This document shows positions 1 through 64,000 of a stretch of DNA of 64,000 bases, in pieces (position 1 is the first letter of the stretch; every line of letters begins with the position of its first letter). A model generated the notes under the pieces. The model saw nothing but the letters and a program-made list of their open reading frames with translations, did not search any database and was not told where the DNA came from. The position numbers were made by a program, and so were the translations under genes. Origin of the DNA: Rubricoccus marinus (GTDB lineage Bacteria > Bacteroidota > Rhodothermia > Rhodothermales > Rubricoccaceae); contig NZ_MQWB01000001.1 of NCBI RefSeq assembly GCF_002257665.1, positions 1,403,712 to 1,467,711 on the forward strand. Reading direction: 5' to 3'.

Positions 1-44
1 CTACTGGCTACCGGCTACTGGCTACTGGCTACTGGCTACTGGCT
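1..44. repeat. 7-bp tandem repeat (unit ACTGGCT)
   Basis: About six head-to-tail copies of a 7-mer (ACTGGCT), one with a C substitution (CCGGCTA). The window begins inside the array, so its full length is unknown. The stop codon of the neighbouring minus-strand oxidoreductase lies inside the repeat, so copy-number change could alter that protein's last residues. Confidence 0.9.
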
Positions 45-1265
45 CGCCAGGACGGCCTCGGCAGCGTGGCGGCCGGCGACCATCGCGCCGTTGATGCTCG
101 CGTTGCGGCGGTGATCTCCGGTGACGAACACGCCGGAGTCCAGCGCCAGAGGCCGCTCGGGGGGCTCCAGGCTGAGAAGGTCTGGAAGCGCGTAAGTCAC
201 GCGGTCGGTCCGAAGGTGGCGCCAGCGCTCGGTCTTCGCGCCGAACCAGCCGCGGAGCTGCGTGCGGGCCGCCTGTTCGAGTGCCTCATCGGTGGCCTCT
301 GGCGTGCCGAGAACGGACGCCGAGATCAGGGTCTGGCCATCGGGGGCGTACGTGGGCGCGACGTTGCTCATCACCTGCACGTTGTTGACTGGCCCGTTGC
401 CCGTGCCGTCGAGCATGAGCATGGTGTGGTCCACGGGCGGGGAGTCCGCGGCCCAGTACAGGCAAACCGTGCTTTTCCGCTCCGTCTCGCCGGTTCCGGT
501 GAGGCGCGCGGCCTCAGGCCCTTCGGTCGCGACCACGACGGCGTCGGCGTCCAGGACCTCGCCAGAGGCGAGCGTTGCCCGGCCGGCCTGGACGGACTCG
601 ACGCGCGTGTTGAACCGCATGGTCTCTGGCGGAATCGCCGTGGCGAGCTGCTCCGGAATGGCCTGCATGCCCATCGCGGGAACGGCAGCGTCGCCTTCGG
701 AGAACATGCGGAAGTAGAACTCGAACGCGCGAGAGCTACCGACGAGCGAGGGGTCCAGGAGCACGCCGCCGAGGAAGGGACGGAAAAACTGCTCGATCAT
801 CAGATCGGAGAACCCGTAGCGGTTGCGGAGCGCGTCGATGGTGGTCGTCTCTGGGCGCTCCCAGAGGTCGTCCACGATGCCGGCGCGGACGGACTGGCGC
901 AGGTTGAGCACGCGCAGCTTGTCCGCAAACGTGCCGACTGGAGAGAGGGCGGTGGGGAGTGCCGCCAGAGGCTCACGGAACGGGTCGGAAACGGTCGCGA
1001 AGGCCGAGCCGAGCCACACTTCTGCGCCCGGCGAGAACGGCTGGAGGTCGAGCGCGTCGAGATCGAGCACGCGTTGGACCTCGGGATAGGAGGTCAAGAG
1101 GACCTGGAAGCCGCGATCGAGGCGGAAGCCCTCGACGACATCCGTTCGAACGCGACCCCCGATGGCATCGGAGGCGTCGAGGACGGTGACGGTCGCGCCA
1201 GAGGCGAGCAGGGTGCGGGCGCAGCACAGACCAGAAAGGCCGGCGCCGACGATGACGACGTGCAT
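36..1265 (-). CDS. FAD-dependent amine-oxidase-type oxidoreductase
   Basis: 409 residues. It opens with a Rossmann dinucleotide-binding motif GAGLSG (residues 7-12), followed by the second FAD contact motif with IGGRVRTD (about residues 34-41), as in flavin amine oxidases, phytoene desaturase-like enzymes and protoporphyrinogen oxidases. The C-terminus has the usual FAD-closing segment (VTGDHRRNASINGAMVAG). Probably a cytoplasmic or membrane-associated oxidoreductase; the substrate cannot be told from sequence. Its stop codon lies inside the 7-bp tandem repeat at the window edge. The next minus-strand gene, upstream of it, is a cyclase/epimerase fusion 86 bp away, with a motif palindrome between them. 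Confidence 0.85.
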   Translation of the reverse strand: MHVVIVGAGLSGLCCARTLLASGATVTVLDASDAIGGRVRTDVVEGFRLDRGFQVLLTSYPEVQRVLDLDALDLQPFSPGAEVWLGSAFATVSDPFREPLAALPTALSPVGTFADKLRVLNLRQSVRAGIVDDLWERPETTTIDALRNRYGFSDLMIEQFFRPFLGGVLLDPSLVGSSRAFEFYFRMFSEGDAAVPAMGMQAIPEQLATAIPPETMRFNTRVESVQAGRATLASGEVLDADAVVVATEGPEAARLTGTGETERKSTVCLYWAADSPPVDHTMLMLDGTGNGPVNNVQVMSNVAPTYAPDGQTLISASVLGTPEATDEALEQAARTQLRGWFGAKTERWRHLRTDRVTYALPDLLSLEPPERPLALDSGVFVTGDHRRNASINGAMVAGRHAAEAVLASQ

Positions 1266-1351
1266 AGAGGGGGTGGGATGAGAAGCGTCGGGGACCGGTT
1301 CGTCTCGTAGTGGTCGGGCCTCTGGCGCCAGAGGCTTTGACGAGGTGGGAC

Positions 1352-2770
1352 TTACTGGGCTGTGCCGTAAAGGTGGCCGAGGGCGGCGTCCAGCGTCGGG
1401 TAGGCGTACCGGAAGCCGCTGGCGCGGAGGGCGGCGGGGACCATGCGGACGCTTTTGAGTGCGATCTCGCGCGCGGCCTCGCCGCCGAGAGTTTTGAGAA
1501 CGGGTGCCGGCATCCGGCCCAACGTGGGGCGTCCAAGCGTCCGGCCGAGGGCCTTGACAACTACCTTGGACGGCGCGGGCGTCGGCGCCGAGAGGTTGAC
1601 GGGGCCTCTGGCGCTGGAGCGCAAGAGGTGGTGGAAGGCGTAGAGCGCGTCGTCGAGCGCGAGCCAGGGCCAGAAGGCGGAGCCGTCGCCGGGCCAGCCC
1701 GCAAGGCCAAGTTGCGCCAGAGGCCCGAGCGTGGCGAGCATCCCGCCGGCGGGGGAAAGGACGAGCCCGATGCGGGCGTGGACGGTCCGGATGCCGGCCG
1801 CTTCGGCGTCGGCGGTTGCGGCCTCCCAGGCCTGGCAGACCTCGGCGAGGAAGCCCGTCCCGGGCGGTTCCGACTCGGTCGTCGGGCGCGAGCCGGTGTG
1901 GCCGTAGATGCCGCTGGCGGAGGCGGAGATGAACACCTCAGGCGGCGTGGGCAACGCCGCAAGGGCGCGCGAGAGGAGAAGGGTGCCGCGCGTGCGGCTC
2001 TCCCAGATCCTGCGCTTCTTGGCCGTGCTCCACGGGAACCCAAAGACCGGCTCGCCCGCGAGGTGGATCACGGCCTGGGGCGCGAGCGCGGCGAGCCCAT
2101 CCACGTCGATCTCGCCAGAGGCCGGGTTCCAGAGAATGGCGCGCTCGTTCTCGCCGCGATCCCACGTGCGGAGGTCTTCGCGAGAGCGCACGAGCCGCAC
2201 GATGCGGTGACCGCCGCCGCCGAAAAAGGCGCAGAGGGCGCTGCCGATCAGACCCGTGGAGCCCGTTATTGCAATGGTCCACGGCTCGCCGTCCCATGCC
2301 GCGTGCCTCGCGAGGTCCTCCTGCGTAACCCGGTGGCGGTAGCCGAACATGCGTTCCAACTGGCCTCTGGCGATACCGCCGCCGACCGCGGTGGAGACGG
2401 GCGCCAGAGGAAGGGTGTAGGTCACGTCGTCCTCCAACTCGGAGGCCTCGGGGCCGCGGGGGATGGCGCGGTGCACGTGCTCCCACGCCGCGAACGGCCC
2501 GCTGATCTGCGTGTCCCGGAACTCGCAGGCCGCGTCGCCTTCGTCGCAGGCTCGGCTGTATCCGTGGTGCTCGGCGGTCCACCGGATGGCTGCGGGACCG
2601 ACGCCCAGACGAATCACGGCGCGGTCGCCGGGCTGGATGCCGTCGAAGCGCTCCAGCGATACGTCTTGCCAGGGAGGGGAGAGGCGCGCAAAGGCGCCGG
2701 GCCGCTCGTGCCAGTCAAAGAGCGTGGCAGCGGAGACGGGGACGGGGGAGCGGGCGACGAAGTGGGACAT
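1352..2770 (-). CDS. SRPBCC/cyclase-fused TIGR01777 NAD-dependent epimerase
   Basis: 472 residues in two parts. Residues 1-150 look like a SRPBCC (polyketide cyclase/START-like) ligand-binding domain beginning FVARSPVPVSAATLFDWHER. Residues about 164-470 form a short-chain epimerase of the TIGR01777 family, with the nucleotide-binding GSTGLIG at 170-176. Fusions of these two domains are a known architecture of this family. The enzyme should bind NAD(P); its substrate is unknown. It may be co-transcribed with the FAD oxidoreductase downstream. The hyper-iterated motif occurs several times in the coding sequence. Confidence 0.88.
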   Translation of the reverse strand: MSHFVARSPVPVSAATLFDWHERPGAFARLSPPWQDVSLERFDGIQPGDRAVIRLGVGPAAIRWTAEHHGYSRACDEGDAACEFRDTQISGPFAAWEHVHRAIPRGPEASELEDDVTYTLPLAPVSTAVGGGIARGQLERMFGYRHRVTQEDLARHAAWDGEPWTIAITGSTGLIGSALCAFFGGGGHRIVRLVRSREDLRTWDRGENERAILWNPASGEIDVDGLAALAPQAVIHLAGEPVFGFPWSTAKKRRIWESRTRGTLLLSRALAALPTPPEVFISASASGIYGHTGSRPTTESEPPGTGFLAEVCQAWEAATADAEAAGIRTVHARIGLVLSPAGGMLATLGPLAQLGLAGWPGDGSAFWPWLALDDALYAFHHLLRSSARGPVNLSAPTPAPSKVVVKALGRTLGRPTLGRMPAPVLKTLGGEAAREIALKSVRMVPAALRASGFRYAYPTLDAALGHLYGTAQ

Positions 2771-3063
2771 GTCTCTTCAGGGGGGCGTGAGGTACGCCTG
2801 TTTCTGCGCTGCGGTCCCGGCCTCTGGCGCCCATGTGTCAAGCGAACGCCCCGCCTCTGGCGGCGAACGAAGCGGACCTGAGCATCCTTCCTCAGCTTGG
2901 CCTCTCAGTTCACGCGGCCTGAGCCAGCGCCGCCCATTTGCGCACAGGGAGGCGCAGGCTCGCCAGAGGCGCCTGCGGGTGCTTTGATTGCCGGTGGGCG
3001 CTTTGCTGCATCGTGCGATCTACACCGGGATACACAGCGGTACCATCCAAGAAGAGGTACGGT

Positions 3064-3083
3064 GATAGCTCTGCCTCGCTATC
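3064..3083. other. Small hairpin just before a cassette boundary
   Basis: Perfect 6-bp inverted repeat (GATAGC, 8-nt loop, GCTATC) ending one base before the cassette boundary GTTCTGC at 3085-3091. No attC arm is visible to its left, so this may be a secondary insertion site rather than an attC. A hairpin also precedes the first boundary of the larger array (20755-20784). Confidence 0.45.
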
Positions 3084-3111
3084 GGTTCTGCTGCGCTCCT
3101 TACCACCTTTG

Positions 3112-3495
3112 ATGACTTCTTTCACAGTGACGAAGTGGATCCTCGCCGTCGGATCGTGCATGGTGCTCATGTCCTGTACTCGGCCGAACGCGCGGGACCT
3201 CGGCTGCGATGTGGCGCTCGATACAACGTTGGTCGACGGCCCCGTTGAGCACGGCGTTTGGCTGGTAGCCGACTCGCTCTACCTCTTCGGCGGGTTTCGG
3301 CCCTTCAACCCCTCGGTTTGCGTTCCTCTCTGGGCGGCGACGGGGTTGGTCGAAGGATCGTGTGCGCTCGCGGAAGTGCCGGTCCCCTTCGCGGTGCGCC
3401 AGACGGGGAAGGACGACACTCTCCATGTCATCAAGGGTGGCCAGACGTTCGCGTTCCAACTCGACGAGGCGTACTGCAGCGACTCCGAGTGGTAG
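3112..3495 (+). CDS. Cassette-borne putative lipoprotein, unknown function
   Basis: 127 residues. The ATG at 3112 is chosen because it gives a clean export signal: a short polar start, a hydrophobic stretch, then lipobox VLMSC with Cys22. The open frame continues upstream, but that part looks non-coding and contains the cassette boundary. The mature part is cysteine-containing and ends in a polar tail (YCSDSEW). No family recognised. It lies inside the cassette at 3085-3600, 24 bp before the attC-like R'' box, the usual arrangement for a cassette gene. Known: cassette genes are often small exported or membrane proteins of unknown role. Confidence 0.65.
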   Translation: MTSFTVTKWILAVGSCMVLMSCTRPNARDLGCDVALDTTLVDGPVEHGVWLVADSLYLFGGFRPFNPSVCVPLWAATGLVEGSCALAEVPVPFAVRQTGKDDTLHVIKGGQTFAFQLDEAYCSDSEW

Positions 3496-3518
3496 CGAGC
3501 TCTGCCCAACCCCGCGCG

Positions 3519-3600
3519 GCAGAACCTGCCGCTGTAGACTGACCGGGGGCGGCAGCGTTCTTGGGCCATTTAGCACCGGCGCCTACCTTCGCTTCGGGCC
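3519..3600 (+). other. Truncated attC-like site
   Basis: R'' box GCAGAAC, then a left arm CCTGCCGCTG close to CCCGCCGCTG of the attC sites at 21.0 and 21.5 kb. Further similarity follows: CAGCGTTCT, AGCACCGGCGC and TTCGCTTCG appear in the same order as in the site at 21520-21648. The right arm (GCGGTTGAGCGG and GTTNNNN) is not found, so the site is truncated by deletion or decay. Confidence 0.65.
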
Positions 3601-3633
3601 TCGGCGGCATTCTTCGCCGTCGCATTCGGCGCC

Positions 3634-3780
3634 GTGGTGCTATTGGAGATCGGGACTGGTATGGCGATCAAGCCTCAAGGGTGGAGACCTATCGACGATC
3701 GAAAAAAGGAGCCAGGCCACTACTGGTTCATCATCGCGTTTCACACGGCAATGATCACATGGGCTACATGGTCCTTCTAA
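3634..3780 (+). pseudogene. Fragment of a small two-helix membrane protein
   Basis: A frame open from 3574 to the TAA at 3778-3780 encodes two hydrophobic stretches (AAFFAVAFGAVVLLEIG and HYWFIIAFHTAMITWATWSF) separated by a charged loop with RPIDDRKKEPG. There is no ATG before 3661, which lies after the first hydrophobic stretch, so translation would need GTG 3634/3637. The frame starts inside the truncated attC arm. I read it as a decayed second cassette whose 5' end was lost. The sequence at the stop (TTCTAACC) looks like the start of another attC, but no right arm follows. Codon choice is less GC-biased than in the flanking genes. Confidence 0.4.
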
Positions 3781-3883
3781 CCGTGCCAGCGAACTCGCGT
3801 CGGCGCTTCGGTGAAGGCATACGGCGCATTCGCCCTGTCCGGCCTCTGGCGCCAGAGGCCGCACGTGGCCGAGTGACCCCGCT

Positions 3884-5917
3884 CTAGCGTAGCGTCACCG
3901 CCCGGGCGGTCTCCACCGTCTCGCCAGTGGCCTCGTCCATTACCGCCAGCGTGAGCGTGTACGCGCCCGGTCTCTGGCGGCTCGCGTCGAGCAGGAGCGG
4001 GATGCCGGCATCGGCGGAGGGAGAGGACGCGTCGATGCGCACGGCGACGCCGCGGCGGCGGCCCCGGCCAAAGAGCCCGCCGATAGCCTGGACCACGCCT
4101 GGGCGCCCGTCGTCCGGCACGAGCGCCGCCTCGACGCTGTAGCGCGCCAGCCCGTCGCGCACGCGCAGTCCGTAGACCTCGGCGTACACCGCGACAGGGT
4201 CGCCAGAGGCGAAGACGGCCTCTGGCGTGGGGCGGATGATGGCGTCCCCGCGGCGGATCTCGCCGGGCTCGGGAGCGCGCCCTTCGTCCACACTCGTGGC
4301 GAGGAGCAGGCCGGAAAGCTTGAGGCCCGTCCCGTAGTCCCAAGCGATCTGCCGCTCGCGCACCCACCCGCCTTCGTCGTCCTCGCCGGCTACCTCAGAG
4401 ACGACAGTCACTTCGCCCGGCGGGACCGCGAGCGTCGTCACGAACGTCCGCGTGGCGCCAGAGGCGCCGGATTCGATAGCGGTCTCGGTCATAGCCTCTG
4501 GCGTGCCGTCACGAATCGCGAAGACAGCGCTGCGGATGTCCGCGTCACGGTCGGCCTCCAGTCCGGTCACGACGACGAGGTCGACCATTCCGTTCGCGCC
4601 CTTGAATCCCGTGGTGAGGACCGCCAGAGGCCACGAGGTGGGCGGGACGTACTGCGAGGCGTCGGGCATCTCGCGCCGCAACCGCTCGTCCTGCTCGATG
4701 TAGTCGTCGGCGTCGGCGCTCGCGGAGGCGGAAAAGGCGAGTGAGGACGGGGCGTAGATGGCGTAGTCGCCGCTCCAGTAAGGGTCGGTGAACACGTAGC
4801 GGGGGCCGTCGGCGTACTCCCAGACCACGAACCGCGGCGAGCCCATCACATCGCCGCCCTGCGTGACGTGCGCGTCGCCGGGGTAGAACGGCTCGCTGAG
4901 CGTCGCGCGGTCCTCTGGCGCGCCGTAGCGGATGTAGATCTCGCCGCGCGTGGCGCCTCGTCCCAATTCGGTGGGCCAGCCGAACAGGCGGTCGGCTTCG
5001 GCGACGCGCGCGCGGTGCTCCAGCAGGCGCTCGTTTTCGTCGGTCAAGAGGCGCACGTCCTGCTCACGCCAGAAGCGCTCGGCGTCGCGCGGCGGGTCGT
5101 CCGGGCGCACCCGCGCGGGGTCGTCCAGGTCACGGCGCTCGTCCTCGGTCATCGCGGCCATCGCCACGTCGAAGGCGCCAGCGGCCTCTCGCGTCCGGCC
5201 CAGCCGGAACAGCGCGACGGCGCGCAACAGGTCGTCCTCTTGCGCCTCGCCCAGCGCGAGGAGCGCGTCGAATTCGCCCTCGGCGATGAGCAGCCGCGCC
5301 AGAGGCCACGCGTAGGTCCCGCCGCCGTGGCGGACGGCGGCATTCAGCGAGCGGCGCGCCTCGCGGAGGTCATCCTCCATGCCGGGCTTGCCGAGGATCG
5401 GGTACGTCGCGCGGAGGCCAGCGAGGTCGTAGCGGCCGCCGCGGTTAAATCTGACCTCTTGCGTGCGCGTGCCGGGGCGGTAGTTCCGGCGGTCGTTTCG
5501 GCTCAGCACGTCGCCATGGCGCATCGCCACGTCCCCGAAGCCGCCGCCGACTTTGATAAAGTCGCGGTCGAAGAGGTAGTCCTCCAGCCTCTGGCGCCCA
5601 ATCTCGTCGTGCGCGATGGCGCTGGTGGAGTCCAAGCGCAAGAGGCGCTCGGCGGAGCGACGGCGCGCGATGCGACGCGCGAACGGAGGCCGTGCCGTGA
5701 GGCCGACGCCGCGCTGCTGGAGTTCGAGGCGGAGTTCGAGGAGCGGTACGTCCTCTGGCGAGCCGTCCAACGCGCGGCCGGCTAATCTGTACGCCGCACC
5801 GTCGTCGCCACTGGCGATCAGCGCCCGAGCCTCGGCCAGCACGCGAGAGGCCTCCTCGCGCGGCTGCGCAAAAGCAGGGACGGCGCCGAACAGGACGAGA
5901 GCAACGAGAACACGCAT
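3884..5917 (-). CDS. Exported GWxTD-domain protein
   Basis: 677 residues with a signal peptide (about residues 1-18, ending AVPAFAQ). The first 300 residues look helical and repeat-like. Around residue 311 comes LFGWPTELGRG followed by GEIYIRYGAPED, matching the GWxTD domain common in Bacteroidota, Rhodothermota and Acidobacteriota. The C-terminal third is beta-rich. Role of the family is unknown; export to the periplasm or outer surface is inferred. The gene carries many copies of the hyper-iterated motif, so it looks resident. It stands apart from its neighbours, about 76 bp upstream (+ coordinates) of the heme A synthase stop. Confidence 0.85.
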   Translation of the reverse strand: MRVLVALVLFGAVPAFAQPREEASRVLAEARALIASGDDGAAYRLAGRALDGSPEDVPLLELRLELQQRGVGLTARPPFARRIARRRSAERLLRLDSTSAIAHDEIGRQRLEDYLFDRDFIKVGGGFGDVAMRHGDVLSRNDRRNYRPGTRTQEVRFNRGGRYDLAGLRATYPILGKPGMEDDLREARRSLNAAVRHGGGTYAWPLARLLIAEGEFDALLALGEAQEDDLLRAVALFRLGRTREAAGAFDVAMAAMTEDERRDLDDPARVRPDDPPRDAERFWREQDVRLLTDENERLLEHRARVAEADRLFGWPTELGRGATRGEIYIRYGAPEDRATLSEPFYPGDAHVTQGGDVMGSPRFVVWEYADGPRYVFTDPYWSGDYAIYAPSSLAFSASASADADDYIEQDERLRREMPDASQYVPPTSWPLAVLTTGFKGANGMVDLVVVTGLEADRDADIRSAVFAIRDGTPEAMTETAIESGASGATRTFVTTLAVPPGEVTVVSEVAGEDDEGGWVRERQIAWDYGTGLKLSGLLLATSVDEGRAPEPGEIRRGDAIIRPTPEAVFASGDPVAVYAEVYGLRVRDGLARYSVEAALVPDDGRPGVVQAIGGLFGRGRRRGVAVRIDASSPSADAGIPLLLDASRQRPGAYTLTLAVMDEATGETVETARAVTLR

Positions 5918-5993
5918 GGGGCAAGATCGAGCGCGAGCCGTGAGACCGCGAGTCCCAAACGACGGCCCCGCCAGAGGCCGCCCGCCTCTGGCG

Positions 5994-6932
5994 TCAGGCG
6001 AGAACCGGCGCCGCCTCCCGGGCCACCACGCGGTCTCCCAGAGCCTGCGCCGCGAAGCACACGAACCCGATCCAGATCACATCCGTGATGAGCAAGTGCG
6101 AGACCTGCATCCACAACGGCGCCAGCAGCCACACGTTGAGGGCACCAAAAGCCAACTGGAACACGAACACGCCCGCTACAGCCTTGCCGATGCGCGTCGC
6201 CAGAGGCCTCTCGCGAGAGGCCCACACGGCGAGGGCCACAAGACCGAAGACGACGAAGGCGAGCGTGGGGTGCAGGATCCGCAGGCTCACGAGCGTCTCC
6301 ACCAGCGCGTGCTCCTCTGGCGAGAGCCCGCCGACGAGCACGAGCGTGTCGCCCAACGCCGTGATCGCGCCAGAGGCCCCGAGCACGATCAGCCCGAACA
6401 GCGCCGCGGCGATGGACGCGCCTCTGGCGCCCGAGCCGAGCCACCTTGGCAGCGGCCTGTTGCCCGCGCCCCAGGCGGTCAGGGTGATCCACGCGAGCAG
6501 GATAAACGTGTTGATGAGGTGCCCGGCGATCCAGAGCGCCCGTGCCGTCCGCGCGTCCAGCGCTACGTATTCCAGGAGCACGAGCCCTGCGCCGATCGCG
6601 CCCTCGATGATCATAAAAACGACCGAGAGCACCGCGTAGGTCCGCACTGCCGCGCCCCTCGGGAACGCCCGCCACACGAACACGGCCATCGCGAGCACGA
6701 GCGGCAGCGCGAGGCCACTCGTCACGCGGTGCCCGAACTCGATGATGGTGTTCAGGCTCGGCGCCATCGGCACGATCTCGCCGTTGCACGTCGGCCAGTG
6801 CGAGCCGCATCCGGCGCCCGCGCCCGTCGCTCGCACGACGGCGCCCCAGAGGATCACGAGAACGGTGTAGCCCAGCGTGATCCACGCGAGCCGCGCGGCG
6901 CGGCGCTGCCGGTCTAGAGTGTGGCGGTCCAT
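5994..6932 (-). CDS. ctaA: Heme A synthase (COX15/CtaA family)
   Basis: 312 residues from the ATG at 6932 (MDRHTLDRQRR); a longer frame exists, but its first 52 residues are low-complexity and overlap the next gene. COX15/CtaA converts heme O to heme A for aa3-type cytochrome oxidase in the inner membrane. About eight membrane helices are visible. Typical features include GAVVRATGAGAGCGSHWPTC near the N-terminus (conserved cysteine pair), FGHRVTSG, HLINTF and a late HPTLAF, giving the expected heme-ligand histidines. The stop TGA is directly followed by the window-wide motif. No heme O synthase or oxidase genes lie nearby in this window. Confidence 0.9.
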   Translation of the reverse strand: MDRHTLDRQRRAARLAWITLGYTVLVILWGAVVRATGAGAGCGSHWPTCNGEIVPMAPSLNTIIEFGHRVTSGLALPLVLAMAVFVWRAFPRGAAVRTYAVLSVVFMIIEGAIGAGLVLLEYVALDARTARALWIAGHLINTFILLAWITLTAWGAGNRPLPRWLGSGARGASIAAALFGLIVLGASGAITALGDTLVLVGGLSPEEHALVETLVSLRILHPTLAFVVFGLVALAVWASRERPLATRIGKAVAGVFVFQLAFGALNVWLLAPLWMQVSHLLITDVIWIGFVCFAAQALGDRVVAREAAPVLA

Positions 6933-7036
6933 GTCCCCAATAGCCTCTGGCGCGCGCGGGGATCCCACACGCGGCCCGATTCGAGGCGCCTTCGCCAGAG
7001 GCCTCTGGTGAGGGCGAGGATGAACCCACTCGCCGG

Positions 7037-7474
7037 CTACCGGACGTCCAGAACGACCACGCACTCGGCCTCTGGCGTGCCCTCCCACGGCACGCCGTAG
7101 ACGAAGCGCACGCGGTACTCGCCCGCGGCCGACGCGCGAAGTGCGAACGCTTGTAGGTCCTCACCGCCGTCGGCCTCTGACGCGCTGCGTGTGGGGAGCG
7201 CGTCGGCGCGGAGCGTTGGTGGGAGGTCCTCCGGCCGCCACGAGCGGCCCGTTCCCAGCCGCGCGGAGCCCTCCACGGTGATCGCCATGCCGACTCTCGC
7301 GCGAACCGGCCCGATGGTCTCGCCAGCACGGAGCACCACCGTCTGGGAGGCCTCTGGCGAAACCGCGGCCTCTGGCGCACGGGCGCGGGGACCCCCGCCA
7401 GAGGCCCCGCACCCGCCGCACCCGATGGCGGCGAGCGCGAGGCCCGGGAGTAGCAGGGACGCTGCGGGGCTCAT
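7037..7474 (-). CDS. Chagasin-like (I42) cysteine-protease inhibitor, lipoprotein
   Basis: 145 residues starting at 7474, where its ATG overlaps the stop of the papain-like peptidase gene (ATGA), so translation is probably coupled. A lipobox AAIGC places Cys19 as the lipidated residue. The mature domain shows the three inhibitory-loop landmarks of chagasin/I42 inhibitors: TGRSW at 75-79 (family NPTTGY-W loop), a GG-rich loop before QAF at about 103-110, and VPWE at 128-131 (family RPW loop). Known: these inhibitors block C1 papain-type peptidases. Inference: it protects the envelope from the upstream-encoded peptidase. Similarity is by motif only. Confidence 0.65.
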
Positions 7475-8634
7475 CCGAAGATGGAGCGCCAGAGGCTGCG
7501 GAAGCGCCGCGCGAGGCTTTCCGAGCCTTTGATGTCGCGCATCGGCCGCACCCAGACGGTGTAGCGCCCCACGTTGTTGGAGCCGTACTTGATCCACATG
7601 TAGCCCTGCTCGCCCCAGCCGGTGCCCCAGGAGTTCTTCATGAGCCACGCTCCGCGCGCATCGTCCCACCCGACAAGCGTGACGGCGTGGTTGGACCGCC
7701 CGCTGGGATAGTTGGAGGCGGCTTCAGAGAACGTGCCGCTGCTGTACGCCTGGAACGCCGGCGTTGCGAACACGCTCGCCGTGACCGGGCCGTACCGCGC
7801 GATGGCTTGCTTGATGGCGCGGGTCTGAGGCGAGGAAGGGGAAACGTTGTTGCTCGTGGCGTAGCCCCACAGGTAAGAGTCGTAGGGGCGAGCGAGGCCG
7901 CGGCGGCAGGTCCCGTTCCGGGCGGTATACGGCGCGGTGGAGGCGTCGGTAACTCCCTCCGTCAGCATCCTCGCATACACGTCCTGCTTCCACCCGCCAT
8001 CGCAGGGCCGGCGGCCGGAGCGGACCGAGCAGTCCATCGCGTCCTGCTCGGAGACGTGCACGTTGCGCTGTGAGCTTCCGTAGCGGCGCACCCACGCGCC
8101 TTCATAGGCGTCCACGGCGGAGAAGGCCCAGCAGCTACCGCAGCTGCCCTGGTTAACGACCGGGGTCATCACGCCCCGCGAGCGCCAGTTGAACGCGCCC
8201 AGCTCCGCGATCGCGTCGACGGAGTACGCGGGGGACCGCAACAGGCGCTCGCCGCCGGCGCTCTTTAGGACCTCGTCGCCTTCCGCGAGGCTGCGCTGGT
8301 ACTCCTCGTACTCCTCGGGGAACTCGTCGCGCATCACCTCGATGGCTTCCTTGACGAACTCATTTTGCCGCTCTGCAATGCGCTCGGCGTCGCGGGGCTC
8401 GATCTCGCCTGCGAGGTCTTCCAGCTTGCGGTCCAGCGCTGTGGTGTAGCCGACCATGTACCCGTCGGCTTTCTCGTTCAGCTGCTGAAGCTGCTCCCGG
8501 ATCTCTCCAGGGGCCTCTTCAAGGCGCGATTCGTACCACTTGGGGGTGCCCTCTTCCTGCGCGGAGGCGGGGAGGGCGAGGAGGACCACTGCGAACAGCG
8601 CGGTCCATCGGAGTAGCTGCATATACGTAGACAT
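7471..8634 (-). CDS. Exported papain-family (C1A) cysteine peptidase
   Basis: 387 residues. Signal peptide about 1-25 (ending LPASAQ), then a charged helical pro-region (about 30-140), then the C1A catalytic domain. The catalytic set is complete: Gln162 (oxyanion hole) and Cys168 in [12 protein letters not shown], His316 in [11 protein letters not shown], Asn334 in [12 protein letters not shown]. The pro-region suggests secretion as a zymogen. A C-terminal basic tail follows the catalytic domain. It forms a two-gene unit with the chagasin-like inhibitor (4-bp overlap). The coding sequence has few copies of the window-wide motif. Target proteins are unknown. Confidence 0.93.
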
Positions 8635-8813
8635 CGGATTGTGGGGGCGGTGAGACGGAAGGGGAGAGAGGTGGGGCCCTGCATCGGATACAGCACCGCG
8701 CGCCCGATCCCGTCACGCCAGGCCTCTGGCGCCAGAGGCCTGCAAGAGGTAGCGCCCACTCAGAACCGACTGATAATCCGAGTGTTGACGGGCACCCTTT
8801 CGCCCGCACGCGC

Positions 8814-9386
8814 ATGACCCGCTTCCATCCGCTGGCCCTTTTCGCCCTGCTCGCGCTCGGCACCTCGGCACAGGCTCAGGTCGACATCCGCGCCACTGCC
8901 TCGGTCGGCTTCGCGGCGCTCAACAGCGCCAGCGGCCTGGGCCCATCCGTCGGGCTAGAGTTTTGGCGCCCGCTCGGCGGAGGGCGCCTGATCGGCGCGG
9001 CGCGTTTGGGCGCCACAGCCGTCGACCGCAACGCAATCGCGGAAGGCTACGCCTACAACGCGTCGCTAGAGTCGTGCACCGATACGGCCTCTGGCGCGGA
9101 CGTAGATGCGTACCTCTGCAACCCATCGGGGATGTCCGGCAACGAGTTTCTGGGCGCCTACAGCGCTGAGGTTGCCTTTGCACCCGGTCGGCTGCCTCTG
9201 GCGCTGGGTGCCGGCGTGCGCTACGCCGAGGAGATGGACGCCGTAGTGGGGAAGGGCACCGTAGCGCGTCCGTTCGCGACGGTCCTTTTCTACGCTCCTC
9301 TCGGCCCGCAACTAAGACTGATGGCTCGCGCCAGAGGCGGGATCGACCTTGCTGAGGCTCACGCCGGGCTCGCGATCACGTTCTAG
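8814..9386 (+). CDS. Exported beta-barrel-like protein
   Basis: 190 residues from ATG 8814, with a signal peptide cleaved after SAQAQ (about residue 22). The mature part alternates hydrophobic and polar residues, with repeated G-x-x-L/F strand patterns, and ends in a strand with a C-terminal phenylalanine (LAITF), as in outer-membrane barrels. No named family recognised. It is transcribed divergently from the cysteine peptidase, separated by a 179-bp gap that contains one 18-bp motif palindrome (8722-8739). It may be an outer-membrane protein; its role is unknown. Confidence 0.7.
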   Translation: MTRFHPLALFALLALGTSAQAQVDIRATASVGFAALNSASGLGPSVGLEFWRPLGGGRLIGAARLGATAVDRNAIAEGYAYNASLESCTDTASGADVDAYLCNPSGMSGNEFLGAYSAEVAFAPGRLPLALGAGVRYAEEMDAVVGKGTVARPFATVLFYAPLGPQLRLMARARGGIDLAEAHAGLAITF

Positions 9387-9553
9387 ACCTCCGGCGCCAC
9401 CTAGCCCACTCGGCTCTGCGCGCATCCTACGCTGAACGGCTCAGGAAGCCGCATCGCCGCCAGAGGCCGTGTGGCCTGACGGTAAGTAGCTCACTGCTTC
9501 GCGCGGGACGTCTTTGTTGCGTGCAGGCGGACCTGCCTCTCCGCCCTATACAA

Positions 9554-9588
9554 GAGAACGCCACGTCCCAGCGGAACGCGGCGTTCTC
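9554..9588 (-). terminator. Hairpin terminator of the small minus-strand gene
   Basis: Perfect 9-bp inverted repeat GAGAACGCC / GGCGTTCTC with a 17-nt loop. Read on the minus strand, it lies 17 bases past the stop at 9606 and is followed by TTGTAT, a weak T-tract. Confidence 0.55.
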
Positions 9589-9605
9589 TACAGCTACGAG
9601 AGCCT

Positions 9606-9710
9606 TTAGTCCAAGATCTCGCCGTCGGGACGGGTGTTGCCGCCTTCGTGGCCGTCACCGCCGGTCGAGGCAGCGAAGTACTTGAACAGGAGGGAGAGGA
9701 TGCCGTACAT
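9606..9710 (-). CDS. Small 34-residue protein with hydrophobic N-terminus
   Basis: 34 codons from ATG at 9710. The N-terminal half is hydrophobic (MYGILSLLFKYFAAS) and the rest is a Gly/Asp-rich polar tail (GGDGHEGGNTRPDGEILD). No family recognised. Support for a real gene comes from context: a promoter-like pair TTGTGT, 18 bp, TATACT about 26-55 bases upstream, and a hairpin terminator just past the stop. It could be a small membrane-associated peptide. It shares the AT-rich intergenic region with the divergently read sensor kinase gene. Confidence 0.5.
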   Translation of the reverse strand: MYGILSLLFKYFAASTGGDGHEGGNTRPDGEILD

Positions 9711-9735
9711 AACTCTGAGAGAGGGTGGGGATAGC

Positions 9736-9765
9736 AGTATAGCACGGAACAAAAGAAATACACAA
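9736..9765 (-). promoter_or_regulatory. Promoter-like element for the 34-residue gene
   Basis: On the minus strand: TTGTGT, an 18-bp spacer, then TATACT. The next 25 bases lead to the ATG at 9710. The surrounding sequence (9740-9775) is clearly more AT-rich than the rest of the window. Confidence 0.45.
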
Positions 9766-9833
9766 CAGCCGTTTGATAGTGCGCCTCGTGTGGTCGATAC
9801 CCCTAGCGTGTCGTTCCAACATGCGCTCGCCTC

Positions 9834-12800
9834 ATGCCTCCCAAACACGCGCTCACGCTGAGCCTCGTCGTAGCCGTCGCTGCGATGGTGGCGGCCGCCG
9901 TGATTCTGCTGAGGCCATCGCCTGGGATCGAGGGCAAGGAGGCATACGAGTCCTCTGAGACCGCCATTCACCCTGTCGACTTCCTACCAGTCGACCGTAG
10001 TGACGAACGGGGAGCCGCTGTCTTCTCCGTGCGGTTCAACCCGGAGGAGCACGGCGGGCACCGCCAGTCGTGGGATGTTGAGCAGGCCGCAAACGGGCTC
10101 ATATACGTGGCCAACTCAGACGGCGTCCTGGAGTACGACGGATCCGCGTGGCGGCTTCTTCCGGTGCCCAATTTTCGAGCGCGGGCCGTCGTCGTAGGGG
10201 GAGATGGCGTCCTTTACGTTGGCGGCGAGGGGACCATCGGGGTTCTCGAACCGGACTCGCTCGGGCAAATGGCCTATCGCGAGATCGCAGGAGGCGCAGA
10301 CTTGGCCGATGCCACTGTCTGGACAGCGGTACCAACGGATCGCGGCGTGCTCTTCCAGACGTTCGGTCAACTGATCGCTGCTGAGAACGCGCGCGTGGTT
10401 GATGTGCAGCGTGCTCCGACCGGTCAGCGCTTCCACAAAGCGTGGTCGGCCGCCAACGTGGCCTATGTCCGGCTGGAAGGAACGGGTTTCCTCACCTACG
10501 AGGATGGCCGCTTGGACAGCGTCCCCGGAGGGCACAACGTCGCCGACCTTTCGGTCCGCGCACTACACGACCTGGATGGTGATCCCGGTGGCACACTATT
10601 GGTCGTAACCGATAGCGATTTCTATCACCTCCGTCCCGAGACGGGGGCATTTACAAACGTCCCTTCGGAGGCGTCTGCTGCACTGCAACAAACGAGAGCG
10701 TATCACGGGTGCAGTGTGGGCCCCCCTCAAGATGGCGCGCTCGCCGTGACCACAAAGGGCGGAGGGCTGATCGTGGTGTCTGCTACTGGAAGCGTAGTCG
10801 AGAGGATCGGGAGGGAAGCAGGACTCACTCCGGACGACCTCATCCTTGGTTGTACGACGGACGATCAGGGAGGCCTATGGCTGGCTCTCTCGAGCGGGAT
10901 CGCCCGCATTGATGCAGCGGCTCCCCTGACACGGTTTGATGCGGATCGGGGTCTCAAGGGAGCGGTCTACAGTGCGGTTCGATACAACGGGCGGATCTAC
11001 GCCGCAACGGATCAAGGGGTATATCGACTGATGCCCTCCTCAGGCGAGGCGCCAGCAGTATTCGAACCCGTGTCGGCTTCGGATGGGGAGATCGTTCAGG
11101 CATGGGGGTTCCTGAGGAAGGACCCCGGTATGCTCGTCGCAGGGACAGGAGGCGTGTTCGCCATCGACGGGTTGGTTGCAACACCGGTACTTCCCGAGAC
11201 GGCCTTCGCCCTCGCCAGCACGAATAGCGAATCCGAGTCCTTGACCTACGTCGGGCTCCGATCTGGGATTGCGACCTTGCGGTTCACCAGCGGAGCGTGG
11301 CGGGTGGACGCGCGCACCCCCGGCATAACGGGTGAAGTGCGATCTGTGAAACCCATCGAGGGCGGTGCATGGGTAACAGAGGCCGGGGGGCGCCTGTATC
11401 GCATCCGAGAGGATGGCAGCGTGATCGCCTCGTACGGTCAGGAGGACGGCGTCCCCCAGGGCTTGGCTTCGGTCCTATCCATACACGACTCCCTCTCTGT
11501 GCTTGCCGAGTCAGGGCCGTTCGCGTTTGGCGTGAGCCCTTTGAGCTTTACGCCGATGCGCTCGCTGTCTGCGGCCATCGAAAATGTGGTCGGAAGCCTT
11601 TCGGACGGGTACGTCTTGCGAACGGACCCTTCCGGGCGTGTATGGATCGCCGGGCGCGAGCAGATGCAGGCAGTTGTAGCCCGTGGCGACGGGTGGAGAG
11701 ACGCCACGCCTCCCGCTCTTCGTGGTGTCGGCGGAGTGATGGACGTTCTGGATGACGAAGGGACCCTTTGGGTCTCGACCGCATCGGGGTTGCTACGCCT
11801 CACAGGGAGCGGAAGCGGCCGCTACGCGGCCGTGCCTAGTGCTCGCGTGAACGCGATCGAGGCGGACGAAGACATTCCTTTCACGAGCCGCAGCGCGACG
11901 GTTCCGTACGGGCAGACCGTCCGTTTCCGCTTTGCTGCCACCGCCTTTCAAGATCCCGCCCGAACCCTGTACAGCACCCAGCTCGTCGGGCACGACGACG
12001 TGCGCAGCGCGTGGCGAGACGAGAGGTTCCGCGAGTACACAAACCTCTCGCCGGGCACCTACGTGTTTCGCGTGGACGCTCTCTCGGCTCAAGGCATCCG
12101 AGCCCGGCCGGCAGTTGTCACGGTTACGGTACCGGCGCCGTGGTACCTGAGCGTGTGGGCCGCGATGCTCGCAACGCTTTTCGCCGGTTTGGCCGTGGCA
12201 GCCATCGCGTGGTCGACCAGTCGGCACCACCGGCTCCGCGCTGATGGTGAACGCCTGCGGGCCGATGAACTCGACCGCCTCAACGCCCAGCTTCGCCACG
12301 CCGACGAACTCAAAGACTCTATGCTCGCCAACACGAGCCACGAGCTCCGCACGCCTCTAACCGCGATCCTCGGCTTCTCGGAGATCCTCACCGATCACGA
12401 CGACGAGGAGGTGCAGGAACTCGCCGATCACATGCTCTCAGCCGGCAACCGGCTTCTCCACACCGTCAATGACCTGCTCGATGTCGCCCGTCTCCGTTCG
12501 GGTAAGGTGGACCTCTCGCCCGTAGAGGTCGACGTGGCAAGGGTGGCCCGCCGCGTCGTCGCAGAACTTGCGCCTCTGGCGTCGCAGAAGGGCCTCGCGC
12601 TCGCCGTGGTCCCAGCAGGGCTGTCGGTGATTGCAATGCTCGATCCCGACGCGTTTGCGCGTGTCGTCACCAACCTCGTCTCCAACGGGATCAAGTTTAC
12701 CGATCGCGGCTCCGTCACCGTATCGATCGACGCGAGCGAGGGGGATGTGCGCCTCCAGGTGACCGACACCGGCCGCGGCATCGACGCGGAGTTCCTCCCG

Positions 12801-13025
12801 CGCCTGTTTCAGACGTTCGAGCAAGAGTCCACCGGCTACGGACGGTCTGCCGAAGGCAGCGGCCTCGGCATGGCGATCACCGGACAACTGGTCGACCTCA
12901 TGGGAGGCACGATCGCCGTGGAGAGCGAGCTGAACAAGGGCACGACGATCCGTGTCCGTATCCCTGCAGAAGCGACCACCGGTCCGTCGGACCCGCACAG
13001 AGTGGATGCGGCCTCGGTGTCGTGA
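9834..13025 (+). CDS. Membrane sensor histidine kinase with propeller and Y_Y_Y domain
   Basis: 1063 residues. An N-terminal membrane helix (about 8-26) is followed by a long beta-propeller-like sensor region (about 60-690) with repeats such as GLIYVANSDGVLEYDG and GGLWLALSSGIARID. A Y_Y_Y-type domain (about 690-765) precedes a second helix (about 770-795). HisKA follows with NTSHELRTPL (phospho-His about 837), then HATPase with N box NLVSNGIKFTD (about 944), DTGRGID (about 978) and GSGLGMAI (about 1008). There is no receiver or DNA-binding domain, unlike the full hybrid systems of Bacteroidota, so a separate regulator is needed; none is adjacent. Only one copy of the window-wide motif occurs (near 12573). 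Confidence 0.92.
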   Translation: MPPKHALTLSLVVAVAAMVAAAVILLRPSPGIEGKEAYESSETAIHPVDFLPVDRSDERGAAVFSVRFNPEEHGGHRQSWDVEQAANGLIYVANSDGVLEYDGSAWRLLPVPNFRARAVVVGGDGVLYVGGEGTIGVLEPDSLGQMAYREIAGGADLADATVWTAVPTDRGVLFQTFGQLIAAENARVVDVQRAPTGQRFHKAWSAANVAYVRLEGTGFLTYEDGRLDSVPGGHNVADLSVRALHDLDGDPGGTLLVVTDSDFYHLRPETGAFTNVPSEASAALQQTRAYHGCSVGPPQDGALAVTTKGGGLIVVSATGSVVERIGREAGLTPDDLILGCTTDDQGGLWLALSSGIARIDAAAPLTRFDADRGLKGAVYSAVRYNGRIYAATDQGVYRLMPSSGEAPAVFEPVSASDGEIVQAWGFLRKDPGMLVAGTGGVFAIDGLVATPVLPETAFALASTNSESESLTYVGLRSGIATLRFTSGAWRVDARTPGITGEVRSVKPIEGGAWVTEAGGRLYRIREDGSVIASYGQEDGVPQGLASVLSIHDSLSVLAESGPFAFGVSPLSFTPMRSLSAAIENVVGSLSDGYVLRTDPSGRVWIAGREQMQAVVARGDGWRDATPPALRGVGGVMDVLDDEGTLWVSTASGLLRLTGSGSGRYAAVPSARVNAIEADEDIPFTSRSATVPYGQTVRFRFAATAFQDPARTLYSTQLVGHDDVRSAWRDERFREYTNLSPGTYVFRVDALSAQGIRARPAVVTVTVPAPWYLSVWAAMLATLFAGLAVAAIAWSTSRHHRLRADGERLRADELDRLNAQLRHADELKDSMLANTSHELRTPLTAILGFSEILTDHDDEEVQELADHMLSAGNRLLHTVNDLLDVARLRSGKVDLSPVEVDVARVARRVVAELAPLASQKGLALAVVPAGLSVIAMLDPDAFARVVTNLVSNGIKFTDRGSVTVSIDASEGDVRLQVTDTGRGIDAEFLPRLFQTFEQESTGYGRSAEGSGLGMAITGQLVDLMGGTIAVESELNKGTTIRVRIPAEATTGPSDPHRVDAASVS

Positions 13026-13257
13026 TCGGCTTGCACGGCTGTGTACGGCCTCTTGCGCGAGGGCACTCTTAGGGGATCTATGCCGAGCCTGGCATACCGG
13101 TAAGCCACCCCTCGGGCCTCTGGCGCCAGAGGCCTGAGCCCGAAGGCACGTGCGTCCGCTGGAACCGGCGGCATGATGCCCTAGCGGCGCAGTCTTCGAC
13201 GGCACGCCCAGAACCCTCCACGCCAGAGGCGGTATCGTGCGGCCCTTCCCCGACGTT

Positions 13258-14595
13258 ATGCACGAGATCACAGACCATCCCGCTTTCGCCTTCGACCGCG
13301 CCGAAGGGGGCGTCGAGGCGTACCGGCACACGGCCAACGGCTTGACCGTTCTGCTCGCCCCGGACCCCAGCGGCGAGGCCGCACCGCCCGTCGCCGCCTT
13401 CCAGGTGACTTACCGCGTGGGCAGCCGCAACGAGGGCGCGGGGCTGACCGGCGCGACGCACCTCTTGGAGCACCTGATGTTCAAGGGGACCGACCGCTTC
13501 AACCGCGAAAAGGGGACGAGCGTGTTCCAGACGCTTCAGAGCATCGGCGGCAGCATCAACGCCACGACGTGGTACGACCGGACCAACTACTACGCCGTCC
13601 TTCCCGAAGCGTACCTGCCTCTGGCGGTCGAGGTCGAAGCCGACCGGATGCGCGGCGCGCGCGTGAGTGACGAGGACCTGGCGAGTGAGCGGACTGTGGT
13701 GCTCAACGAACTGGACCGCGGCGAGAACGAGGCGTTCCGCAAGCTGCTCCATGCCGTGTTCGCGTCGGCCTTCCACGCGCACCCGTACGGCCACCCCGTG
13801 ATCGGCTGGCGCTCGGACGTGGAGACGGTCACCGCCAGCGGCCTCCGGCATTTCTACGACACCTACTACTGGCCCTCCCGCGCGACCGCGAGCGTTGCGG
13901 GGCGCTTCGACCGCCGCGCGGTTCTGGACCTCTTGGACGAGCACTTCGGCGCGATCCCGCGCGGCCCCGAGACCGCGCCAGAGGCCGAGCCTCTGGCGGA
14001 CATCGTGGACTCGGTTACGCGCGAGCCGGAGCAGCGCGGTGAGCGCCGCACGAGCGTCCGCATGGCGGGCGAACTGGGCTCCGTCCTGCTGGGCTACAAA
14101 GCGCCGCCCGGACTCAGCGAGACCTCGGACGCCCTCGACGTGCTCGTGCAGGTCATGACCGCCGGGAAGTCCTCGCGCCTGTTCCGCCGCCTCACCGACC
14201 GCGGCCTCACGACCAGCGCGTTCGCCTACTATCCGCGCCTTCGCGATCCCGGCCTGTTCCTCCTCTACGGCAACCTCGCCGCCGACGTGGAGCACGCTGA
14301 GGTAGAAGCCGAACTCAAGGCCGCTCTTGCCGAGATTGCCTCTGGCGGGATCACCGAGGCCGAGATGGAGCGCGCCCGCCGCCAGGTGATCGCCGACGAG
14401 GCGTACGGGCGCGACGGGCCGCACGCGATCGTCGCTCAACTCAACGAGGCCATCGCCGTCGGCGACTGGACGCTTTTCACCCGCTACCGCGAACGCATCG
14501 AGGCCGTCCGGGCCGAGGACGTGCAAGCCGCCGCCGCCGCCATCGCGAGCGACGACCGGCTGACCGTCGGGCATTACCTCCCGGACCCCTCCTGA
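13258..14595 (+). CDS. M16 family zinc peptidase, active subunit
   Basis: 445 residues from ATG 13258 (MHEITDHPAF); an upstream GTG at 13237 would add seven residues. Residues near 68-72 give the inverted zinc motif HLLEH, with the downstream catalytic-site region VVLNELDRGENEAF providing the distal glutamate. Two M16 halves are recognisable. The product is probably a processing or oligopeptide-degrading metallopeptidase. No clear signal peptide is present. It is followed after 2 bp by the second, non-catalytic M16 gene, the usual heterodimer arrangement (PqqF/MPP-like pairs). Confidence 0.92.
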   Translation: MHEITDHPAFAFDRAEGGVEAYRHTANGLTVLLAPDPSGEAAPPVAAFQVTYRVGSRNEGAGLTGATHLLEHLMFKGTDRFNREKGTSVFQTLQSIGGSINATTWYDRTNYYAVLPEAYLPLAVEVEADRMRGARVSDEDLASERTVVLNELDRGENEAFRKLLHAVFASAFHAHPYGHPVIGWRSDVETVTASGLRHFYDTYYWPSRATASVAGRFDRRAVLDLLDEHFGAIPRGPETAPEAEPLADIVDSVTREPEQRGERRTSVRMAGELGSVLLGYKAPPGLSETSDALDVLVQVMTAGKSSRLFRRLTDRGLTTSAFAYYPRLRDPGLFLLYGNLAADVEHAEVEAELKAALAEIASGGITEAEMERARRQVIADEAYGRDGPHAIVAQLNEAIAVGDWTLFTRYRERIEAVRAEDVQAAAAAIASDDRLTVGHYLPDPS

Positions 14596-14597
14596 AC

Positions 14598-15866
14598 ATG
14601 TCCGACCTCTCTATCGCCTCTCGCGTTGCCGTTCAAGACGCGGGCGCCGCGCGCGTTCTCGCGCTGCCCACCGGCATCCGCGATGTCGTCTCCTTCCGCG
14701 GCTCCTTCCACACCGGCCCGGACCTGGGCGCGAACGACGACGTGGTCCAGGACCTCGTGACCGACGTGCTCGACAAGGGCACGCGACACCGGGACCGCTT
14801 CGAGATCGCCGAGGCGCTCGAAGGCCGCGGCGCGCGCCTCTCGTTCTACTCCGACGGACTCCGCGCCGGGTTCGCGGGCCGTTGCCTCCGCGACGACCTG
14901 GACGACGTGCTCGCGCTTCTAGCGGAGCAGCTACGCGAGCCGGCGATGGACGACGACGAGATCGACAAGGCCCGCCGCAAGACCATCGCGAGCGTCCGCC
15001 GCGCGACCGAGTCTACCGGCGCGATGGCCTCTGGCGCCTTTTCGCGCCGCCTCTACGGGCCCGCGCACCCCAACCATGTGCTCTCGCCCGAAGACGAGAT
15101 GGCGACACTGGAGGCGATCACGCCAGAGGCCGTCCGCCGCTACCACGCCGAGCACTTTGGCAGCGACGACCTGTTGGTGTCGTTCGTCGGCGACGTGGAC
15201 CCGGAGCCGCTGGCGACGCGCGTGCGGGAGGCGCTGGGAGCATGGCCCGCGCACGGCCTTACGGCGACGTTTGTCCCGTCCGCGCTGGCGCCAGAGGCGG
15301 CACGCGAGACGGTGCCGATGACCGACAAGCAGAACCTCGACGTCCGCCTCGGCCACGCGTTGCCGATCACGCGCGCGGACGACGCGTTTCTGCCGCTGTT
15401 CGCGGGCGTCTTCGCGCTCGGCGGCAACTTCTCCGGGCGCCTGATGCAGACCGTTCGCGACGAGCAGGGCCTGACCTACGGCGTCAGCTCGCGCATGGGC
15501 GGCGTGGCGGTGGAGCACGATATGGACGTGCGCGTCGCAATCTCGCTCAGCCAGGAGAACCTGGACCGCGGCATCGAGGCCACACGAGCCGTTGTCGACG
15601 AGTGGGCCTCTGGCGGGATCACCGAAGAGGAACTGGAGCGTACCCAAGCGACGCTTATCGGGCAGCACGCGGTCGCGCTGGCGACGACGGGCGGGGTGGC
15701 CGCGCGGCTGCTCGTGAACGCGGAGCGGGGCTTCGACCTGTCGTACCTGGATCGGTACGTGGACCGAGTGGGGGCGCTGACGGCGCCAGAGGTCTCGGCT
15801 CACATTCAGCGGTTCGTGGACCCGGAGCGGTTCGTACAAGTCGTGGCAGGATCTGTTGTTAGGTGA
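14598..15866 (+). CDS. M16 family protein, non-catalytic partner subunit
   Basis: 422 residues, starting two bases after the previous stop, so surely co-transcribed. It has the M16 fold signature (RGSFHTGPD, SFYSDGLRAGF, QEQGLTYG-like RDEQGLTYGVSSRMGG), but the zinc motif is replaced by LVTDVLDKGT where the active partner has HLLEHLMFKGT. Both zinc histidines and the catalytic Glu are therefore missing. Known: such paired subunits contribute to substrate binding in the M16B heterodimer. No export signal seen. Confidence 0.9.
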   Translation: MSDLSIASRVAVQDAGAARVLALPTGIRDVVSFRGSFHTGPDLGANDDVVQDLVTDVLDKGTRHRDRFEIAEALEGRGARLSFYSDGLRAGFAGRCLRDDLDDVLALLAEQLREPAMDDDEIDKARRKTIASVRRATESTGAMASGAFSRRLYGPAHPNHVLSPEDEMATLEAITPEAVRRYHAEHFGSDDLLVSFVGDVDPEPLATRVREALGAWPAHGLTATFVPSALAPEAARETVPMTDKQNLDVRLGHALPITRADDAFLPLFAGVFALGGNFSGRLMQTVRDEQGLTYGVSSRMGGVAVEHDMDVRVAISLSQENLDRGIEATRAVVDEWASGGITEEELERTQATLIGQHAVALATTGGVAARLLVNAERGFDLSYLDRYVDRVGALTAPEVSAHIQRFVDPERFVQVVAGSVVR

Positions 15867-15938
15867 TGCGGGATGAGGGGTCTAAGGGTTTCCCTTACCC
15901 CCGTCCCTGTGCTAGACCGCCGAAAAGTCGTTCACCGT

Positions 15939-16478
15939 ATGTGCGCCAACGTGATGAGCCTCGCGAACGACGCTGCGAGTGCCATCGCCATCCAGGCCGC
16001 ATCCCCGGTCACGGCTGGGTTTCCTTCGGCTGCCACCGATACCGCATCTCTCAACACGCTCGTCCCGAGCCTCAAGACGGACCTGAACACGTGGTACACC
16101 GCGTGGAGAGGCAAAGAGCCCATCGAGCCGCCAGAGGCCGGGTTCCTGGGCGTTTTCGGCACCTCGACCAACTTCTCGGCGGCGTTGGGGGCGGTCACGC
16201 CCATGATGCGCATGGTTCGGAACGACTACGTGTACGCCGGTAGCCTCGCGATGGCGTACGAACAGCTGTACTCCGTGGGCCTGGCGCTCAAAGTCACCGC
16301 TCCGGGCTTGGACGCTCTCGCGATGACCGGTCTGGAGAGCATCATCCCCGTGGTCCGCAGCCTGTCCGAGACGATGTGCCGGGTCACGATCCGCGACCTC
16401 CACAACCAGGACGGGTCTATTGGCATGTCCATCGCGACGGATGCCGTGACCGATACGCAGGCCGCGTGGTCAGCCTAG
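15939..16478 (+). CDS. Hypothetical protein
   Basis: 179 residues from ATG 15939 (MCANVMSLANDAAS); the frame is open further upstream, but that part overlaps the preceding intergenic sequence. Mostly helical and Ala/Thr/Met-rich, with no signal peptide. A central Gly-rich stretch (GFLGVFGTSTNFSAALGAVTP) precedes repeated helical segments. No family recognised and no cysteines paired for disulfides. It stands alone between the M16 pair and the carboxypeptidase-regulatory-like gene. Confidence 0.6.
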   Translation: MCANVMSLANDAASAIAIQAASPVTAGFPSAATDTASLNTLVPSLKTDLNTWYTAWRGKEPIEPPEAGFLGVFGTSTNFSAALGAVTPMMRMVRNDYVYAGSLAMAYEQLYSVGLALKVTAPGLDALAMTGLESIIPVVRSLSETMCRVTIRDLHNQDGSIGMSIATDAVTDTQAAWSA

Positions 16479-16580
16479 AGACGCGGTGCCGCCAGAGGCC
16501 CCGCGCGCCTCTGGCGGCGTAGGCAGAGGCGCACCAATTCGCGAGAGCCGACGTTGGGGTGCCTTCGCCTCCGTCCCCGC

Positions 16581-17894
16581 ATGACACGCCTTCGGCCGCT
16601 TCTCGCCTGCATTTTTGCGCTGTGCATCGCCGCGCCTCTGGCGGCGCAACCGGTGCGGTTCGAAGCGGAGATCGTGGACGCTGACGACGGCACGCCGCTC
16701 CCCGGTGCGACGGCCCAGGTGGAGGGGACAGACCGAGGGGACGCCTCGGACGCCAGCGGCCGCGTGGTGCTGACGTTGGAGACGCTACCAGCCGACGTCG
16801 TGGTTCGGTTCGTGGGCTACGCCAGCGCGACGCTCTCCCTCAAACCCGGCGACGCCCGCGATGGCGTCATCCGGCGCGTGGTTCGGCTCTCGCCCGCGCC
16901 GTACGTCATGGGCGAGGTTGCGATCAGCGCCGAGCCTCCGGGCGAGCGCATCTGGCGCCGCGTCCTGGCGCGAAAGGCAACCCTCGCGCGCCAGATCGGC
17001 AGCTACTCCGCCGAGGCGTACACCCGCTTTTTGCTCGTGCGAGACGGGCGCTTGGACGTGAGGCCGGTCCCGATCCGGCTTTCCGAGTCGCTCTCCAACC
17101 TCGCGTGGCTCCCCGTCTCGGGCCTGCGCGAGGAGATCGTGGCGCGCAGGCGGCGGCCGGACGGAGGCCCATTCCGCTGGGCCGACCAGGGGCCGATTCC
17201 AGATCTCCTCTTCGAGGACTGGCTCTGGCTGGACGGGCAGCGCATCCTCGGCCCTGGCCACCCCGACGCGATCCGCCACTACGCCTTCCGCCTGGGCGAG
17301 ACCGTCGAAGTCGACGGGATGCGGATGCTGGACTTCGCGATCGTGCCGCGCGGACCGGGACTCCTAGCGGGGCGCATTCGGGTTGTGGACTCGCTCTGGG
17401 TCGTCTCGGAGGCCACGCTTCGCGCGTCCATCGGGGCCTCTGGCGCGGCGGTGCAATCGTTCGATGCCGAGCACCGGTGGACGTACGAGCCCGTGTGGGC
17501 GGGCACGGCGCTGCGTGATTCGCTGTGGCTGCCAGCTGCCTACGTGCGCGAAGGGCGCGTAGACGCCGGCGTGTTGGGCATGGACTTCCCGGCCGTCCGG
17601 TTCCGCCAGAGGTCGCAGGTGTCGCTCCATCGCGTTGGGGGAAGCGGGGCGGACGTTTCGACCACGCAGCGTTTTTGGAGCCCCGCCGGGGTGTACGGAG
17701 GGAACGACCCGTACCGATTCGCGAGGCGGTCGATGCCGCTCGACAGCCTGGAAGTCCGGGCCGACACGTCGGCGCTGTTGGGGCGCGTCGAACTGAAAGA
17801 GATGCTCAAGCCCCAGGAAGGGATCGGCATCGGGATTTTTGGAATCCAACTCGGCGGGCTCCGCGGCTTTAGCGTGGAAGGCGAGGACGACTGA
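16581..17894 (+). CDS. Exported carboxypeptidase-regulatory-like domain protein
   Basis: 437 residues from ATG 16581, with a signal peptide ending AAPLAAQ (about residue 22). Residues about 24-105 form a carboxypeptidase regulatory-like beta-sandwich (GTPLPGATAQVEG, then DASGRVVLTL and VRFVGYASATLSL), the module found at the N-terminus of SusC/TonB-dependent receptors and DUF5686 proteins in Bacteroidota. The remainder has DUF5686-like flavour (LSESLSNLAWLPVSG, then a region reporting on surface strands), but the protein is too short to be a full DUF5686 barrel. Probably periplasmic or outer-membrane. The stop is followed by an 18-bp motif palindrome. Confidence 0.75.
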   Translation: MTRLRPLLACIFALCIAAPLAAQPVRFEAEIVDADDGTPLPGATAQVEGTDRGDASDASGRVVLTLETLPADVVVRFVGYASATLSLKPGDARDGVIRRVVRLSPAPYVMGEVAISAEPPGERIWRRVLARKATLARQIGSYSAEAYTRFLLVRDGRLDVRPVPIRLSESLSNLAWLPVSGLREEIVARRRRPDGGPFRWADQGPIPDLLFEDWLWLDGQRILGPGHPDAIRHYAFRLGETVEVDGMRMLDFAIVPRGPGLLAGRIRVVDSLWVVSEATLRASIGASGAAVQSFDAEHRWTYEPVWAGTALRDSLWLPAAYVREGRVDAGVLGMDFPAVRFRQRSQVSLHRVGGSGADVSTTQRFWSPAGVYGGNDPYRFARRSMPLDSLEVRADTSALLGRVELKEMLKPQEGIGIGIFGIQLGGLRGFSVEGEDD

Positions 17895-17918
17895 GCCTCT
17901 GGCGCCAGAGGCCCTGGT

Positions 17919-19394
17919 CTAGGCGTACTGCGCGGCGAGCTCGGCGAACTCCATCTCGAAGGCGTCTACGAGGGGGTGCGGGTCCGACGCGTACGCCTCG
18001 TCCACCGCCACGCCGACACGGACGTTGTCGTCGTAGCTGAGGATGGAGAGGCCGAGGCCGATGTCGCCGGCCTGGGGCACCCAGAACATGAGCTCGCGGA
18101 CGGGCGCGCCGAGCATGTGCATCTCCTCAGTCGGGCCGGGCACGTTGGTGACCACCGCCGAGGCCTTGGACGCGAACATGTCCACGACGAACTGGTGGCC
18201 CCAGCCGGGCGCCTTGCCGATGGACTGAAGGATGCCGTAGACCACGGCCGGCTGCTGCGAGTCCTTGAGCGCGTTCATGCGCTCTTTCAGCAGCCGCAGC
18301 CGCTCCAGCGGGTCGATGGTCCCGACCGGCAGCGTCACGAACACGAGCGAGAACGCGTTGCCCATGTCGTACGGGCGGTCGGCCGGGCGGACGTTGAACG
18401 GGACGGCGACCCGGATCTCGACGCCGCGGACCGAGTCGCCTCTGGCGATGAGATAGCGGCGGAGCGCGCCCGTCGCGGTCGCCATGAGCACGTCGTTGAC
18501 CTTGGAGCCTGTGGCCGCGCCGATGGCTTTGATGGTGGGCAGCGGGATCGCGCGGGTCCACGCGGCGCGCTTGCGCGGCGATGCCTCGCCCTTGAACACG
18601 GTCTCGGAGTCCTTCGGCATCGTCAGCAGGTGCCCCAAGGAGCCCACGCCGCCACCGACGGTTTTCAGCCGGCGCCAGAGGTGCGCGGGTTTGGTCAGCA
18701 GGTCCACCGTCTCCTCGACGGCGCCTCTGGCGGTGCGCGTGACCCGTTTCGCCAGAGGCTTCCTCGGCGGCTTCGCGGGCGCCAGGGCCGTGCCGGGAAT
18801 CTTGGCGGGGTCGAACCGTTCATCGCACATCGAGAGGAGCACGGGCATCAGCCCGAGCCCGTCGCCGATCACGTGGTGGAGGCGGATAACGAAGGCGCTC
18901 GCGATCTCGTCGTCCACGTCTTGGACGAGGTGGAACGTCCAGGGGGAGCGCTCAAAGCTGAGCGGCTGGCTCATGAGGTCGCTCACGAGCGCTTCCAACC
19001 CTCGGTGTCCGCCAGGAGCGGGGAGTTCGATGGGGACGAGGTGGTCGTCGAGGTCGAACGTGTCGTCCGGCACCCACTTCGCGCGCGCCGAGTCCGGGTT
19101 CTCGATCCGCATCCGGAAGCGGTTGAATGGCACGAACCGCTCCATCAGCAGGGCCTTCGCGTCCTCGTGCGTCATCCGGCTCCCGAACGCGATCACCCCT
19201 GTGATGGTCATCGGGTTGTCGGGCTCTTCCATGCGCAGCCACGCGCCGTCGGCGGGGCTGACAGAGAACGGCTTCGGGCGGGGGAGAGGCACGGCGGCGC
19301 GGAGGAGATGGGGCCGTGAGTCTACGACGGCGCCTCTGGCGTGTCGAGCGCCGGCACGTCTCGGCACGGGCCAGCCGTTCGCGCCAGAGGCCAT
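17919..19394 (-). CDS. Wax ester synthase / diacylglycerol acyltransferase (WS/DGAT)
   Basis: Up to 491 residues. The catalytic HHxxxDG motif appears as HHVIGDG (about 172-178), with downstream family blocks such as VNDVLMATATGALRRYL, VPFNVRP and VTNVPGP. WS/DGAT enzymes join acyl-CoA to fatty alcohols or diacylglycerol for storage lipid. The reading frame begins immediately after the rlmN stop (TAGATG), but the first 40 residues are low-complexity and motif-derived. The true start may be a later GTG just before PLPRPKPFSVSPADGAW, which is where family similarity begins. Likely co-transcribed with rlmN. Confidence 0.9.
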   Translation of the reverse strand: MASGANGWPVPRRAGARHARGAVVDSRPHLLRAAVPLPRPKPFSVSPADGAWLRMEEPDNPMTITGVIAFGSRMTHEDAKALLMERFVPFNRFRMRIENPDSARAKWVPDDTFDLDDHLVPIELPAPGGHRGLEALVSDLMSQPLSFERSPWTFHLVQDVDDEIASAFVIRLHHVIGDGLGLMPVLLSMCDERFDPAKIPGTALAPAKPPRKPLAKRVTRTARGAVEETVDLLTKPAHLWRRLKTVGGGVGSLGHLLTMPKDSETVFKGEASPRKRAAWTRAIPLPTIKAIGAATGSKVNDVLMATATGALRRYLIARGDSVRGVEIRVAVPFNVRPADRPYDMGNAFSLVFVTLPVGTIDPLERLRLLKERMNALKDSQQPAVVYGILQSIGKAPGWGHQFVVDMFASKASAVVTNVPGPTEEMHMLGAPVRELMFWVPQAGDIGLGLSILSYDDNVRVGVAVDEAYASDPHPLVDAFEMEFAELAAQYA

Positions 19395-20474
19395 CTAGGC
19401 GGCTTCCCGCGTGGCGAGCTGGCCGCAGGCGGCGTCGATGTCCTGGCCGCGGCTGCGGCGGACGGTCACGCGGACCTCCTCGCGCACGAGCGCGCGAATG
19501 AAGCGGTCCAACTCGGCCTCTGGCGGCGAGGTGAAGCCCGTCCCTTGGACGGGGTTGTACACGATCAGGTTGACCTTGGACGGCGCCCATCGCGTGACGG
19601 CGGCGAGGTTGCGCGCGTCCTCGTCGGTGTCGTTCTGGCCCGCGAAGACGCAGTACTCGTAGGTGACGCGCTCGCCGGTCAGGTTCCAGTAGTGACGGAT
19701 GGCGTCGCGCAAGGCGCCGAGGTCGGTCTTTTCCGAGCGGTTGACGGGCATGATCGCGCTCCTCTGCGCGTCCGTCGGCGCGTGGAGGCTAACGGCGAGG
19801 CGGAAGCCGGGGATGGCGCCAGAAGCCTGCCCGTCCGCCACCTCGCGGATGCGGCGCGCGAGGCCGACGGTGGAAACGGTCACGCGCCGCGGCGCGAGGC
19901 CGAGCCCGTCGCGGATGAGCCCGACGCTTTTGGTGACGGCGCTCATGTTCTGCAGCGGCTCGCCCATGCCCATGTAGACGACGTTGCTGAGGCCGCGGCC
20001 ATACGTCTCGTGCGCGAGCGCGTCCAGGTGCTGCGCTTGGGCGGCGATCTGGCCGGCGGTGAGGTTCTCCTGGAATCCCATGCGGCCGGTCGCGCAAAAC
20101 GTGCAGCCCATCGCGCAGCCGACCTGCGAGGACACGCAGGCCGTGAGGCGGCGGGCGCGGCCGGTCTCCTCGTCTACGTCCGGGATGAGCACGGCCTCCA
20201 CGGCGCGGCCGGAGGGGAGGCGGAGCAGCGTCTTAATGGTCCCGTCGGTCGCCGTCTGGCGGCTCGTCTCTTCCAGCCGCCCGATCTGCGCCTCGGCGCC
20301 GAGCCTCTGGCGCAGCGCCAGAGGCAGGTTCGTCATGGCGTCGAAGGAGCGGGCGCCCTTTTCGTGCATCCACTCGAAGAGCTGCCGCCCCCGGTAGGCC
20401 GGCTCGCCGATCTCCCGCATGAACGCGGTGAGTTCGATCTGGTCGAGGGCGAGGAGGTCTGGGGGCGCTGGCAT
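19395..20474 (-). CDS. rlmN: Dual-specificity 23S rRNA/tRNA adenine-C2 methyltransferase RlmN
   Basis: 359 residues, the usual family length. Radical-SAM cluster motif CAMGCTFC within SSQVGCAMGCTFCATGRMGF, SAM-binding YMGMGEPLQN, and the C-terminal catalytic cysteine in AACGQL. RlmN methylates A2503 of 23S rRNA and A37 of some tRNAs. It lies immediately beside the integron-type array (315 bp from its start codon) and ends adjacent to the WS/DGAT gene. The coding sequence carries several window-wide motif copies, so it is resident. Confidence 0.96.
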   Translation of the reverse strand: MPAPPDLLALDQIELTAFMREIGEPAYRGRQLFEWMHEKGARSFDAMTNLPLALRQRLGAEAQIGRLEETSRQTATDGTIKTLLRLPSGRAVEAVLIPDVDEETGRARRLTACVSSQVGCAMGCTFCATGRMGFQENLTAGQIAAQAQHLDALAHETYGRGLSNVVYMGMGEPLQNMSAVTKSVGLIRDGLGLAPRRVTVSTVGLARRIREVADGQASGAIPGFRLAVSLHAPTDAQRSAIMPVNRSEKTDLGALRDAIRHYWNLTGERVTYEYCVFAGQNDTDEDARNLAAVTRWAPSKVNLIVYNPVQGTGFTSPPEAELDRFIRALVREEVRVTVRRSRGQDIDAACGQLATREAA

Positions 20475-20788
20475 CCCATAAGAACGCCTCTGGCGCCAGA
20501 GGCGGGGTGGATGGGGCGCGGATCGGGTGTGAAATGGCGCCAGAGGCCGCGGCCGAGTGCGGCGTTTCGGCCGCGACGCGAGAGGACGACGCCGGAGCTA
20601 GGGCGGCGTTTGGACAGCGGCCGAGGCGATTCGTGCTTGCGTTCTCGTTTGCGCAGGCGTTCCTTCACATTCCGCTTCACGGATGTTCTGACGCATGAAG
20701 TGCGGAAACTGTCGCTTCATGCCGCCCAGCTTCCGCCTTTTGTCCCGATTCCGGACTTCATCCGGCACTCAGTGCCGCTGAAGTACTA
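20475..20788. other. Gene-poor segment between rlmN and the cassette array
   Basis: 314 bp with no convincing gene. It holds one 18-bp motif palindrome (20486-20503), another motif copy near 20536, an inverted repeat ATGAAG / CTTCAT near 20695-20720, and the hairpin before the first cassette. If an attI site existed it should lie here, but I cannot identify one, and no integrase coding sequence is present. Confidence 0.6.
20755..20784. other. Hairpin abutting the first cassette boundary
   Basis: Two-part stem: ACTTCA pairs with TGAAGT and CGGCACT with AGTGCCG across a one-base loop centre. It ends four bases before GTTAGCC (20789-20795), the start of cassette 1. It could be a recombination site structure or a terminator lacking a T-tract. 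Confidence 0.5.
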
Positions 20789-20812
20789 GTTAGCCGTACT
20801 CTTGCTCGAACC

Positions 20813-21034
20813 GTGAGCGAATCCACTCTCCGCCGAACCGTCCGCATTGTCGCCAGCCTCGCGCTCGCGGCGGGACTCTTCGGAATGCTCTTCTGCTTCC
20901 CGTTTTTGTGGTCGGCAAATATGGAAGACCTCGTCGGCGCAGGCTTCCCTTTCGTGGGCGGCGCAGTCCTCTTCGCTTCCGGCCTCGTCGCGCTGGCGCT
21001 CACCATCGGCAAGAACTCTACGGGCGCTCCGTAG
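20813..21034 (+). CDS. Cassette 1: small two-helix membrane protein
   Basis: 73 residues from GTG 20813. Two membrane helices (about 10-32 and 42-64) separated by a short loop with WSANMEDLVGAG. No family recognised. It starts 18 bases after the cassette boundary and ends 11 bases before the attC R'' box, the compact spacing typical of cassettes. No good ribosome-binding site is visible. Confidence 0.65.
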   Translation: MSESTLRRTVRIVASLALAAGLFGMLFCFPFLWSANMEDLVGAGFPFVGGAVLFASGLVALALTIGKNSTGAP

Positions 21035-21045
21035 GCTGGGAGTAC

Positions 21046-21175
21046 GGCTAACCCGCCGCTGCAAGCCGACCCTAGGCGCTGGCGCTCTCAGTCCCAGTGG
21101 GGCACCAGCGCTTCCGTAGCTTCGATTCACCGCCGCGCCCTCAACCTAGGGCGGTTGAGCGGCCCTCTGTTAGGC
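21046..21175 (+). other. attC site 1
   Basis: 130 bp. R'' GGCTAAC, left arm GCCGCTGCAAGC, right arm GCGGTTGAGCGGC, R' GTTAGGC (21169-21175). The arms pair as GCCGCT-CAA with one unpaired G in the left arm, the extrahelical base integrases use to choose the recombined strand. Confidence 0.85.
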
Positions 21176-21210
21176 CGCACTACTAAGCAGAACAACCCTC
21201 AATCCGTTCA

Positions 21211-21510
21211 ATGGACGCGCAGACTCAAAAGTGGGGGCGCGGCTGCTTGGGCCTCGGCTTTGGAACCGTCCTGGTCGGCTCCGTTCTATCGAGCTTCCAT
21301 CCAGCCGCACTACCTCTGATCGCCAGCTTTGCGCTTGGCTTCGCAATCTGGAAGATGCTAGACACGCGGCTCGCTTGGCCGACCGCGATTGCCGGAGGCT
21401 TCCAACTCGTCGAGCGGGACAAGAACCCTTCCAGCTACTGGCTAAGTGTCTCAATTGTGAGCTTCATGTTTCTGATCGCGCTCTCGCTCGCTGTTTACTC
21501 CTTCTTGTAA
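21211..21510 (+). CDS. Cassette 2: small membrane protein
   Basis: 99 residues from ATG 21211. Three hydrophobic segments (about 13-30, 32-50 and 77-97); N-terminus polar (MDAQTQKWGRG). No family recognised. It sits 36 bases after the cassette boundary GTTAGGC and ends 9 bases before the attC 2 R'' box. Its base composition is less GC-rich than the resident genes. Confidence 0.65.
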   Translation: MDAQTQKWGRGCLGLGFGTVLVGSVLSSFHPAALPLIASFALGFAIWKMLDTRLAWPTAIAGGFQLVERDKNPSSYWLSVSIVSFMFLIALSLAVYSFL

Positions 21511-21519
21511 CTCCGTGCG

Positions 21520-21648
21520 GTCTAACCCGCCGCTGCAAGCCGACGATGGGCTCCAGCGTTCTCGGCTCGTCCAAGCACCGGCGCTACTTTCGCTTCGATC
21601 CGCTCTCGTGCCCTCAGCCCTTCGCGGTTGAGCGGCCATCTGTTATGC
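21520..21648 (+). other. attC site 2
   Basis: 129 bp. R'' GTCTAAC, left arm GCCGCTGCAAGC, right arm GCGGTTGAGCGGCC, R' GTTATGC (21642-21648). Same arms and unpaired G as attC 1, with an internal segment that matches the truncated site at 3519. Confidence 0.85.
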
Positions 21649-21739
21649 CGCCCTCGAACCGTAGCGGTCGGCTCTGTGACCAGCGGCTGACAGAGCGGAG
21701 TGCGATCTTGGGATCTCTACCCACCCCTCCTCTCTGGTC

Positions 21740-22306
21740 ATGGAAACTGCACCTCGCCGCGTCGTCGTCTCGGAATTCGTCTCGCTCGACGGCGTGATGG
21801 AAAACCCGTCCTGGACCGCGCCCTACTGGAACGATGAGATCGCCACGTTCAAAGGAGAGGAGGACTCCACCGCCGACTCCCTCCTCCTCGGGCGCGTGAC
21901 GTACGAGATGTTCTCAGCTGTCTGGCCCACGTCCGAGGACCCCGGTGCCCCACGCATCAACTCGCTCCACAAGCACGTCGCCTCGACGACATTGACCCAG
22001 GACGACCTCGACCGGGTCGGCTGGAACGCGACGCTGCTCGAAGGCGATGTCGCAGAGGCCGTACGCACGTTGAAGCAGGAGCCGGGCGGGGACCTCCTCG
22101 TGTGGGGGAGCGCCGAGTTGGCCCGGACACTGATCGCTCACGACCTCGTGGACGAGTACCGGCTGATAGTGTACCCCGTTGTGCTCGGGGGCGGGAAGCG
22201 TTTGTTCGGAACTGAGGCCGCGACGCTGGACCTCGTTGAGACGCGGCCGTTCAAGTCCGGTGCGACCGGGCTGGTGTACCGGCCCGCTTCTCAGGGGGCG
22301 GTATAA
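21740..22306 (+). CDS. Cassette 3, gene 1: dihydrofolate reductase-family (RibD_C) protein
   Basis: 188 residues from ATG 21740. N-terminal RRVVVSEFVSLDGVMENP and later LLLGRVTYEMF, WGSAELARTL and YPVVLGGGKRLF are hallmarks of the RibD C-terminal/DHFR-like reductase family (NADPH-dependent). Such genes are frequent in integron cassettes. The substrate cannot be assigned. It is followed 12 bp later by a second gene within the same cassette, an uncommon two-gene arrangement. Confidence 0.88.
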   Translation: METAPRRVVVSEFVSLDGVMENPSWTAPYWNDEIATFKGEEDSTADSLLLGRVTYEMFSAVWPTSEDPGAPRINSLHKHVASTTLTQDDLDRVGWNATLLEGDVAEAVRTLKQEPGGDLLVWGSAELARTLIAHDLVDEYRLIVYPVVLGGGKRLFGTEAATLDLVETRPFKSGATGLVYRPASQGAV

Positions 22307-22342
22307 TCGCGCACTGCTATGCCGGCTTACGAATCCCGATCT

Positions 22343-23047
22343 ATGATCCGCTCCCTCCTCCTAGGTCTGGGTCTGAGCCTCTTAGCCGGGTGTGGCGGAC
22401 CTGCCAGGGTGGAGCAGGCCGGACAAGGCGGGGGCGCTGTCAGGGCCAGCCTTGGTCAGGTCGACCCCAGCGCGCGCTATCTGTTCTACCTGCACGCCAA
22501 GGTCATCGAGGAAGAAGGGCTACCCGCCATCAGCCCCGAGCACGGCGAGTATCAATACGGGGCGATCTTGGACCGCCTCGCTCGCTTCGGATTCGTCGTC
22601 GTCAGCGAAGTCCGGCCCAAAGACGCCCCTTCCGGGTTCTACGCCCAACGGATCGCCGCACAGGTCGACTCCCTTCTCGGCGCGGGTGTGCCCCCGGAGC
22701 ACGTCACGGTCGTCGGAGCCTCGAAGGGGGCGTACATCGCGGCGCTCGTGTCGCATCGGGTCTCGGTCCCGAGCGTGCGCTACGTCCTCCTCTCGATGTG
22801 CGACGCCGAGACCGTGGCGTACATGATCGAGCAGGGGACCGACCTTCATGGCGATGTGCTTGCACTCCGGGACGCAGCCGACACGCCGGACCTCGTGGGC
22901 TCGTGCGAGGACTTGTTCACGTTCTCCCGCGAGATCGGGCGGCACGACGAGTTCGTGGTCGACGTAGGGACCGGACACGGCATCCTCTACCAGCCCCTGG
23001 ATGCGTGGGTCTTCCCTACGGTACGGTGGGCACAGGAGCCAGAGTGA
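22343..23047 (+). CDS. Cassette 3, gene 2: alpha/beta-hydrolase-like lipoprotein
   Basis: 234 residues from ATG 22343, chosen because it gives a lipoprotein signal (SLLAGC, Cys17); an in-frame ATG at 22319 adds eight residues. The body looks like an alpha/beta hydrolase: strand then VVGASKGAYIAAL with a nucleophile elbow G-x-S-x-G, and a late GTGHGILY supplying the likely catalytic His. Probably a surface- or periplasm-anchored esterase or lipase-like enzyme. It ends 26 bases before the attC 3 R'' box. Confidence 0.75.
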   Translation: MIRSLLLGLGLSLLAGCGGPARVEQAGQGGGAVRASLGQVDPSARYLFYLHAKVIEEEGLPAISPEHGEYQYGAILDRLARFGFVVVSEVRPKDAPSGFYAQRIAAQVDSLLGAGVPPEHVTVVGASKGAYIAALVSHRVSVPSVRYVLLSMCDAETVAYMIEQGTDLHGDVLALRDAADTPDLVGSCEDLFTFSREIGRHDEFVVDVGTGHGILYQPLDAWVFPTVRWAQEPE

Positions 23048-23073
23048 AGGGGTGCTCCACATGTAGGAGCGAC

Positions 23074-23202
23074 GCATAACTCACCGCTGCAGGCCGACCC
23101 CAAGCGTCAGCGTTCTCGGTTCCAACGGACCTCGGCGTATCCTGCGCTCCGATCCACCCGCCAGCCCTCAGCTTTGGGCGGCTGAGCGGTCACCTGTTCT
23201 AC
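23074..23202 (+). other. attC site 3
   Basis: 129 bp. R'' GCATAAC, left arm ACCGCTGCAG, right arm CTGAGCGGT, R' GTTCTAC (23196-23202). Both arms changed together relative to attC 1 and 2 (G-to-A paired with C-to-T, and CAA/TTG to CAG/CTG), so pairing and the unpaired G are kept. Confidence 0.85.
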
Positions 23203-23215
23203 CGCATCCCAACAA

Positions 23216-23569
23216 ATGGAGCCAAACGCCCAAAGGCAGGCACGGTCTGCTCCTCCGTGCTTCGGCCTCATCAGCACCATCTGGGGTGTATTCGCGGCAG
23301 TAGTGATCGGTACGCTGGCTGGCCGAAGCGAGATCGTCGCGCTCATTGTCATGGTGGGCGTTCCGTGGAGCGTCTACGCGATTGACAAAGTGCGCAAATG
23401 CGAAGGGCGCTTCCCTGACCGCGTTTACGACCGGCTCGACGAACCGGGGCTTTACTGGTTCGCTCGGGCGTCTGCCGTCTGGGCCGCAATCATGTTGCTG
23501 TGGGGTGTTGTAATCGTCGTGGATATGCTCTTCAATGATGGGGGGATGACTGGCGTCCAGATGCGGTAG
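23216..23569 (+). CDS. Cassette 4: small membrane protein
   Basis: 117 residues from ATG 23216. Three hydrophobic stretches (about 17-35, 40-56 and 83-105) with a charged loop KVRKCEGRFPDRVYDRLDEPG. No family recognised. Its stop codon TAG overlaps the R'' box GTAGAAC of the terminal attC, the tightest gene-attC spacing in the array. Confidence 0.65.
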   Translation: MEPNAQRQARSAPPCFGLISTIWGVFAAVVIGTLAGRSEIVALIVMVGVPWSVYAIDKVRKCEGRFPDRVYDRLDEPGLYWFARASAVWAAIMLLWGVVIVVDMLFNDGGMTGVQMR

Positions 23570-23625
23570 AACCCACTGCTGCAGGCCTCCCGCGGACGGA
23601 GTCCGCACTCGGCCTAGCTCCATAG
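23566..23625 (+). other. Terminal truncated attC
   Basis: R'' GTAGAAC (exact complement of cassette 4's start GTTCTAC) and left arm CACTGCTGCAGGCC. The partner right arm (expected CTGAGCAGTG) and a GTTNNNN box are not found before resident motif DNA resumes at 23632, so the right half is lost. Confidence 0.65.
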
Positions 23626-23694
23626 CGCTACGCCAGAGGCCTCTGGCGCGCTGGTCCATCTCACGTGCACACGCGCGCCGCTGGCGCCAGAGGC

Positions 23695-24732
23695 TCAGTC
23701 CTCGCTCGGCTGGATCGCGTCCCGCACCACGAACAGCGGGTACACGAACGCCGCCACGGCGGCCGGGAGGTAGAACAGCACGAGCCGCCAGACCGCCGCC
23801 GTGAGACCCAGGATGCCCGCGCCCACAAACGGCGCGTGCAACAGCGCAAACGTGGCTTCGGCGGCGCCAGCGGCCCCGGGCGTCGGTGCGGCGCTGCTCA
23901 CGGCGTAGGTCATCCAGCCCAGGAGCCAGAACAGCAACGGCTGGAACGGTCCGCCCAGCGCCGCGATGACGACCGTCGCGACCGAATACCGGGCGGTCCA
24001 CTGGATGGCCGTCAGCAGGAACGTGAGCGCGAACGGGCCTTTGCCGCGGGCGGCTACGAGCGCGAACGTCCGCCGCACGTCGCGCGCGCCGCGCACGACG
24101 GGCCGCCGCAGCCGCGCGCCGAGGCGCAACGCGCGACCGCGCCAGAAGCCACCGAGCCGGCCTCTGGCGGCGGCGCGGAACAGCGCCCAGGACAGCAGCC
24201 CCAGGGCCACACCCGAGCCCACGATGATCACCGCCGGGGCGTCCACGCCCCACGCGAAGCGGCCGAGCGCGCCGCGGATGGCCTCGTCCTCGCCGGCCGA
24301 CGAGAACGCGAGGGCCGCAGGGATCGCGAGGGCGATGAAGAGGATGTCTTGGATGCCCTCCACGGTGAGAAGCGTGGCCGCCGTGCCGCCGGGCACGCCG
24401 TGGCGCGTCGCGAGCGCCCACCGGATGCTGCCGCCGCCCACGGCCGTCGGCGTCACCGCCGAGCCCAGCACGCCGCCGGCGTACAAGCGAAACGCCGTCC
24501 AGAAGCGCAAGGGCCGTCCCACGAACCACGACCACACGGTCATGCGCGCGCTCTGCGTCAGCCACGGGACGGCGCTGAGCCCCAGCACGAGCCCGAGCGT
24601 CGCTAGAGGCACGTCGGCCAGCGACGCCAAGAGCGCGCGGTCGGTCGTCGCCAGGGAAATGGCGACGTTGGCCGCGACGCCGATCGGGATCAGGATCGCG
24701 GCGGCGCGGAGAAGCGAGCGGACCGGGGGCAT
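23695..24732 (-). CDS. Lysylphosphatidylglycerol synthase TM/UPF0104-type flippase-like membrane protein
   Basis: 345 residues with about eight membrane helices. Family features include FYAGGVLGSAVTPTAVGGGSIRWALATRHG-like region (start FRLYAGGVLGSAVTP) and GAAGAAEATF, typical of the LPG_synthase_TM / YbhN-like family. Members flip or build lipids; the soluble synthase domain is absent here, so lipid modification by aminoacylation is unlikely. The stop is adjacent to motif DNA that closes the cassette array. It is transcribed convergently with the array and divergently from the aminotransferase. Confidence 0.85.
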   Translation of the reverse strand: MPPVRSLLRAAAILIPIGVAANVAISLATTDRALLASLADVPLATLGLVLGLSAVPWLTQSARMTVWSWFVGRPLRFWTAFRLYAGGVLGSAVTPTAVGGGSIRWALATRHGVPGGTAATLLTVEGIQDILFIALAIPAALAFSSAGEDEAIRGALGRFAWGVDAPAVIIVGSGVALGLLSWALFRAAARGRLGGFWRGRALRLGARLRRPVVRGARDVRRTFALVAARGKGPFALTFLLTAIQWTARYSVATVVIAALGGPFQPLLFWLLGWMTYAVSSAAPTPGAAGAAEATFALLHAPFVGAGILGLTAAVWRLVLFYLPAAVAAFVYPLFVVRDAIQPSED

Positions 24733-24798
24733 GGGGAGGGGAGGGCGGCCTCTGGCGCCAGAGGCAGGGCTAACTTCGCGCTCCCCTCACCCCTAGAT

Positions 24799-26011
<1,213 letters not shown>

Positions 26012-26019
<8 letters not shown>

Positions 26020-26605
26020 CCCTGCCCTCCGGTCGCTCGCGGTTCTCGCGCTCCTGCTCCTGGCCTCTGGCGCCAGAGGCCAGCGGGTGTACCTCGGCGA
26101 CGCCGTTGACCGCTCGTTCGCGGTTTCCGCTTCGGCCGCGTTCGCGCAGGGCGAGGCGGCGCCAGGCGCGAGCGCGGTGGTCTCCGCCACGCGCTGGCTG
26201 GACGTGCAGGCCGGCGTGGTGCGGCTTCCGGATGATCGGTTCACGTCGTTGTTCGCGAGCGCCTCGGTCTGGCTGAGCCCGTCGGGTCCGACGCGGGCGA
26301 GCGTCTCGGGCGCGGTGCAAACGCTGCCGCAACGCGATGGGGAGTACCTGCTTTCGGTGACGGGCGGCGCTGGCTTCCCGCGCCCGATCGCCTCTGGCGT
26401 CTCCTTCGTGCCCCAGGCCGCCATGACGCTATCCACGCCGACCAAGGGAGGCCTGGCGCCAGAGGCGACCTTCTCGGGCGCGGCCGGCCTGACGCTCGAG
26501 ACAGCGGGGGGCCACATTGTCCTAGAGCCCTCTGTGGCCTACGCGGTGGTGAGCGAGTCGCTGGCGGGCGCGGTCTCGCTCGGCCTGGTCGTTCCGTTTG
26601 AGTAG
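26012..26605 (+). CDS. Exported beta-rich protein, unknown
   Basis: 197 residues from ATG 26012, overlapping the aminotransferase stop. Signal peptide ends ASGARGQ, whose codons are exactly one 18-bp motif palindrome (26063-26080), so the repeat supplies the cleavage region. The mature part has alternating beta strands and Gly/Ser/Ala-rich turns; it ends LVVPFE, barrel-like. No family recognised. Confidence 0.7.
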
Positions 26606-26662
26606 CGCGCGGACTCGCGCCAGAGGCTTGCCTGGAAAGGGCACCTGCCGATACCATCGCGC

Positions 26663-28054
26663 ATGATCCGCGCCGCGCTCACCCTGCTCACCTCTGGCGC
26701 CGTGCTCCTCGCGGCGTTCTCGTCGCGCGTGGTGCAGGAGCCCGACCTGCCGGAGACGCCGCTGGAGTACGCGGACATCCCGCTCCCCGCGCACCTCACG
26801 ATCACGCCGGTCCGCGCGCTGGACAACACGCCAGAGGACAACCCGATCACGAACGCGGGCGCGACGCTGGGGCGCGTGCTGTTCTACGACACGCGGCTTT
26901 CGGACAACCTGACGGTCTCGTGCGGCACGTGCCACCGCGCCGAGAACGGGTTTAGCGATCCGCGCCCGAAGTCGGTCGGGTTGCACGGGAGCGAGACGCC
27001 GCGCCACTCGATGGGGCTCGCATTCGCGCGCTATTACGGCTCCGGAGCGATGTTCTGGGACGAGCGCTCCGCGACGCTTGAAGAGCAGGTGTTGGTGCCC
27101 ATCGAGGACCCAGTCGAGATGGGCCTGAGCCTGGACGTTCTCACCGCTCGGCTGGACGCCGAGCCGTTCTACGCCGATCTCTTTACCGCCGCCTTCGGGT
27201 CGCCAGAGGCCTCTGGCGACCGCATCGCGCGGGCGCTCGCGCAGTTCGTGCGCTCGATGGTGGCCGCCGACTCACGCTACGACCGCGCCCGAGCCGCGAC
27301 GCCCGGCCGGCCGGATCCGCCTCTGGCGGGATTCACGGCGGCGGAGAACCGTGGGCTCGGGGTGTTCACGCGCGCGGGCCGCTGCAACACGTGCCACCTG
27401 GGCGACCTGTTCGTGGGGGACATTCCCCGCAACAACGGGCTGGACGCCGTCACGACGGACCCCGGGGCAGGAGGGGGGCGGTTCAAGGCGCCGAGCCTCC
27501 GCAACGTCGGTCTAACGGCACCCTACATGCACGACGGCCGGTTTGCGACGCTCGAAGAGGTGGTGGAGCACTACGACTCCGGCGTGCAGGATCACCCGCA
27601 ACTGGACGCCCGGCTACGGGCCTTCAGTCCCACGGGCAACGCCAACCCGCCCCGCCGGCTCGGCCTCTCCGACCAGGAGAAAGCGGACCTGGTCGCGTTT
27701 CTCCACACGCTGACCGATGTGGACTTCACGACGGACGAGCGCTGGCAAGACCCCTTCCGCCCGAGCACCGCCACGGCCGCGCCAGAGGCTTCGCGACTGC
27801 GCCTGGACGCCCCGAGTCCCAACCCAGCCTCTGGCGCCACGGCGTTCCGGTTCGCGCTCGGTGCTCCCGGCCCAGTCGCGCTGGAAGTGTTCGACGCCAG
27901 AGGCCGACGGGTGGCAATGCTGGCGAACGGCAACCGCGCAGCGGGCGAGCACACGGTGCGGCTGAATGCCGCGCCTCTGGCGCCGGGCGCGTACGTCGCG
28001 CGGCTCCGCACCGGAGGCGAGTCGCGCAGCGTGCGGTTCGCGGTCGCGAGGTAG
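26663..28054 (+). CDS. Di-heme cytochrome c peroxidase (MauG/CcpA family) with T9SS C-terminal domain
   Basis: 463 residues. Two c-type heme sites: CGTCH (about 87-91) and CNTCH (about 240-244), within the di-heme peroxidase fold (LFYDTRLSDNLTVSCGTCHR, then FKAPSLRNVGLTAPYMHDGRF). From about residue 375 comes a beta-sandwich with SPNPASGATAFRF, VFDARGRRVA, LAPGAYVARL and a terminal VRFAVAR, the type A sorting domain recognised by the type IX secretion system. The protein therefore appears destined for the cell surface. Known members reduce peroxide or oxidise partner cofactors. The N-terminal export signal is short. Confidence 0.92.
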   Translation: MIRAALTLLTSGAVLLAAFSSRVVQEPDLPETPLEYADIPLPAHLTITPVRALDNTPEDNPITNAGATLGRVLFYDTRLSDNLTVSCGTCHRAENGFSDPRPKSVGLHGSETPRHSMGLAFARYYGSGAMFWDERSATLEEQVLVPIEDPVEMGLSLDVLTARLDAEPFYADLFTAAFGSPEASGDRIARALAQFVRSMVAADSRYDRARAATPGRPDPPLAGFTAAENRGLGVFTRAGRCNTCHLGDLFVGDIPRNNGLDAVTTDPGAGGGRFKAPSLRNVGLTAPYMHDGRFATLEEVVEHYDSGVQDHPQLDARLRAFSPTGNANPPRRLGLSDQEKADLVAFLHTLTDVDFTTDERWQDPFRPSTATAAPEASRLRLDAPSPNPASGATAFRFALGAPGPVALEVFDARGRRVAMLANGNRAAGEHTVRLNAAPLAPGAYVARLRTGGESRSVRFAVAR

Positions 28055-28130
28055 CGCCAGAGGCGCGTGCCTTGTGACCTGCCGCGAGGTCTGGGCGTCT
28101 GTTTCTTCCTTCCTCGCTCTCCCGACTCTC

Positions 28131-28808
28131 ATGCGCGTCCTGCTCGTCCTTCTCGCCCTCGTCCTGTTCACCGCCGATGCCGAGGCCCAACGCCGGGGCC
28201 AGACGCTGGCGCGAGAAGGCGACCTCGCCCTCACCGTCGGACTCGTCGGCCTGGACGATCTCGCGCTCCGCCCGTTGGACGGTGGGATCGGTCTCCGCTA
28301 CCGGCTGACGGATCGGAGCGTTGTCGGCGCGTCGGTTGGCCTGACGTTCGCGGACCGCGACCAGGAGAACCAGTCCGACAACGTCGAGAGCTTCGACGAA
28401 TCGGACACGTTTGGATCGTCGGTCTCGCTGTGGACCGAGCGGCACGTCGGCCGCTCCCGCGTCGTGTCGCCCTTTATCGGCCTCGGCGCCCGCGCGCGCT
28501 TTGTCCGCACGGACGCCAGCAACACCTTTGAGCCCTCGTGCGACCCGACGGTCAGCTGCCCACCCGTCACGCGAACGCTGGACGCCGAGACCGTCTCCGT
28601 CGGCGGCGCGCTCCTGCTGGGGGCCGAAGTCAAACTCGCCCGGGGCATCACGCTGGGTGGCGCGTACACCCTCGGGGTGGACTATTCCGAGACCTCTCGG
28701 ACCACGACGGTCTCGGGTCCAGACGTGGCGGGCGGAGGCTCGGGCACCTCGAAAAGCTGGAGCTACGGCGTCGGCACGACCGACCTCAGCCTGTCCGTCT
28801 ACTTCTAG
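28131..28808 (+). CDS. Exported outer-membrane-barrel-like protein
   Basis: 225 residues from ATG 28131. Signal peptide ends ADAEAQ (about 20). Repeated beta strands with G-V-x-V-G-x-L patterns and a last strand LSLSVYF ending in phenylalanine suggest an outer-membrane barrel of about 8 strands. Two cysteines (CDPTVSC) form a short loop. No named family. The stop TAG is directly followed by the window-wide motif. Confidence 0.7.
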   Translation: MRVLLVLLALVLFTADAEAQRRGQTLAREGDLALTVGLVGLDDLALRPLDGGIGLRYRLTDRSVVGASVGLTFADRDQENQSDNVESFDESDTFGSSVSLWTERHVGRSRVVSPFIGLGARARFVRTDASNTFEPSCDPTVSCPPVTRTLDAETVSVGGALLLGAEVKLARGITLGGAYTLGVDYSETSRTTTVSGPDVAGGGSGTSKSWSYGVGTTDLSLSVYF

Positions 28809-28943
28809 CCTCTGGCGCCGACCCTGTGTGGCGCGGCCTCTGGCGCCAGAGGCTGTATTCCGGGGCGCGGCAAGCCGGATGGGTGCAGGCCGTCTCCATC
28901 GCGCCGCGCGATCCCGGGCCGCCAGAGGCGGTAGCTTGCGCGC

Positions 28944-30047
28944 ATGGACGACCTCATCGAACGCGTCAGCGACCTGGAGCGCTACCTCGACATCGCGGGA
29001 CGGCGCGAGACCCTCGACACGCTCAAAGCGCGCCGCCTGGAGCCCGGCTTCTGGGACGACAACGACCGCGCCCGCACAACCGAGCAGGCCATCTCGGCCG
29101 AGAAAAGCTGGATCGACGCCTACGACGCGCTCGTGGAGCGGCGCGATGACCTGCTCACGCTCCAGGAGATGCAGGACGAGGACCCGGACTCGGACCTCTC
29201 CGGCGAGATCGACGCCGAGCGCCAGAGGCTGGAAAAAGGCATCGAGACGCTCGAACTCCGCGGCATGCTCTCCGGCGAGGACGACCACCGCACGGCAATT
29301 CTCACCATCAACAGCGGCGCCGGCGGGACGGACGCGCAGGACTGGGCGGAGATGCTGCTCCGGATGTACACCCGCTACGCCGAGCGCCAGGGCTACACGC
29401 CGACGCTCTTGGAGTACCAGGAGGCGGAAGAGGCGGGTATCAAGAGCGCCAGCCTGCGCATCGAGGGGCCATACGCGTACGGCTATCTCCACGCCGAGAG
29501 CGGCGTACACCGGCTCGTTCGGATGAGCCCGTTTGGCTCGGGCGACAAGCGGCAGACCTCGTTTGCGAGCGTGTTCGTCTACCCAGAGATCGACGACGAG
29601 ATCGAGGTGGACATCAAGCCGGACGACCTCGAACTCCAGACCTTCCGCTCGGGCGGCAAGGGCGGCCAGAACGTGAACAAGGTGGAGACCGGCGCGCGGC
29701 TGATCTGGACCGGCACGCTGAGCAACGGCGAAGAGGCGCGCGTCGTCGCGGAATCGACGGAGCAGCGCTCGCAAATGCAGAACCGCGAGCGGTCCATGCA
29801 GATGCTTAAGAGCCGGATCTACGCGCTGGAGCAGGCCATCCGCGAGGCGGCGAAAAACGCCGAGGAGGCCGGCAAGAAAAAGATCGAGTGGGGCAGCCAG
29901 ATCCGCTCCTACGTCTTCCAGCCCTACACGATGGTGAACGACCACCGGACCGAGGTCAAAAACCCCGACGTGCAGAGCGTGATCGACGGCGACCTCGACG
30001 CCTTTATCAAAGCGTACCTCCTCCAGGAATCTGGACCCACGACATGA
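28944..30047 (+). CDS. prfB: Peptide chain release factor 2
   Basis: 367 residues. Stop-codon recognition motif SPF (MSPFGSGDKRQ) identifies RF2, and GGQ appears in SGGKGGQNVNK for peptide release. The N-terminus reads straight through the position where many RF2 genes have a programmed +1 frameshift: the codons for ERYLDIAGRR are in one frame with no in-frame TGA. Autoregulation by frameshifting is therefore absent here. The stop overlaps the next start (ATGA). Confidence 0.97.
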   Translation: MDDLIERVSDLERYLDIAGRRETLDTLKARRLEPGFWDDNDRARTTEQAISAEKSWIDAYDALVERRDDLLTLQEMQDEDPDSDLSGEIDAERQRLEKGIETLELRGMLSGEDDHRTAILTINSGAGGTDAQDWAEMLLRMYTRYAERQGYTPTLLEYQEAEEAGIKSASLRIEGPYAYGYLHAESGVHRLVRMSPFGSGDKRQTSFASVFVYPEIDDEIEVDIKPDDLELQTFRSGGKGGQNVNKVETGARLIWTGTLSNGEEARVVAESTEQRSQMQNRERSMQMLKSRIYALEQAIREAAKNAEEAGKKKIEWGSQIRSYVFQPYTMVNDHRTEVKNPDVQSVIDGDLDAFIKAYLLQESGPTT

Positions 30048-30451
30048 GCGTCCTGCGCCGACTTTTAACCCTCGCCGCCCTTATCACCGTTGGAGCCTGC
30101 GCCTCGCCAGAGGCCTCTGGCGGGCCCGATGACGGCGCCCCGTTCGCGTCCGAAGAGGACTACCGCCAGAGGCGCGCCCAGGCGGCCTCGATGCTGGACG
30201 CGGCGATCCAAACGGAGGCCTCCAACGTGGGCGCGTGCCGCGTCGTCGCGACAAGCGAGCAGGCCTGCGGCGGCCCCACGTCGTTCGCGATCTACTCCGC
30301 CGAGTCCTCGGACGCGGACGATGTGGAGCGGCTCGCCGAACGCCTCGTCGCGCTCGACATCCGCGCCAACGCGCAGTTCGAGCGGGTCTCCACGTGCATG
30401 GCCTACTCGCCCCCGGTGCCCCGGCTGGTCGGCGGCCGCTGCGTCGAATAG
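30044..30451 (+). CDS. Putative lipoprotein
   Basis: 135 residues from ATG 30044, overlapping the prfB stop. Lipobox ITVGAC gives lipid-anchored Cys. The mature part has four further cysteines (CRVVATSEQAC, STCMAYS, GRCVE) that could form disulfides. No family recognised. Motif-derived segments ASPEASGG and RQRR sit near the N-terminus. Coupled to prfB only by overlap. Confidence 0.7.
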   Translation: MSVLRRLLTLAALITVGACASPEASGGPDDGAPFASEEDYRQRRAQAASMLDAAIQTEASNVGACRVVATSEQACGGPTSFAIYSAESSDADDVERLAERLVALDIRANAQFERVSTCMAYSPPVPRLVGGRCVE

Positions 30452-30496
30452 CTCTCCGATTCTCCCTTTCCGCCTCTGGCGCCAGAGGCCCGGCCC

Positions 30497-32242
30497 ATGC
30501 GCACTCGCGTCGATTTCCTCGTTATCGGATCCGGCGTCGCCGGGCTGTCCTTCGCGCTGCGCGCGGCCCAGCACGGGACCGTCGCGGTGGTCACCAAAAA
30601 GGCCTCGGCGGAGAGCAACACGAACTACGCCCAGGGCGGCATCGCAGCCGTCATGGACCCTACAGATGACGTAGAGGCGCACGTCCAGGACACCCTCGTT
30701 GCCGGCGCCGGCCTGTGCGACGAGGACGTGGTCCGCATGGTGGTCACCGAAGGCCCGGACCGCATCCGCGAACTCATGGAGTGGGGCGCCGAGTTCGACC
30801 GCGACGCCAGAGGCGACCTCCACCTCGGCCGTGAGGGCGGCCACTCGGCAGACCGCATCGTGCACGCGGCGGACATGACGGGCCGCGAGGTGGAGCGTGC
30901 GCTGCTGGAAGCTGTACGACAGAACGACAACATCGAGCTTCTGGAGCACCACTTCGCGGTCAACCTGCTCACGGAGCACCACCTGGGGGGAACGGGGGAC
31001 GAGGGGCCGGGGACCGGGAAGGAACACGCCTCTGGCGGCGAGAAAGACCAGCCCGGGGACGCCTCCGACGCCAGAGGCGGACACAGTGAGGGAAGCGAAC
31101 AACCCGGAACTCGGAACCCGGAACCCGGAACGAAAGAGGGCCTGCACTGCTTCGGTGCATACGTCCTGGACGAGGCCACAGGCCAGATCGAGACGTTCCT
31201 GGCGCGCGTGACGCTCCTGGCCGCTGGCGGCGCGGGGCAGGTGTACCTCCACACCACGAACCCCACCGTGGCCACCGGCGACGGCATCGCGATGGCCTAC
31301 CGCGCCCGCGCGACGGTCGCCAACATGGAGTTCGTGCAGTTCCACCCGACGAGCCTCTACATGCCGGGCGCCGACTTCGGGGGGCGCGCGTTCCTCATCA
31401 CCGAGGCCGTGCGCGGCGACGGCGGCATCCTGCGCAACCTCGCCGGCGAGCGCTTTATGCCGGACTACGACGAGCGCGCCGAACTGGCCCCGCGCGACAT
31501 CGTGGCCCGCGCCATCGACGACCAGATGAAGCGCCGTGGCGAGCCCCACGTGTGGCTGGACATCTCGCACAAACCTGCCGAGGAGGTGTTGAAGCATTTC
31601 CCCAACATCCAGGAAACGCTGCTCGCCAACGGCCTGGATATGACCACGGGCCCGATTCCGGTCGTGCCCGCGGCGCACTACACCTGCGGCGGCGTGGTCG
31701 TGGACATGGAGGGCCGGACAAGCATCGACGGCCTGTTCGCGTGTGGCGAGGTGACCTGCTCCGGGCTCCACGGCGCCAACCGCCTGGCGTCCAACTCCCT
31801 ACTCGAAGCGCTCGTCTACGCGCACCGCGCGCTAGGGCCAGCGGTGGAGTACGCTGGGGGCGTCGGGCACGAGGACCGCATTCCAGATTGGGACGAGACC
31901 GGGGTCGAGAATCCGCGTGAGTGGATCCTGGTGAGCGCCAACCGCCGCGAGCTCCGAACCGTGATGCAGGAGCTTGTCGGCATCGTGCGCTCGTCGCTGC
32001 GCCTGGAGCGCGCCGCGCGCCGCATCGACCTCATTCACCGCGAGACGGAGGAGTTCTACCAGCGCACCAAGCTCACGAGCGAACTCTGTGAGCTGCGCAA
32101 CCTCGCCGCCATCGCGCACATGGTCGTCGGCTGCGCGCGCCGGAGGCAGGAGTCCCGCGGGCTGCACTACATGCTGGACTTCCCAGAGCGGGACCCGGCG
32201 ATGGTGCACGACACGATCGTGGACGTGTCGCCGGCGGCGTGA
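30497..32242 (+). CDS. nadB: L-aspartate oxidase (quinolinate/NAD synthesis)
   Basis: 581 residues. FAD site GSGVAGLSFALRA and NadB/SdhA-type motifs NYAQGGIAA, REGGHSADRIVHAADMTG, FHPTSLY, PAAHYTCGGV and GLHGANRLASNSLLE. Oxidises aspartate to iminoaspartate for quinolinate formation with NadA. An unusual insert of about 45 residues lies at about 164-215 (Gly/Glu/Pro-rich: start GGTGDEGPGTGK, end TRNPEPGTKEG) where the E. coli enzyme has a short surface loop; its DNA contains tandem GGAACCC-type repeats. No nadA or nadC nearby. Confidence 0.94.
   Translation: MRTRVDFLVIGSGVAGLSFALRAAQHGTVAVVTKKASAESNTNYAQGGIAAVMDPTDDVEAHVQDTLVAGAGLCDEDVVRMVVTEGPDRIRELMEWGAEFDRDARGDLHLGREGGHSADRIVHAADMTGREVERALLEAVRQNDNIELLEHHFAVNLLTEHHLGGTGDEGPGTGKEHASGGEKDQPGDASDARGGHSEGSEQPGTRNPEPGTKEGLHCFGAYVLDEATGQIETFLARVTLLAAGGAGQVYLHTTNPTVATGDGIAMAYRARATVANMEFVQFHPTSLYMPGADFGGRAFLITEAVRGDGGILRNLAGERFMPDYDERAELAPRDIVARAIDDQMKRRGEPHVWLDISHKPAEEVLKHFPNIQETLLANGLDMTTGPIPVVPAAHYTCGGVVVDMEGRTSIDGLFACGEVTCSGLHGANRLASNSLLEALVYAHRALGPAVEYAGGVGHEDRIPDWDETGVENPREWILVSANRRELRTVMQELVGIVRSSLRLERAARRIDLIHRETEEFYQRTKLTSELCELRNLAAIAHMVVGCARRRQESRGLHYMLDFPERDPAMVHDTIVDVSPAA
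30985..31140 (+). repeat. Low-complexity insert in nadB with tandem GGAACCC-type repeats
   Basis: In-frame G/A/C-rich segment including GGAACTC, GGAACCC, GGAACCC, GGAACG in tandem (about 31100-31130) and a G-tract part near 30988-31020. It adds a disordered loop to NadB. The window-wide motif also occurs twice in it. Confidence 0.75.
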
Positions 32243-32280
32243 CGCGCGAGCCTCTGGCGCCAGAGGCTGTATCCTGGACC

Positions 32281-32596
32281 ATGCGCGGCGCCGTTCTCCT
32301 GTTCCTCCTGATGGTCTCTGGCGCCGCCCGACGCCTCTGGCGCGCTGCGGGTCACGCCCTACCCCGCCTCTGGGGCCACAACGGTTCGCCTCACGCTCGC
32401 GTCGCCCCAGGCAGAGGTACGTGTCTCGGTCTTCGACGCCAGAAGCCGCGCGGTCACAACGCTGGCCTCTGGCGCCCGAGGCCCAGGGACGCATGCGCTG
32501 GAGGTGGACACGTCGGGGTAGGCCTTTGGCGTCTACGTCGTGCGCGCGGAGGTGGTCGGCGAGGTCGTCAGCGCGCCCTTAACCGTCGTGCGTTAG
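32281..32596 (+). pseudogene. Remnant of a T9SS-secreted protein (signal peptide plus sorting domain)
   Basis: Starts with a plausible signal peptide (MRGAVLLFLLMVSGAA) in one frame; in another frame the DNA encodes a clear type IX sorting domain: PASGATTVRLTL, VSVFDARSRAVTTL, THALEVDTSG, an in-frame TAG (32518-32520), then AFGVYVVRAEVVGE and LTVVR. A frameshift and a stop therefore separate the parts, and the passenger domain is gone. The final TAG is followed exactly by one motif copy and then the convergent stop of the next gene. Confidence 0.7.
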
Positions 32597-32605
32597 CGCC
32601 AGAGG

Positions 32606-33043
32606 CTACTCCAGATCGCAGAGGTTGGGTATCGGCGTAGCGCCGCTTCGCTCCGGGATCACCTCCGGCATTCGCGGAAGGCCCTCATAGGTCGGGGGTA
32701 GGAGGTTGGGGATCGGGATCGCCGCGTCGCAGCGGGAGGGGGGCGTCCCGCGTGGTAGACGTTCTGAGTCTGGGATTATCCGAAATGGGCGCGCCTCTGG
32801 CACGCGCAACAGTGGCGAGCGCAGGCTCTCACCCAGCGCTGATCGTACGGAATCTCGGCCGAGTAGCGCATGCCAACGCAAGTCAGCGGGCAAGGCCGTG
32901 CGCACCGAGTCCACGGCTTCTGCCGCCAGAGGCTCCGGTGCGCCCGCGTCGGGCGCAGCATGATCTGTGGGAGCCATGACAGAAGCGCGGGGAGTCGCGC
33001 AACCCGTCGCGAACACGGCTGATAGGAGTAAGAGCGAACGCAT
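32606..33043 (-). CDS. Putative lipoprotein
   Basis: 145 residues; signal with lipobox FATGC (Cys15). Pro/Arg/Ala-rich mature part with two similar segments PIPNLLPP and PIPNLCDL. No family recognised. Its stop abuts the same motif copy as the pseudogene's stop (TAG-CGCCAGAGG-CTA). Confidence 0.6.
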   Translation of the reverse strand: MRSLLLLSAVFATGCATPRASVMAPTDHAAPDAGAPEPLAAEAVDSVRTALPADLRWHALLGRDSVRSALGESLRSPLLRVPEARPFRIIPDSERLPRGTPPSRCDAAIPIPNLLPPTYEGLPRMPEVIPERSGATPIPNLCDLE

Positions 33044-33266
33044 GTATCAGAGGGGGCGAGTCCGGAGAGTAGGGCAGGCGTAGAGGCTGGACAAGTCACA
33101 TGCCGCCACTCGCGACGTGCCTCTGGCGCGGGGTTCCCGCCTGTTTCGTGACGTTGATGTGATTGCAGAGCGTACGGGGCCGTCCGTAGCTTAGACACGC
33201 TCCCCGGAGCACCCGTCGTCTCTGGACGCCGCGCAGGTCCCACCCCTCCGCGTCGCCCCTTGCCGC

Positions 33267-33287
33267 GCCCGTTCCGACAGAACGGGC
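33267..33287 (+). terminator. Hairpin ahead of rimP (attenuator-like)
   Basis: Perfect 8-bp stem GCCCGTTC / GAACGGGC with 5-nt loop, followed by GTTTTCC. Its place just before the rimP-nusA-infB block, and NusA's role in termination, fits a leader attenuator; this is inference. Confidence 0.55.
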
Positions 33288-33310
33288 GTTTTCCGTCTCT
33301 CCCTCCCGCG

Positions 33311-33847
33311 TTGACCGACCAAGCGCCTCTTACTCCCGACGAAGCCGCTGGCGCCACGCCAGAGGCCCGCATCCGCGTTCTCGCCGAAGAGGTGCTCGCG
33401 GAGACCGACCTGTTCCTCGTGGACCTGTCGGTCCGCGGCTGGAAAGGCTCCCAGGTCGTCGAGGTCTTCGCCGACCGCGAGGCCGAGCCCGGAACCGGCG
33501 TGGACCTCGACCTCCTGGCCGACGTCTCCCGCCGCCTCGGCTTCCTCATCGAGACCGAGGAGATCATCACCGACAAGTACCGGCTCGATGTCTCCTCGCC
33601 CGGCCTGGACCGCCCGCTGACCGACGCCCGGCAGTTCCGCCGCCACGTCGGCCGCGAGGTCGCGCTCCGGCTGGCCTCTGGCGAGACCGTAGAAGGCGAG
33701 CTCATGGACGCGACGCCCGCTTCCGTCACCATCCAGCCGATGGAGACGACCGGCACGAAGAGCAAGAAGCAGAGAGTCGCCTCTGGCGACCCCGTCCAGG
33801 TCGCGCACGCCGACATCGCCGACGCCCGAATCCAACTCCCCTGGTAG
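33311..33847 (+). CDS. rimP: Ribosome maturation factor RimP
   Basis: 178 residues from TTG 33311, chosen because an earlier TTG (33260) would put the start before the hairpin at 33267-33287. RimP features: LFLVDLSVRGWKGSQVVEV, then LDVSSPGLDRPLTDARQFRRHVGREV and a C-terminal Sm-like half. RimP is needed for 30S assembly. First gene of a rimP-nusA-infB cluster, the conserved bacterial order. Confidence 0.92.
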   Translation: MTDQAPLTPDEAAGATPEARIRVLAEEVLAETDLFLVDLSVRGWKGSQVVEVFADREAEPGTGVDLDLLADVSRRLGFLIETEEIITDKYRLDVSSPGLDRPLTDARQFRRHVGREVALRLASGETVEGELMDATPASVTIQPMETTGTKSKKQRVASGDPVQVAHADIADARIQLPW

Positions 33848-33873
33848 CCGCCAGAGGCCCCGAACCCCCGACT

Positions 33874-35370
33874 ATGCAGAGCACCGTCCTCGTCTCCTCG
33901 TTCGCCGAGATCGCGCGTGAGAAAGACATCGACCGCGACACCCTCCAGGTCATCATGGAGGACGTGTTCCGCGCGATGATCAAGAAGCGCTTCGGCGCTG
34001 ATGACCCGGAAGCCTTCCAGGTCATCCTCAACCCGGACAACGGCGACATCCAGATCCTCCACGTCCGCGAGGTCGTCGAGGATTACGATCTCGAGGACCC
34101 CGTCTCGCAGATCGAGATCTCGGACGCGCTCAAGATCGAGGACGACTACGAGGTCGAGGACGAGGTGGCCGAGAACATCCAGATCGAGGACTTCGGCCGC
34201 CGCGCCGTGCAGACCGCGCTCCAGACGTTCCGCCAGAAGATCCGCGATATCGAGAAGGACAACATCTTCCGCGAGTACAGCGAACTGGTCGGTGAGATCG
34301 TCGTCGGCGAGATCTACCAGACGCGCCGCAGCGAGGTCCTCGTCCTGCACAACAAGACCGAACTCGTGCTCAAGCGCGAGGGCCAGATCCAGAAGGACCG
34401 CTACCGCAAGGGCGACATGCTCCGCGCGGTCGTCAACGCCGTGGACCGTGATGCGGGCGCCAGCCCTCAGGTCAAGATCAGCCGGACCGATCCCGTCTTC
34501 GTCGAGCGTCTCTTCGAACTCGAAGTGCCCGAGATCTACGACGGCATCATTGAGATCAAGAAAGTCGTCCGCCTCCCCGGAGAGCGCGCCAAGATGGGCG
34601 TCATCTCCCACGACGAGCGCGTCGACCCCGTCGGCGCCTGCGTTGGTGTGAAGGGCTCCCGGATCCACGCCGTCGTGCGGGAGTTGGGCGGTGAGAACAT
34701 CGACGTGGTCCCGTGGACCGACGACCCGATCGAGCTCATCAAGCGCTCTCTCCAGCCCGCCAACCCGATTCTCGTCGAGCTCAACAACGACCTGACGCCT
34801 CCGCGCGCCCGCGTGACCGTCCCGGCCGACGAGGTCTCGATGGCCATCGGCCGCGGTGGACAGAACATCCGCCTTGCGTCGATGCTGACCGGCTACGAGC
34901 TGGACGTGTACCGCAACATCAAGGAGGACGAGGAAGACGTCGACATCGACGAATTCCGCGACGCCATCCCGCCGGCGATCATCCAGAAGCTCAAGGACAT
35001 CGGCTGCGACACGGCCAAGGCCGTGCTGGAGCTTCAGCCCTCCGAGCTCGCACGCCGGACCGAGCTCACCGAGGAGACCGCCAAGAAGATCCACATCCTC
35101 ATGGAGGCCGAGTTCCAGGACGAGGAGGCGCAAGCCGCCGCCGCCCAGGCCCTCGCCGACGACGCTGACCTCGCCTCTGGCGAAGCGGCCGCCGCTGGCG
35201 CCTCGCCAGAGGCCGACGCCACGGAGGAGACCGACAGCGCACCAGAAGAGTCCGGTGCCGAGCCCGCCTCTGGCGCCGAGGCCGAAACCTCGGAGCCCAC
35301 GCCAGAGGCCGAGGCCTCGGAAGAAGCTCCTGCTGAGACCGACGGGGGGGACCCCGAACCCACGGCCTAG
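33874..35370 (+). CDS. nusA: Transcription termination/antitermination factor NusA
   Basis: 498 residues. N-terminal RNAP-binding domain, S1 (GEIVVGEIYQTRR), KH1/KH2 (GACVGVKGSRIHAVVRELGGENIDVV; AIGRGGQNIRLASMLTGYELDVYR) and a helix-hairpin region. The last about 70 residues form an acidic Ala/Glu-rich tail built largely from motif-encoded ASGE, ASPEA, TPEA units. The stop is followed by a 59-bp gap before infB. Confidence 0.97.
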   Translation: MQSTVLVSSFAEIAREKDIDRDTLQVIMEDVFRAMIKKRFGADDPEAFQVILNPDNGDIQILHVREVVEDYDLEDPVSQIEISDALKIEDDYEVEDEVAENIQIEDFGRRAVQTALQTFRQKIRDIEKDNIFREYSELVGEIVVGEIYQTRRSEVLVLHNKTELVLKREGQIQKDRYRKGDMLRAVVNAVDRDAGASPQVKISRTDPVFVERLFELEVPEIYDGIIEIKKVVRLPGERAKMGVISHDERVDPVGACVGVKGSRIHAVVRELGGENIDVVPWTDDPIELIKRSLQPANPILVELNNDLTPPRARVTVPADEVSMAIGRGGQNIRLASMLTGYELDVYRNIKEDEEDVDIDEFRDAIPPAIIQKLKDIGCDTAKAVLELQPSELARRTELTEETAKKIHILMEAEFQDEEAQAAAAQALADDADLASGEAAAAGASPEADATEETDSAPEESGAEPASGAEAETSEPTPEAEASEEAPAETDGGDPEPTA

Positions 35371-35429
35371 CGCCGTACCCTGTACGATTGACTTAGGCCG
35401 TCCGCGGCCACGAACACGCCCACACCTGC

Positions 35430-38288
35430 ATGCCAACCACGCGCCGAGCGAGGTCGAATAAGCCCAAGAGCGTCCGCCTGTTTAAGGCGCTCCGCGAGAT
35501 GAACGTCGCCGCGGAGACCGTCGTCGAACACCTTCGTGAGAAGGGGTTCGAGCTAGACGCCAAGCTCCAGGCGGGCGACCCCAACGCGAAGTTGGAGCCC
35601 GCGATGTACGACGCCCTTATTGAGGCGTACTCCGACGACGTGGATGCGAAAGCGCGCGTTCGTGACCGCCGCGAGCAGATCGCTGCTGCCCAGGAAGCTG
35701 CGGAAGACGAGCCTCAGCGCGTCTCCACCCGGGACCCCGAGCCGGAGCCTGAGCCCGAGCCGATCCCCGAACCAGAGCCAGAGCCCGTGGCCCCGGCGGA
35801 GCCCGTCATCGAGACGGCGCCTGCCGAGGAGCCTGTGGCCCCCGCCGAGCCGGTCATCGAAACCGAGCCCGTCGGCGAGGCGCCTGCGCCGGAGCCCACG
35901 CCCGAGCCTGTTGTAGAGGCCGCCCCTGAGCCTACGCCGGAGCCTGAGGCCGCTACGCCAGAGCCCGAGGCCGTCGCAGAGACGCCAGAGGCCGACGCGG
36001 TTGCCCCCGAGGCACCCCAGGCCGAGGAAGTAGAAGCTGCCGCGCCTGAGGCCACGGCTGCTGAAGACGCGCCGGCAGACGCCGTTGCGCCAGAGGCCGC
36101 CGCTCCAGAGGCTGCTGCTACGCCGGAGGAGACCGAAAACCTCTCCGTGGACGAGCCGACCCCGGCTTCCGATTCCGGCGGCGTGGTTCGCGCCGACCGC
36201 TACGCGCTGACCGGCACGAAGGTGCTGGGCAAGATCGACCTGTCCGGATTGGACAGCGGCCGTAAGCGCAAGCGGAAGTCCTCAAAGGCCGACGACGCAC
36301 CCGCTGCGCCCGCCTCTGGCGGCACGGACGACAGCAAGCGTTCGCGCAAAAAGGGCCGCAAGGGCCGCCCCAGCGTGGACAAGGCGGAGGTCGAGAAAAA
36401 CGTCGCCAAGACCGTCGCGGCCACGACCGGCCGGGGCGGGAGCAAGCGCGTGCGCCAGAAGCGCCGCCGTGCTCGCCGTGACGAGCGCGCCGCACAGCGC
36501 GAGATGCTGGAGCAACTCCGCGAGGAGCAGTCCCAGATCCTCCGCGTCATGGAGTTCATCAACACCGGCGACCTCGCCGAGGCGATGAACGTCAACGTGG
36601 CCGAGGTCATCTCGAAGGGCTTCGCGATGGGGATGATGTTCTCCATCAACCAGCGTCTCGACGCTGACCAGATCACGCTCCTCGCCGATGAGTTCGACTT
36701 CGAGGTCGAGTTCATGAACGAGGACGAGGAGGTTCTCGACATCATCGAAGAGGATGAGCCGGAGGACCTCAAGCCGCGCTCGGCGGTGGTGACCATCATG
36801 GGCCACGTCGACCACGGTAAGACCTCTCTGCTGGACTACATCCGCACGGAGAACGTCGTTGCCGGCGAGGCCGGCGGCATCACGCAGCACATCGGTGCCT
36901 ACGAGGTGACGCTGGAGAACGGCCGCGAGATGACGTTCCTCGACACCCCGGGTCACGAGGCCTTTACCGCGATGCGTGCCCGAGGCGCGCAGGTGACGGA
37001 CCTGGTGATCCTCGTCGTCGCTGCGGACGACCGCGTGATGCCCCAGACGATTGAGGCCATCAACCACGCCCAGGCGGCGGAGGTGCCGATCATCGTGGCG
37101 ATCAACAAGATCGACCGCGAGCAGGCCAACCCGGACAAGATCATGTCCGAGCTCGCCGAACAGGGCGTGCAGGTGGAGCAGTACGGCGGCAAGATTCAGT
37201 GTGAGCTGGTTTCCGCGCTCAAGGGCACCAACGTCGACTCCCTGTTGGAGAAGGTGCTGATTGAGAGCGACCTCATGGAGCTTCAGGCCAACCCGGACCG
37301 CAACGCGGTCGGTACGGTGATCGAGGCCCAGCTGGACAAGGGCCGCGGCGTTGTTGCGACCATCCTCGTCCAGAACGGAACGCTCAAGGTGGGCGACGTC
37401 TTCGTCGGCGGCATGACCTCTGGCCGTGTCCGCGCCATGTTCGACGAACGCGACCAGCGCGTTCAGGAAGCCGGCCCCTCGACGCCCGTCCAGGTGCTCG
37501 GCTTCAACGACGCGCCAGAGGTCGGTGACCGCCTGGTCGTCCTCGACGACGAGCGCGAGGCTCGCGAGATCGCGTCCAAGCGCGTTCAGCTCCAGCGCGA
37601 GCAGACGATGCACCAGCGTCGCCACGTGACGCTGGCCGACCTCTCCCGCCGCATGGCGATGGGCGAGATCAACATGCTCAACCTTGTCGTCAAGGCCGAC
37701 GTGGGTGGTTCAGCGGAGGCCCTCTCCGACGCGCTGCTCAAGCTGTCCAACGACGAAGTCGCAGTCGACATCGTCCACGCTGGTGTGGGCGCGATCTCGG
37801 AGAGCGACGTCATGCTCGCCGCCGCGTCCAACGCGATCATCATCGGCTTCCAAGTCCGTCCTGGAACCGGGGTCCGCACGATCGCCGAGAACGAGGAGAT
37901 CGACATCCGTACCTACTCCGTCATCTACGACGCGATTGAGGAAGTGCGCGCCGCGCTGGAAGGCCTGCTCTCGCCCGAGAGCAAGGAGACCATCACGTCG
38001 ACCGTCGAGGTCCGCGAGACCTTCCGCGTGCCCAAGGCCGGAACGATCGCCGGTTGCTACGTCGTCGAGGGCAAGATCTCGCGCAACGACAAAGTCCGCC
38101 TCTTGCGCGACGGCGTCGTGGTCTACACGGGCGTTCTCGACAGCCTTCGCCGCTTCAAGGACGACGTCTCCGAGGTCGCCAGAGGCTTCGAGTGCGGTCT
38201 CTCGATCCGCAACTTCAACGACATCAAGGTCGGCGATACGGTCGAGTCCTTTGTCGTCACGGAGGAGAAGCGCACCCTCGAAGTCTAA
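35430..38288 (+). CDS. infB: Translation initiation factor IF-2
   Basis: 952 residues. Residues about 90-250 are a Pro/Glu/Ala-rich flexible linker (repeated PEPEPE and PEA), then a basic segment. The GTPase domain begins with [12 protein letters not shown] (about 457), with DTPGHEAF and NKIDRE following, then EF-Tu-like domains. IF-2 brings fMet-tRNA to the ribosome. The linker is long but common in GC-rich bacteria. Confidence 0.98.
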
Positions 38289-38303
38289 AAGGGACTGAGT
38301 CTG

Positions 38304-38339
38304 GGGGACTGGGGGCTGGCATTCCGGCTCCCAGTCCCC
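38304..38339. terminator. Inverted repeat between infB and rbfA
   Basis: Perfect 10-bp arms GGGGACTGGG and CCCAGTCCCC with a 16-nt loop. The arms are built from a short GACTGGG-type unit; no T-tract follows, so termination is uncertain and rbfA is probably still co-transcribed. Confidence 0.45.
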
Positions 38340-38367
38340 AGTCCTCGCCTCTCTTATCTCCCTTGCC

Positions 38368-38784
38368 ATGTCCATCCGCACCGAGCGCGTCGCGCGCATG
38401 ATCCAGCGGGAAGTCGCCGAGCTGTTACAGCACGACTTCCACGAAGCCAGTCAGTCCCTCATCACGGTGACGAACGCCCGTGTGACGGCTGACCTCGGCA
38501 TCGCGTACGTCAACGTGAGCGTCCTCGGCGACACGCCAGAGGCCCGGAAGGCGGCGTTTAATCGGCTCGACGCCGAGACGGTCGCGATCCGCAAGGCCCT
38601 CGCTGCGCGCATCCGCCACCAGGTCCGTCGTATCCCCGAGCTCCGGTTCTTCCTAGACGAAGGCCCGCAGAAGCGCGCCCACATGGACGACCTGTTCGCC
38701 AAGATCCGCGAGGAGCGCGAAGGCCGCGACGCCTCTGGCGAGACGGAGGAAGAGACCGACGCCCCCGCGCGCGGCGACTACTAG
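38368..38784 (+). CDS. rbfA: Ribosome-binding factor A
   Basis: 138 residues. RbfA KH-type fold: RVARMIQREVAELL, then ADLGIAYVNVSVLGD and RHQVRRIPELRFFLDEGPQK. Binds the 30S subunit during 16S rRNA maturation. An acidic C-terminal tail follows, partly motif-derived (DASGETEEE). Three bases separate it from truB. Confidence 0.95.
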   Translation: MSIRTERVARMIQREVAELLQHDFHEASQSLITVTNARVTADLGIAYVNVSVLGDTPEARKAAFNRLDAETVAIRKALAARIRHQVRRIPELRFFLDEGPQKRAHMDDLFAKIREEREGRDASGETEEETDAPARGDY

Positions 38785-38787
38785 GGC

Positions 38788-39540
38788 GTGACGGAGAAAG
38801 ACCCTCTGGCGATTTACGGGACCGAGAACGCGCTGCCACGCCCGTTCGGGAACCCGGAGAGCCCCGCCTCTGGCGCCGTGCTCGTGGACAAGCCGGGCGG
38901 GATCACCTCGTTCGGCGTCGTCAAAAAAGTCCGGTGGGGGTTGCGCGTCAAAAAGGTGGGCCACGCCGGAACGCTGGACCCGATGGCCACAGGCCTGCTC
39001 ATCGTCCTCGTCGGGCGCGACGCGACGCGGCAGCAGGACCGTTTTATGGGCCTACCCAAGGTGTACACCGGTACGATCCGACTCGGGCAGACGACCGCCA
39101 GCTTCGACGCCGAAACGCCTGTTGAGGAGTCGGTAGACGCCTCTGGCGTCACGCCAGAGGCGCTGGAAGCTGTCCGCGAGCAGTTCGTCGGCGATCTCAC
39201 GCAGGTGCCTCCGATCTACTCGGCCATCAAGAAAGACGGGGAGCGGCTCTACAAAAAGGCTCGACGCGGCGAAACCGTGGACGTGCCGCCACGCCACGTG
39301 AGCGTGTACGACCTGGCGTGGACCGATGTCCGGGCCTCTGGCGCTGAAGACGGCCTCGGCATCGTCGACGTAGACTTCCGTGTCGAAAGCTCCAAGGGGT
39401 TCTACGTGCGCAGCCTCGCCAACGATGTGGGCGCGGCGCTGGGCGTCGGCGGTCACCTGACGGCGTTGCGGCGCGAATCCATCGGACCGTTTCAGGTGAG
39501 CGAAGCGCTGCCTCTGGCGGCGTTCGAGCGCGACGCATGA
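38788..39540 (+). CDS. truB: tRNA pseudouridine-55 synthase
   Basis: 250 residues from GTG 38788. Catalytic Asp lies in GHAGTLDPMATG; other TruB blocks: VDKPGGITSF, YTGTIRLGQTTASFDAETP, SKGFYVRSLANDVG. Makes pseudouridine 55 in the T arm of tRNA. Stop overlaps the ribF start (ATGA). Confidence 0.96.
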   Translation: MTEKDPLAIYGTENALPRPFGNPESPASGAVLVDKPGGITSFGVVKKVRWGLRVKKVGHAGTLDPMATGLLIVLVGRDATRQQDRFMGLPKVYTGTIRLGQTTASFDAETPVEESVDASGVTPEALEAVREQFVGDLTQVPPIYSAIKKDGERLYKKARRGETVDVPPRHVSVYDLAWTDVRASGAEDGLGIVDVDFRVESSKGFYVRSLANDVGAALGVGGHLTALRRESIGPFQVSEALPLAAFERDA

Positions 39541-40538
39541 GGATCGAGGTCGGCCCTGAGATCTCGCGCGACGACCGCTCGGTCCTGACGACGGGCACGT
39601 TCGACGGCGTCCATCTGGGCCACCGCGCGATCATCCGCTACCTGGTAGACCGCGCGGCCAAGATGGGCGGCGTGCCCACGCTTGTGACGTTCGACCCACA
39701 TCCGCGGGAGGTCATCGCGGGCGTCCACGTCCCGCTCCTGACCACGATGGACGAGCGGGCCGCGCTCGCGCGCGCCCTCGGAATCGAGCGCTTTGTCGTC
39801 CTCCCGTTTACGCGCGACCTCTCGAACCTAGAGCCCGAGGACTACATCGCCGACGTGCTGCTGGGGCAGATCGGCATGAAAGAGATCGTCGTCGGGTACG
39901 ACCACCGCTTCGGCCGCCGCGCCAGAGGCGATCGCGACCTGCTGGACGCCCTCGGCGCCGAGCACCACTTCTCGGTCGACGTGATCCCGGAGCAGATCGA
40001 GACCGGCGTGACCGTCTCCTCCACGGAGATCCGCCAGCGGCTCGCCACGGGCGACGTGGAGCGCGCGGCGCACCTTCTCGGGCGCCCATATCGGTTTTCT
40101 GGAACCGTCGTGCACGGCGAGGGGAGGGGCCGCACCATCGGCTTCCCGACCGCGAACGTGCAGCTGGAGCACGACCGCAAAATGCTCCCCGCCATCGGGG
40201 TCTACGCCGTTCGCGCGAGCGTGGCCGGCAGCGCACTGGCGCCAGAGGCCTCTGGCGACAACGTGAGTGCGCGTGTCCAGGCGCCAACCGTCCGGCACGG
40301 TATGATGAACATCGGCAAGCGGCCCACCTTCGAAGTGGACGGAGCGGTCAAAGCAGAGGTGCACCTGTTCGAAACCGACGCAGACCTGTACGGCCGTCGC
40401 CTGAGTGTGGACGTCGTCGCCCGGATCCGAGGCGAGAAGCCGTTTGACGGGCCGCAGGCGCTCGTGCGTCAGCTCAAAGAGGACCGGCAGCGCGCGCAGT
40501 GGATGCTGGTGGGCTCGCCAGAGGCGGGCTCTAAATAG
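39537..40538 (+). CDS. ribF: Bifunctional riboflavin kinase/FAD synthetase
   Basis: 333 residues. FAD synthetase half with GTFDGVHLGHRAII and TFDPHPREV; riboflavin kinase half with GRGRTIGFPTANV and NIGKRPTFEVDG. A motif-rich insertion (SALAPEASGDN) sits in the kinase half. Converts riboflavin to FMN and FAD in the cytoplasm. End of the rimP-to-ribF run. Confidence 0.96.
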   Translation: MRIEVGPEISRDDRSVLTTGTFDGVHLGHRAIIRYLVDRAAKMGGVPTLVTFDPHPREVIAGVHVPLLTTMDERAALARALGIERFVVLPFTRDLSNLEPEDYIADVLLGQIGMKEIVVGYDHRFGRRARGDRDLLDALGAEHHFSVDVIPEQIETGVTVSSTEIRQRLATGDVERAAHLLGRPYRFSGTVVHGEGRGRTIGFPTANVQLEHDRKMLPAIGVYAVRASVAGSALAPEASGDNVSARVQAPTVRHGMMNIGKRPTFEVDGAVKAEVHLFETDADLYGRRLSVDVVARIRGEKPFDGPQALVRQLKEDRQRAQWMLVGSPEAGSK

Positions 40539-40603
40539 ACCCTGGGGCCCATCGCGAGAGGCGGTGCGGGGAGTAGCCTGGGATCCATCCTACCGATCCC
40601 GCC

Positions 40604-41029
40604 ATGCGCTTCTTCGTCCTCACCGCCGCTCTCTTCCTGGCCTCTGGCGCTCGCGCCCAGGACGCAGCTGATTTCCTAGACGGGCTCATGGCTGTCGCTG
40701 AGTTCGAGGCGATGGAGGAGGGAATGAGCCTCGTGCATGGCATGGAAGTCGGCAGCTACGAAGGCTTCACCAGCATGCACGAAGTGGGGTTGCAAGCTGG
40801 CGTCGAGTACCTGGTGGTCGTGGTGACAGATATCGTGGGCGAGTTGGACCCCGACGTGTACGTGGAAGACCCCGAAGTCGAGCCTCTCGCGGCGGGCGAG
40901 GGGGAGGGCACCGACGAGAAGGTCCGCTTCACGGCGCCCGTTTCCGGCACGTACACGCTCAGCGTGGAGCTGTATGGCTGCGAGACGGACGATTGCGCGT
41001 ACGGCATCGCCGTTTTCGCGGCGGAATAG
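40604..41029 (+). CDS. Exported small protein with PPC-like beta domain
   Basis: 141 residues from ATG 40604. Signal peptide ends LASGARAQ, codons again coming from the motif family. The C-terminal half (DPDVYVEDPE, then FTAPVSGTYTLSVELYGCE and YGIAVF) looks like a bacterial pre-peptidase C-terminal (PPC) beta domain, with a cysteine pair CETDDC. No peptidase domain present. Role unknown. Confidence 0.65.
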   Translation: MRFFVLTAALFLASGARAQDAADFLDGLMAVAEFEAMEEGMSLVHGMEVGSYEGFTSMHEVGLQAGVEYLVVVVTDIVGELDPDVYVEDPEVEPLAAGEGEGTDEKVRFTAPVSGTYTLSVELYGCETDDCAYGIAVFAAE

Positions 41030-41134
41030 CGCCGGCCGCGTTCCCAGGCCTCTGGCGCCAGAGGCGCCTCCGTGAAGAGACGACAGAGGCGAAAACGGCG
41101 CCGATCTCTGTAGATTGTGGCTTCTTGCGCCCGT

Positions 41135-41239
41135 ATGGACGCACCTACTGAACAGACCACGCCGCCCGGATCGTCCGGCCTCCGGCGGGTCTTCGTCCGC
41201 ACCGCAGCGTCGGACGAGGATCAACACCACGCTACATGA
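41135..41239 (+). CDS. Possible 34-residue leader peptide overlapping rpsO
   Basis: Open frame of 34 codons from ATG 41135, polar and Pro/Arg/Asp-containing (start [15 protein letters not shown]). Its TGA overlaps the rpsO ATG (ATGA), so if translated it would couple to rpsO. Could equally be a chance frame in GC-rich DNA. Confidence 0.3.
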
Positions 41240-41502
41240 TCAGCACAGAGCAGAAGCAGGAAATCGTCGAGACGCACGGCGGCTCCGAGAGCAACACCGG
41301 CAAGGCAGAAGTCCAGATCGCGATCTTCACCGCCCGCATCGCCGACCTCACCGAGCACCTCAAGGTCCACACGAAGGATCACACGTCGCGTCTCGGCCTG
41401 CTGAAGATGGTCGGCAAGCGCCGCCGACTCCTGAACTACGTCGCAGGAAAGGACATCCAGCGCTACCGCGATATCATCGCCAAGCTCGGCCTCCGCAAGT
41501 AG
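41236..41502 (+). CDS. rpsO: Ribosomal protein uS15
   Basis: 88 residues, the standard length. S15 signature: [11 protein letters not shown]-type segment [43 protein letters not shown]. Binds 16S rRNA in the central domain. The rpsO-pnp order is conserved in bacteria; here a strong terminator lies between them. Confidence 0.98.
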
Positions 41503-41510
41503 GCCTCTGC

Positions 41511-41542
41511 GCCGGCTCCCACAGCGGGAGTCGGCGTTTTTC
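41511..41542 (+). terminator. Rho-independent terminator after rpsO
   Basis: Stem GCCGGCTCCC / GGGAGTCGGC (10 bp, one G-T pair), 5-nt loop, then GTTTTTC. The clearest intrinsic terminator in the window. Confidence 0.8.
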
Positions 41543-41781
41543 ATTCGCGCCAGAGGCTGATTCGCAGCCCGGCGCGGTTCCCGCGCGAGACCCCATCGGG
41601 CCGCGCCCGCCACTCGGCGATTCGTTCGATAGGGTGCGCCGCACCGCCCGCTTCTGCGGGCCCGGCCTCTGGCGCCAGAGGCCCGCCGCGCCCCCCATCG
41701 AAGGAATCCCGGACGAGACGCCAGAAGCGTCTCAACGGCTGGCTCCCCGAGAGGCCACGCGCTCTCTCAACACCCCACACC

Positions 41782-44037
41782 ATGCATAAGACTGCAATCA
41801 CGCAGAACATCGAGGTTGGCGGCAAAACGCTGTCGATCGAGACCGGCAAGCTCGCCAAGCAGGCCGACGGCTCCGTCGTCATCCGCCTCGGCGACACGGT
41901 CATCCTGTCGACCGCCGTCACGCTGAACGAGGCTCGCGAGGGCCAGCACTTCTTCCCGCTGACCGTCGACTACCGCGAGCGCTTCTCCGCTAAGGGCGCA
42001 TTCCCCGGTGGCTTCTTCAAGCGCGAAGGCCGCCCGACCGATAAGGAGACGCTCACGAGCCGCCTTATCGACCGGACCATCCGCCCGCTCTTCCCGGACG
42101 GCTTCCGCAACGAGGTCCAGGTTCTGAACTTCGTCCTCTCCGCAGACGAGGAGATCGACGGCGACGTCATCGCAGGCGTCGGCTCGTCCGCCGCGCTCGC
42201 GCTCTCCGGCTCCCCGTTCGACGGACCGACCGCGCACGTCCGCGTCGGCCGCGTGAACGGCGAGATGATCCTCTTCCCGACGGTCAGCGAGCGCGCTGAG
42301 TCCGACATCGACCTCATCGTGGCCGGCAAGGCCGACGCCATCGTGATGGTGGAGGGCGAGATGGACGAGATCAGCGAGGACGATATGGTCGCCGCGCTGG
42401 AGTTCGCGCACGAGGGCATCAAGGCTATCGTCGCGGGCATCAACGAGCTCGTCGAGACCTACGTCAAGGAGCGTGGCGAGATCACGCCGAAGACCTACGA
42501 GACTGTCGCGCCTGACGCGGACTTGGTCGAGATGGTCTACGGCAAGATCAAGTCCGACGTGGACGCGCACCTGCGCAAGGAGTACTCCAAGGAGACCTTC
42601 TACGGCGGCATCTCCGACATCAAGAAGGCGCTTCTCACCGACCTCTTCGGCGAGGGCGACGACGCCAAGGACGAGATCGACGGCGGCTACTCCAAGGGCG
42701 ACGTGAAGGAGGCATTCAAGGAGGCCGAGTCCCGCGTCATGCGCGAGATGATCCTCGACGAGGGCCTCCGTCTCGACGGACGCTCCACGACGGACATCCG
42801 CGAGATCTGGACCGAGATCGACTACCTCCCGCGCGTGCACGGCTCCGCCGTCTTCACCCGCGGCGAGACGCAGGCGCTCGTCATGGCGACGCTCGGCACC
42901 GGCCGGGACGTGCAAGCCGTGGACCAACTCTTCGACCAAGAGGACAAGCGGTTCTACCTGCACTACAACTTCCCGCCCTTCTCCGTTGGCGAGGCGCGCT
43001 TCCTGCGCGGCCCCGGCCGTCGCGAGATCGGCCACGGCATGCTCGCCGAGCGCGCGCTGGCCAAGATGATGCCCGGTGAGGAGGAATTCCCCTACACCGT
43101 CCGCATCATCTCCGACGTGCTGGAGAGCAACGGCTCGTCCTCCATGGCGACCGTCTGTGGTGGCTCCATGGCCCTCATGGCCGCTGGCGTCCCGCTGAAG
43201 AAGCCCGTCGCGGGCATCGCGATGGGCCTCATCGCGGACGGCGACAAGATCGCCATCCTGAGCGACATCCTCGGAACGGAGGATCACCTCGGCGACATGG
43301 ACTTCAAGCTCTGTGGCACGGAGGACGGCATCACGGCCTGCCAGATGGACATCAAGATTGATGGCCTCAGCATGGACACGATGAAGGAGGCGCTGGAGCA
43401 GGCGAAGGCCGGCCGCCAGCACATCCTCGGTGAGATGGCGAAGACCATCGGCGAGGCCCGCGAGGAGATCTCTCCGACCGCGCCACGTCTCATCCAGGTC
43501 GTCATCGACCAGGACTTCATCGGCGCCATCATCGGGCCAGGTGGCAAGATCATCAAGGGCATCCAGGCCGACACCGGCGCTCAGATCAACATCGACGAGC
43601 GCGACGGCAAGGGCTTCGTGACCGTCGCCGCCCCGAACATGGACGCTGCGCACGCCGCAGTCGACATCATTCGTGGCATCGTGAGCCAGCCCGAGGTCGG
43701 TGAGACCTACATGGGCACGGTCAAGAACCTTCTGCCCTTCGGCGCGATCATGGAGATCATGCCGGGCAAGGAGGCGATGCTCCACGTGAGCGAGATGGCC
43801 CACGGCTACGTCAACGATCCGGCCGACGAGTGCCAGATCGGCGACAAGTTCGAGGTCCAGCTCATCGAGGTCCGCGACGGCGGCAAGCTCCGCGTGAGCC
43901 GCAAGCCGTTCCTCCCCGAGCCCACCGAGGAGGAGAAGGCAGCGATGGCCAAGCGCCGTGAGGAGCGTAGCTCCCGCGACGGTGGCGGACGCGGCCGCGG
44001 TGGACGTGACGGCGGCCGTGGCCGTCGCCGCGACTAG
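41782..44037 (+). CDS. pnp: Polynucleotide phosphorylase
   Basis: 751 residues. Two RNase PH-like cores (GDTVILSTAVTL; VHGSAVFTRGETQALVMATLGT), then KH (IGPGGKIIKGIQADTGAQINI) and S1 (GETYMGTVKNLLPFGAIMEIMPGKEAMLHVSE). A basic Gly/Arg tail ends the protein. Degrades RNA 3' to 5' with phosphate. The coding region has no copy of the window-wide motif, but one begins immediately after the stop TAG. Confidence 0.98.
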   Translation: MHKTAITQNIEVGGKTLSIETGKLAKQADGSVVIRLGDTVILSTAVTLNEAREGQHFFPLTVDYRERFSAKGAFPGGFFKREGRPTDKETLTSRLIDRTIRPLFPDGFRNEVQVLNFVLSADEEIDGDVIAGVGSSAALALSGSPFDGPTAHVRVGRVNGEMILFPTVSERAESDIDLIVAGKADAIVMVEGEMDEISEDDMVAALEFAHEGIKAIVAGINELVETYVKERGEITPKTYETVAPDADLVEMVYGKIKSDVDAHLRKEYSKETFYGGISDIKKALLTDLFGEGDDAKDEIDGGYSKGDVKEAFKEAESRVMREMILDEGLRLDGRSTTDIREIWTEIDYLPRVHGSAVFTRGETQALVMATLGTGRDVQAVDQLFDQEDKRFYLHYNFPPFSVGEARFLRGPGRREIGHGMLAERALAKMMPGEEEFPYTVRIISDVLESNGSSSMATVCGGSMALMAAGVPLKKPVAGIAMGLIADGDKIAILSDILGTEDHLGDMDFKLCGTEDGITACQMDIKIDGLSMDTMKEALEQAKAGRQHILGEMAKTIGEAREEISPTAPRLIQVVIDQDFIGAIIGPGGKIIKGIQADTGAQINIDERDGKGFVTVAAPNMDAAHAAVDIIRGIVSQPEVGETYMGTVKNLLPFGAIMEIMPGKEAMLHVSEMAHGYVNDPADECQIGDKFEVQLIEVRDGGKLRVSRKPFLPEPTEEEKAAMAKRREERSSRDGGGRGRGGRDGGRGRRRD

Positions 44038-44095
44038 CCTCTGGCGAACGTCCCGGCCTCTGGCGCTCGCGCCAGAGACCACCGGGTTACTCGTG

Positions 44096-44125
44096 CGCCC
44101 CCGGATGCTTCGGCGTCCGGGGGCG
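44096..44125 (+). terminator. Hairpin copy 1 flanking mscL
   Basis: Arms CGCCCCCGGA and TCCGGGGGCG, loop TGCTTCGGCG. The same hairpin recurs at 44766-44794. It lies 58 bp past the pnp stop; no T-tract. Confidence 0.65.
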
Positions 44126-44280
44126 CGTTGCGTTCGGGGCTGAGCAGCGGCGAGCGCGGGGCACGCGTGTGAGCTAGGCGAGGGGATGGCGCTCTGGCGC
44201 CAGAGGCCTGTTTTGCAAGAGAGTATGTTGCGGGCTCCGCTCAGCCCCGGCGGTTTCTCCCATCACCCACCCAGGACATC

Positions 44281-44727
44281 ATGTTCAAGGAGTTCAAAGA
44301 GTTCGCCGTCAAGGGCAACGTCGTCGACATGGCCGTCGGCATCATCATCGGGGCCGCGTTCGGCACCATCGTCACCGCGCTCGTCGAGGGCATCCTCATG
44401 CCGCCGATCGGGCTGCTCATGGGCGGCATCGACTTCGCCGACATCTTTACCGTGCTCAAGGAGGGCACCACGCCTGCACCGTACGCGACGCTCGCCGCCG
44501 CGCAAGAGGCCGGGGCAGTCGTGATGGCCTGGGGCTCGTTTATCAACACCGTGATCTCGTTCCTGATCGTCGCCTTTGCGGTGTTCATGTTCGTGAAGTG
44601 GATCAACCGGGCCAAGGAAGCCGCTGCCGAAGAGGCCACGGAGGAGCCCGCAGCCGCCCCAGAGCTCACGGCCGATCAGCAGCTGCTGACCGAGATCCGC
44701 GATGCGTTGAAGGCCCGAGCGGTCTAG
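44281..44727 (+). CDS. mscL: Large-conductance mechanosensitive channel
   Basis: 148 residues. N-terminal amphipathic helix and TM1 with [24 protein letters not shown], loop, TM2 with [28 protein letters not shown], acidic C-terminal helix. Opens under membrane tension to release solutes on osmotic downshock. Flanked on both sides by the same hairpin (44096, 44766). Confidence 0.97.
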
Positions 44728-44765
44728 CGCCAGAGGCCTCTGGCGTCCCTGCTCTAGAGTCCTGT

Positions 44766-44794
44766 GCCCCCGGATGCTTCGGCGTCCGGGGGCG
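44766..44794 (+). terminator. Hairpin copy 2 flanking mscL
   Basis: Arms GCCCCCGGA and TCCGGGGGC with the loop TGCTTCGGCG, identical to the copy at 44096 and 670 bp from it. Followed by GTCTGTATCTATC rather than a T-run. Confidence 0.65.
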
Positions 44795-44852
44795 TCTGTA
44801 TCTATCAACCCTGGAGTGGCGGCCGTCTCGCCAGAGGCAGCCGTGTTTCTTG

Positions 44853-45332
44853 CTAGCCGGGGTCTGAGGCGTTGCCTCTGGCGGGAGGAGAGCCGACGTA
44901 GATGAACAGCAGCCTGTCGTCGCGGCCCCATCCAGCGGAGCCCAGCGCCTGACGGAAGCGTGGGTCTTCGATCAGGTCGTCCTCCGTGACGATCAGGATC
45001 CCATTGGCGCCGAGCCTTGCCGCGTCCCGCTTGGCCTGCTCCACCCGGTGCCGACGAAAGCTACTCTGCTGTGCCCGAGCGTTGGGCTCGCGCCGGAGCT
45101 GCGCGAGTTCCTCGCCCGACACGACGCGCGTGACGCCGACGCTGCGCACCTGCTGACTCGCTTGAGCCACGCCGAGCACCTCGAAAACGTCTGGAATGTC
45201 ATCGCGAGACTCGTACACGACGACGCTATCGCGGTGCAACACGGGATAGCCGTTCGCCGCGACGCCGGACGGTGCCGATGCAGAGCATGCGCCAAGAGCT
45301 AGAACGGGGAGGAGGAAAAAGAGCGTGCGCAT
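44853..45332 (-). CDS. Putative lipoprotein, DUF4156-like
   Basis: 159 residues with lipobox LALGACS (Cys16). The central AKRDAARLGANGILIV resembles the helix-strand of DUF4156/RcsF-like small lipoproteins (A-x-x-x-GAN-x-I). Function unknown; probably periplasmic face of a membrane. Transcribed divergently from the NSS transporter, separated by an 18-bp motif palindrome (45393-45410). Confidence 0.6.
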   Translation of the reverse strand: MRTLFFLLPVLALGACSASAPSGVAANGYPVLHRDSVVVYESRDDIPDVFEVLGVAQASQQVRSVGVTRVVSGEELAQLRREPNARAQQSSFRRHRVEQAKRDAARLGANGILIVTEDDLIEDPRFRQALGSAGWGRDDRLLFIYVGSPPARGNASDPG

Positions 45333-45468
45333 AGGGGTTCGTAGATGTGTTCCGGCCCGAACCTACACCCTTACACGTAGCACCCGCGCCACGCCTCTGG
45401 CGCCAGAGGCCAGACGTGCGCAGGGAAGCGGCTCTCGCGATCTTAGCGCCGCACCTTCCCGATCGCCT

Positions 45469-47013
45469 GTGGCCGAATCGTCCTCCACCCAACGCTTTAC
45501 CTCGCGCTGGGGCCTGATCCTCAGCGTTCTCGGCATCGCCGTCGGCACCGGCAACATCTGGCGCTTTCCGCGCATCGCGGCGACGAACGCCGGGGACGGT
45601 GGTGCGGGCGCGTTCCTCGTCGCCTGGCTCGTGTTTCTCGTCGCGTGGAGCATCCCGCTGATCATCGCGGAGTACGCGCTGGGGCAGCGTGGGCGGCGCG
45701 GCGTCGTCGGCACGTTTAGCACGCTCGCGGGCGGCAAGGTGGCGTGGTTGGGCGCGTTCGTGGCGTTCGTGGCCGCGGCCATCATGTGCTACTACAGCGT
45801 CGTGGCGGGATGGACGGCGTTCTACCTCGGCAAGAGCACGCTGGCCGGGCTACCTGTCACGCAAGAGGCGTCCATGGCGGGCTGGGAAGCGTTTCAGGGC
45901 AGCCTGTGGCCCGTCGCGCTGCACGCGCTCATGATGGGGCTCGGCGTGTGGGCCGTCAGCGGCGGCGTGAAGGGGATCGAGCGCGCCAACAAGGTTCTCG
46001 TGCCGTCGCTGCTGGTGATCGTCGTGATCGCGGTGATCCGGGCGGTGACGCTGCCAGGGTCTGGCGCAGGCGTCGCGTTCCTCTTTACGCCTGACTGGGG
46101 GACGCTCACGGCGCCAGAGGTCTGGCTGGACGCGCTGACGCAGAACGCGTGGGACACCGGCGCGGGCTGGGGCCTCATCCTTACCTACGCGGCCTACATG
46201 CGCCGCGAGGACGGCGTGGTGCGCAACGCGGTCCTGACCGGCGTGGGCAACAACATGGTCTCGCTTCTGGCGGGGACGATGATCTTCGGGATCGTGTTCG
46301 CCGTCCTGGGCGCGGCGGGGCAGAGCCAGACCGAGATCCTCGACCTGATGAAAAGCAGCGGCGACCGCGGGACGGGCATGACGTTTATCTGGATGCCTCA
46401 ACTGTTCGCCGAGATGCCGTTGGGCCGGCCTCTGGCGGTTCTGTTCTTCCTCGCGCTCGCGTTTGCAGCGGTGAGCAGCCTGCTGAGCATGATCGAGCTC
46501 TCGACGCGCGTGATCGTGGACTTCGGGATCGACCGGAAAAAGGCCGTGATCGGAGTCGGCGTGGTCGGCTTCCTGATCGGGGTGCCGAGCGCGCTGTCGG
46601 GCGACATGTTCGGCAACCAGGATTTCGTCTGGGGCGTGGCGCTGATGCTATCGGGCGCCTTTATCGCGCTGGCAGTCATCCGCTACGGCGCGTCGCGTCT
46701 GCGCGAGGACATCGCGACGCCAGAGGACTGGAAGCTGCCACGTTTGTGGGACGCGTGGATCACCTACGCGATTCCGGCGCAGGCCATCGTCCTGCTCGGC
46801 TGGTGGCTATACCTCGCCGCGACGGCCTATTCCGAGAACGCGCTCGACCCGTTCGAGCCGTATTCCGCCGCGACGTGCCTGCTCCAGTGGGGCGTGGCGT
46901 TGATCGGCCTCTACCTCGCCAACGGGTGGATGCTCCGCCGCCTCGCGCGTACCGAGCCCGACCCGGCGCCTCTGGCGAACGCCAGTTCCACCGATCTCCC
47001 CGTTACGCCCTAA
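45469..47013 (+). CDS. Sodium-dependent NSS-family transporter
   Basis: 514 residues from GTG 45469 (VAESSSTQRF), since upstream frame is motif-rich non-coding. SNF/NSS features: AVGTGNIWRFPRIAATNAGDGG, EYALGQRGRRG, and TM8 region with MIELSTRVIVD. About 12 membrane helices. Imports amino acids or related solutes with sodium. Stop overlaps the next start (TAATG). Confidence 0.94.
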   Translation: MAESSSTQRFTSRWGLILSVLGIAVGTGNIWRFPRIAATNAGDGGAGAFLVAWLVFLVAWSIPLIIAEYALGQRGRRGVVGTFSTLAGGKVAWLGAFVAFVAAAIMCYYSVVAGWTAFYLGKSTLAGLPVTQEASMAGWEAFQGSLWPVALHALMMGLGVWAVSGGVKGIERANKVLVPSLLVIVVIAVIRAVTLPGSGAGVAFLFTPDWGTLTAPEVWLDALTQNAWDTGAGWGLILTYAAYMRREDGVVRNAVLTGVGNNMVSLLAGTMIFGIVFAVLGAAGQSQTEILDLMKSSGDRGTGMTFIWMPQLFAEMPLGRPLAVLFFLALAFAAVSSLLSMIELSTRVIVDFGIDRKKAVIGVGVVGFLIGVPSALSGDMFGNQDFVWGVALMLSGAFIALAVIRYGASRLREDIATPEDWKLPRLWDAWITYAIPAQAIVLLGWWLYLAATAYSENALDPFEPYSAATCLLQWGVALIGLYLANGWMLRRLARTEPDPAPLANASSTDLPVTP

Positions 47014-48608
47014 TGCGCGCCTCCCTAATCATCGCCCTCGCGGCGCTCGTCAGCGGCTGCGGCGGCACGCGCCTCCCGGATCAGCCTCTGGCGCTGCTGA
47101 CGCGTGCCGAGGCGACCGGATACGCGGAGACCTCCACCTACGACGACGTGATCGCGTTCATGGGCGCGCTCCAGACGCTCCCGGCCGGGGAGAGCGTGGC
47201 GTGGACGTTTTTCGGCCAGAGCGCCGAGGGCCGCGATCTGCCTCTGGCCGTCTGGGGCTCCGAGTCGGTCGCGCCAGAGGCCATCCGCGCGACGGGCAAA
47301 GCGCGCGTGCTCGTCTTCGCGAACATCCACGCCGGCGAGGTGGCAGGCAAAGAGGCCGCGCTCATGATCCTGCGCGATCTCGCCAGTGGCGCCCACGCCG
47401 AATGGGCGGACAGCCTCGTCGTGATGATCGCGCCGATCTACAACGCCGATGGCAACGAGCGCGTGGAGTACGGCAACCGGCCGGCGCAACTGGGGCCGGT
47501 CGGCGGGATGGGGCAGCGGCCCAATGCCGAGGGCCTGGACCTCAACCGCGACTTTATGAAGCTCGCCTCGCCAGAGGCCCGCGCCCTCGTGGGGCTGATG
47601 CGCGACGTGGACCCGCACGTGGTCGTGGACCTCCACACGACGAACGGCACGTTTATGGGCTATCACCTGACCTTCGCGCCGCCGCTCTCGCCCAATACGC
47701 CTCTGGCGATAGACCGCGACCTCCGTCAGCGGTGGATCCCGGCCATCCAGCGCGAGATCCTGCGGACCGACGACATGGCGACCGAGCACTACGGTAACGT
47801 GCCCGGCGCCTTCGGCGAAGGCACCTCGGTCCCGCGCGGCTGGTACTCGTTCAGCCCACAGCCGCGCTTCTCGACCAACTACGCCGGCCTCCGGGGCCGC
47901 TATGGTCTCCTCTCCGAAGCCTATTCCTACGCACCGTTCGACGAGCGCGTGCAGGTGAGCAAGCGCTTCGTCGAGGAGATCCTCGCCAACGCCTGGGCCG
48001 ACGCCTCTGGCGTCCGCGCCACGACTGAGGCCGTGGACCGCCAGAGACTCATCGGCGACTCGCTCGCGGTCCGCGGCGGCTTCACGGCGCCCGAGGAGAC
48101 GCGCGAGATCCTGCTCGGCGCCGTGGACACGCTCCGCCACCCGGAGACGGGCGCGGTCATGTACCAGCGGCGCGAGGTGCGCACGCCAGAGGTCATGCCG
48201 GTTTTCTCACGCTTCGGCGCGACGGAGCGCGAAACCGTGCCCGCTGTCTACGTCATCCCGCGCTCGCAAGAGGCCGTGCTAGAGCTCCTGGCGGCACACG
48301 GGATTCGCACCCAGGGCTTCTTCGGCGCCCCTGGCGAGCTCCAGCGCTTCCGCATAGACAGCGTGCGCGTGGCAGATCGCGCGTTCCAAGGTGTGCGCGC
48401 GCAAGAGGCGTGGGGCGCGTGGGAGCCGCTGAGCGGCGGACTGGCGTCTCTCGACCCCGAGAGATACGTCTTTGTGCGGATGGACCAACCCCTGGCGCGC
48501 GTCGCGTTCATGCTCCTGGAGCCACGCAGCGATGACGGCGTGGTGAACTGGGCGGTCGTGCCTCTGGCGGAGCGACGCACGTACCCCATCCTTCGCGTCC
48601 AGCCGTGA
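47013..48608 (+). CDS. M14 family zinc carboxypeptidase-like lipoprotein
   Basis: 531 residues from ATG 47013. Lipobox ALVSGC (Cys16). M14 zinc site HAGEVAGKE (His about 106, Glu about 109) and third ligand His in VVVDLHTTNGT; LDLNRDFMKL supplies the carboxylate-binding Arg region. Probably cleaves peptides at the cell envelope. Overlaps the transporter gene, suggesting release and uptake of the same products. Confidence 0.92.
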   Translation: MRASLIIALAALVSGCGGTRLPDQPLALLTRAEATGYAETSTYDDVIAFMGALQTLPAGESVAWTFFGQSAEGRDLPLAVWGSESVAPEAIRATGKARVLVFANIHAGEVAGKEAALMILRDLASGAHAEWADSLVVMIAPIYNADGNERVEYGNRPAQLGPVGGMGQRPNAEGLDLNRDFMKLASPEARALVGLMRDVDPHVVVDLHTTNGTFMGYHLTFAPPLSPNTPLAIDRDLRQRWIPAIQREILRTDDMATEHYGNVPGAFGEGTSVPRGWYSFSPQPRFSTNYAGLRGRYGLLSEAYSYAPFDERVQVSKRFVEEILANAWADASGVRATTEAVDRQRLIGDSLAVRGGFTAPEETREILLGAVDTLRHPETGAVMYQRREVRTPEVMPVFSRFGATERETVPAVYVIPRSQEAVLELLAAHGIRTQGFFGAPGELQRFRIDSVRVADRAFQGVRAQEAWGAWEPLSGGLASLDPERYVFVRMDQPLARVAFMLLEPRSDDGVVNWAVVPLAERRTYPILRVQP

Positions 48609-49036
48609 CGGAGCGTGCGGATGCTCGCGCGAACAGAAGACAGATTGTCGTGTTCGCCGCCGTGATTTCAGTGCTGACTGCGGCGTTGGGGACGTGGCTC
48701 GGGTTCGTTCTCACAAGCGAAGCGCAGCCTGCGCTCGTTCGGTCAGGTGTCGTGACAGATACTGAGGCGGGCCTGTATGTGATCTTGCTAGGTACAGTCG
48801 CCGGAGGCTTCATACTCGGCATCGCAGGGCCGCTCGGCGCCGTCGCCTACCTCTACCGGAGCCTCAGGGCAGTGGCGTATGCCCTGGCAGGCGTCGCGCT
48901 AGCGGCTGAGCTCTCACTGCTCCCGTCTTCGTGTGGCCGTTCACCTAGCCCACGGCCGGCACTGTTTCCCCGCCGCTGCGTTCATTCCCGCCAGAGGCTC
49001 GTTATCCCGATATGCTCAAGTACATCCCCCTGCTAG
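48605..49036 (+). CDS. Small membrane protein, possibly truncated
   Basis: 143 residues from GTG 48605, overlapping the peptidase stop (GTGA). Three hydrophobic stretches (about 15-38, 56-80 and 86-105). After about residue 108 the sequence turns Pro/Ser/Arg/Cys-rich and runs into the next gene, so the frame was probably disturbed near 48930. No family recognised. Confidence 0.45.
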   Translation: MTERADARANRRQIVVFAAVISVLTAALGTWLGFVLTSEAQPALVRSGVVTDTEAGLYVILLGTVAGGFILGIAGPLGAVAYLYRSLRAVAYALAGVALAAELSLLPSSCGRSPSPRPALFPRRCVHSRQRLVIPICSSTSPC

Positions 49037-49560
49037 CTCTCGCGCTCGCCGCCTGCGGGCCGGACGCTCCTGATCGTGCCACGCCAGAGGCCTCTGGCGT
49101 TGAAACCACCGGCTCGCCGCTGATCGAGGTGGAGAACGCGACGCAACTCGTGGACCACGTGATCGAAGAGGGCAACGAGGTGACCGTGCTCAACTTCTGG
49201 GCGACATGGTGCGCGCCGTGCCGCATCGAGTTTCCCGACCTGATGGCGTACGACGCCGAGATGGAAGGGGAGGGAGTCGAGGTCCGGTTCGTGTCGGTGG
49301 ACGACGCCGAGGTGATGGACAAGGTGCGGCGCTTCCTAGATGAGCAGGGCGTTACCGAGCGCTCGTACGTCTCGCCGGACAACACGACTCTGGCCGGGGA
49401 GTTCAATCCCCGCTTTGCCGCTAGCCTCCCGTACACGCTCGTCATGGACTCCGAGGGCATCGTACGGGGCGCGCACATGGGCGTGATCTCGCCCGAACGG
49501 ATCACAGAGCTCGTCGCGGGCGTCCGAGACGGGACCATCGACATCACCACGCAACTTTGA
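49012..49560 (+). CDS. TlpA-like thioredoxin-fold lipoprotein
   Basis: 182 residues. Lipobox ALAACG, then a TlpA/ResA-type thioredoxin domain with the redox pair CAPC (FWATWCAPCRIEFPDL) and cis-Pro region (SLPYTLVMD). Acts in periplasmic thiol reduction, as in cytochrome c maturation. Overlaps the next redoxin gene (TTGA). Confidence 0.92.
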   Translation: MLKYIPLLALALAACGPDAPDRATPEASGVETTGSPLIEVENATQLVDHVIEEGNEVTVLNFWATWCAPCRIEFPDLMAYDAEMEGEGVEVRFVSVDDAEVMDKVRRFLDEQGVTERSYVSPDNTTLAGEFNPRFAASLPYTLVMDSEGIVRGAHMGVISPERITELVAGVRDGTIDITTQL

Positions 49561-50141
49561 CCCGACTCCTCGCCCTCGCCGCTCTCCTCCTCGCCGCGCC
49601 TCTGGCGCTCGCGCAAGACTCCCTCGCGATCGGCGACCCGGTGCCTCTGGCGGCGCAGAGCTTCGAGACCGTCGGCGGCGGCTCGCTTTCCCTTGCGGCG
49701 GCCGCTGGCGAGAGCGGGCTCGTGGTCGTGATGTGGAGCGCGGTTTGCCCGTGGACGTCCCGCTACGAGGCGCGCATGGCGCAGCTCTACGCGACGGCGA
49801 CCGCCAACGGCATCGGCGTCGTCTTGGTGGCCAGCAACGACCCCAACCGCGTGACGCGCACGCCAGAGGTCCTCGCCGCAACCGCAGCGGCCGTCGGCGC
49901 GCCGATGATTCTGGACCCGACGGCCACGCTCGCCGACGCGCTCGGTGCCACGCAGACGCCAGAGGCGTTCTTCTTCGACGGCGGCCTGCTCTACTCCGGC
50001 GCCCTCGACGACAGCCCGGCCGACGCGGAGCGCGTCACTATCCAATACCTCCAGCAGGCGCTGGACCAGCACCTCGCGGCGCAATCCGTCGAGATCCAGC
50101 GCACGACGCCCTTCGGGTGCACCATCAAGCGCGCGCGCTAG
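49557..50141 (+). CDS. AhpC/TSA-type redoxin, exported
   Basis: 194 residues with a signal peptide ending PLALAQ. Thioredoxin-like fold of the peroxiredoxin-like family with a single Cys in SAVCPWTSRYEA (not CxxC) and the family tail PFGCTIKRAR. Starts at TTG 49557 overlapping the TlpA stop, so the two envelope redoxins form a unit. The stop TAG abuts the window-wide motif. Confidence 0.88.
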   Translation: MTRLLALAALLLAAPLALAQDSLAIGDPVPLAAQSFETVGGGSLSLAAAAGESGLVVVMWSAVCPWTSRYEARMAQLYATATANGIGVVLVASNDPNRVTRTPEVLAATAAAVGAPMILDPTATLADALGATQTPEAFFFDGGLLYSGALDDSPADAERVTIQYLQQALDQHLAAQSVEIQRTTPFGCTIKRAR

Positions 50142-50221
50142 CCTCTGGCGCCAGAGGCGAGAATCCGGGCGGTTTGTGTGAGGCGGAGTTCGGATCTTAG
50201 CGGCCTGACCCGCACGCTCCC

Positions 50222-51385
50222 ATGATCGACACTCCAAAGGCCCTCGCCGACCTGTGCACCCGAGCCCGCCAGCAAGACTGCGTGGCGCTCGATACCGAGT
50301 TCGTCTGGGAGCGGACGTACTACGCCGCGCTCGGCGTCGTCCAGATCGGCCTCGGCGGTGACGACGTGCACCTCGTGGACACGATCGCGCTCACGGGCGA
50401 CGACCTCGCGCCCTTGGGAGAGCTCCTGGCCGATCCGGATACCGAAGTCGTTCTGCACGACGCGTTGCAGGACCTCCAGATCCTCGCGCGGGCCACAGGC
50501 TACCTGCCGCAAAACGTGTTCGACACGCAGCGCGCCGCCGGCTTCGTCGGGCAGAGCGCGACGGCCTCGCTGCAAGACGCTGTGGAGTGGGCCTCTGGCG
50601 TGACGCTGGACAAGGGCGCCACGCGGTCCGATTGGCTCCGCCGCCCGCTTTCCGAGACCCAACTGCACTACGCGGAGAACGACGTCCGCTACTCGCTCGA
50701 TGTCCGCGACAAGATCGTGGAGGAGGCCGAGAAGCGCCAGAGGCTGGACTGGGTGTGGGAGGAGATGGAGCGCTACGAGGACGAGGCCAACTTCGAGGAG
50801 GCCGACCCGATGGAGGCTGTGCACCGCGTCAAGTCACGCGGGGCCAGCAAACTGGACGCGCAGGGCCGCGCCATCTTCCGCCACGTCGCCGCCTGGCGCG
50901 AGCGCGAGGCGCGCGACTTGGACCGCACGCGCCGCATGGTGCTGGGCGACGACGACCTGGTCAAGGTCGCCGAACGCCGGCCGCGCTCGGCCAACGATCT
51001 GGACCGCTTGCTCACCGGGCGCCAGGCCCGCCGCTACGCCGATGGGTTGCTCCAGGCGGTGCGCGATGGCGAGAACGCCCCCTCGGAGCCGCGCGAGAGG
51101 CGTGGACGCCCCGGTCCCGACGAGGAGCGTCGGCAAGCGCAGCTCAACGTTGTGCAGGGGCTTGTCGCCGGCCGATGCACGCTGGATGACGTGGACCCCC
51201 AACTCGCAGCCACGAAGTCCCAACTCTCTGACCTCGTGGAGGCCGGCGCCGACGCCTCGCCAGAGGCGCACCCCGTCCTCCAAGGCTGGCGTCGGGAGTT
51301 CATCGGCGAGGACATCCTGCGCTTTCTCGGCGGCGAGAGCGCCGTGCGGCTCAACGAGCGCGAAGGCTGGCCGGACGTGGCTTAA
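50222..51385 (+). CDS. rnd: Ribonuclease D
   Basis: 387 residues. DEDD exonuclease: DTEFVWERTYYAALGVVQIG, DALQDLQIL, and Y-x-x-x-D in HYAENDVRYSLDVRDK; HRDC domain follows (about 205-290). Trims tRNA and stable RNA 3' ends. A second helical extension ends the protein. Confidence 0.95.
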   Translation: MIDTPKALADLCTRARQQDCVALDTEFVWERTYYAALGVVQIGLGGDDVHLVDTIALTGDDLAPLGELLADPDTEVVLHDALQDLQILARATGYLPQNVFDTQRAAGFVGQSATASLQDAVEWASGVTLDKGATRSDWLRRPLSETQLHYAENDVRYSLDVRDKIVEEAEKRQRLDWVWEEMERYEDEANFEEADPMEAVHRVKSRGASKLDAQGRAIFRHVAAWREREARDLDRTRRMVLGDDDLVKVAERRPRSANDLDRLLTGRQARRYADGLLQAVRDGENAPSEPRERRGRPGPDEERRQAQLNVVQGLVAGRCTLDDVDPQLAATKSQLSDLVEAGADASPEAHPVLQGWRREFIGEDILRFLGGESAVRLNEREGWPDVA

Positions 51386-51587
51386 CGCCGGGATCTGGTC
51401 CTAGGATCTGACGCCAGAGGCGCACTAGCAGCGCCTACAACGGCCTCTGGCGTGGAGGAATAGGGACGTGTGAGGCGATCAAATCGGGTTCGGTCGAGCG
51501 ATATGCGGATATTCTGTTCCCATCGCTTGGGGTGAACAGCAAGGGCGTGGCCTCTGGCGCGCATCTTTCCTGAGGTGAGACTGACGA

Positions 51588-52799
51588 GTGATGGGCCGCC
51601 GGCACAGTGCCGAGCGGTCTGCTTCGCGAGCCTGCTCCCCGCCGTTGTCCCGAATCCCCAACCTCGACCCCGTCCGCTTTTTGCTCGCGGCGCTGGTCGT
51701 CGTCTTCCACGTGCCAGACATCTCCGCGACGGTTGGCATGCCGTCATGGAGCGGCTTGTCCGTCTTGAACCGGGGAGAGGAGGCGGTGTACGGGTTCTTC
51801 GTGCTGAGCGGGTTCCTGATTACCTATCTCCTCATCAAGGAAAAGGCGAAGCACGGGACGGTCAGCATCCGGCAGTTCTACATCCGCCGCGCGCTGCGCA
51901 TCTGGCCGGTGTACTTCCTCGTCCTCGGATTCGGGTTGCTCTACTACAACGTGATCCTGCCGATGGTGGGGATGCCGTTCGAGGTGGAGTACAGCATTGG
52001 AGAGGCGCTGGCGTACAACGTGCTGTTCCTGCCCAACATCTTTGCCTACTCGTACGATACCGGCGGCATCCTCGTCGTGCTGTGGTCCATCGGGATTGAG
52101 GAGCAGTTCTACATCCTGTGGGGGCCGCTCTCGAAGTACCTCCCGTCCCAGTTGTTCGCGCCGTTCTTGGCCGCGTTCTTCGTCGTCTTCGGTGCCGTGT
52201 TCTGGTTCTCGCCTCTGGCGGCGGTGCTCCTGAAGTACAAGATGTTCTTCTACTACTTCGCCGCGGGCGGACTCTTCGGGACGTGGGCCGCCAGAGGCCA
52301 GGGCGACTTCAGCCACGCCGTGTTCTCGAAGCCCGTGCAGGCGCTCGCGCTCGGCCTCGCGATGCTCTACTACACGACGGGCGTGCTCCAGGCCGCGCTC
52401 GCGCCGTGGGCGCTGCACCTCGCGGACGCGTGGCTGTTCTCCTACCTCGTGTTCAACTTCGGCTTCAACCCGAACAAGCTGTTTACGCTGCGCTCAGAGG
52501 CGTTGGACTACCTCGGGCAGATCTCCTACGGGATCTACATGTACCACATGATCGCGCTCAACTTCGTGTTGTTCGTGTTCTTGCAGTTCCGGCTGGATGA
52601 GGTGTTCGGCTTCGCGGGCAGTATCCTCGTAATCAACGGGCTCACGATGGCGCTCGCCATTTTCGGCGCGTCGCTCTCGTACCGCTACTTCGAGTCGTTC
52701 TTTATCCGTCTCAAAGGGCGGTACCGCGTGCTTCAGCCCACGCCGCGAGTCTCGCCGTCTGGTTTCGCAGGTCCGGTCGCGCCAGAGGCGGGGGCGTAG
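51588..52799 (+). CDS. Acyltransferase 3 family (OafA/YrhL-type) membrane protein
   Basis: 403 residues, about ten membrane helices. Acyltransferase-3 hallmarks: LDPVRFLLAALVVVFHVPD with the catalytic His, FVLSGFLITYLLIKE, and RRALRIWPVYF. Such enzymes O-acylate surface sugars. A 200-bp gap before it has motif copies only. The stop is followed by a degenerate motif. Confidence 0.93.
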   Translation: MMGRRHSAERSASRACSPPLSRIPNLDPVRFLLAALVVVFHVPDISATVGMPSWSGLSVLNRGEEAVYGFFVLSGFLITYLLIKEKAKHGTVSIRQFYIRRALRIWPVYFLVLGFGLLYYNVILPMVGMPFEVEYSIGEALAYNVLFLPNIFAYSYDTGGILVVLWSIGIEEQFYILWGPLSKYLPSQLFAPFLAAFFVVFGAVFWFSPLAAVLLKYKMFFYYFAAGGLFGTWAARGQGDFSHAVFSKPVQALALGLAMLYYTTGVLQAALAPWALHLADAWLFSYLVFNFGFNPNKLFTLRSEALDYLGQISYGIYMYHMIALNFVLFVFLQFRLDEVFGFAGSILVINGLTMALAIFGASLSYRYFESFFIRLKGRYRVLQPTPRVSPSGFAGPVAPEAGA

Positions 52800-52827
52800 C
52801 GCCAGGGGCCTCTGACGCGATCGGCGG

Positions 52828-53283
52828 TCACTCTTTGCCAGCGATAGGGGGCGGATACAGGCTGAAGTTCAAGCCGATGCGTATGTGAGTGGTGTCCACA
52901 GGGCCTGGAGCGAACCGCATTTTCTGAACGGCTTCCTTCGCCGCATCGACCAGAATAGGGTGTGGGGTAGGGTGCAGAACCGATAGGCTGTCGGCACGCC
53001 CCGACGGGTTGACTCGCACATTGAGGCGAACAAGACCCTCTACTTGGGCTCGCCGCGCGAACTCGGGGTATCCGGTGGACCTGATGAGGTCCTGAGTCCA
53101 CGGGGCGAGAATGGGATGGTCCTCAGCGGTCATACTCGCAGAAACGGCTGGAAGCCCAACCGGGACAGCAGAATAGGCTATGCCACACACCGCACGGACC
53201 GTCCGCAGTTGTGGCGTCCGGCAGCTTTGGAGCATACAGGCCGCCGCGACAGCGAGAACAAATCGAAGGGTGGACGCTCGCAC
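52828..53283 (-). CDS. TonB C-terminal-domain lipoprotein
   Basis: 151 residues, lipobox MLQSC (Cys21). TonB C-terminal fold: YPEFARRAQVEGLVRLNVRVNPSGRADSLSV (first 12 residues onward) and AVQKMRFAPGP. No N-terminal transmembrane anchor of true TonB; as a lipoprotein it may work at the outer membrane. The gene has no copy of the window-wide motif. Confidence 0.8.
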   Translation of the reverse strand: MRASTLRFVLAVAAACMLQSCRTPQLRTVRAVCGIAYSAVPVGLPAVSASMTAEDHPILAPWTQDLIRSTGYPEFARRAQVEGLVRLNVRVNPSGRADSLSVLHPTPHPILVDAAKEAVQKMRFAPGPVDTTHIRIGLNFSLYPPPIAGKE

Positions 53284-53389
53284 GGCGCAAGGTATGATGA
53301 TGCCGTTCTACGAGTGCTTCCGACGCCAGAGGCCTCTGGCGGTGCGATCTTGCCGCACTGCGACAACGCGCTACCTCCGGCGCCCCACC

Positions 53390-55000
53390 ATGTACGATTA
53401 CATCCTGATCGGCGCCGGCAGCGCCGGCTGCGTCCTCGCCGACCGGCTCACCGAGGCCTCTGGCGCCCGAGTGCTCCTTCTCGAAGCGGGCGGCCCGGAC
53501 ACGCGCCCCGAGATCCGCATTCCGGCCACGTTCTCCAGGCTGTTCAAGACCGACGCCGACTGGGGCTACCACACCGTCCGCCAGAGGCACGCCGCTGACC
53601 GCGAGTGGTTCTGGCCGCGCGGCAAGGTGCTCGGCGGCTCGTCCAGCATCAACGCGATGATCTACATCCGCGGCCACCGCGCGGACTACGACGGCTGGGC
53701 CGCGAACGGATGCACGGGATGGGGCTACGCCGACGTGCTGCCGTACTTCAAGAAGTCCGAGGACAACGCTCGGATCCGAAACGCGTACCACGGACAGGGC
53801 GGACCGGTGAGGGTGGAAGACCCGCGTAGCCCGAGCCCGCTCTCCCAGGCCTTTGTGCAGGCCGCTGGCGAAGCCGGGCACGACCTCAACGACGACTTCA
53901 ACGGCGCCGAGCAGGAGGGGGCCGGTCTCTACCAACTCACCCAGCGCGGCGGCCGGCGCGTCTCCGCGGCCACGGCGTTTCTCAAGCCCGCGATGAAGCG
54001 GCCGAACCTCAGCGTCGAGACCGGCGCGCACGTCTCCCGCGTGATCGTGGAGGGCGGCGTCGCCAGAGGCGTGGAGTACGTGCAAGGCGGCGTGCGGCGG
54101 CGGGCCGAGGCCTCTGGCGAGGTGATCCTGTGCGGTGGCGCGATCAATACGCCGCAGCTCCTGATGCTCTCCGGCATCGGCCCGGCCTCGCACCTGCGCG
54201 AGCATGGGATCGAAGTGGCCGTGGACGCCTCTGGCGTGGGGCAGAACCTCCACGATCACCCGATTGTGGGCGTGCGATGGGAGGCGAAGGAGGGCACGTC
54301 GCTGATGGACGCCGAGACGCTGGGGCAGGTCGCGCGGTACCTCCTGGGCCGCAGCGGGATGCTGGCGTCCAACATCGCGGAGGCGGGTCTGTTTGCGCAC
54401 TCGTCGGGCGGCGGCGTGATCCCGGACCTCCAGTTCCACGTCGCGCCAGCGCTCTTCTACGAGCACGGCTTCCAGGCGCCAGAGGCCCACGGCTTCTCGC
54501 TCGGGCCGACGCTCGTGACGCCGAAGTCGCGCGGGTCGATCACGCTGCGCTCCTCGGACCCGATGGAGCACCCGGACATCGACCCCAACTACTTCGCGGA
54601 GCCGGAAGACATCGCGGCGCTCGTCGCGGGCGTGCGGATGGCGCGCGAGATCGCGGATCAGCCGGCGTACCGCACGCTGCGCGGCCGGGCGATGGACGCG
54701 ATGGCAGACGCGAACACGGACGCCGAGATCGCCGAGCAAATCCGGCAGACTGCCGAGACGCTGTACCACCCGGTCGGCACATGCCGCATGGGCCCGGACG
54801 ACGCCTCGGTCGTCGATCTCGCGCTGCGCGTGCGCGGCGTGGACGGTCTCCGCGTGGTCGATGCGAGCGTGATGCCCACCGTCCCCAACGGCAACACCGA
54901 CGCGCCGACCAAGATGATCGCCGAGCGCGCCGCGGACCTGATCCTCGGTCGCATCTCCGAACCCGCGACGGCTACGGCCTCTGGCGCTGCAGGCGCATAA
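53390..55000 (+). CDS. GMC-family oxidoreductase (choline dehydrogenase-like)
   Basis: 536 residues from ATG 53390. FAD site GAGSAGCVLADRL, GMC signature RGKVLGGSSSINAMIYIRG, and catalytic His region YHPVGTCRMG (about 459) with VPNGNTDAPT. Oxidises primary alcohols such as choline. An upstream in-frame extension is low-complexity. The frame carries several motif copies (ASGARVLLLEAG). Confidence 0.94.
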   Translation: MYDYILIGAGSAGCVLADRLTEASGARVLLLEAGGPDTRPEIRIPATFSRLFKTDADWGYHTVRQRHAADREWFWPRGKVLGGSSSINAMIYIRGHRADYDGWAANGCTGWGYADVLPYFKKSEDNARIRNAYHGQGGPVRVEDPRSPSPLSQAFVQAAGEAGHDLNDDFNGAEQEGAGLYQLTQRGGRRVSAATAFLKPAMKRPNLSVETGAHVSRVIVEGGVARGVEYVQGGVRRRAEASGEVILCGGAINTPQLLMLSGIGPASHLREHGIEVAVDASGVGQNLHDHPIVGVRWEAKEGTSLMDAETLGQVARYLLGRSGMLASNIAEAGLFAHSSGGGVIPDLQFHVAPALFYEHGFQAPEAHGFSLGPTLVTPKSRGSITLRSSDPMEHPDIDPNYFAEPEDIAALVAGVRMAREIADQPAYRTLRGRAMDAMADANTDAEIAEQIRQTAETLYHPVGTCRMGPDDASVVDLALRVRGVDGLRVVDASVMPTVPNGNTDAPTKMIAERAADLILGRISEPATATASGAAGA

Positions 55001-55048
55001 GACACCCTATCCAAACCGGTGCCAGCGCGAGCGAAGCGAGGCGATCTC

Positions 55049-55068
55049 GGTTCAGTGAGGACTGAACC
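55049..55068. terminator. Hairpin after the GMC oxidoreductase
   Basis: Perfect 8-bp arms GGTTCAGT / ACTGAACC with loop GAGG; no T-tract. It lies between the convergent ends of the GMC oxidoreductase and RloA-type protease genes. Confidence 0.5.
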
Positions 55069-55132
55069 ATAGGTCGCCGCGTCGCGGATCCTGCCGAATT
55101 GGGTAGGCGGCCCGGGCCTCTGGCGCCAGAGG

Positions 55133-55624
55133 CTACTCGTAAAGCGCCGCGGCGTGCTCCACGTGACCGAGCAGGAACGACGCGCCGGGATCGACGGCGA
55201 CGCGGCCTTTCATGGCCTCGCGGCCGAGGAGCATGGGGAACTGCATGCTGGCCCGGTCCGCGAGCGTGACCTCGATGGGCCACTGCGGCGCGTCTGAGCG
55301 CACGCCGAGGCGGAGCGTCACCCCAACGACTATGCGGAGGTCCTCGTGACCGCTGGAGGAGCGCACATGTCGCTCATCGACGATCGGAGCTTCACAGCGG
55401 ACCCTCACCTGCCGGTGCCGGCGGAAAAAAGGCCGCACGACGAACCGCGCCCAGGGCTCGCCGTCTCGCTCGAACGTTTCGATGCGGCTCGCGTGGAGCG
55501 ACGAGGTGGCCGCGCCAGTGTCCACCTTGCAGCGGACGGCCGGAAGGCCGAGGTCGGGGAAGGCGACCCATTCGCGCCATCCGACGGTGGTGAGAGCGCC
55601 AGAGGCGGGAAGGGGGGCGCTCAT
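55133..55624 (-). CDS. RloA-type ATP-dependent zinc protease family (PF05618)
   Basis: 163 residues. Retropepsin-like VDTGAATSSLHA (Asp35) and LGREAM, features of the PF05618 family. Start overlaps the deacetylase stop by four bases (ATGA); last gene of the pyrR-led operon. The stop TAG abuts the motif. Confidence 0.85.
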   Translation of the reverse strand: MSAPLPASGALTTVGWREWVAFPDLGLPAVRCKVDTGAATSSLHASRIETFERDGEPWARFVVRPFFRRHRQVRVRCEAPIVDERHVRSSSGHEDLRIVVGVTLRLGVRSDAPQWPIEVTLADRASMQFPMLLGREAMKGRVAVDPGASFLLGHVEHAAALYE

Positions 55625-56604
55625 GGGTAGGCGACGGTCTGAACCCAGCCGTCGGGCAGCGGCTCGGAGGTGAACGGGATGTCTCGCGTGATGGCCCAGC
55701 GCTGAAGCCAGGACATCCCGGCGCGGCCGGTATACGTGTCCTCGGATGCGTACGCCGGGTCTTGCAGTACTTCCGCCAGAGGCACGAACGCATAGCCTCT
55801 GGCGCGAAACGCGTCCATCAGTCGGTTGAAGTGGTCCGCGTTGAGCGCGTTCGCGTGGAGAAGCAGCACGCCGGGAATCTCGCGGCCGAAGAGGTCGCGC
55901 GAGAGGCCCTCGAAGTACGCGGCAGTGGTATCCATGTACGCGATATAAGCGTCGGCGATTCGCGCCTGCAGGGCGGCGTCCTCTGCCTCGATCGCGCGGT
56001 CGTAGGCCAGCGCGTAGATGTACTCCGCGTTGTCGTGCGTAACCGGCGCGATCTGGTAGCCTCTGGCGCCGATCCAGGCCTCGAAGGCGCGCTTGGTGTC
56101 CAAGTCCGGGCCGACGTTGAGGTAGGGATGCCGGAAGTACCGGAGCGAGTCCGTGGGTGCCGAGCCTCTGGCGCGGAGAAGCGCGCGCGTCAGGGGCTCA
56201 CCGCGGATCACGTCGTCTTGGAAGTCCGCCAGAGGCGTGCTGAACAGCGAGGGGTGCGAGTAGGTGTGGTTGCCCAACTCGTGCCCGGCATCTACCCAGC
56301 CTTGGAGAAGCGCTGTGCGGGCCTCGCGTTCTCCCTCGCGGTCGATCTTCTCCTGGTTCACGAAGCCCACCACGGGAACGCCAGAGGCCTCGATCTGGGC
56401 CAGCAAGCCGCGCGTGACGTTTTGCATCCACGCGAGGTTGTGACCGCGCCCGACGGGCAGATCGTCGATGGTGACCGCCATCGCGCGGCCGGCCTCTGGC
56501 GCCGACGCGGCCGGGGATACTGAATCCGGCGCGGGCTGCGCGCACGCGGCGGTGACAACGAGCAATGTGGCCAGAACGGCGAGGGAGTGGAGCGCGCGCG
56601 TCAT
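55621..56604 (-). CDS. Polysaccharide deacetylase (NodB-fold), exported
   Basis: 327 residues with an export signal ending VTAACAQ (possible lipobox TAAC). NodB motifs: [10 protein letters not shown] (catalytic/metal Asp pair) and GNHTYSHP (metal His). Removes acetyl groups from glycans. Overlaps pyrB and RloA genes by ATGA. Confidence 0.92.
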
Positions 56605-57620
56605 TCGCCCCCGCCAGAGGCCGACTGCATCCGCGCGGCGGTCCCGCCGGCGAGGAGGTACAGCACGGCCATGCGTACGGCGACGCCGTTGGTGACCTGG
56701 CTGAGGATCACCGCGCGATCTGACTCCGCGACCTCGCCCGCGAGCTCGACGCCGAGGTTGACCGGGCCGGGGTGCATCACCCAGAGGTCCGGATTGGCCT
56801 CCAGGTGATCGCCGCGAAGGCCGAACCGGTCGTGGTACTCACGGAGGCTGGGGAACAGGCCGTTCTGGCCCGCGCCCTGGCGTTCCAGTTGGATGCGGAG
56901 CGTCATGGCCACGTCGCAGCCTTCCAGCGCTTCATCCAAGCGGTCTGTGACGCGCGCGCCGAGCGCTTCGATGCCGAACGGCATCATCGTGCGGGGGCCG
57001 CACAGCGTGACCTCGGCGCCGAGCGCGGTGAGGGCGTAGATGTTGGAGCGCGCCACGCGGCTGTGCGCGATGTCGCCGATAATGCTGACGCGGAGCCCAG
57101 AGAAATCGAAGCGCGAGAGGCCGGGCAGGCGCGGAATGTCCAGGTTGGCGATCGTGCTCGCGTCCAGAAGCGCCTGCGTGGGGTGCTCGTGCTGCCCGTC
57201 GCCTGCGTTGACGATCACGGAGTCCAGGCAGCGCGTGAGGAACTGCGGCGCGCCCGCGCTCCGGTGCCGCACGACGACGAGGTCGATCTTCATCGCCTCG
57301 ATGTTGCGCGCGGTGTCCTTCAGCGTCTCGCCCTTGCTCACGCTGGAGCCGCTGGCGCTGAAGTTGACAACGTCCGCCGAGAGGCGCTTTTCGGCCAACT
57401 CGAACGAGAGCCGCGTGCGCGTGCTGGACTCGTAGAACAGGTTGACGCACGTCACGCCGCGCAAGCTGGGGACGCGTTTGATGGGGCGATCCAAGACGTC
57501 TCGAAACGCGCGCCCGGTTTCGAGAATGAGCCGGATCTCGTCGGCGGAGTAGTCCGCCAAGCCGAGCAGGTGCCGGTGCTGGAGTCGGCCGCTGGCGGGA
57601 GTCTGGATCGCGTCGCTCAT
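56601..57620 (-). CDS. pyrB: Aspartate carbamoyltransferase catalytic subunit
   Basis: 339 residues. Carbamoyl-phosphate loop [13 protein letters not shown] (about 66) and downstream HPTQALLD. First committed step of pyrimidine synthesis. Overlaps pyrR by ATGA, giving the conserved pyrRB pair. Confidence 0.97.
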
Positions 57621-58246
57621 GCGGTCTCGGCGGGGGCGTGGGGGGCGCCAGAGGAGGTCTTTTGTACGAGCCAGACGCCGTCTACGCCGTCCTCTTCGGT
57701 TAGGCGCACGCGGACGCGTTCGTCGGGCTCGGTCGGCACCTCGCGGCCCACCAAGTCGGGCGCGACGGGCAGCTCGCGCAAGCCGCGGTCGATAAACGCC
57801 AGGAGCCGGACGCTGGCGGGGCGGCCAAGGTCGAGCAGGGCGTCCAGCGCGGCGCGCGTGGTGCGGCCGGTGTACACCACGTCATCGATGAGGACGAGCC
57901 GACGGTCCGTGAGGTCGAACGGGATGTCGGTCGGGGAGACGGCTGGCGCCAGAGGCCCGAGGCGAAGGTCGTCGCGGTAGAACGTCGCGTCGAGTACGCC
58001 GAGGGGGAGGCGGACGCCTTCGAACGCCTCGATGCGGTCGCGCAGGCGCCGCGCGAGGTGCGCGCCCCGGGTCTGCATCCCGATCAGGGCGAGCCGGTCC
58101 GCGGGCTCGGCGTCGTCGTCCAGGTGCTCCACGATCTGGCGGGCCAGCCGGTCCAGCGTGCGCCCGACGTCGGCGGCGTCCATGAGGAGGGCCTTGGGGG
58201 CGTCGCCGGGGGAGAGGGGAGGAGCGCCGGGCGAGGTCTCGGACAT
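57617..58246 (-). CDS. pyrR: Bifunctional pyr regulator/uracil phosphoribosyltransferase PyrR
   Basis: 209 residues, longer than usual at the N-terminus. PRPP-binding [18 protein letters not shown] and DRGLRELPV. In Firmicutes PyrR binds pyr mRNA to attenuate transcription; here I see no anti-terminator leader in 58247-58380. Heads the pyrR-pyrB-deacetylase-RloA operon. Confidence 0.93.
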
Positions 58247-58378
58247 GCGCCAAAGCTACCGCGCCGGGGCGGACTGTTGCCAGAGAGGATTGTGCCTCTG
58301 GCGAGGAGAACGGTCCGAACACAACGCGGCCTCTGGCGCACGGGGCGCCAGAGGCCGGAGAACGGGTGCCGGGATGGG

Positions 58379-58633
58379 CTAGACGTTCGAGTTGTCGCCG
58401 GGGGCCGGGTGCGGCGGCGCGGAGCCCTTGGGGTACTCCATGTTGGTCCGGTCCGGGTCCTCGTCGAGGCCGTCCATGTCGGTGCGGTCCACGCGGTTGG
58501 CGGCGTCGGCGGCGTCGCCCTCGTTCTTGTCAGCCATGCCGTCGTACGCGGCGTCGGTGCCGCCGTAGTGCATGGTGCCCCCTTCGCCGGGGGGGAGGTC
58601 CTGTTCGGTGGGGGGAGTCTGGTCTTCGGCCAT
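58379..58633 (-). CDS. Small acidic hydrophilic protein
   Basis: 84 residues from ATG 58633. No hydrophobic segment; rich in Asp, Gly, Pro and Met (MHYGGTDAAYDGMADKNEG). No family recognised. Alone between pyrR and dnaG. Confidence 0.55.
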   Translation of the reverse strand: MAEDQTPPTEQDLPPGEGGTMHYGGTDAAYDGMADKNEGDAADAANRVDRTDMDGLDEDPDRTNMEYPKGSAPPHPAPGDNSNV

Positions 58634-58814
58634 GGTCGGGAGGGGTTCAGAGATGGGGCCTGTCGAATCGGCGGCGTGCCCTCGCGGTTCCACGCCCCGC
58701 GCCTCTGGCGCCAGAGGCACGGGCCGCGGCGTGGAATTCCGGCCTCACTTTCACCCGGCTGACACGTCCTCGTCCGCCCGTGTGGCGTTACTCTCAAAAG
58801 CCCGAACCCCCGCC

Positions 58815-60695
58815 ATGGCCCGCATCTCCGACAGCACCATCGACGAGGTCCGACACGCGTCGGACATCGTGGACGTGATCAGCGACCGCGTCAAACTGAA
58901 AAAGCAGGGGCGCCGGTTTGTGGGGCTGTGCCCGTTCCACAACGAGAAGTCGCCCAGCTTTTCCGTGGACCCCAACGAGGGGCTGTACTACTGCTTCGGG
59001 TGCCGCCGCGGCGGCGACACGTTCAAGTTCGTGCAGGAGATGGAAGGCGTGGGCTTCCTGGACGCCGTGCGGCTTCTGGCGGACCGCGCTGGCATCGAGA
59101 TCGCCGAAGAGGGCGCCTCGCCAGAGGACGACCACAAGGCCTCGCTCCACGCCGCGCTCCGCTTTGCGGCGCGGTTCTACTACGAGCAACTCAGCAAGGA
59201 GAGCGGCGCCCGCGCGCTGGAGTACCTCAAGGGCCGCGGCTTCACGCCAGAGGCCATCCGGGCCTTTGGCATCGGCGCGGCGCCGGTGGGGTGGGACGGG
59301 CTCGTCACGGCCGCCTCTGGCGCGGGCTTCAGCACGCAGATCTTGGAAGATGTGGGGCTGGCCAAACCGCGCAACGGCGGGGGGCACTACGACGTGTTCC
59401 GCGACCGGCTCATGTTCCCCATCCTCTCGCCTATCGGGAAGGTGCTGGGCTTTGGCGGGCGCATCTTGCCGGACACGCCGACGGCCTCGGACGACTACAA
59501 GCCGGCCAAGTACATCAACACGCCCGAGACGGAGGTGTACCACAAGAGCCGCGTGCTTTACGGGATGAAGCAGGCCAAGCGCGACATCCGCACGCAGCAG
59601 GAGGTCATCGTCGTGGAGGGCTACGCCGACGTGGTCTCGCTGTGGCAGGCGGGCATCCAGAACGTCGTGGCCGCGAGCGGTACGGCGCTCACGCCGCAGC
59701 AAATGGACGGCCTCTCGCGGCTGGACGTGCAGCGCGTGGTGCTCCTGTTCGATGCCGACGACGCGGGCCGCAGCGCCGCCCGGAAAGGCGTGGAGGTGAC
59801 GCTGGACGCCGGGCTCGCGCCCTACGCCGTCTCGCTACCCGACGGCGCCGACCCCGACTCGTTTGTCCGCCAGTTCGGCGCCGACGCGTTCCGCACCATC
59901 CTCCGCGATGAGCGGATGGACTTCGTGGACTTCCTGGTGAGCGGCGCCCGCCGCGAAGGCGCCCTCGCCACGCCAGAGGGCACGCTCGCGACCGCCGAGA
60001 AGGTGCTCGCCGCCGTCCGCCGCGTCAAGAACCCCATCCTCCTTGACGGCTACCTCCGCCGTGCCGCCCAGGCCCTCGACGTGCCCGACGCCGACCTCCG
60101 CCAGCAGTTCGAGGGCACGTCCGGTGCCCGCGCGCCCCGCCCAAAGCGTCAGGCCGAGCTCCCGCCTCTGGCGCCAGAGGCCGCCGCGCCCGTCGTCGTC
60201 TCGGTGCGTCCGCAGGAACACGAGCTGCTCCGCCTCATGCTCCGCCACGGGATCATGATGGTGGAGCATGTGCTGACTCACATGAGCCTGGAGGAGTTCG
60301 CGCCCGGCCCCGTTCGGCAGACCGTGGAGCTGCTGTTGGAGCAGTTCCACGAGGCCAAGGTGGACCCGCAGCCATTCGTGCAAGGGGAGCACGGCGAGGC
60401 CATCCGAGCGCTCGTCGTGGAGGCGATCGCCGAGCGGCACCAGGCTTCGGACAACTGGGAGCGTAAGATGGGAATGGAGATCGCAGGCAAGGACCCGCAC
60501 CCGCTCAAAGCCGCCAACAGCGCGATGAAGCAGCTCAAAATGGCTCGCGTGGAAGAGGCCATCGAGGACGCCAAGCGGCACCTGCTCCACGCCGAGCGGC
60601 TGGGCGGCGACACCTCGGACCTCCAGCAGCAGGTCGTCGAGCTGGCGACTCTCCGCAGCCAGATCGACCGCGGCGAGTTCCTCACCGCCGCCTAG
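58815..60695 (+). CDS. dnaG: DNA primase
   Basis: 626 residues from ATG 58815 (MARISDSTIDEVR). Zinc finger CPFHNEKSPSF...CFGC (about 39-66), TOPRIM with VEGYADVVSLWQ (about 267), and a DnaB-interacting C-terminus. Makes RNA primers. A motif palindrome (60164-60181) encodes PLAPEAAAP in a linker. The stop TAG abuts the motif. The ATG follows a motif-containing upstream extension I leave out. Confidence 0.97.
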   Translation: MARISDSTIDEVRHASDIVDVISDRVKLKKQGRRFVGLCPFHNEKSPSFSVDPNEGLYYCFGCRRGGDTFKFVQEMEGVGFLDAVRLLADRAGIEIAEEGASPEDDHKASLHAALRFAARFYYEQLSKESGARALEYLKGRGFTPEAIRAFGIGAAPVGWDGLVTAASGAGFSTQILEDVGLAKPRNGGGHYDVFRDRLMFPILSPIGKVLGFGGRILPDTPTASDDYKPAKYINTPETEVYHKSRVLYGMKQAKRDIRTQQEVIVVEGYADVVSLWQAGIQNVVAASGTALTPQQMDGLSRLDVQRVVLLFDADDAGRSAARKGVEVTLDAGLAPYAVSLPDGADPDSFVRQFGADAFRTILRDERMDFVDFLVSGARREGALATPEGTLATAEKVLAAVRRVKNPILLDGYLRRAAQALDVPDADLRQQFEGTSGARAPRPKRQAELPPLAPEAAAPVVVSVRPQEHELLRLMLRHGIMMVEHVLTHMSLEEFAPGPVRQTVELLLEQFHEAKVDPQPFVQGEHGEAIRALVVEAIAERHQASDNWERKMGMEIAGKDPHPLKAANSAMKQLKMARVEEAIEDAKRHLLHAERLGGDTSDLQQQVVELATLRSQIDRGEFLTAA

Positions 60696-60797
60696 CCTCT
60701 GGCGCACGGTCCGCCGGGCAGCGCCTCTGGCGCCAGAGGCCGCGCGATCGGCGGGTGCGGGGGCACCCTCGGGCCGCTGCTGCGTAGACTGCCGTTC

Positions 60798-63161
60798 ATG
60801 TCACCACCCCGCTTGATGGAATCCGCCGAGAACCCCTCCGACCGCCCCGCCCCCGCCTCTGGCGCCGATACCCTGCCGGAGGGCGCGCCCGCAGAAGCGG
60901 GGGCGTCGAGCGCGTTGCCCGAGGCCGTCGCGGGGGAGGGCGTCGCGACGCTGGACGTGAGCGCCCCGATCCTGCTGGAAGGACCGCCAGAGGCCCTCGG
61001 CGACAAGGCGACGATGGAGCCCACGCTGCCGCAGGCCGTGGAGCCGCAGCCCGTCCCGGACGGGGCGCCGCTGGACCACCCGGCGCTGTTGTTCAACCGC
61101 GAGCTGAGCTGGTTGGACTTCAACTGGCGCGTGTTCTCGCAGGCACTGGACGAGCGGACGCCGCTCTTGGAGCGCGTCACGTTCCTGGCGATCACGGCCA
61201 ACAACATGGACGAGTTCTACCGCAAGCGCGTGGGGGGGCTCAAGCGGCAGATCGGCGCGCGCGTGCGGCAGCTCTCGCCCGATGGCCGCCTGCCGACCGA
61301 TCAGTTGGAGATCGCTCGCGAGTCCGCCCGGACGATGATGACCGCTCTGGACGACGTGTGGACGGACACGCTCCTGCCTCGCATGGCCGAGGAGGGCATC
61401 GAGATCCGCAGCTACGACTCTCTGACCGAGAAGCAGCGCGAGAAGCTGGACCGGCACTTCCTCACGCAGATCTTCCCCATCCTGACGCCTCTGGCGGTGG
61501 ACCCGGGGCACCCGTTCCCGTTTATCTCCAACCTCTCGCTCTCGCTCGCCTTCTCGCTGCGCCACCCCACGCGCGAGACCGAGCACTTCGCGCGGCTCAA
61601 GGTGCCGACCGCCAGAGGCCGGTTCTTGAACGTGCCCGGCGAGCCCAAGCACCTCATCGCGCTTGAAGAGCTGATCCGGCACAACGCCTCGGCGCTTTTC
61701 CCGGGCATGGTGGTGGAAGGCGTGCACGCCTTCCGCGTGACGCGCAACGCGGACGTGGAGCGCAACGAGGAGGAAGCCGACGACCTGCTCTCGATGATCT
61801 CGGAGGAACTCCGCGAGAGGCGCTTCGCGGACATCGTGCGCCTCGAAGTCGAGTCCGACATGCCCAAGCGGGCCCGCAAGCTGCTCACGCGCGAGATGGG
61901 GCTGGACAAGGAGGACGTGCTCGAGGTCAATGGTCTGATTGACCTTTCGGGCCTCTTCGAGATGGGCAAGCTGGATCTGCCGGAGCACACGTACCTGCCC
62001 TGGGAGCCCGTCGTGCCGATCCGGCTCCGGCACCGGGAATTCGAGGACGAGGACGACATCTTTGCGGCCATCCGCGAGGGTGACGTGCTGGTGCACCACC
62101 CGTACGAGTCGTTCGCGGCCAGCACGCAGCGCTTTATCCAGGAAGCCGCGGACGATCCGCACGTCATCGCGATCAAGATGACGCTCTACCGCACGAGCCA
62201 GGACAGCCCCATCGTGCAGTCGCTTATTCGCGCGGCCGAGCGCGGCAAGCAGGTGGCGGTACTGGTAGAGCTCAAAGCGCGCTTCGACGAGGAGAACAAC
62301 ATCGAGTGGGCGCAGCGGCTGGAGCGCGCGGGCGCGCACGTGGCCTACGGACTTGTGGGCCTGAAGACGCACGCGAAGACGGCGCTCGTCGTGCGCGAGG
62401 AGAGAGGGGACCTGCGCACGTACTGCCACGTCGGGACGGGGAACTACAACCCGAAAACAGCCCGCGTATACACGGACTTCGGCCTGCTGACCTGCCGCGA
62501 GGAGATCGGCGCCGACCTTATCGCGCTGTTCCACCACCTGACCGGCCTGGCGCCGGACCAGGTGTACAAAACGCTCCACGTGGCGCCTCGCGATCTGCGG
62601 GGTGAGTTCGTGCGGCTGATCCGCCGCGAGATCGACCACCAGCGGCTCAGCGGGACCGGCCGGATCGTGGCGAAGATGAACGCGCTGGACGATACCGGCA
62701 TCATCCGTGAGTTGTACCGCGCCAGCCGCGCGGGCGTGCAGATCGACCTCATCGTGCGTGGGCACTGCCGCTTGCGGCCGGGCCTTCCGGGCTACTCCGA
62801 GAACATCCGCGTGGTGTCCATCATCGGCCGTTTTCTGGAGCACAGCCGCATCTTCTACTTCCACAACGACGGCGACCCCGACATCCTCATCGGCTCCGCC
62901 GACTGGATGCGCCGCAACCTCGACGACCGCGTGGAGGTGATCGCCGAGGTAGAGGACGAGGACGCCAAAGCCCGCCTCTCGCGCACGCTCAAGTTCTGCC
63001 TGGAGGACAACCGCCTCGCGTGGGACCTCGGCCCGGACGGCCGCTACACCCAGCGCCAGCCCGCCCCCGGCGACCCGATCCGCGCGTTGCACGACACGCT
63101 GATGCACCGCGCCCGGCGCCGGACGGCCGAGAACGACCGCGTGTGGAGCCTCGCGGGGTAG
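60798..63161 (+). CDS. ppk: Polyphosphate kinase 1
   Basis: 787 residues. Residues 1-95 are an unusual Ala/Pro/Glu-rich extension; PPK1 proper starts near LLFNRELSWLDFNWRV. Active-site HVGTGNYNPKTARVYTDF (His about 544) and KTHAKTALVVREE. Makes long-chain polyphosphate from ATP. The stop is followed by an inverse motif pair. Confidence 0.95.
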   Translation: MSPPRLMESAENPSDRPAPASGADTLPEGAPAEAGASSALPEAVAGEGVATLDVSAPILLEGPPEALGDKATMEPTLPQAVEPQPVPDGAPLDHPALLFNRELSWLDFNWRVFSQALDERTPLLERVTFLAITANNMDEFYRKRVGGLKRQIGARVRQLSPDGRLPTDQLEIARESARTMMTALDDVWTDTLLPRMAEEGIEIRSYDSLTEKQREKLDRHFLTQIFPILTPLAVDPGHPFPFISNLSLSLAFSLRHPTRETEHFARLKVPTARGRFLNVPGEPKHLIALEELIRHNASALFPGMVVEGVHAFRVTRNADVERNEEEADDLLSMISEELRERRFADIVRLEVESDMPKRARKLLTREMGLDKEDVLEVNGLIDLSGLFEMGKLDLPEHTYLPWEPVVPIRLRHREFEDEDDIFAAIREGDVLVHHPYESFAASTQRFIQEAADDPHVIAIKMTLYRTSQDSPIVQSLIRAAERGKQVAVLVELKARFDEENNIEWAQRLERAGAHVAYGLVGLKTHAKTALVVREERGDLRTYCHVGTGNYNPKTARVYTDFGLLTCREEIGADLIALFHHLTGLAPDQVYKTLHVAPRDLRGEFVRLIRREIDHQRLSGTGRIVAKMNALDDTGIIRELYRASRAGVQIDLIVRGHCRLRPGLPGYSENIRVVSIIGRFLEHSRIFYFHNDGDPDILIGSADWMRRNLDDRVEVIAEVEDEDAKARLSRTLKFCLEDNRLAWDLGPDGRYTQRQPAPGDPIRALHDTLMHRARRRTAENDRVWSLAG

Positions 63162-63437
63162 CGCCAGAGGCCTCTGGCGTGTGCGCCTCCTTCGCGGTGT
63201 GACAGACGGGCGCCGCGTCGGGCCTCTGGCGCGGCTTGTTCTATCCGGCGGGAGGCGGGACAAACCCCGGTCTCCTGCGTGGCGGATTACTGGGCGCGAA
63301 TAGAGAAGTATTATCTGGCACGCTATGCCGGGTTTATCCGGCGAGGCGCCTGCTAACACTTGTTATGCTGCCTCGCCCCTGCGTGACTTGAACACCTACA
63401 CGTCGTGCCGATACTATCAGGCCCGAACCGAAAGAAG
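63162..63437. other. Intergenic, transition from resident to acquired-looking DNA
   Basis: 276 bp. Motif copies occur at 63163-63180 and near 63222; none afterwards to the window end. Near 63348-63379 there is an inverted arrangement CGAGGC...GCTAAC-ACTT-GTTATGC...GCCTCG. GTTATGC at 63362-63368 has cassette-boundary form, but no attC is visible in the window. Confidence 0.5.
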
Positions 63438-64000
63438 ATGCCTCACGGAATCCAGAGCGCAAAAGAGATTAGAGAGGACGTTCTTCACCGACTCCGCAGC
63501 GGTGCTGACAGCGTAATCCGTATGCCGGGCCGCGCCCTCAACTACAGAGTCAATGATCTCCATGTCGTCAACCTTCGGGCTGCTAGCCAGAAGTCGGCGG
63601 ACAAGTACTGGTTCGATGTGACACCTGAGTTTTACGAGGCTCCGACCGTTGACTTCTTCGTCTACGCCTGCGGGTCCGCTGCCGCTGCATACATCTTTCC
63701 GGTTCAGGACTTCGCCCGAATGATTGACGGAGCTAGCCTCGGAGGTCAAAAGCAGGTGCCGAACTTCACGCTTTACGTGGACACCCACGAGTTCGAGCCT
63801 GCAGGTAGGGCGCGGTCCACGCACCGCGTTAGTGAGTTCTACAACCGTTGGGAGCCTCTCTTTGGCAGCGACTCAGACCCGGACGCTCCCGCTTCCGAGC
63901 CCAGCGACTATTCGCTGCCTGATATTGGAGGTCGCGTCGCGGAGCCTCCTCCGCGCGCCCTTTCTGTAACTGAGCGCATCATCCGGGACACTGCGCTGGC
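63438..64000 (+). CDS. Putative HNH-type nuclease, cut by the window end
   Basis: At least 187 residues from ATG 63438, running off the edge with no stop. AAAGAAG sits just before the ATG. N-terminal part (PHGIQSAKEIREDVLHRLRS) is followed by strands such as DKYWFDVTPEFY and DFFVYACG, a Pro/Asp-rich linker, then SVTERIIRDTALA, which in many HNH endonucleases sits directly before the zinc/HNH core. That core would lie outside, so the nuclease call is inference. Less GC-rich and free of the window-wide motif, unlike ppk beside it. Confidence 0.4.
   Translation, partial: MPHGIQSAKEIREDVLHRLRSGADSVIRMPGRALNYRVNDLHVVNLRAASQKSADKYWFDVTPEFYEAPTVDFFVYACGSAAAAYIFPVQDFARMIDGASLGGQKQVPNFTLYVDTHEFEPAGRARSTHRVSEFYNRWEPLFGSDSDPDAPASEPSDYSLPDIGGRVAEPPPRALSVTERIIRDTAL

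Follow-up and report, generated by a model that had tools for sequence, protein, structure and literature searches.

A copy of a resident attI heads an integron cassette array without an adjoining integrase gene in Rubricoccus marinus

How did an array of gene cassettes come to lie beside rlmN with no integrase gene next to it? The question is raised by a 64-kb stretch of the Rubricoccus marinus genome (G000; Rhodothermota, Rubricoccaceae; 4,430,441 bases in 15 contigs). This stretch, C1:1403712-1467711, is referred to as the window, and positions given without a contig name are positions within it. An initial annotation had described an integron cassette array without a visible integrase at 20789-23625. 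We found that this region indeed contains integron cassettes, four in number, of which three have a canonical attC site and the last a decayed terminal attC, and that the feature begins further upstream with a copy of attI. It is a known kind of integron array with an unusual architecture.

The attI, the cassettes and the attC sites are all on the plus strand, whereas rlmN (19395..20474), which flanks the array on its 5′ side and is not part of it, is on the minus strand. Based on its position and its homology to a copy adjacent to intI, we take 20673-20789 to be attI (here called I-type), with the crossover between G20789 and T20790. Cassette 1 (20790..21169) carries an ORF for a membrane-like 73-aa protein (20813-21034) whose match to DUF6223 is below the Pfam cut-off. 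Neither Pfam nor NCBIfam assigned a family to the 99-aa ORF (21211-21510) of cassette 2 (21170..21642). Cassette 3 (21643..23196) differs from the initial description in having two ORFs, the first with a RibD_C domain (21740-22306; Pfam PF01872, 88 bits) and the second with no family (22319-23047), and it is probably two fused cassettes. At ~22296..22316 within it there is a candidate attC remnant, an R″-like GGGCGGTATAAT directly followed by a degenerate GCTATGC, which we interpret as an attC scar from which the hairpin was deleted. Similar scars head arrays in the related genomes G005, G006 and G008 and on contig C14 of R. marinus itself. The 117-aa ORF (23216-23569) of cassette 4 (23197..23625) also has no family, and the cassette ends in the decayed attC (~23561..23625), which retains a short stem (GCTgCAGGCC/GGCCTAGC) and lacks the GTT of R′.

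As a separate observation, the heads of loci L073, L088, L094, L099 and L121 share with 22296-22316 a form in which ATAAC or ATAAT is followed by a few bases and then |GTT. Such heads and internal points resemble attC sites from which the hairpin has been cleanly removed.

The claim that each cassette start is complementary to its own R″ held up, with 12, 11, 9 and 12 of 12 positions paired for cassettes 1-4. The pairing is weakest for cassette 3, yet its 7-nt box GTTATGC/GCATAAC is exact. In dinucleotide shuffles (n = 300), the mean was 0.06 complementarity pairs per 3 kb and the maximum was 1, compared to 3 observed. Alignment of 14 attC sites from the R. marinus genome likewise bore out covarying arms with an unpaired G: the stem is 20 bp with three extrahelical bases including the G in L″, 97.1% of the cells are paired, and nine pairs are changed on both sides. 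When the partners were slid as a control, 35-45% were paired. The array therefore has the attC fold R″/L″...L′/R′ with structurally conserved extrahelical bases, together with G|TT boundaries and cassette starts complementary to R″, as a gene-cassette array should. Folded as single strands, the attC bottom strands had energies no better than those of shuffled sequences (z -0.7 to -0.9), and it is therefore covariation that carries the structural evidence.

Because our first attC covariance model (R1) included the window's own sites, we built a second (R2) using only sites from other genomes (n = 26). As R1 had been used to find them, R2 is independent of the window's letters but not of the family definition. 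R2 detected three full array sites in the 64-kb window, attC 1 (21046..21175, 111.9 bits), attC 2 (21520..21648, 134.8 bits) and attC 3 (23074..23202, 128.5 bits), and the only other match with E < 0.1 was a lone site at 3519 (38 bits). The terminal attC was detected by neither R1 nor R2. R1 gave zero matches in 15 genomes of one integrase-free family. With three attC sites and no neighboring intI, the window array falls within the CALIN class (at least two attC without neighboring intI); it has the attI of a complete integron and lacks the adjoining intI.

The absence of an integrase was accurate locally, since there is none within 3 kb upstream, but not for the genome as a whole, in which two intact IntI genes score well above the TIGR02249 cut-off of 265 bits. 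The chromosomal IntI (C1:1899702-1900709, minus strand; L010, 9700-10713 there) scores 407 bits and is ~472 kb from the window array. The second IntI (C10:18410-19426, plus strand; L009) scores 432 bits. For both, the box I and II residues and the IntI-specific insert region could be aligned, and the best solved relative of the chromosomal enzyme, 2a3v (IntI4), aligned with it nearly end to end. In a tree of IntI from relatives, the two enzymes belong to two clades (support 0.86 and 1.0) that coexist in R. marinus and in two genomes of the same family (G005 and G008). In members of the chromosomal clade (L010, L041-L044), the conserved Glu of box I (R-x-x-E), three residues past the Arg, is replaced by Gly. 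This clade spans five genomes from two families and coexists with the Glu-bearing clade in three genomes. We considered whether the Glu-to-Gly change inactivates the chromosomal enzyme and dropped the idea, since the Gly is common to five members of one clade. Across the order, IntI was found in 45 of 114 genomes (E ≤ 1e-30). For the SG-29T draft genome, RAST had placed two genes in the 'integrons' subsystem with no further comment (PMC5609423).

What connects the window array to these integrases is the sequence at its head. Window 20673-20794 is identical at 118 of 122 positions (97%) to the stretch that separates the chromosomal intI from its first cassette (C1:1900738), and the match stops just beyond the crossover. 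A whole-genome search for the 120-bp attI region yielded five copies with 94-97% identity: the window copy (W), A at C1:165124, B at C1:241353, I beside intI at C1:1900738, and C at C1:2152572. All five end at an identical G|TT junction that is followed by differing cassettes with attC sites, and only copy I is adjoined by intI.

We weighed whether the 120-bp sequence might be something unrelated, either a dispersed repeat or a structured RNA element, that became a hot spot for cassette insertion by chance. As single-stranded DNA, 20673-20795 folds far below its shuffles (z = -4.0) into two hairpins, the second immediately ahead of the crossover, and this would suit such an element. The location of the copies does not: all five end at a cassette junction and none is without cassettes, and one sits between intI and its first cassette. 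Furthermore, the last 15 bp of the head resemble the heads of other I-clade integrons, and Rfam returned no match over the region. We regard an unrelated repeat as highly improbable.

The same head bears on off-target insertion, in which IntI would have placed cassettes at secondary, attG-type sites without a true attI, as is known for IntI1 (cited in PMC12901181 and PMC12444791). A lone cassette-like unit elsewhere in the window (3085-3645; start/R″ complementarity 11/12; attC 3519-3645, 31-38 bits with two models) has no attI motif at its head and is perhaps such an insertion. For the window array, this explanation is largely refuted, since the target is not unrelated to attI: its head is a 97% attI copy that occurs five times in the genome, which independent attG insertions would not be expected to have in common. 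We consider it very improbable here.

The main rival is that the intI-less arrays are degraded integrons, each of which was complete following duplication of the platform and then lost intI by deletion, leaving attI and cassettes as functionless leftovers. The decayed terminal attC and the attC scar of the window array speak for it, and so do indications that whole platforms may have duplicated: the W and C arrays have 3′ ends that are 85% identical, including the decayed terminal attC, and beyond the attI region W and A share ~140 bp more of 5′ flank and B and C ~130 bp more. Against it, the 3 kb upstream of each satellite contained no convincing remnant of intI, and attI has been kept at 94-97% identity while the flanks diverged or differ. 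Also, homology ends near the intI start. Upstream of 116-131 bp, copy I matches no other copy, from which it follows that the shared unit extends from the intI start to the first cassette. These arguments are compatible with loss of intI followed by service in trans. We consider it unlikely that the arrays are functionless remnants.

A parallel is provided by the second integrase, whose integron has a different head (P-type). The C10 integron head begins near the intI start and reaches the junction (-155..+9); a second copy of it with ~74% identity (E = 5e-27) lies at C1:234744-234904, so that in this family too homology stops near intI. The chromosomal copy has no intI and heads a single-cassette array (X3), and a promoter-like pair, TTGAC-N17-TAnnnT, is present in both copies. 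A weak tblastn match of C10 IntI upstream of X3 (E = 0.004) was rejected as an integrase remnant because it coincides with the homology of the attI-region DNA, through an over-long 5′ end of the ORF. Two further arrays, X1 and X2, have in common a related 36-bp head, which for X1 lies inside the window at 63362, while at X5 (site at C1:1685833) only the final 11 bp of the head are in common. The genome has at least five I-type and at least two P-type attI platforms. A genome of another family, G042, has two intI-less arrays with 85% identical 67-bp heads that are related to its intI-adjacent head.

The X1 array runs from 63280 to the end of the window at 64000 and on to C1:1468880 (L070, 3074-4881). 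Its P-like attI head ends at 63362, its first cassette contains a 291-aa ORF, and two attC sites (134 and 66 bits) lie outside the window.

We conclude, with a probability of roughly two in three, that the window feature is a satellite integron platform, consisting of an attI copy and four cassettes, with no intI and with IntI supplied from elsewhere. As the array sits on a duplicated attI in common with an integrase-bearing integron, it differs from a plain CALIN, and it is not an off-target insertion at a random site. Only one attI copy adjoins an integrase gene, and hence a single integrase is probably responsible for several distant arrays. For the window array such service is likely, judged from the genome of one strain, and we infer that the satellites are still active.

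According to what is known of integrons, an IntI produced elsewhere in the cell would bind two substrates, the satellite attI in double-stranded form and attC as a folded bottom strand. It would insert cassettes at the G|TT of attI, and the same enzyme would excise them through attC × attC recombination of folded hairpins. With intI absent locally, either the chromosomal intI or that on C10 would have to encode the enzyme; the likeliest candidate is the chromosomal IntI with its 97% identical attI, and C10 IntI is the alternative. The attI copies may have arisen when whole platforms were duplicated and then lost intI, or the attI module may have been copied alone.

The satellite platform is favored by the five heads, the P-type parallel at C1:234744, the satellites in G042, the independent attC model and the mixing of attC sites among arrays. 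The last of these fits a common cassette pool: the nearest neighbor of an attC is in the same array in 5 of 24 cases, and within-array clustering by mean distance is borderline (p = 0.054). We count against it the box I Gly of the chromosomal IntI, the lack of a sigma-70-like promoter by consensus at the head of the window array, and the decayed terminal attC (in five arrays) and cassette 3 scar, as would be found in ageing arrays. Taken together, the I-type and P-type platforms suggest a distributed integron with two integrases and many docking sites. A more far-reaching version, in which two IntI lineages act in trans on dispersed attI modules that are copied without integrase and each copy grows its own array, we put forward tentatively, as possible rather than probable.

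Relatives support integron recombination as the source of the array, as the initial annotation had held for this Rhodothermota genome from the sites and as the independent covariance model and the IntI genes of the same genome also indicate. All 21 genomes tested, which were chosen for IntI or close kinship, had attC matches, and the relatives contain many arrays without neighboring intI, in part through contig breaks. Where R″ fixes the junction, intI-less heads often have the crossover motif of intI-adjacent heads, C.AA.TACT.|GTT, and a TTAT box near -50. At the crossover, other satellites have heads whose scores are like those of true attI (median background fraction 0.013), although the motif on its own is only a modest discriminator. 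We found no convincing match to the attI DNA elsewhere in the family; there is one 21-bp match in G003. The possibility that the gene order and sites are ordinary repeats conserved in all relatives is contradicted at rlmN itself: homologs in eight relatives retain the same downstream neighbor, and in the five whose upstream side was examined there is no attC beside rlmN. Cassettes do recur in other arrays. A 60% identical homolog of the RibD_C cassette lies inside a cassette array of another genus (G005; L086, 7545-6982) and one that is 36% identical is in a further array (L085), while the other four ORFs of the window array had no clear homolog in the loci compared.

Salinibacter ruber belongs to the same phylum as R. 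marinus by current taxonomy, and a complete integron is known in its strain M1. Beyond class 1, attI sites are to our knowledge poorly described, and the standard tool does not search for them. In the open-access literature we found no mapped attI sites for Rhodothermota, nor a case in which several attI copies each head an intI-less array of their own. At C1:1900738, where attI adjoins intI, the integron is an ordinary sedentary chromosomal one, and the satellites share its attI, cassettes and attC but differ in that intI is locally missing and several dispersed attI platforms exist per intI. CALINs as defined by IntegronFinder occur in public genomes about as often as complete integrons do, and the usual view is that they are degraded integrons (PMC9024848); the window array resembles them in its attC sites and lack of adjoining intI, but its head is a copy of attI from the resident integron, and the genome has intact intI. 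Extra-locus CALINs in Xanthomonas are similar in that several intI-less arrays occupy distinct loci in a genome with a resident integron; unlike in R. marinus, no attI copies are reported at their loci in the accessible part of PMC12444791, which also takes mobilization of CALIN cassettes in trans as accepted. Extra attI copies have been described inside arrays of class 1 and 2 integrons (PMC12901181). In these Δ-attI-type cassettes, attI is likewise duplicated away from its original place, but attI or part of it replaces attC within the same array, whereas in R. marinus full-length attI copies head separate arrays hundreds of kb apart. Cassettes at attG sites similarly lie outside the integron and depend on IntI in trans, but attG sites, unlike the window head, are not attI copies (cited in PMC12901181 and PMC12444791).

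With five near-identical attI sites, four of them heading intI-less arrays, the notion of active, trans-served CALINs becomes directly testable, as does the question of whether attI itself is the duplicating module, and R. marinus offers several attI sites whose junctions were located independently. If the integron is in fact distributed, its docking site multiplies within the genome, and many 'CALINs' of the phylum would be active outposts and not ruins.

Each of the five I-type arrays ends in a truncated or decayed attC (window 23561-23625; L010, 13245-13310; L017, L018 and L019), often beside an iterated palindrome, GCCTCTGGCGCCAGAGGC. This palindrome, present in 19 copies in the window, is a frequent form of the 9-mer CCTCTGGCG, which together with its complement has 113 and 118 copies there compared to ~1 expected from base composition. 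The iterated motif is also present in attC loops and at array ends.
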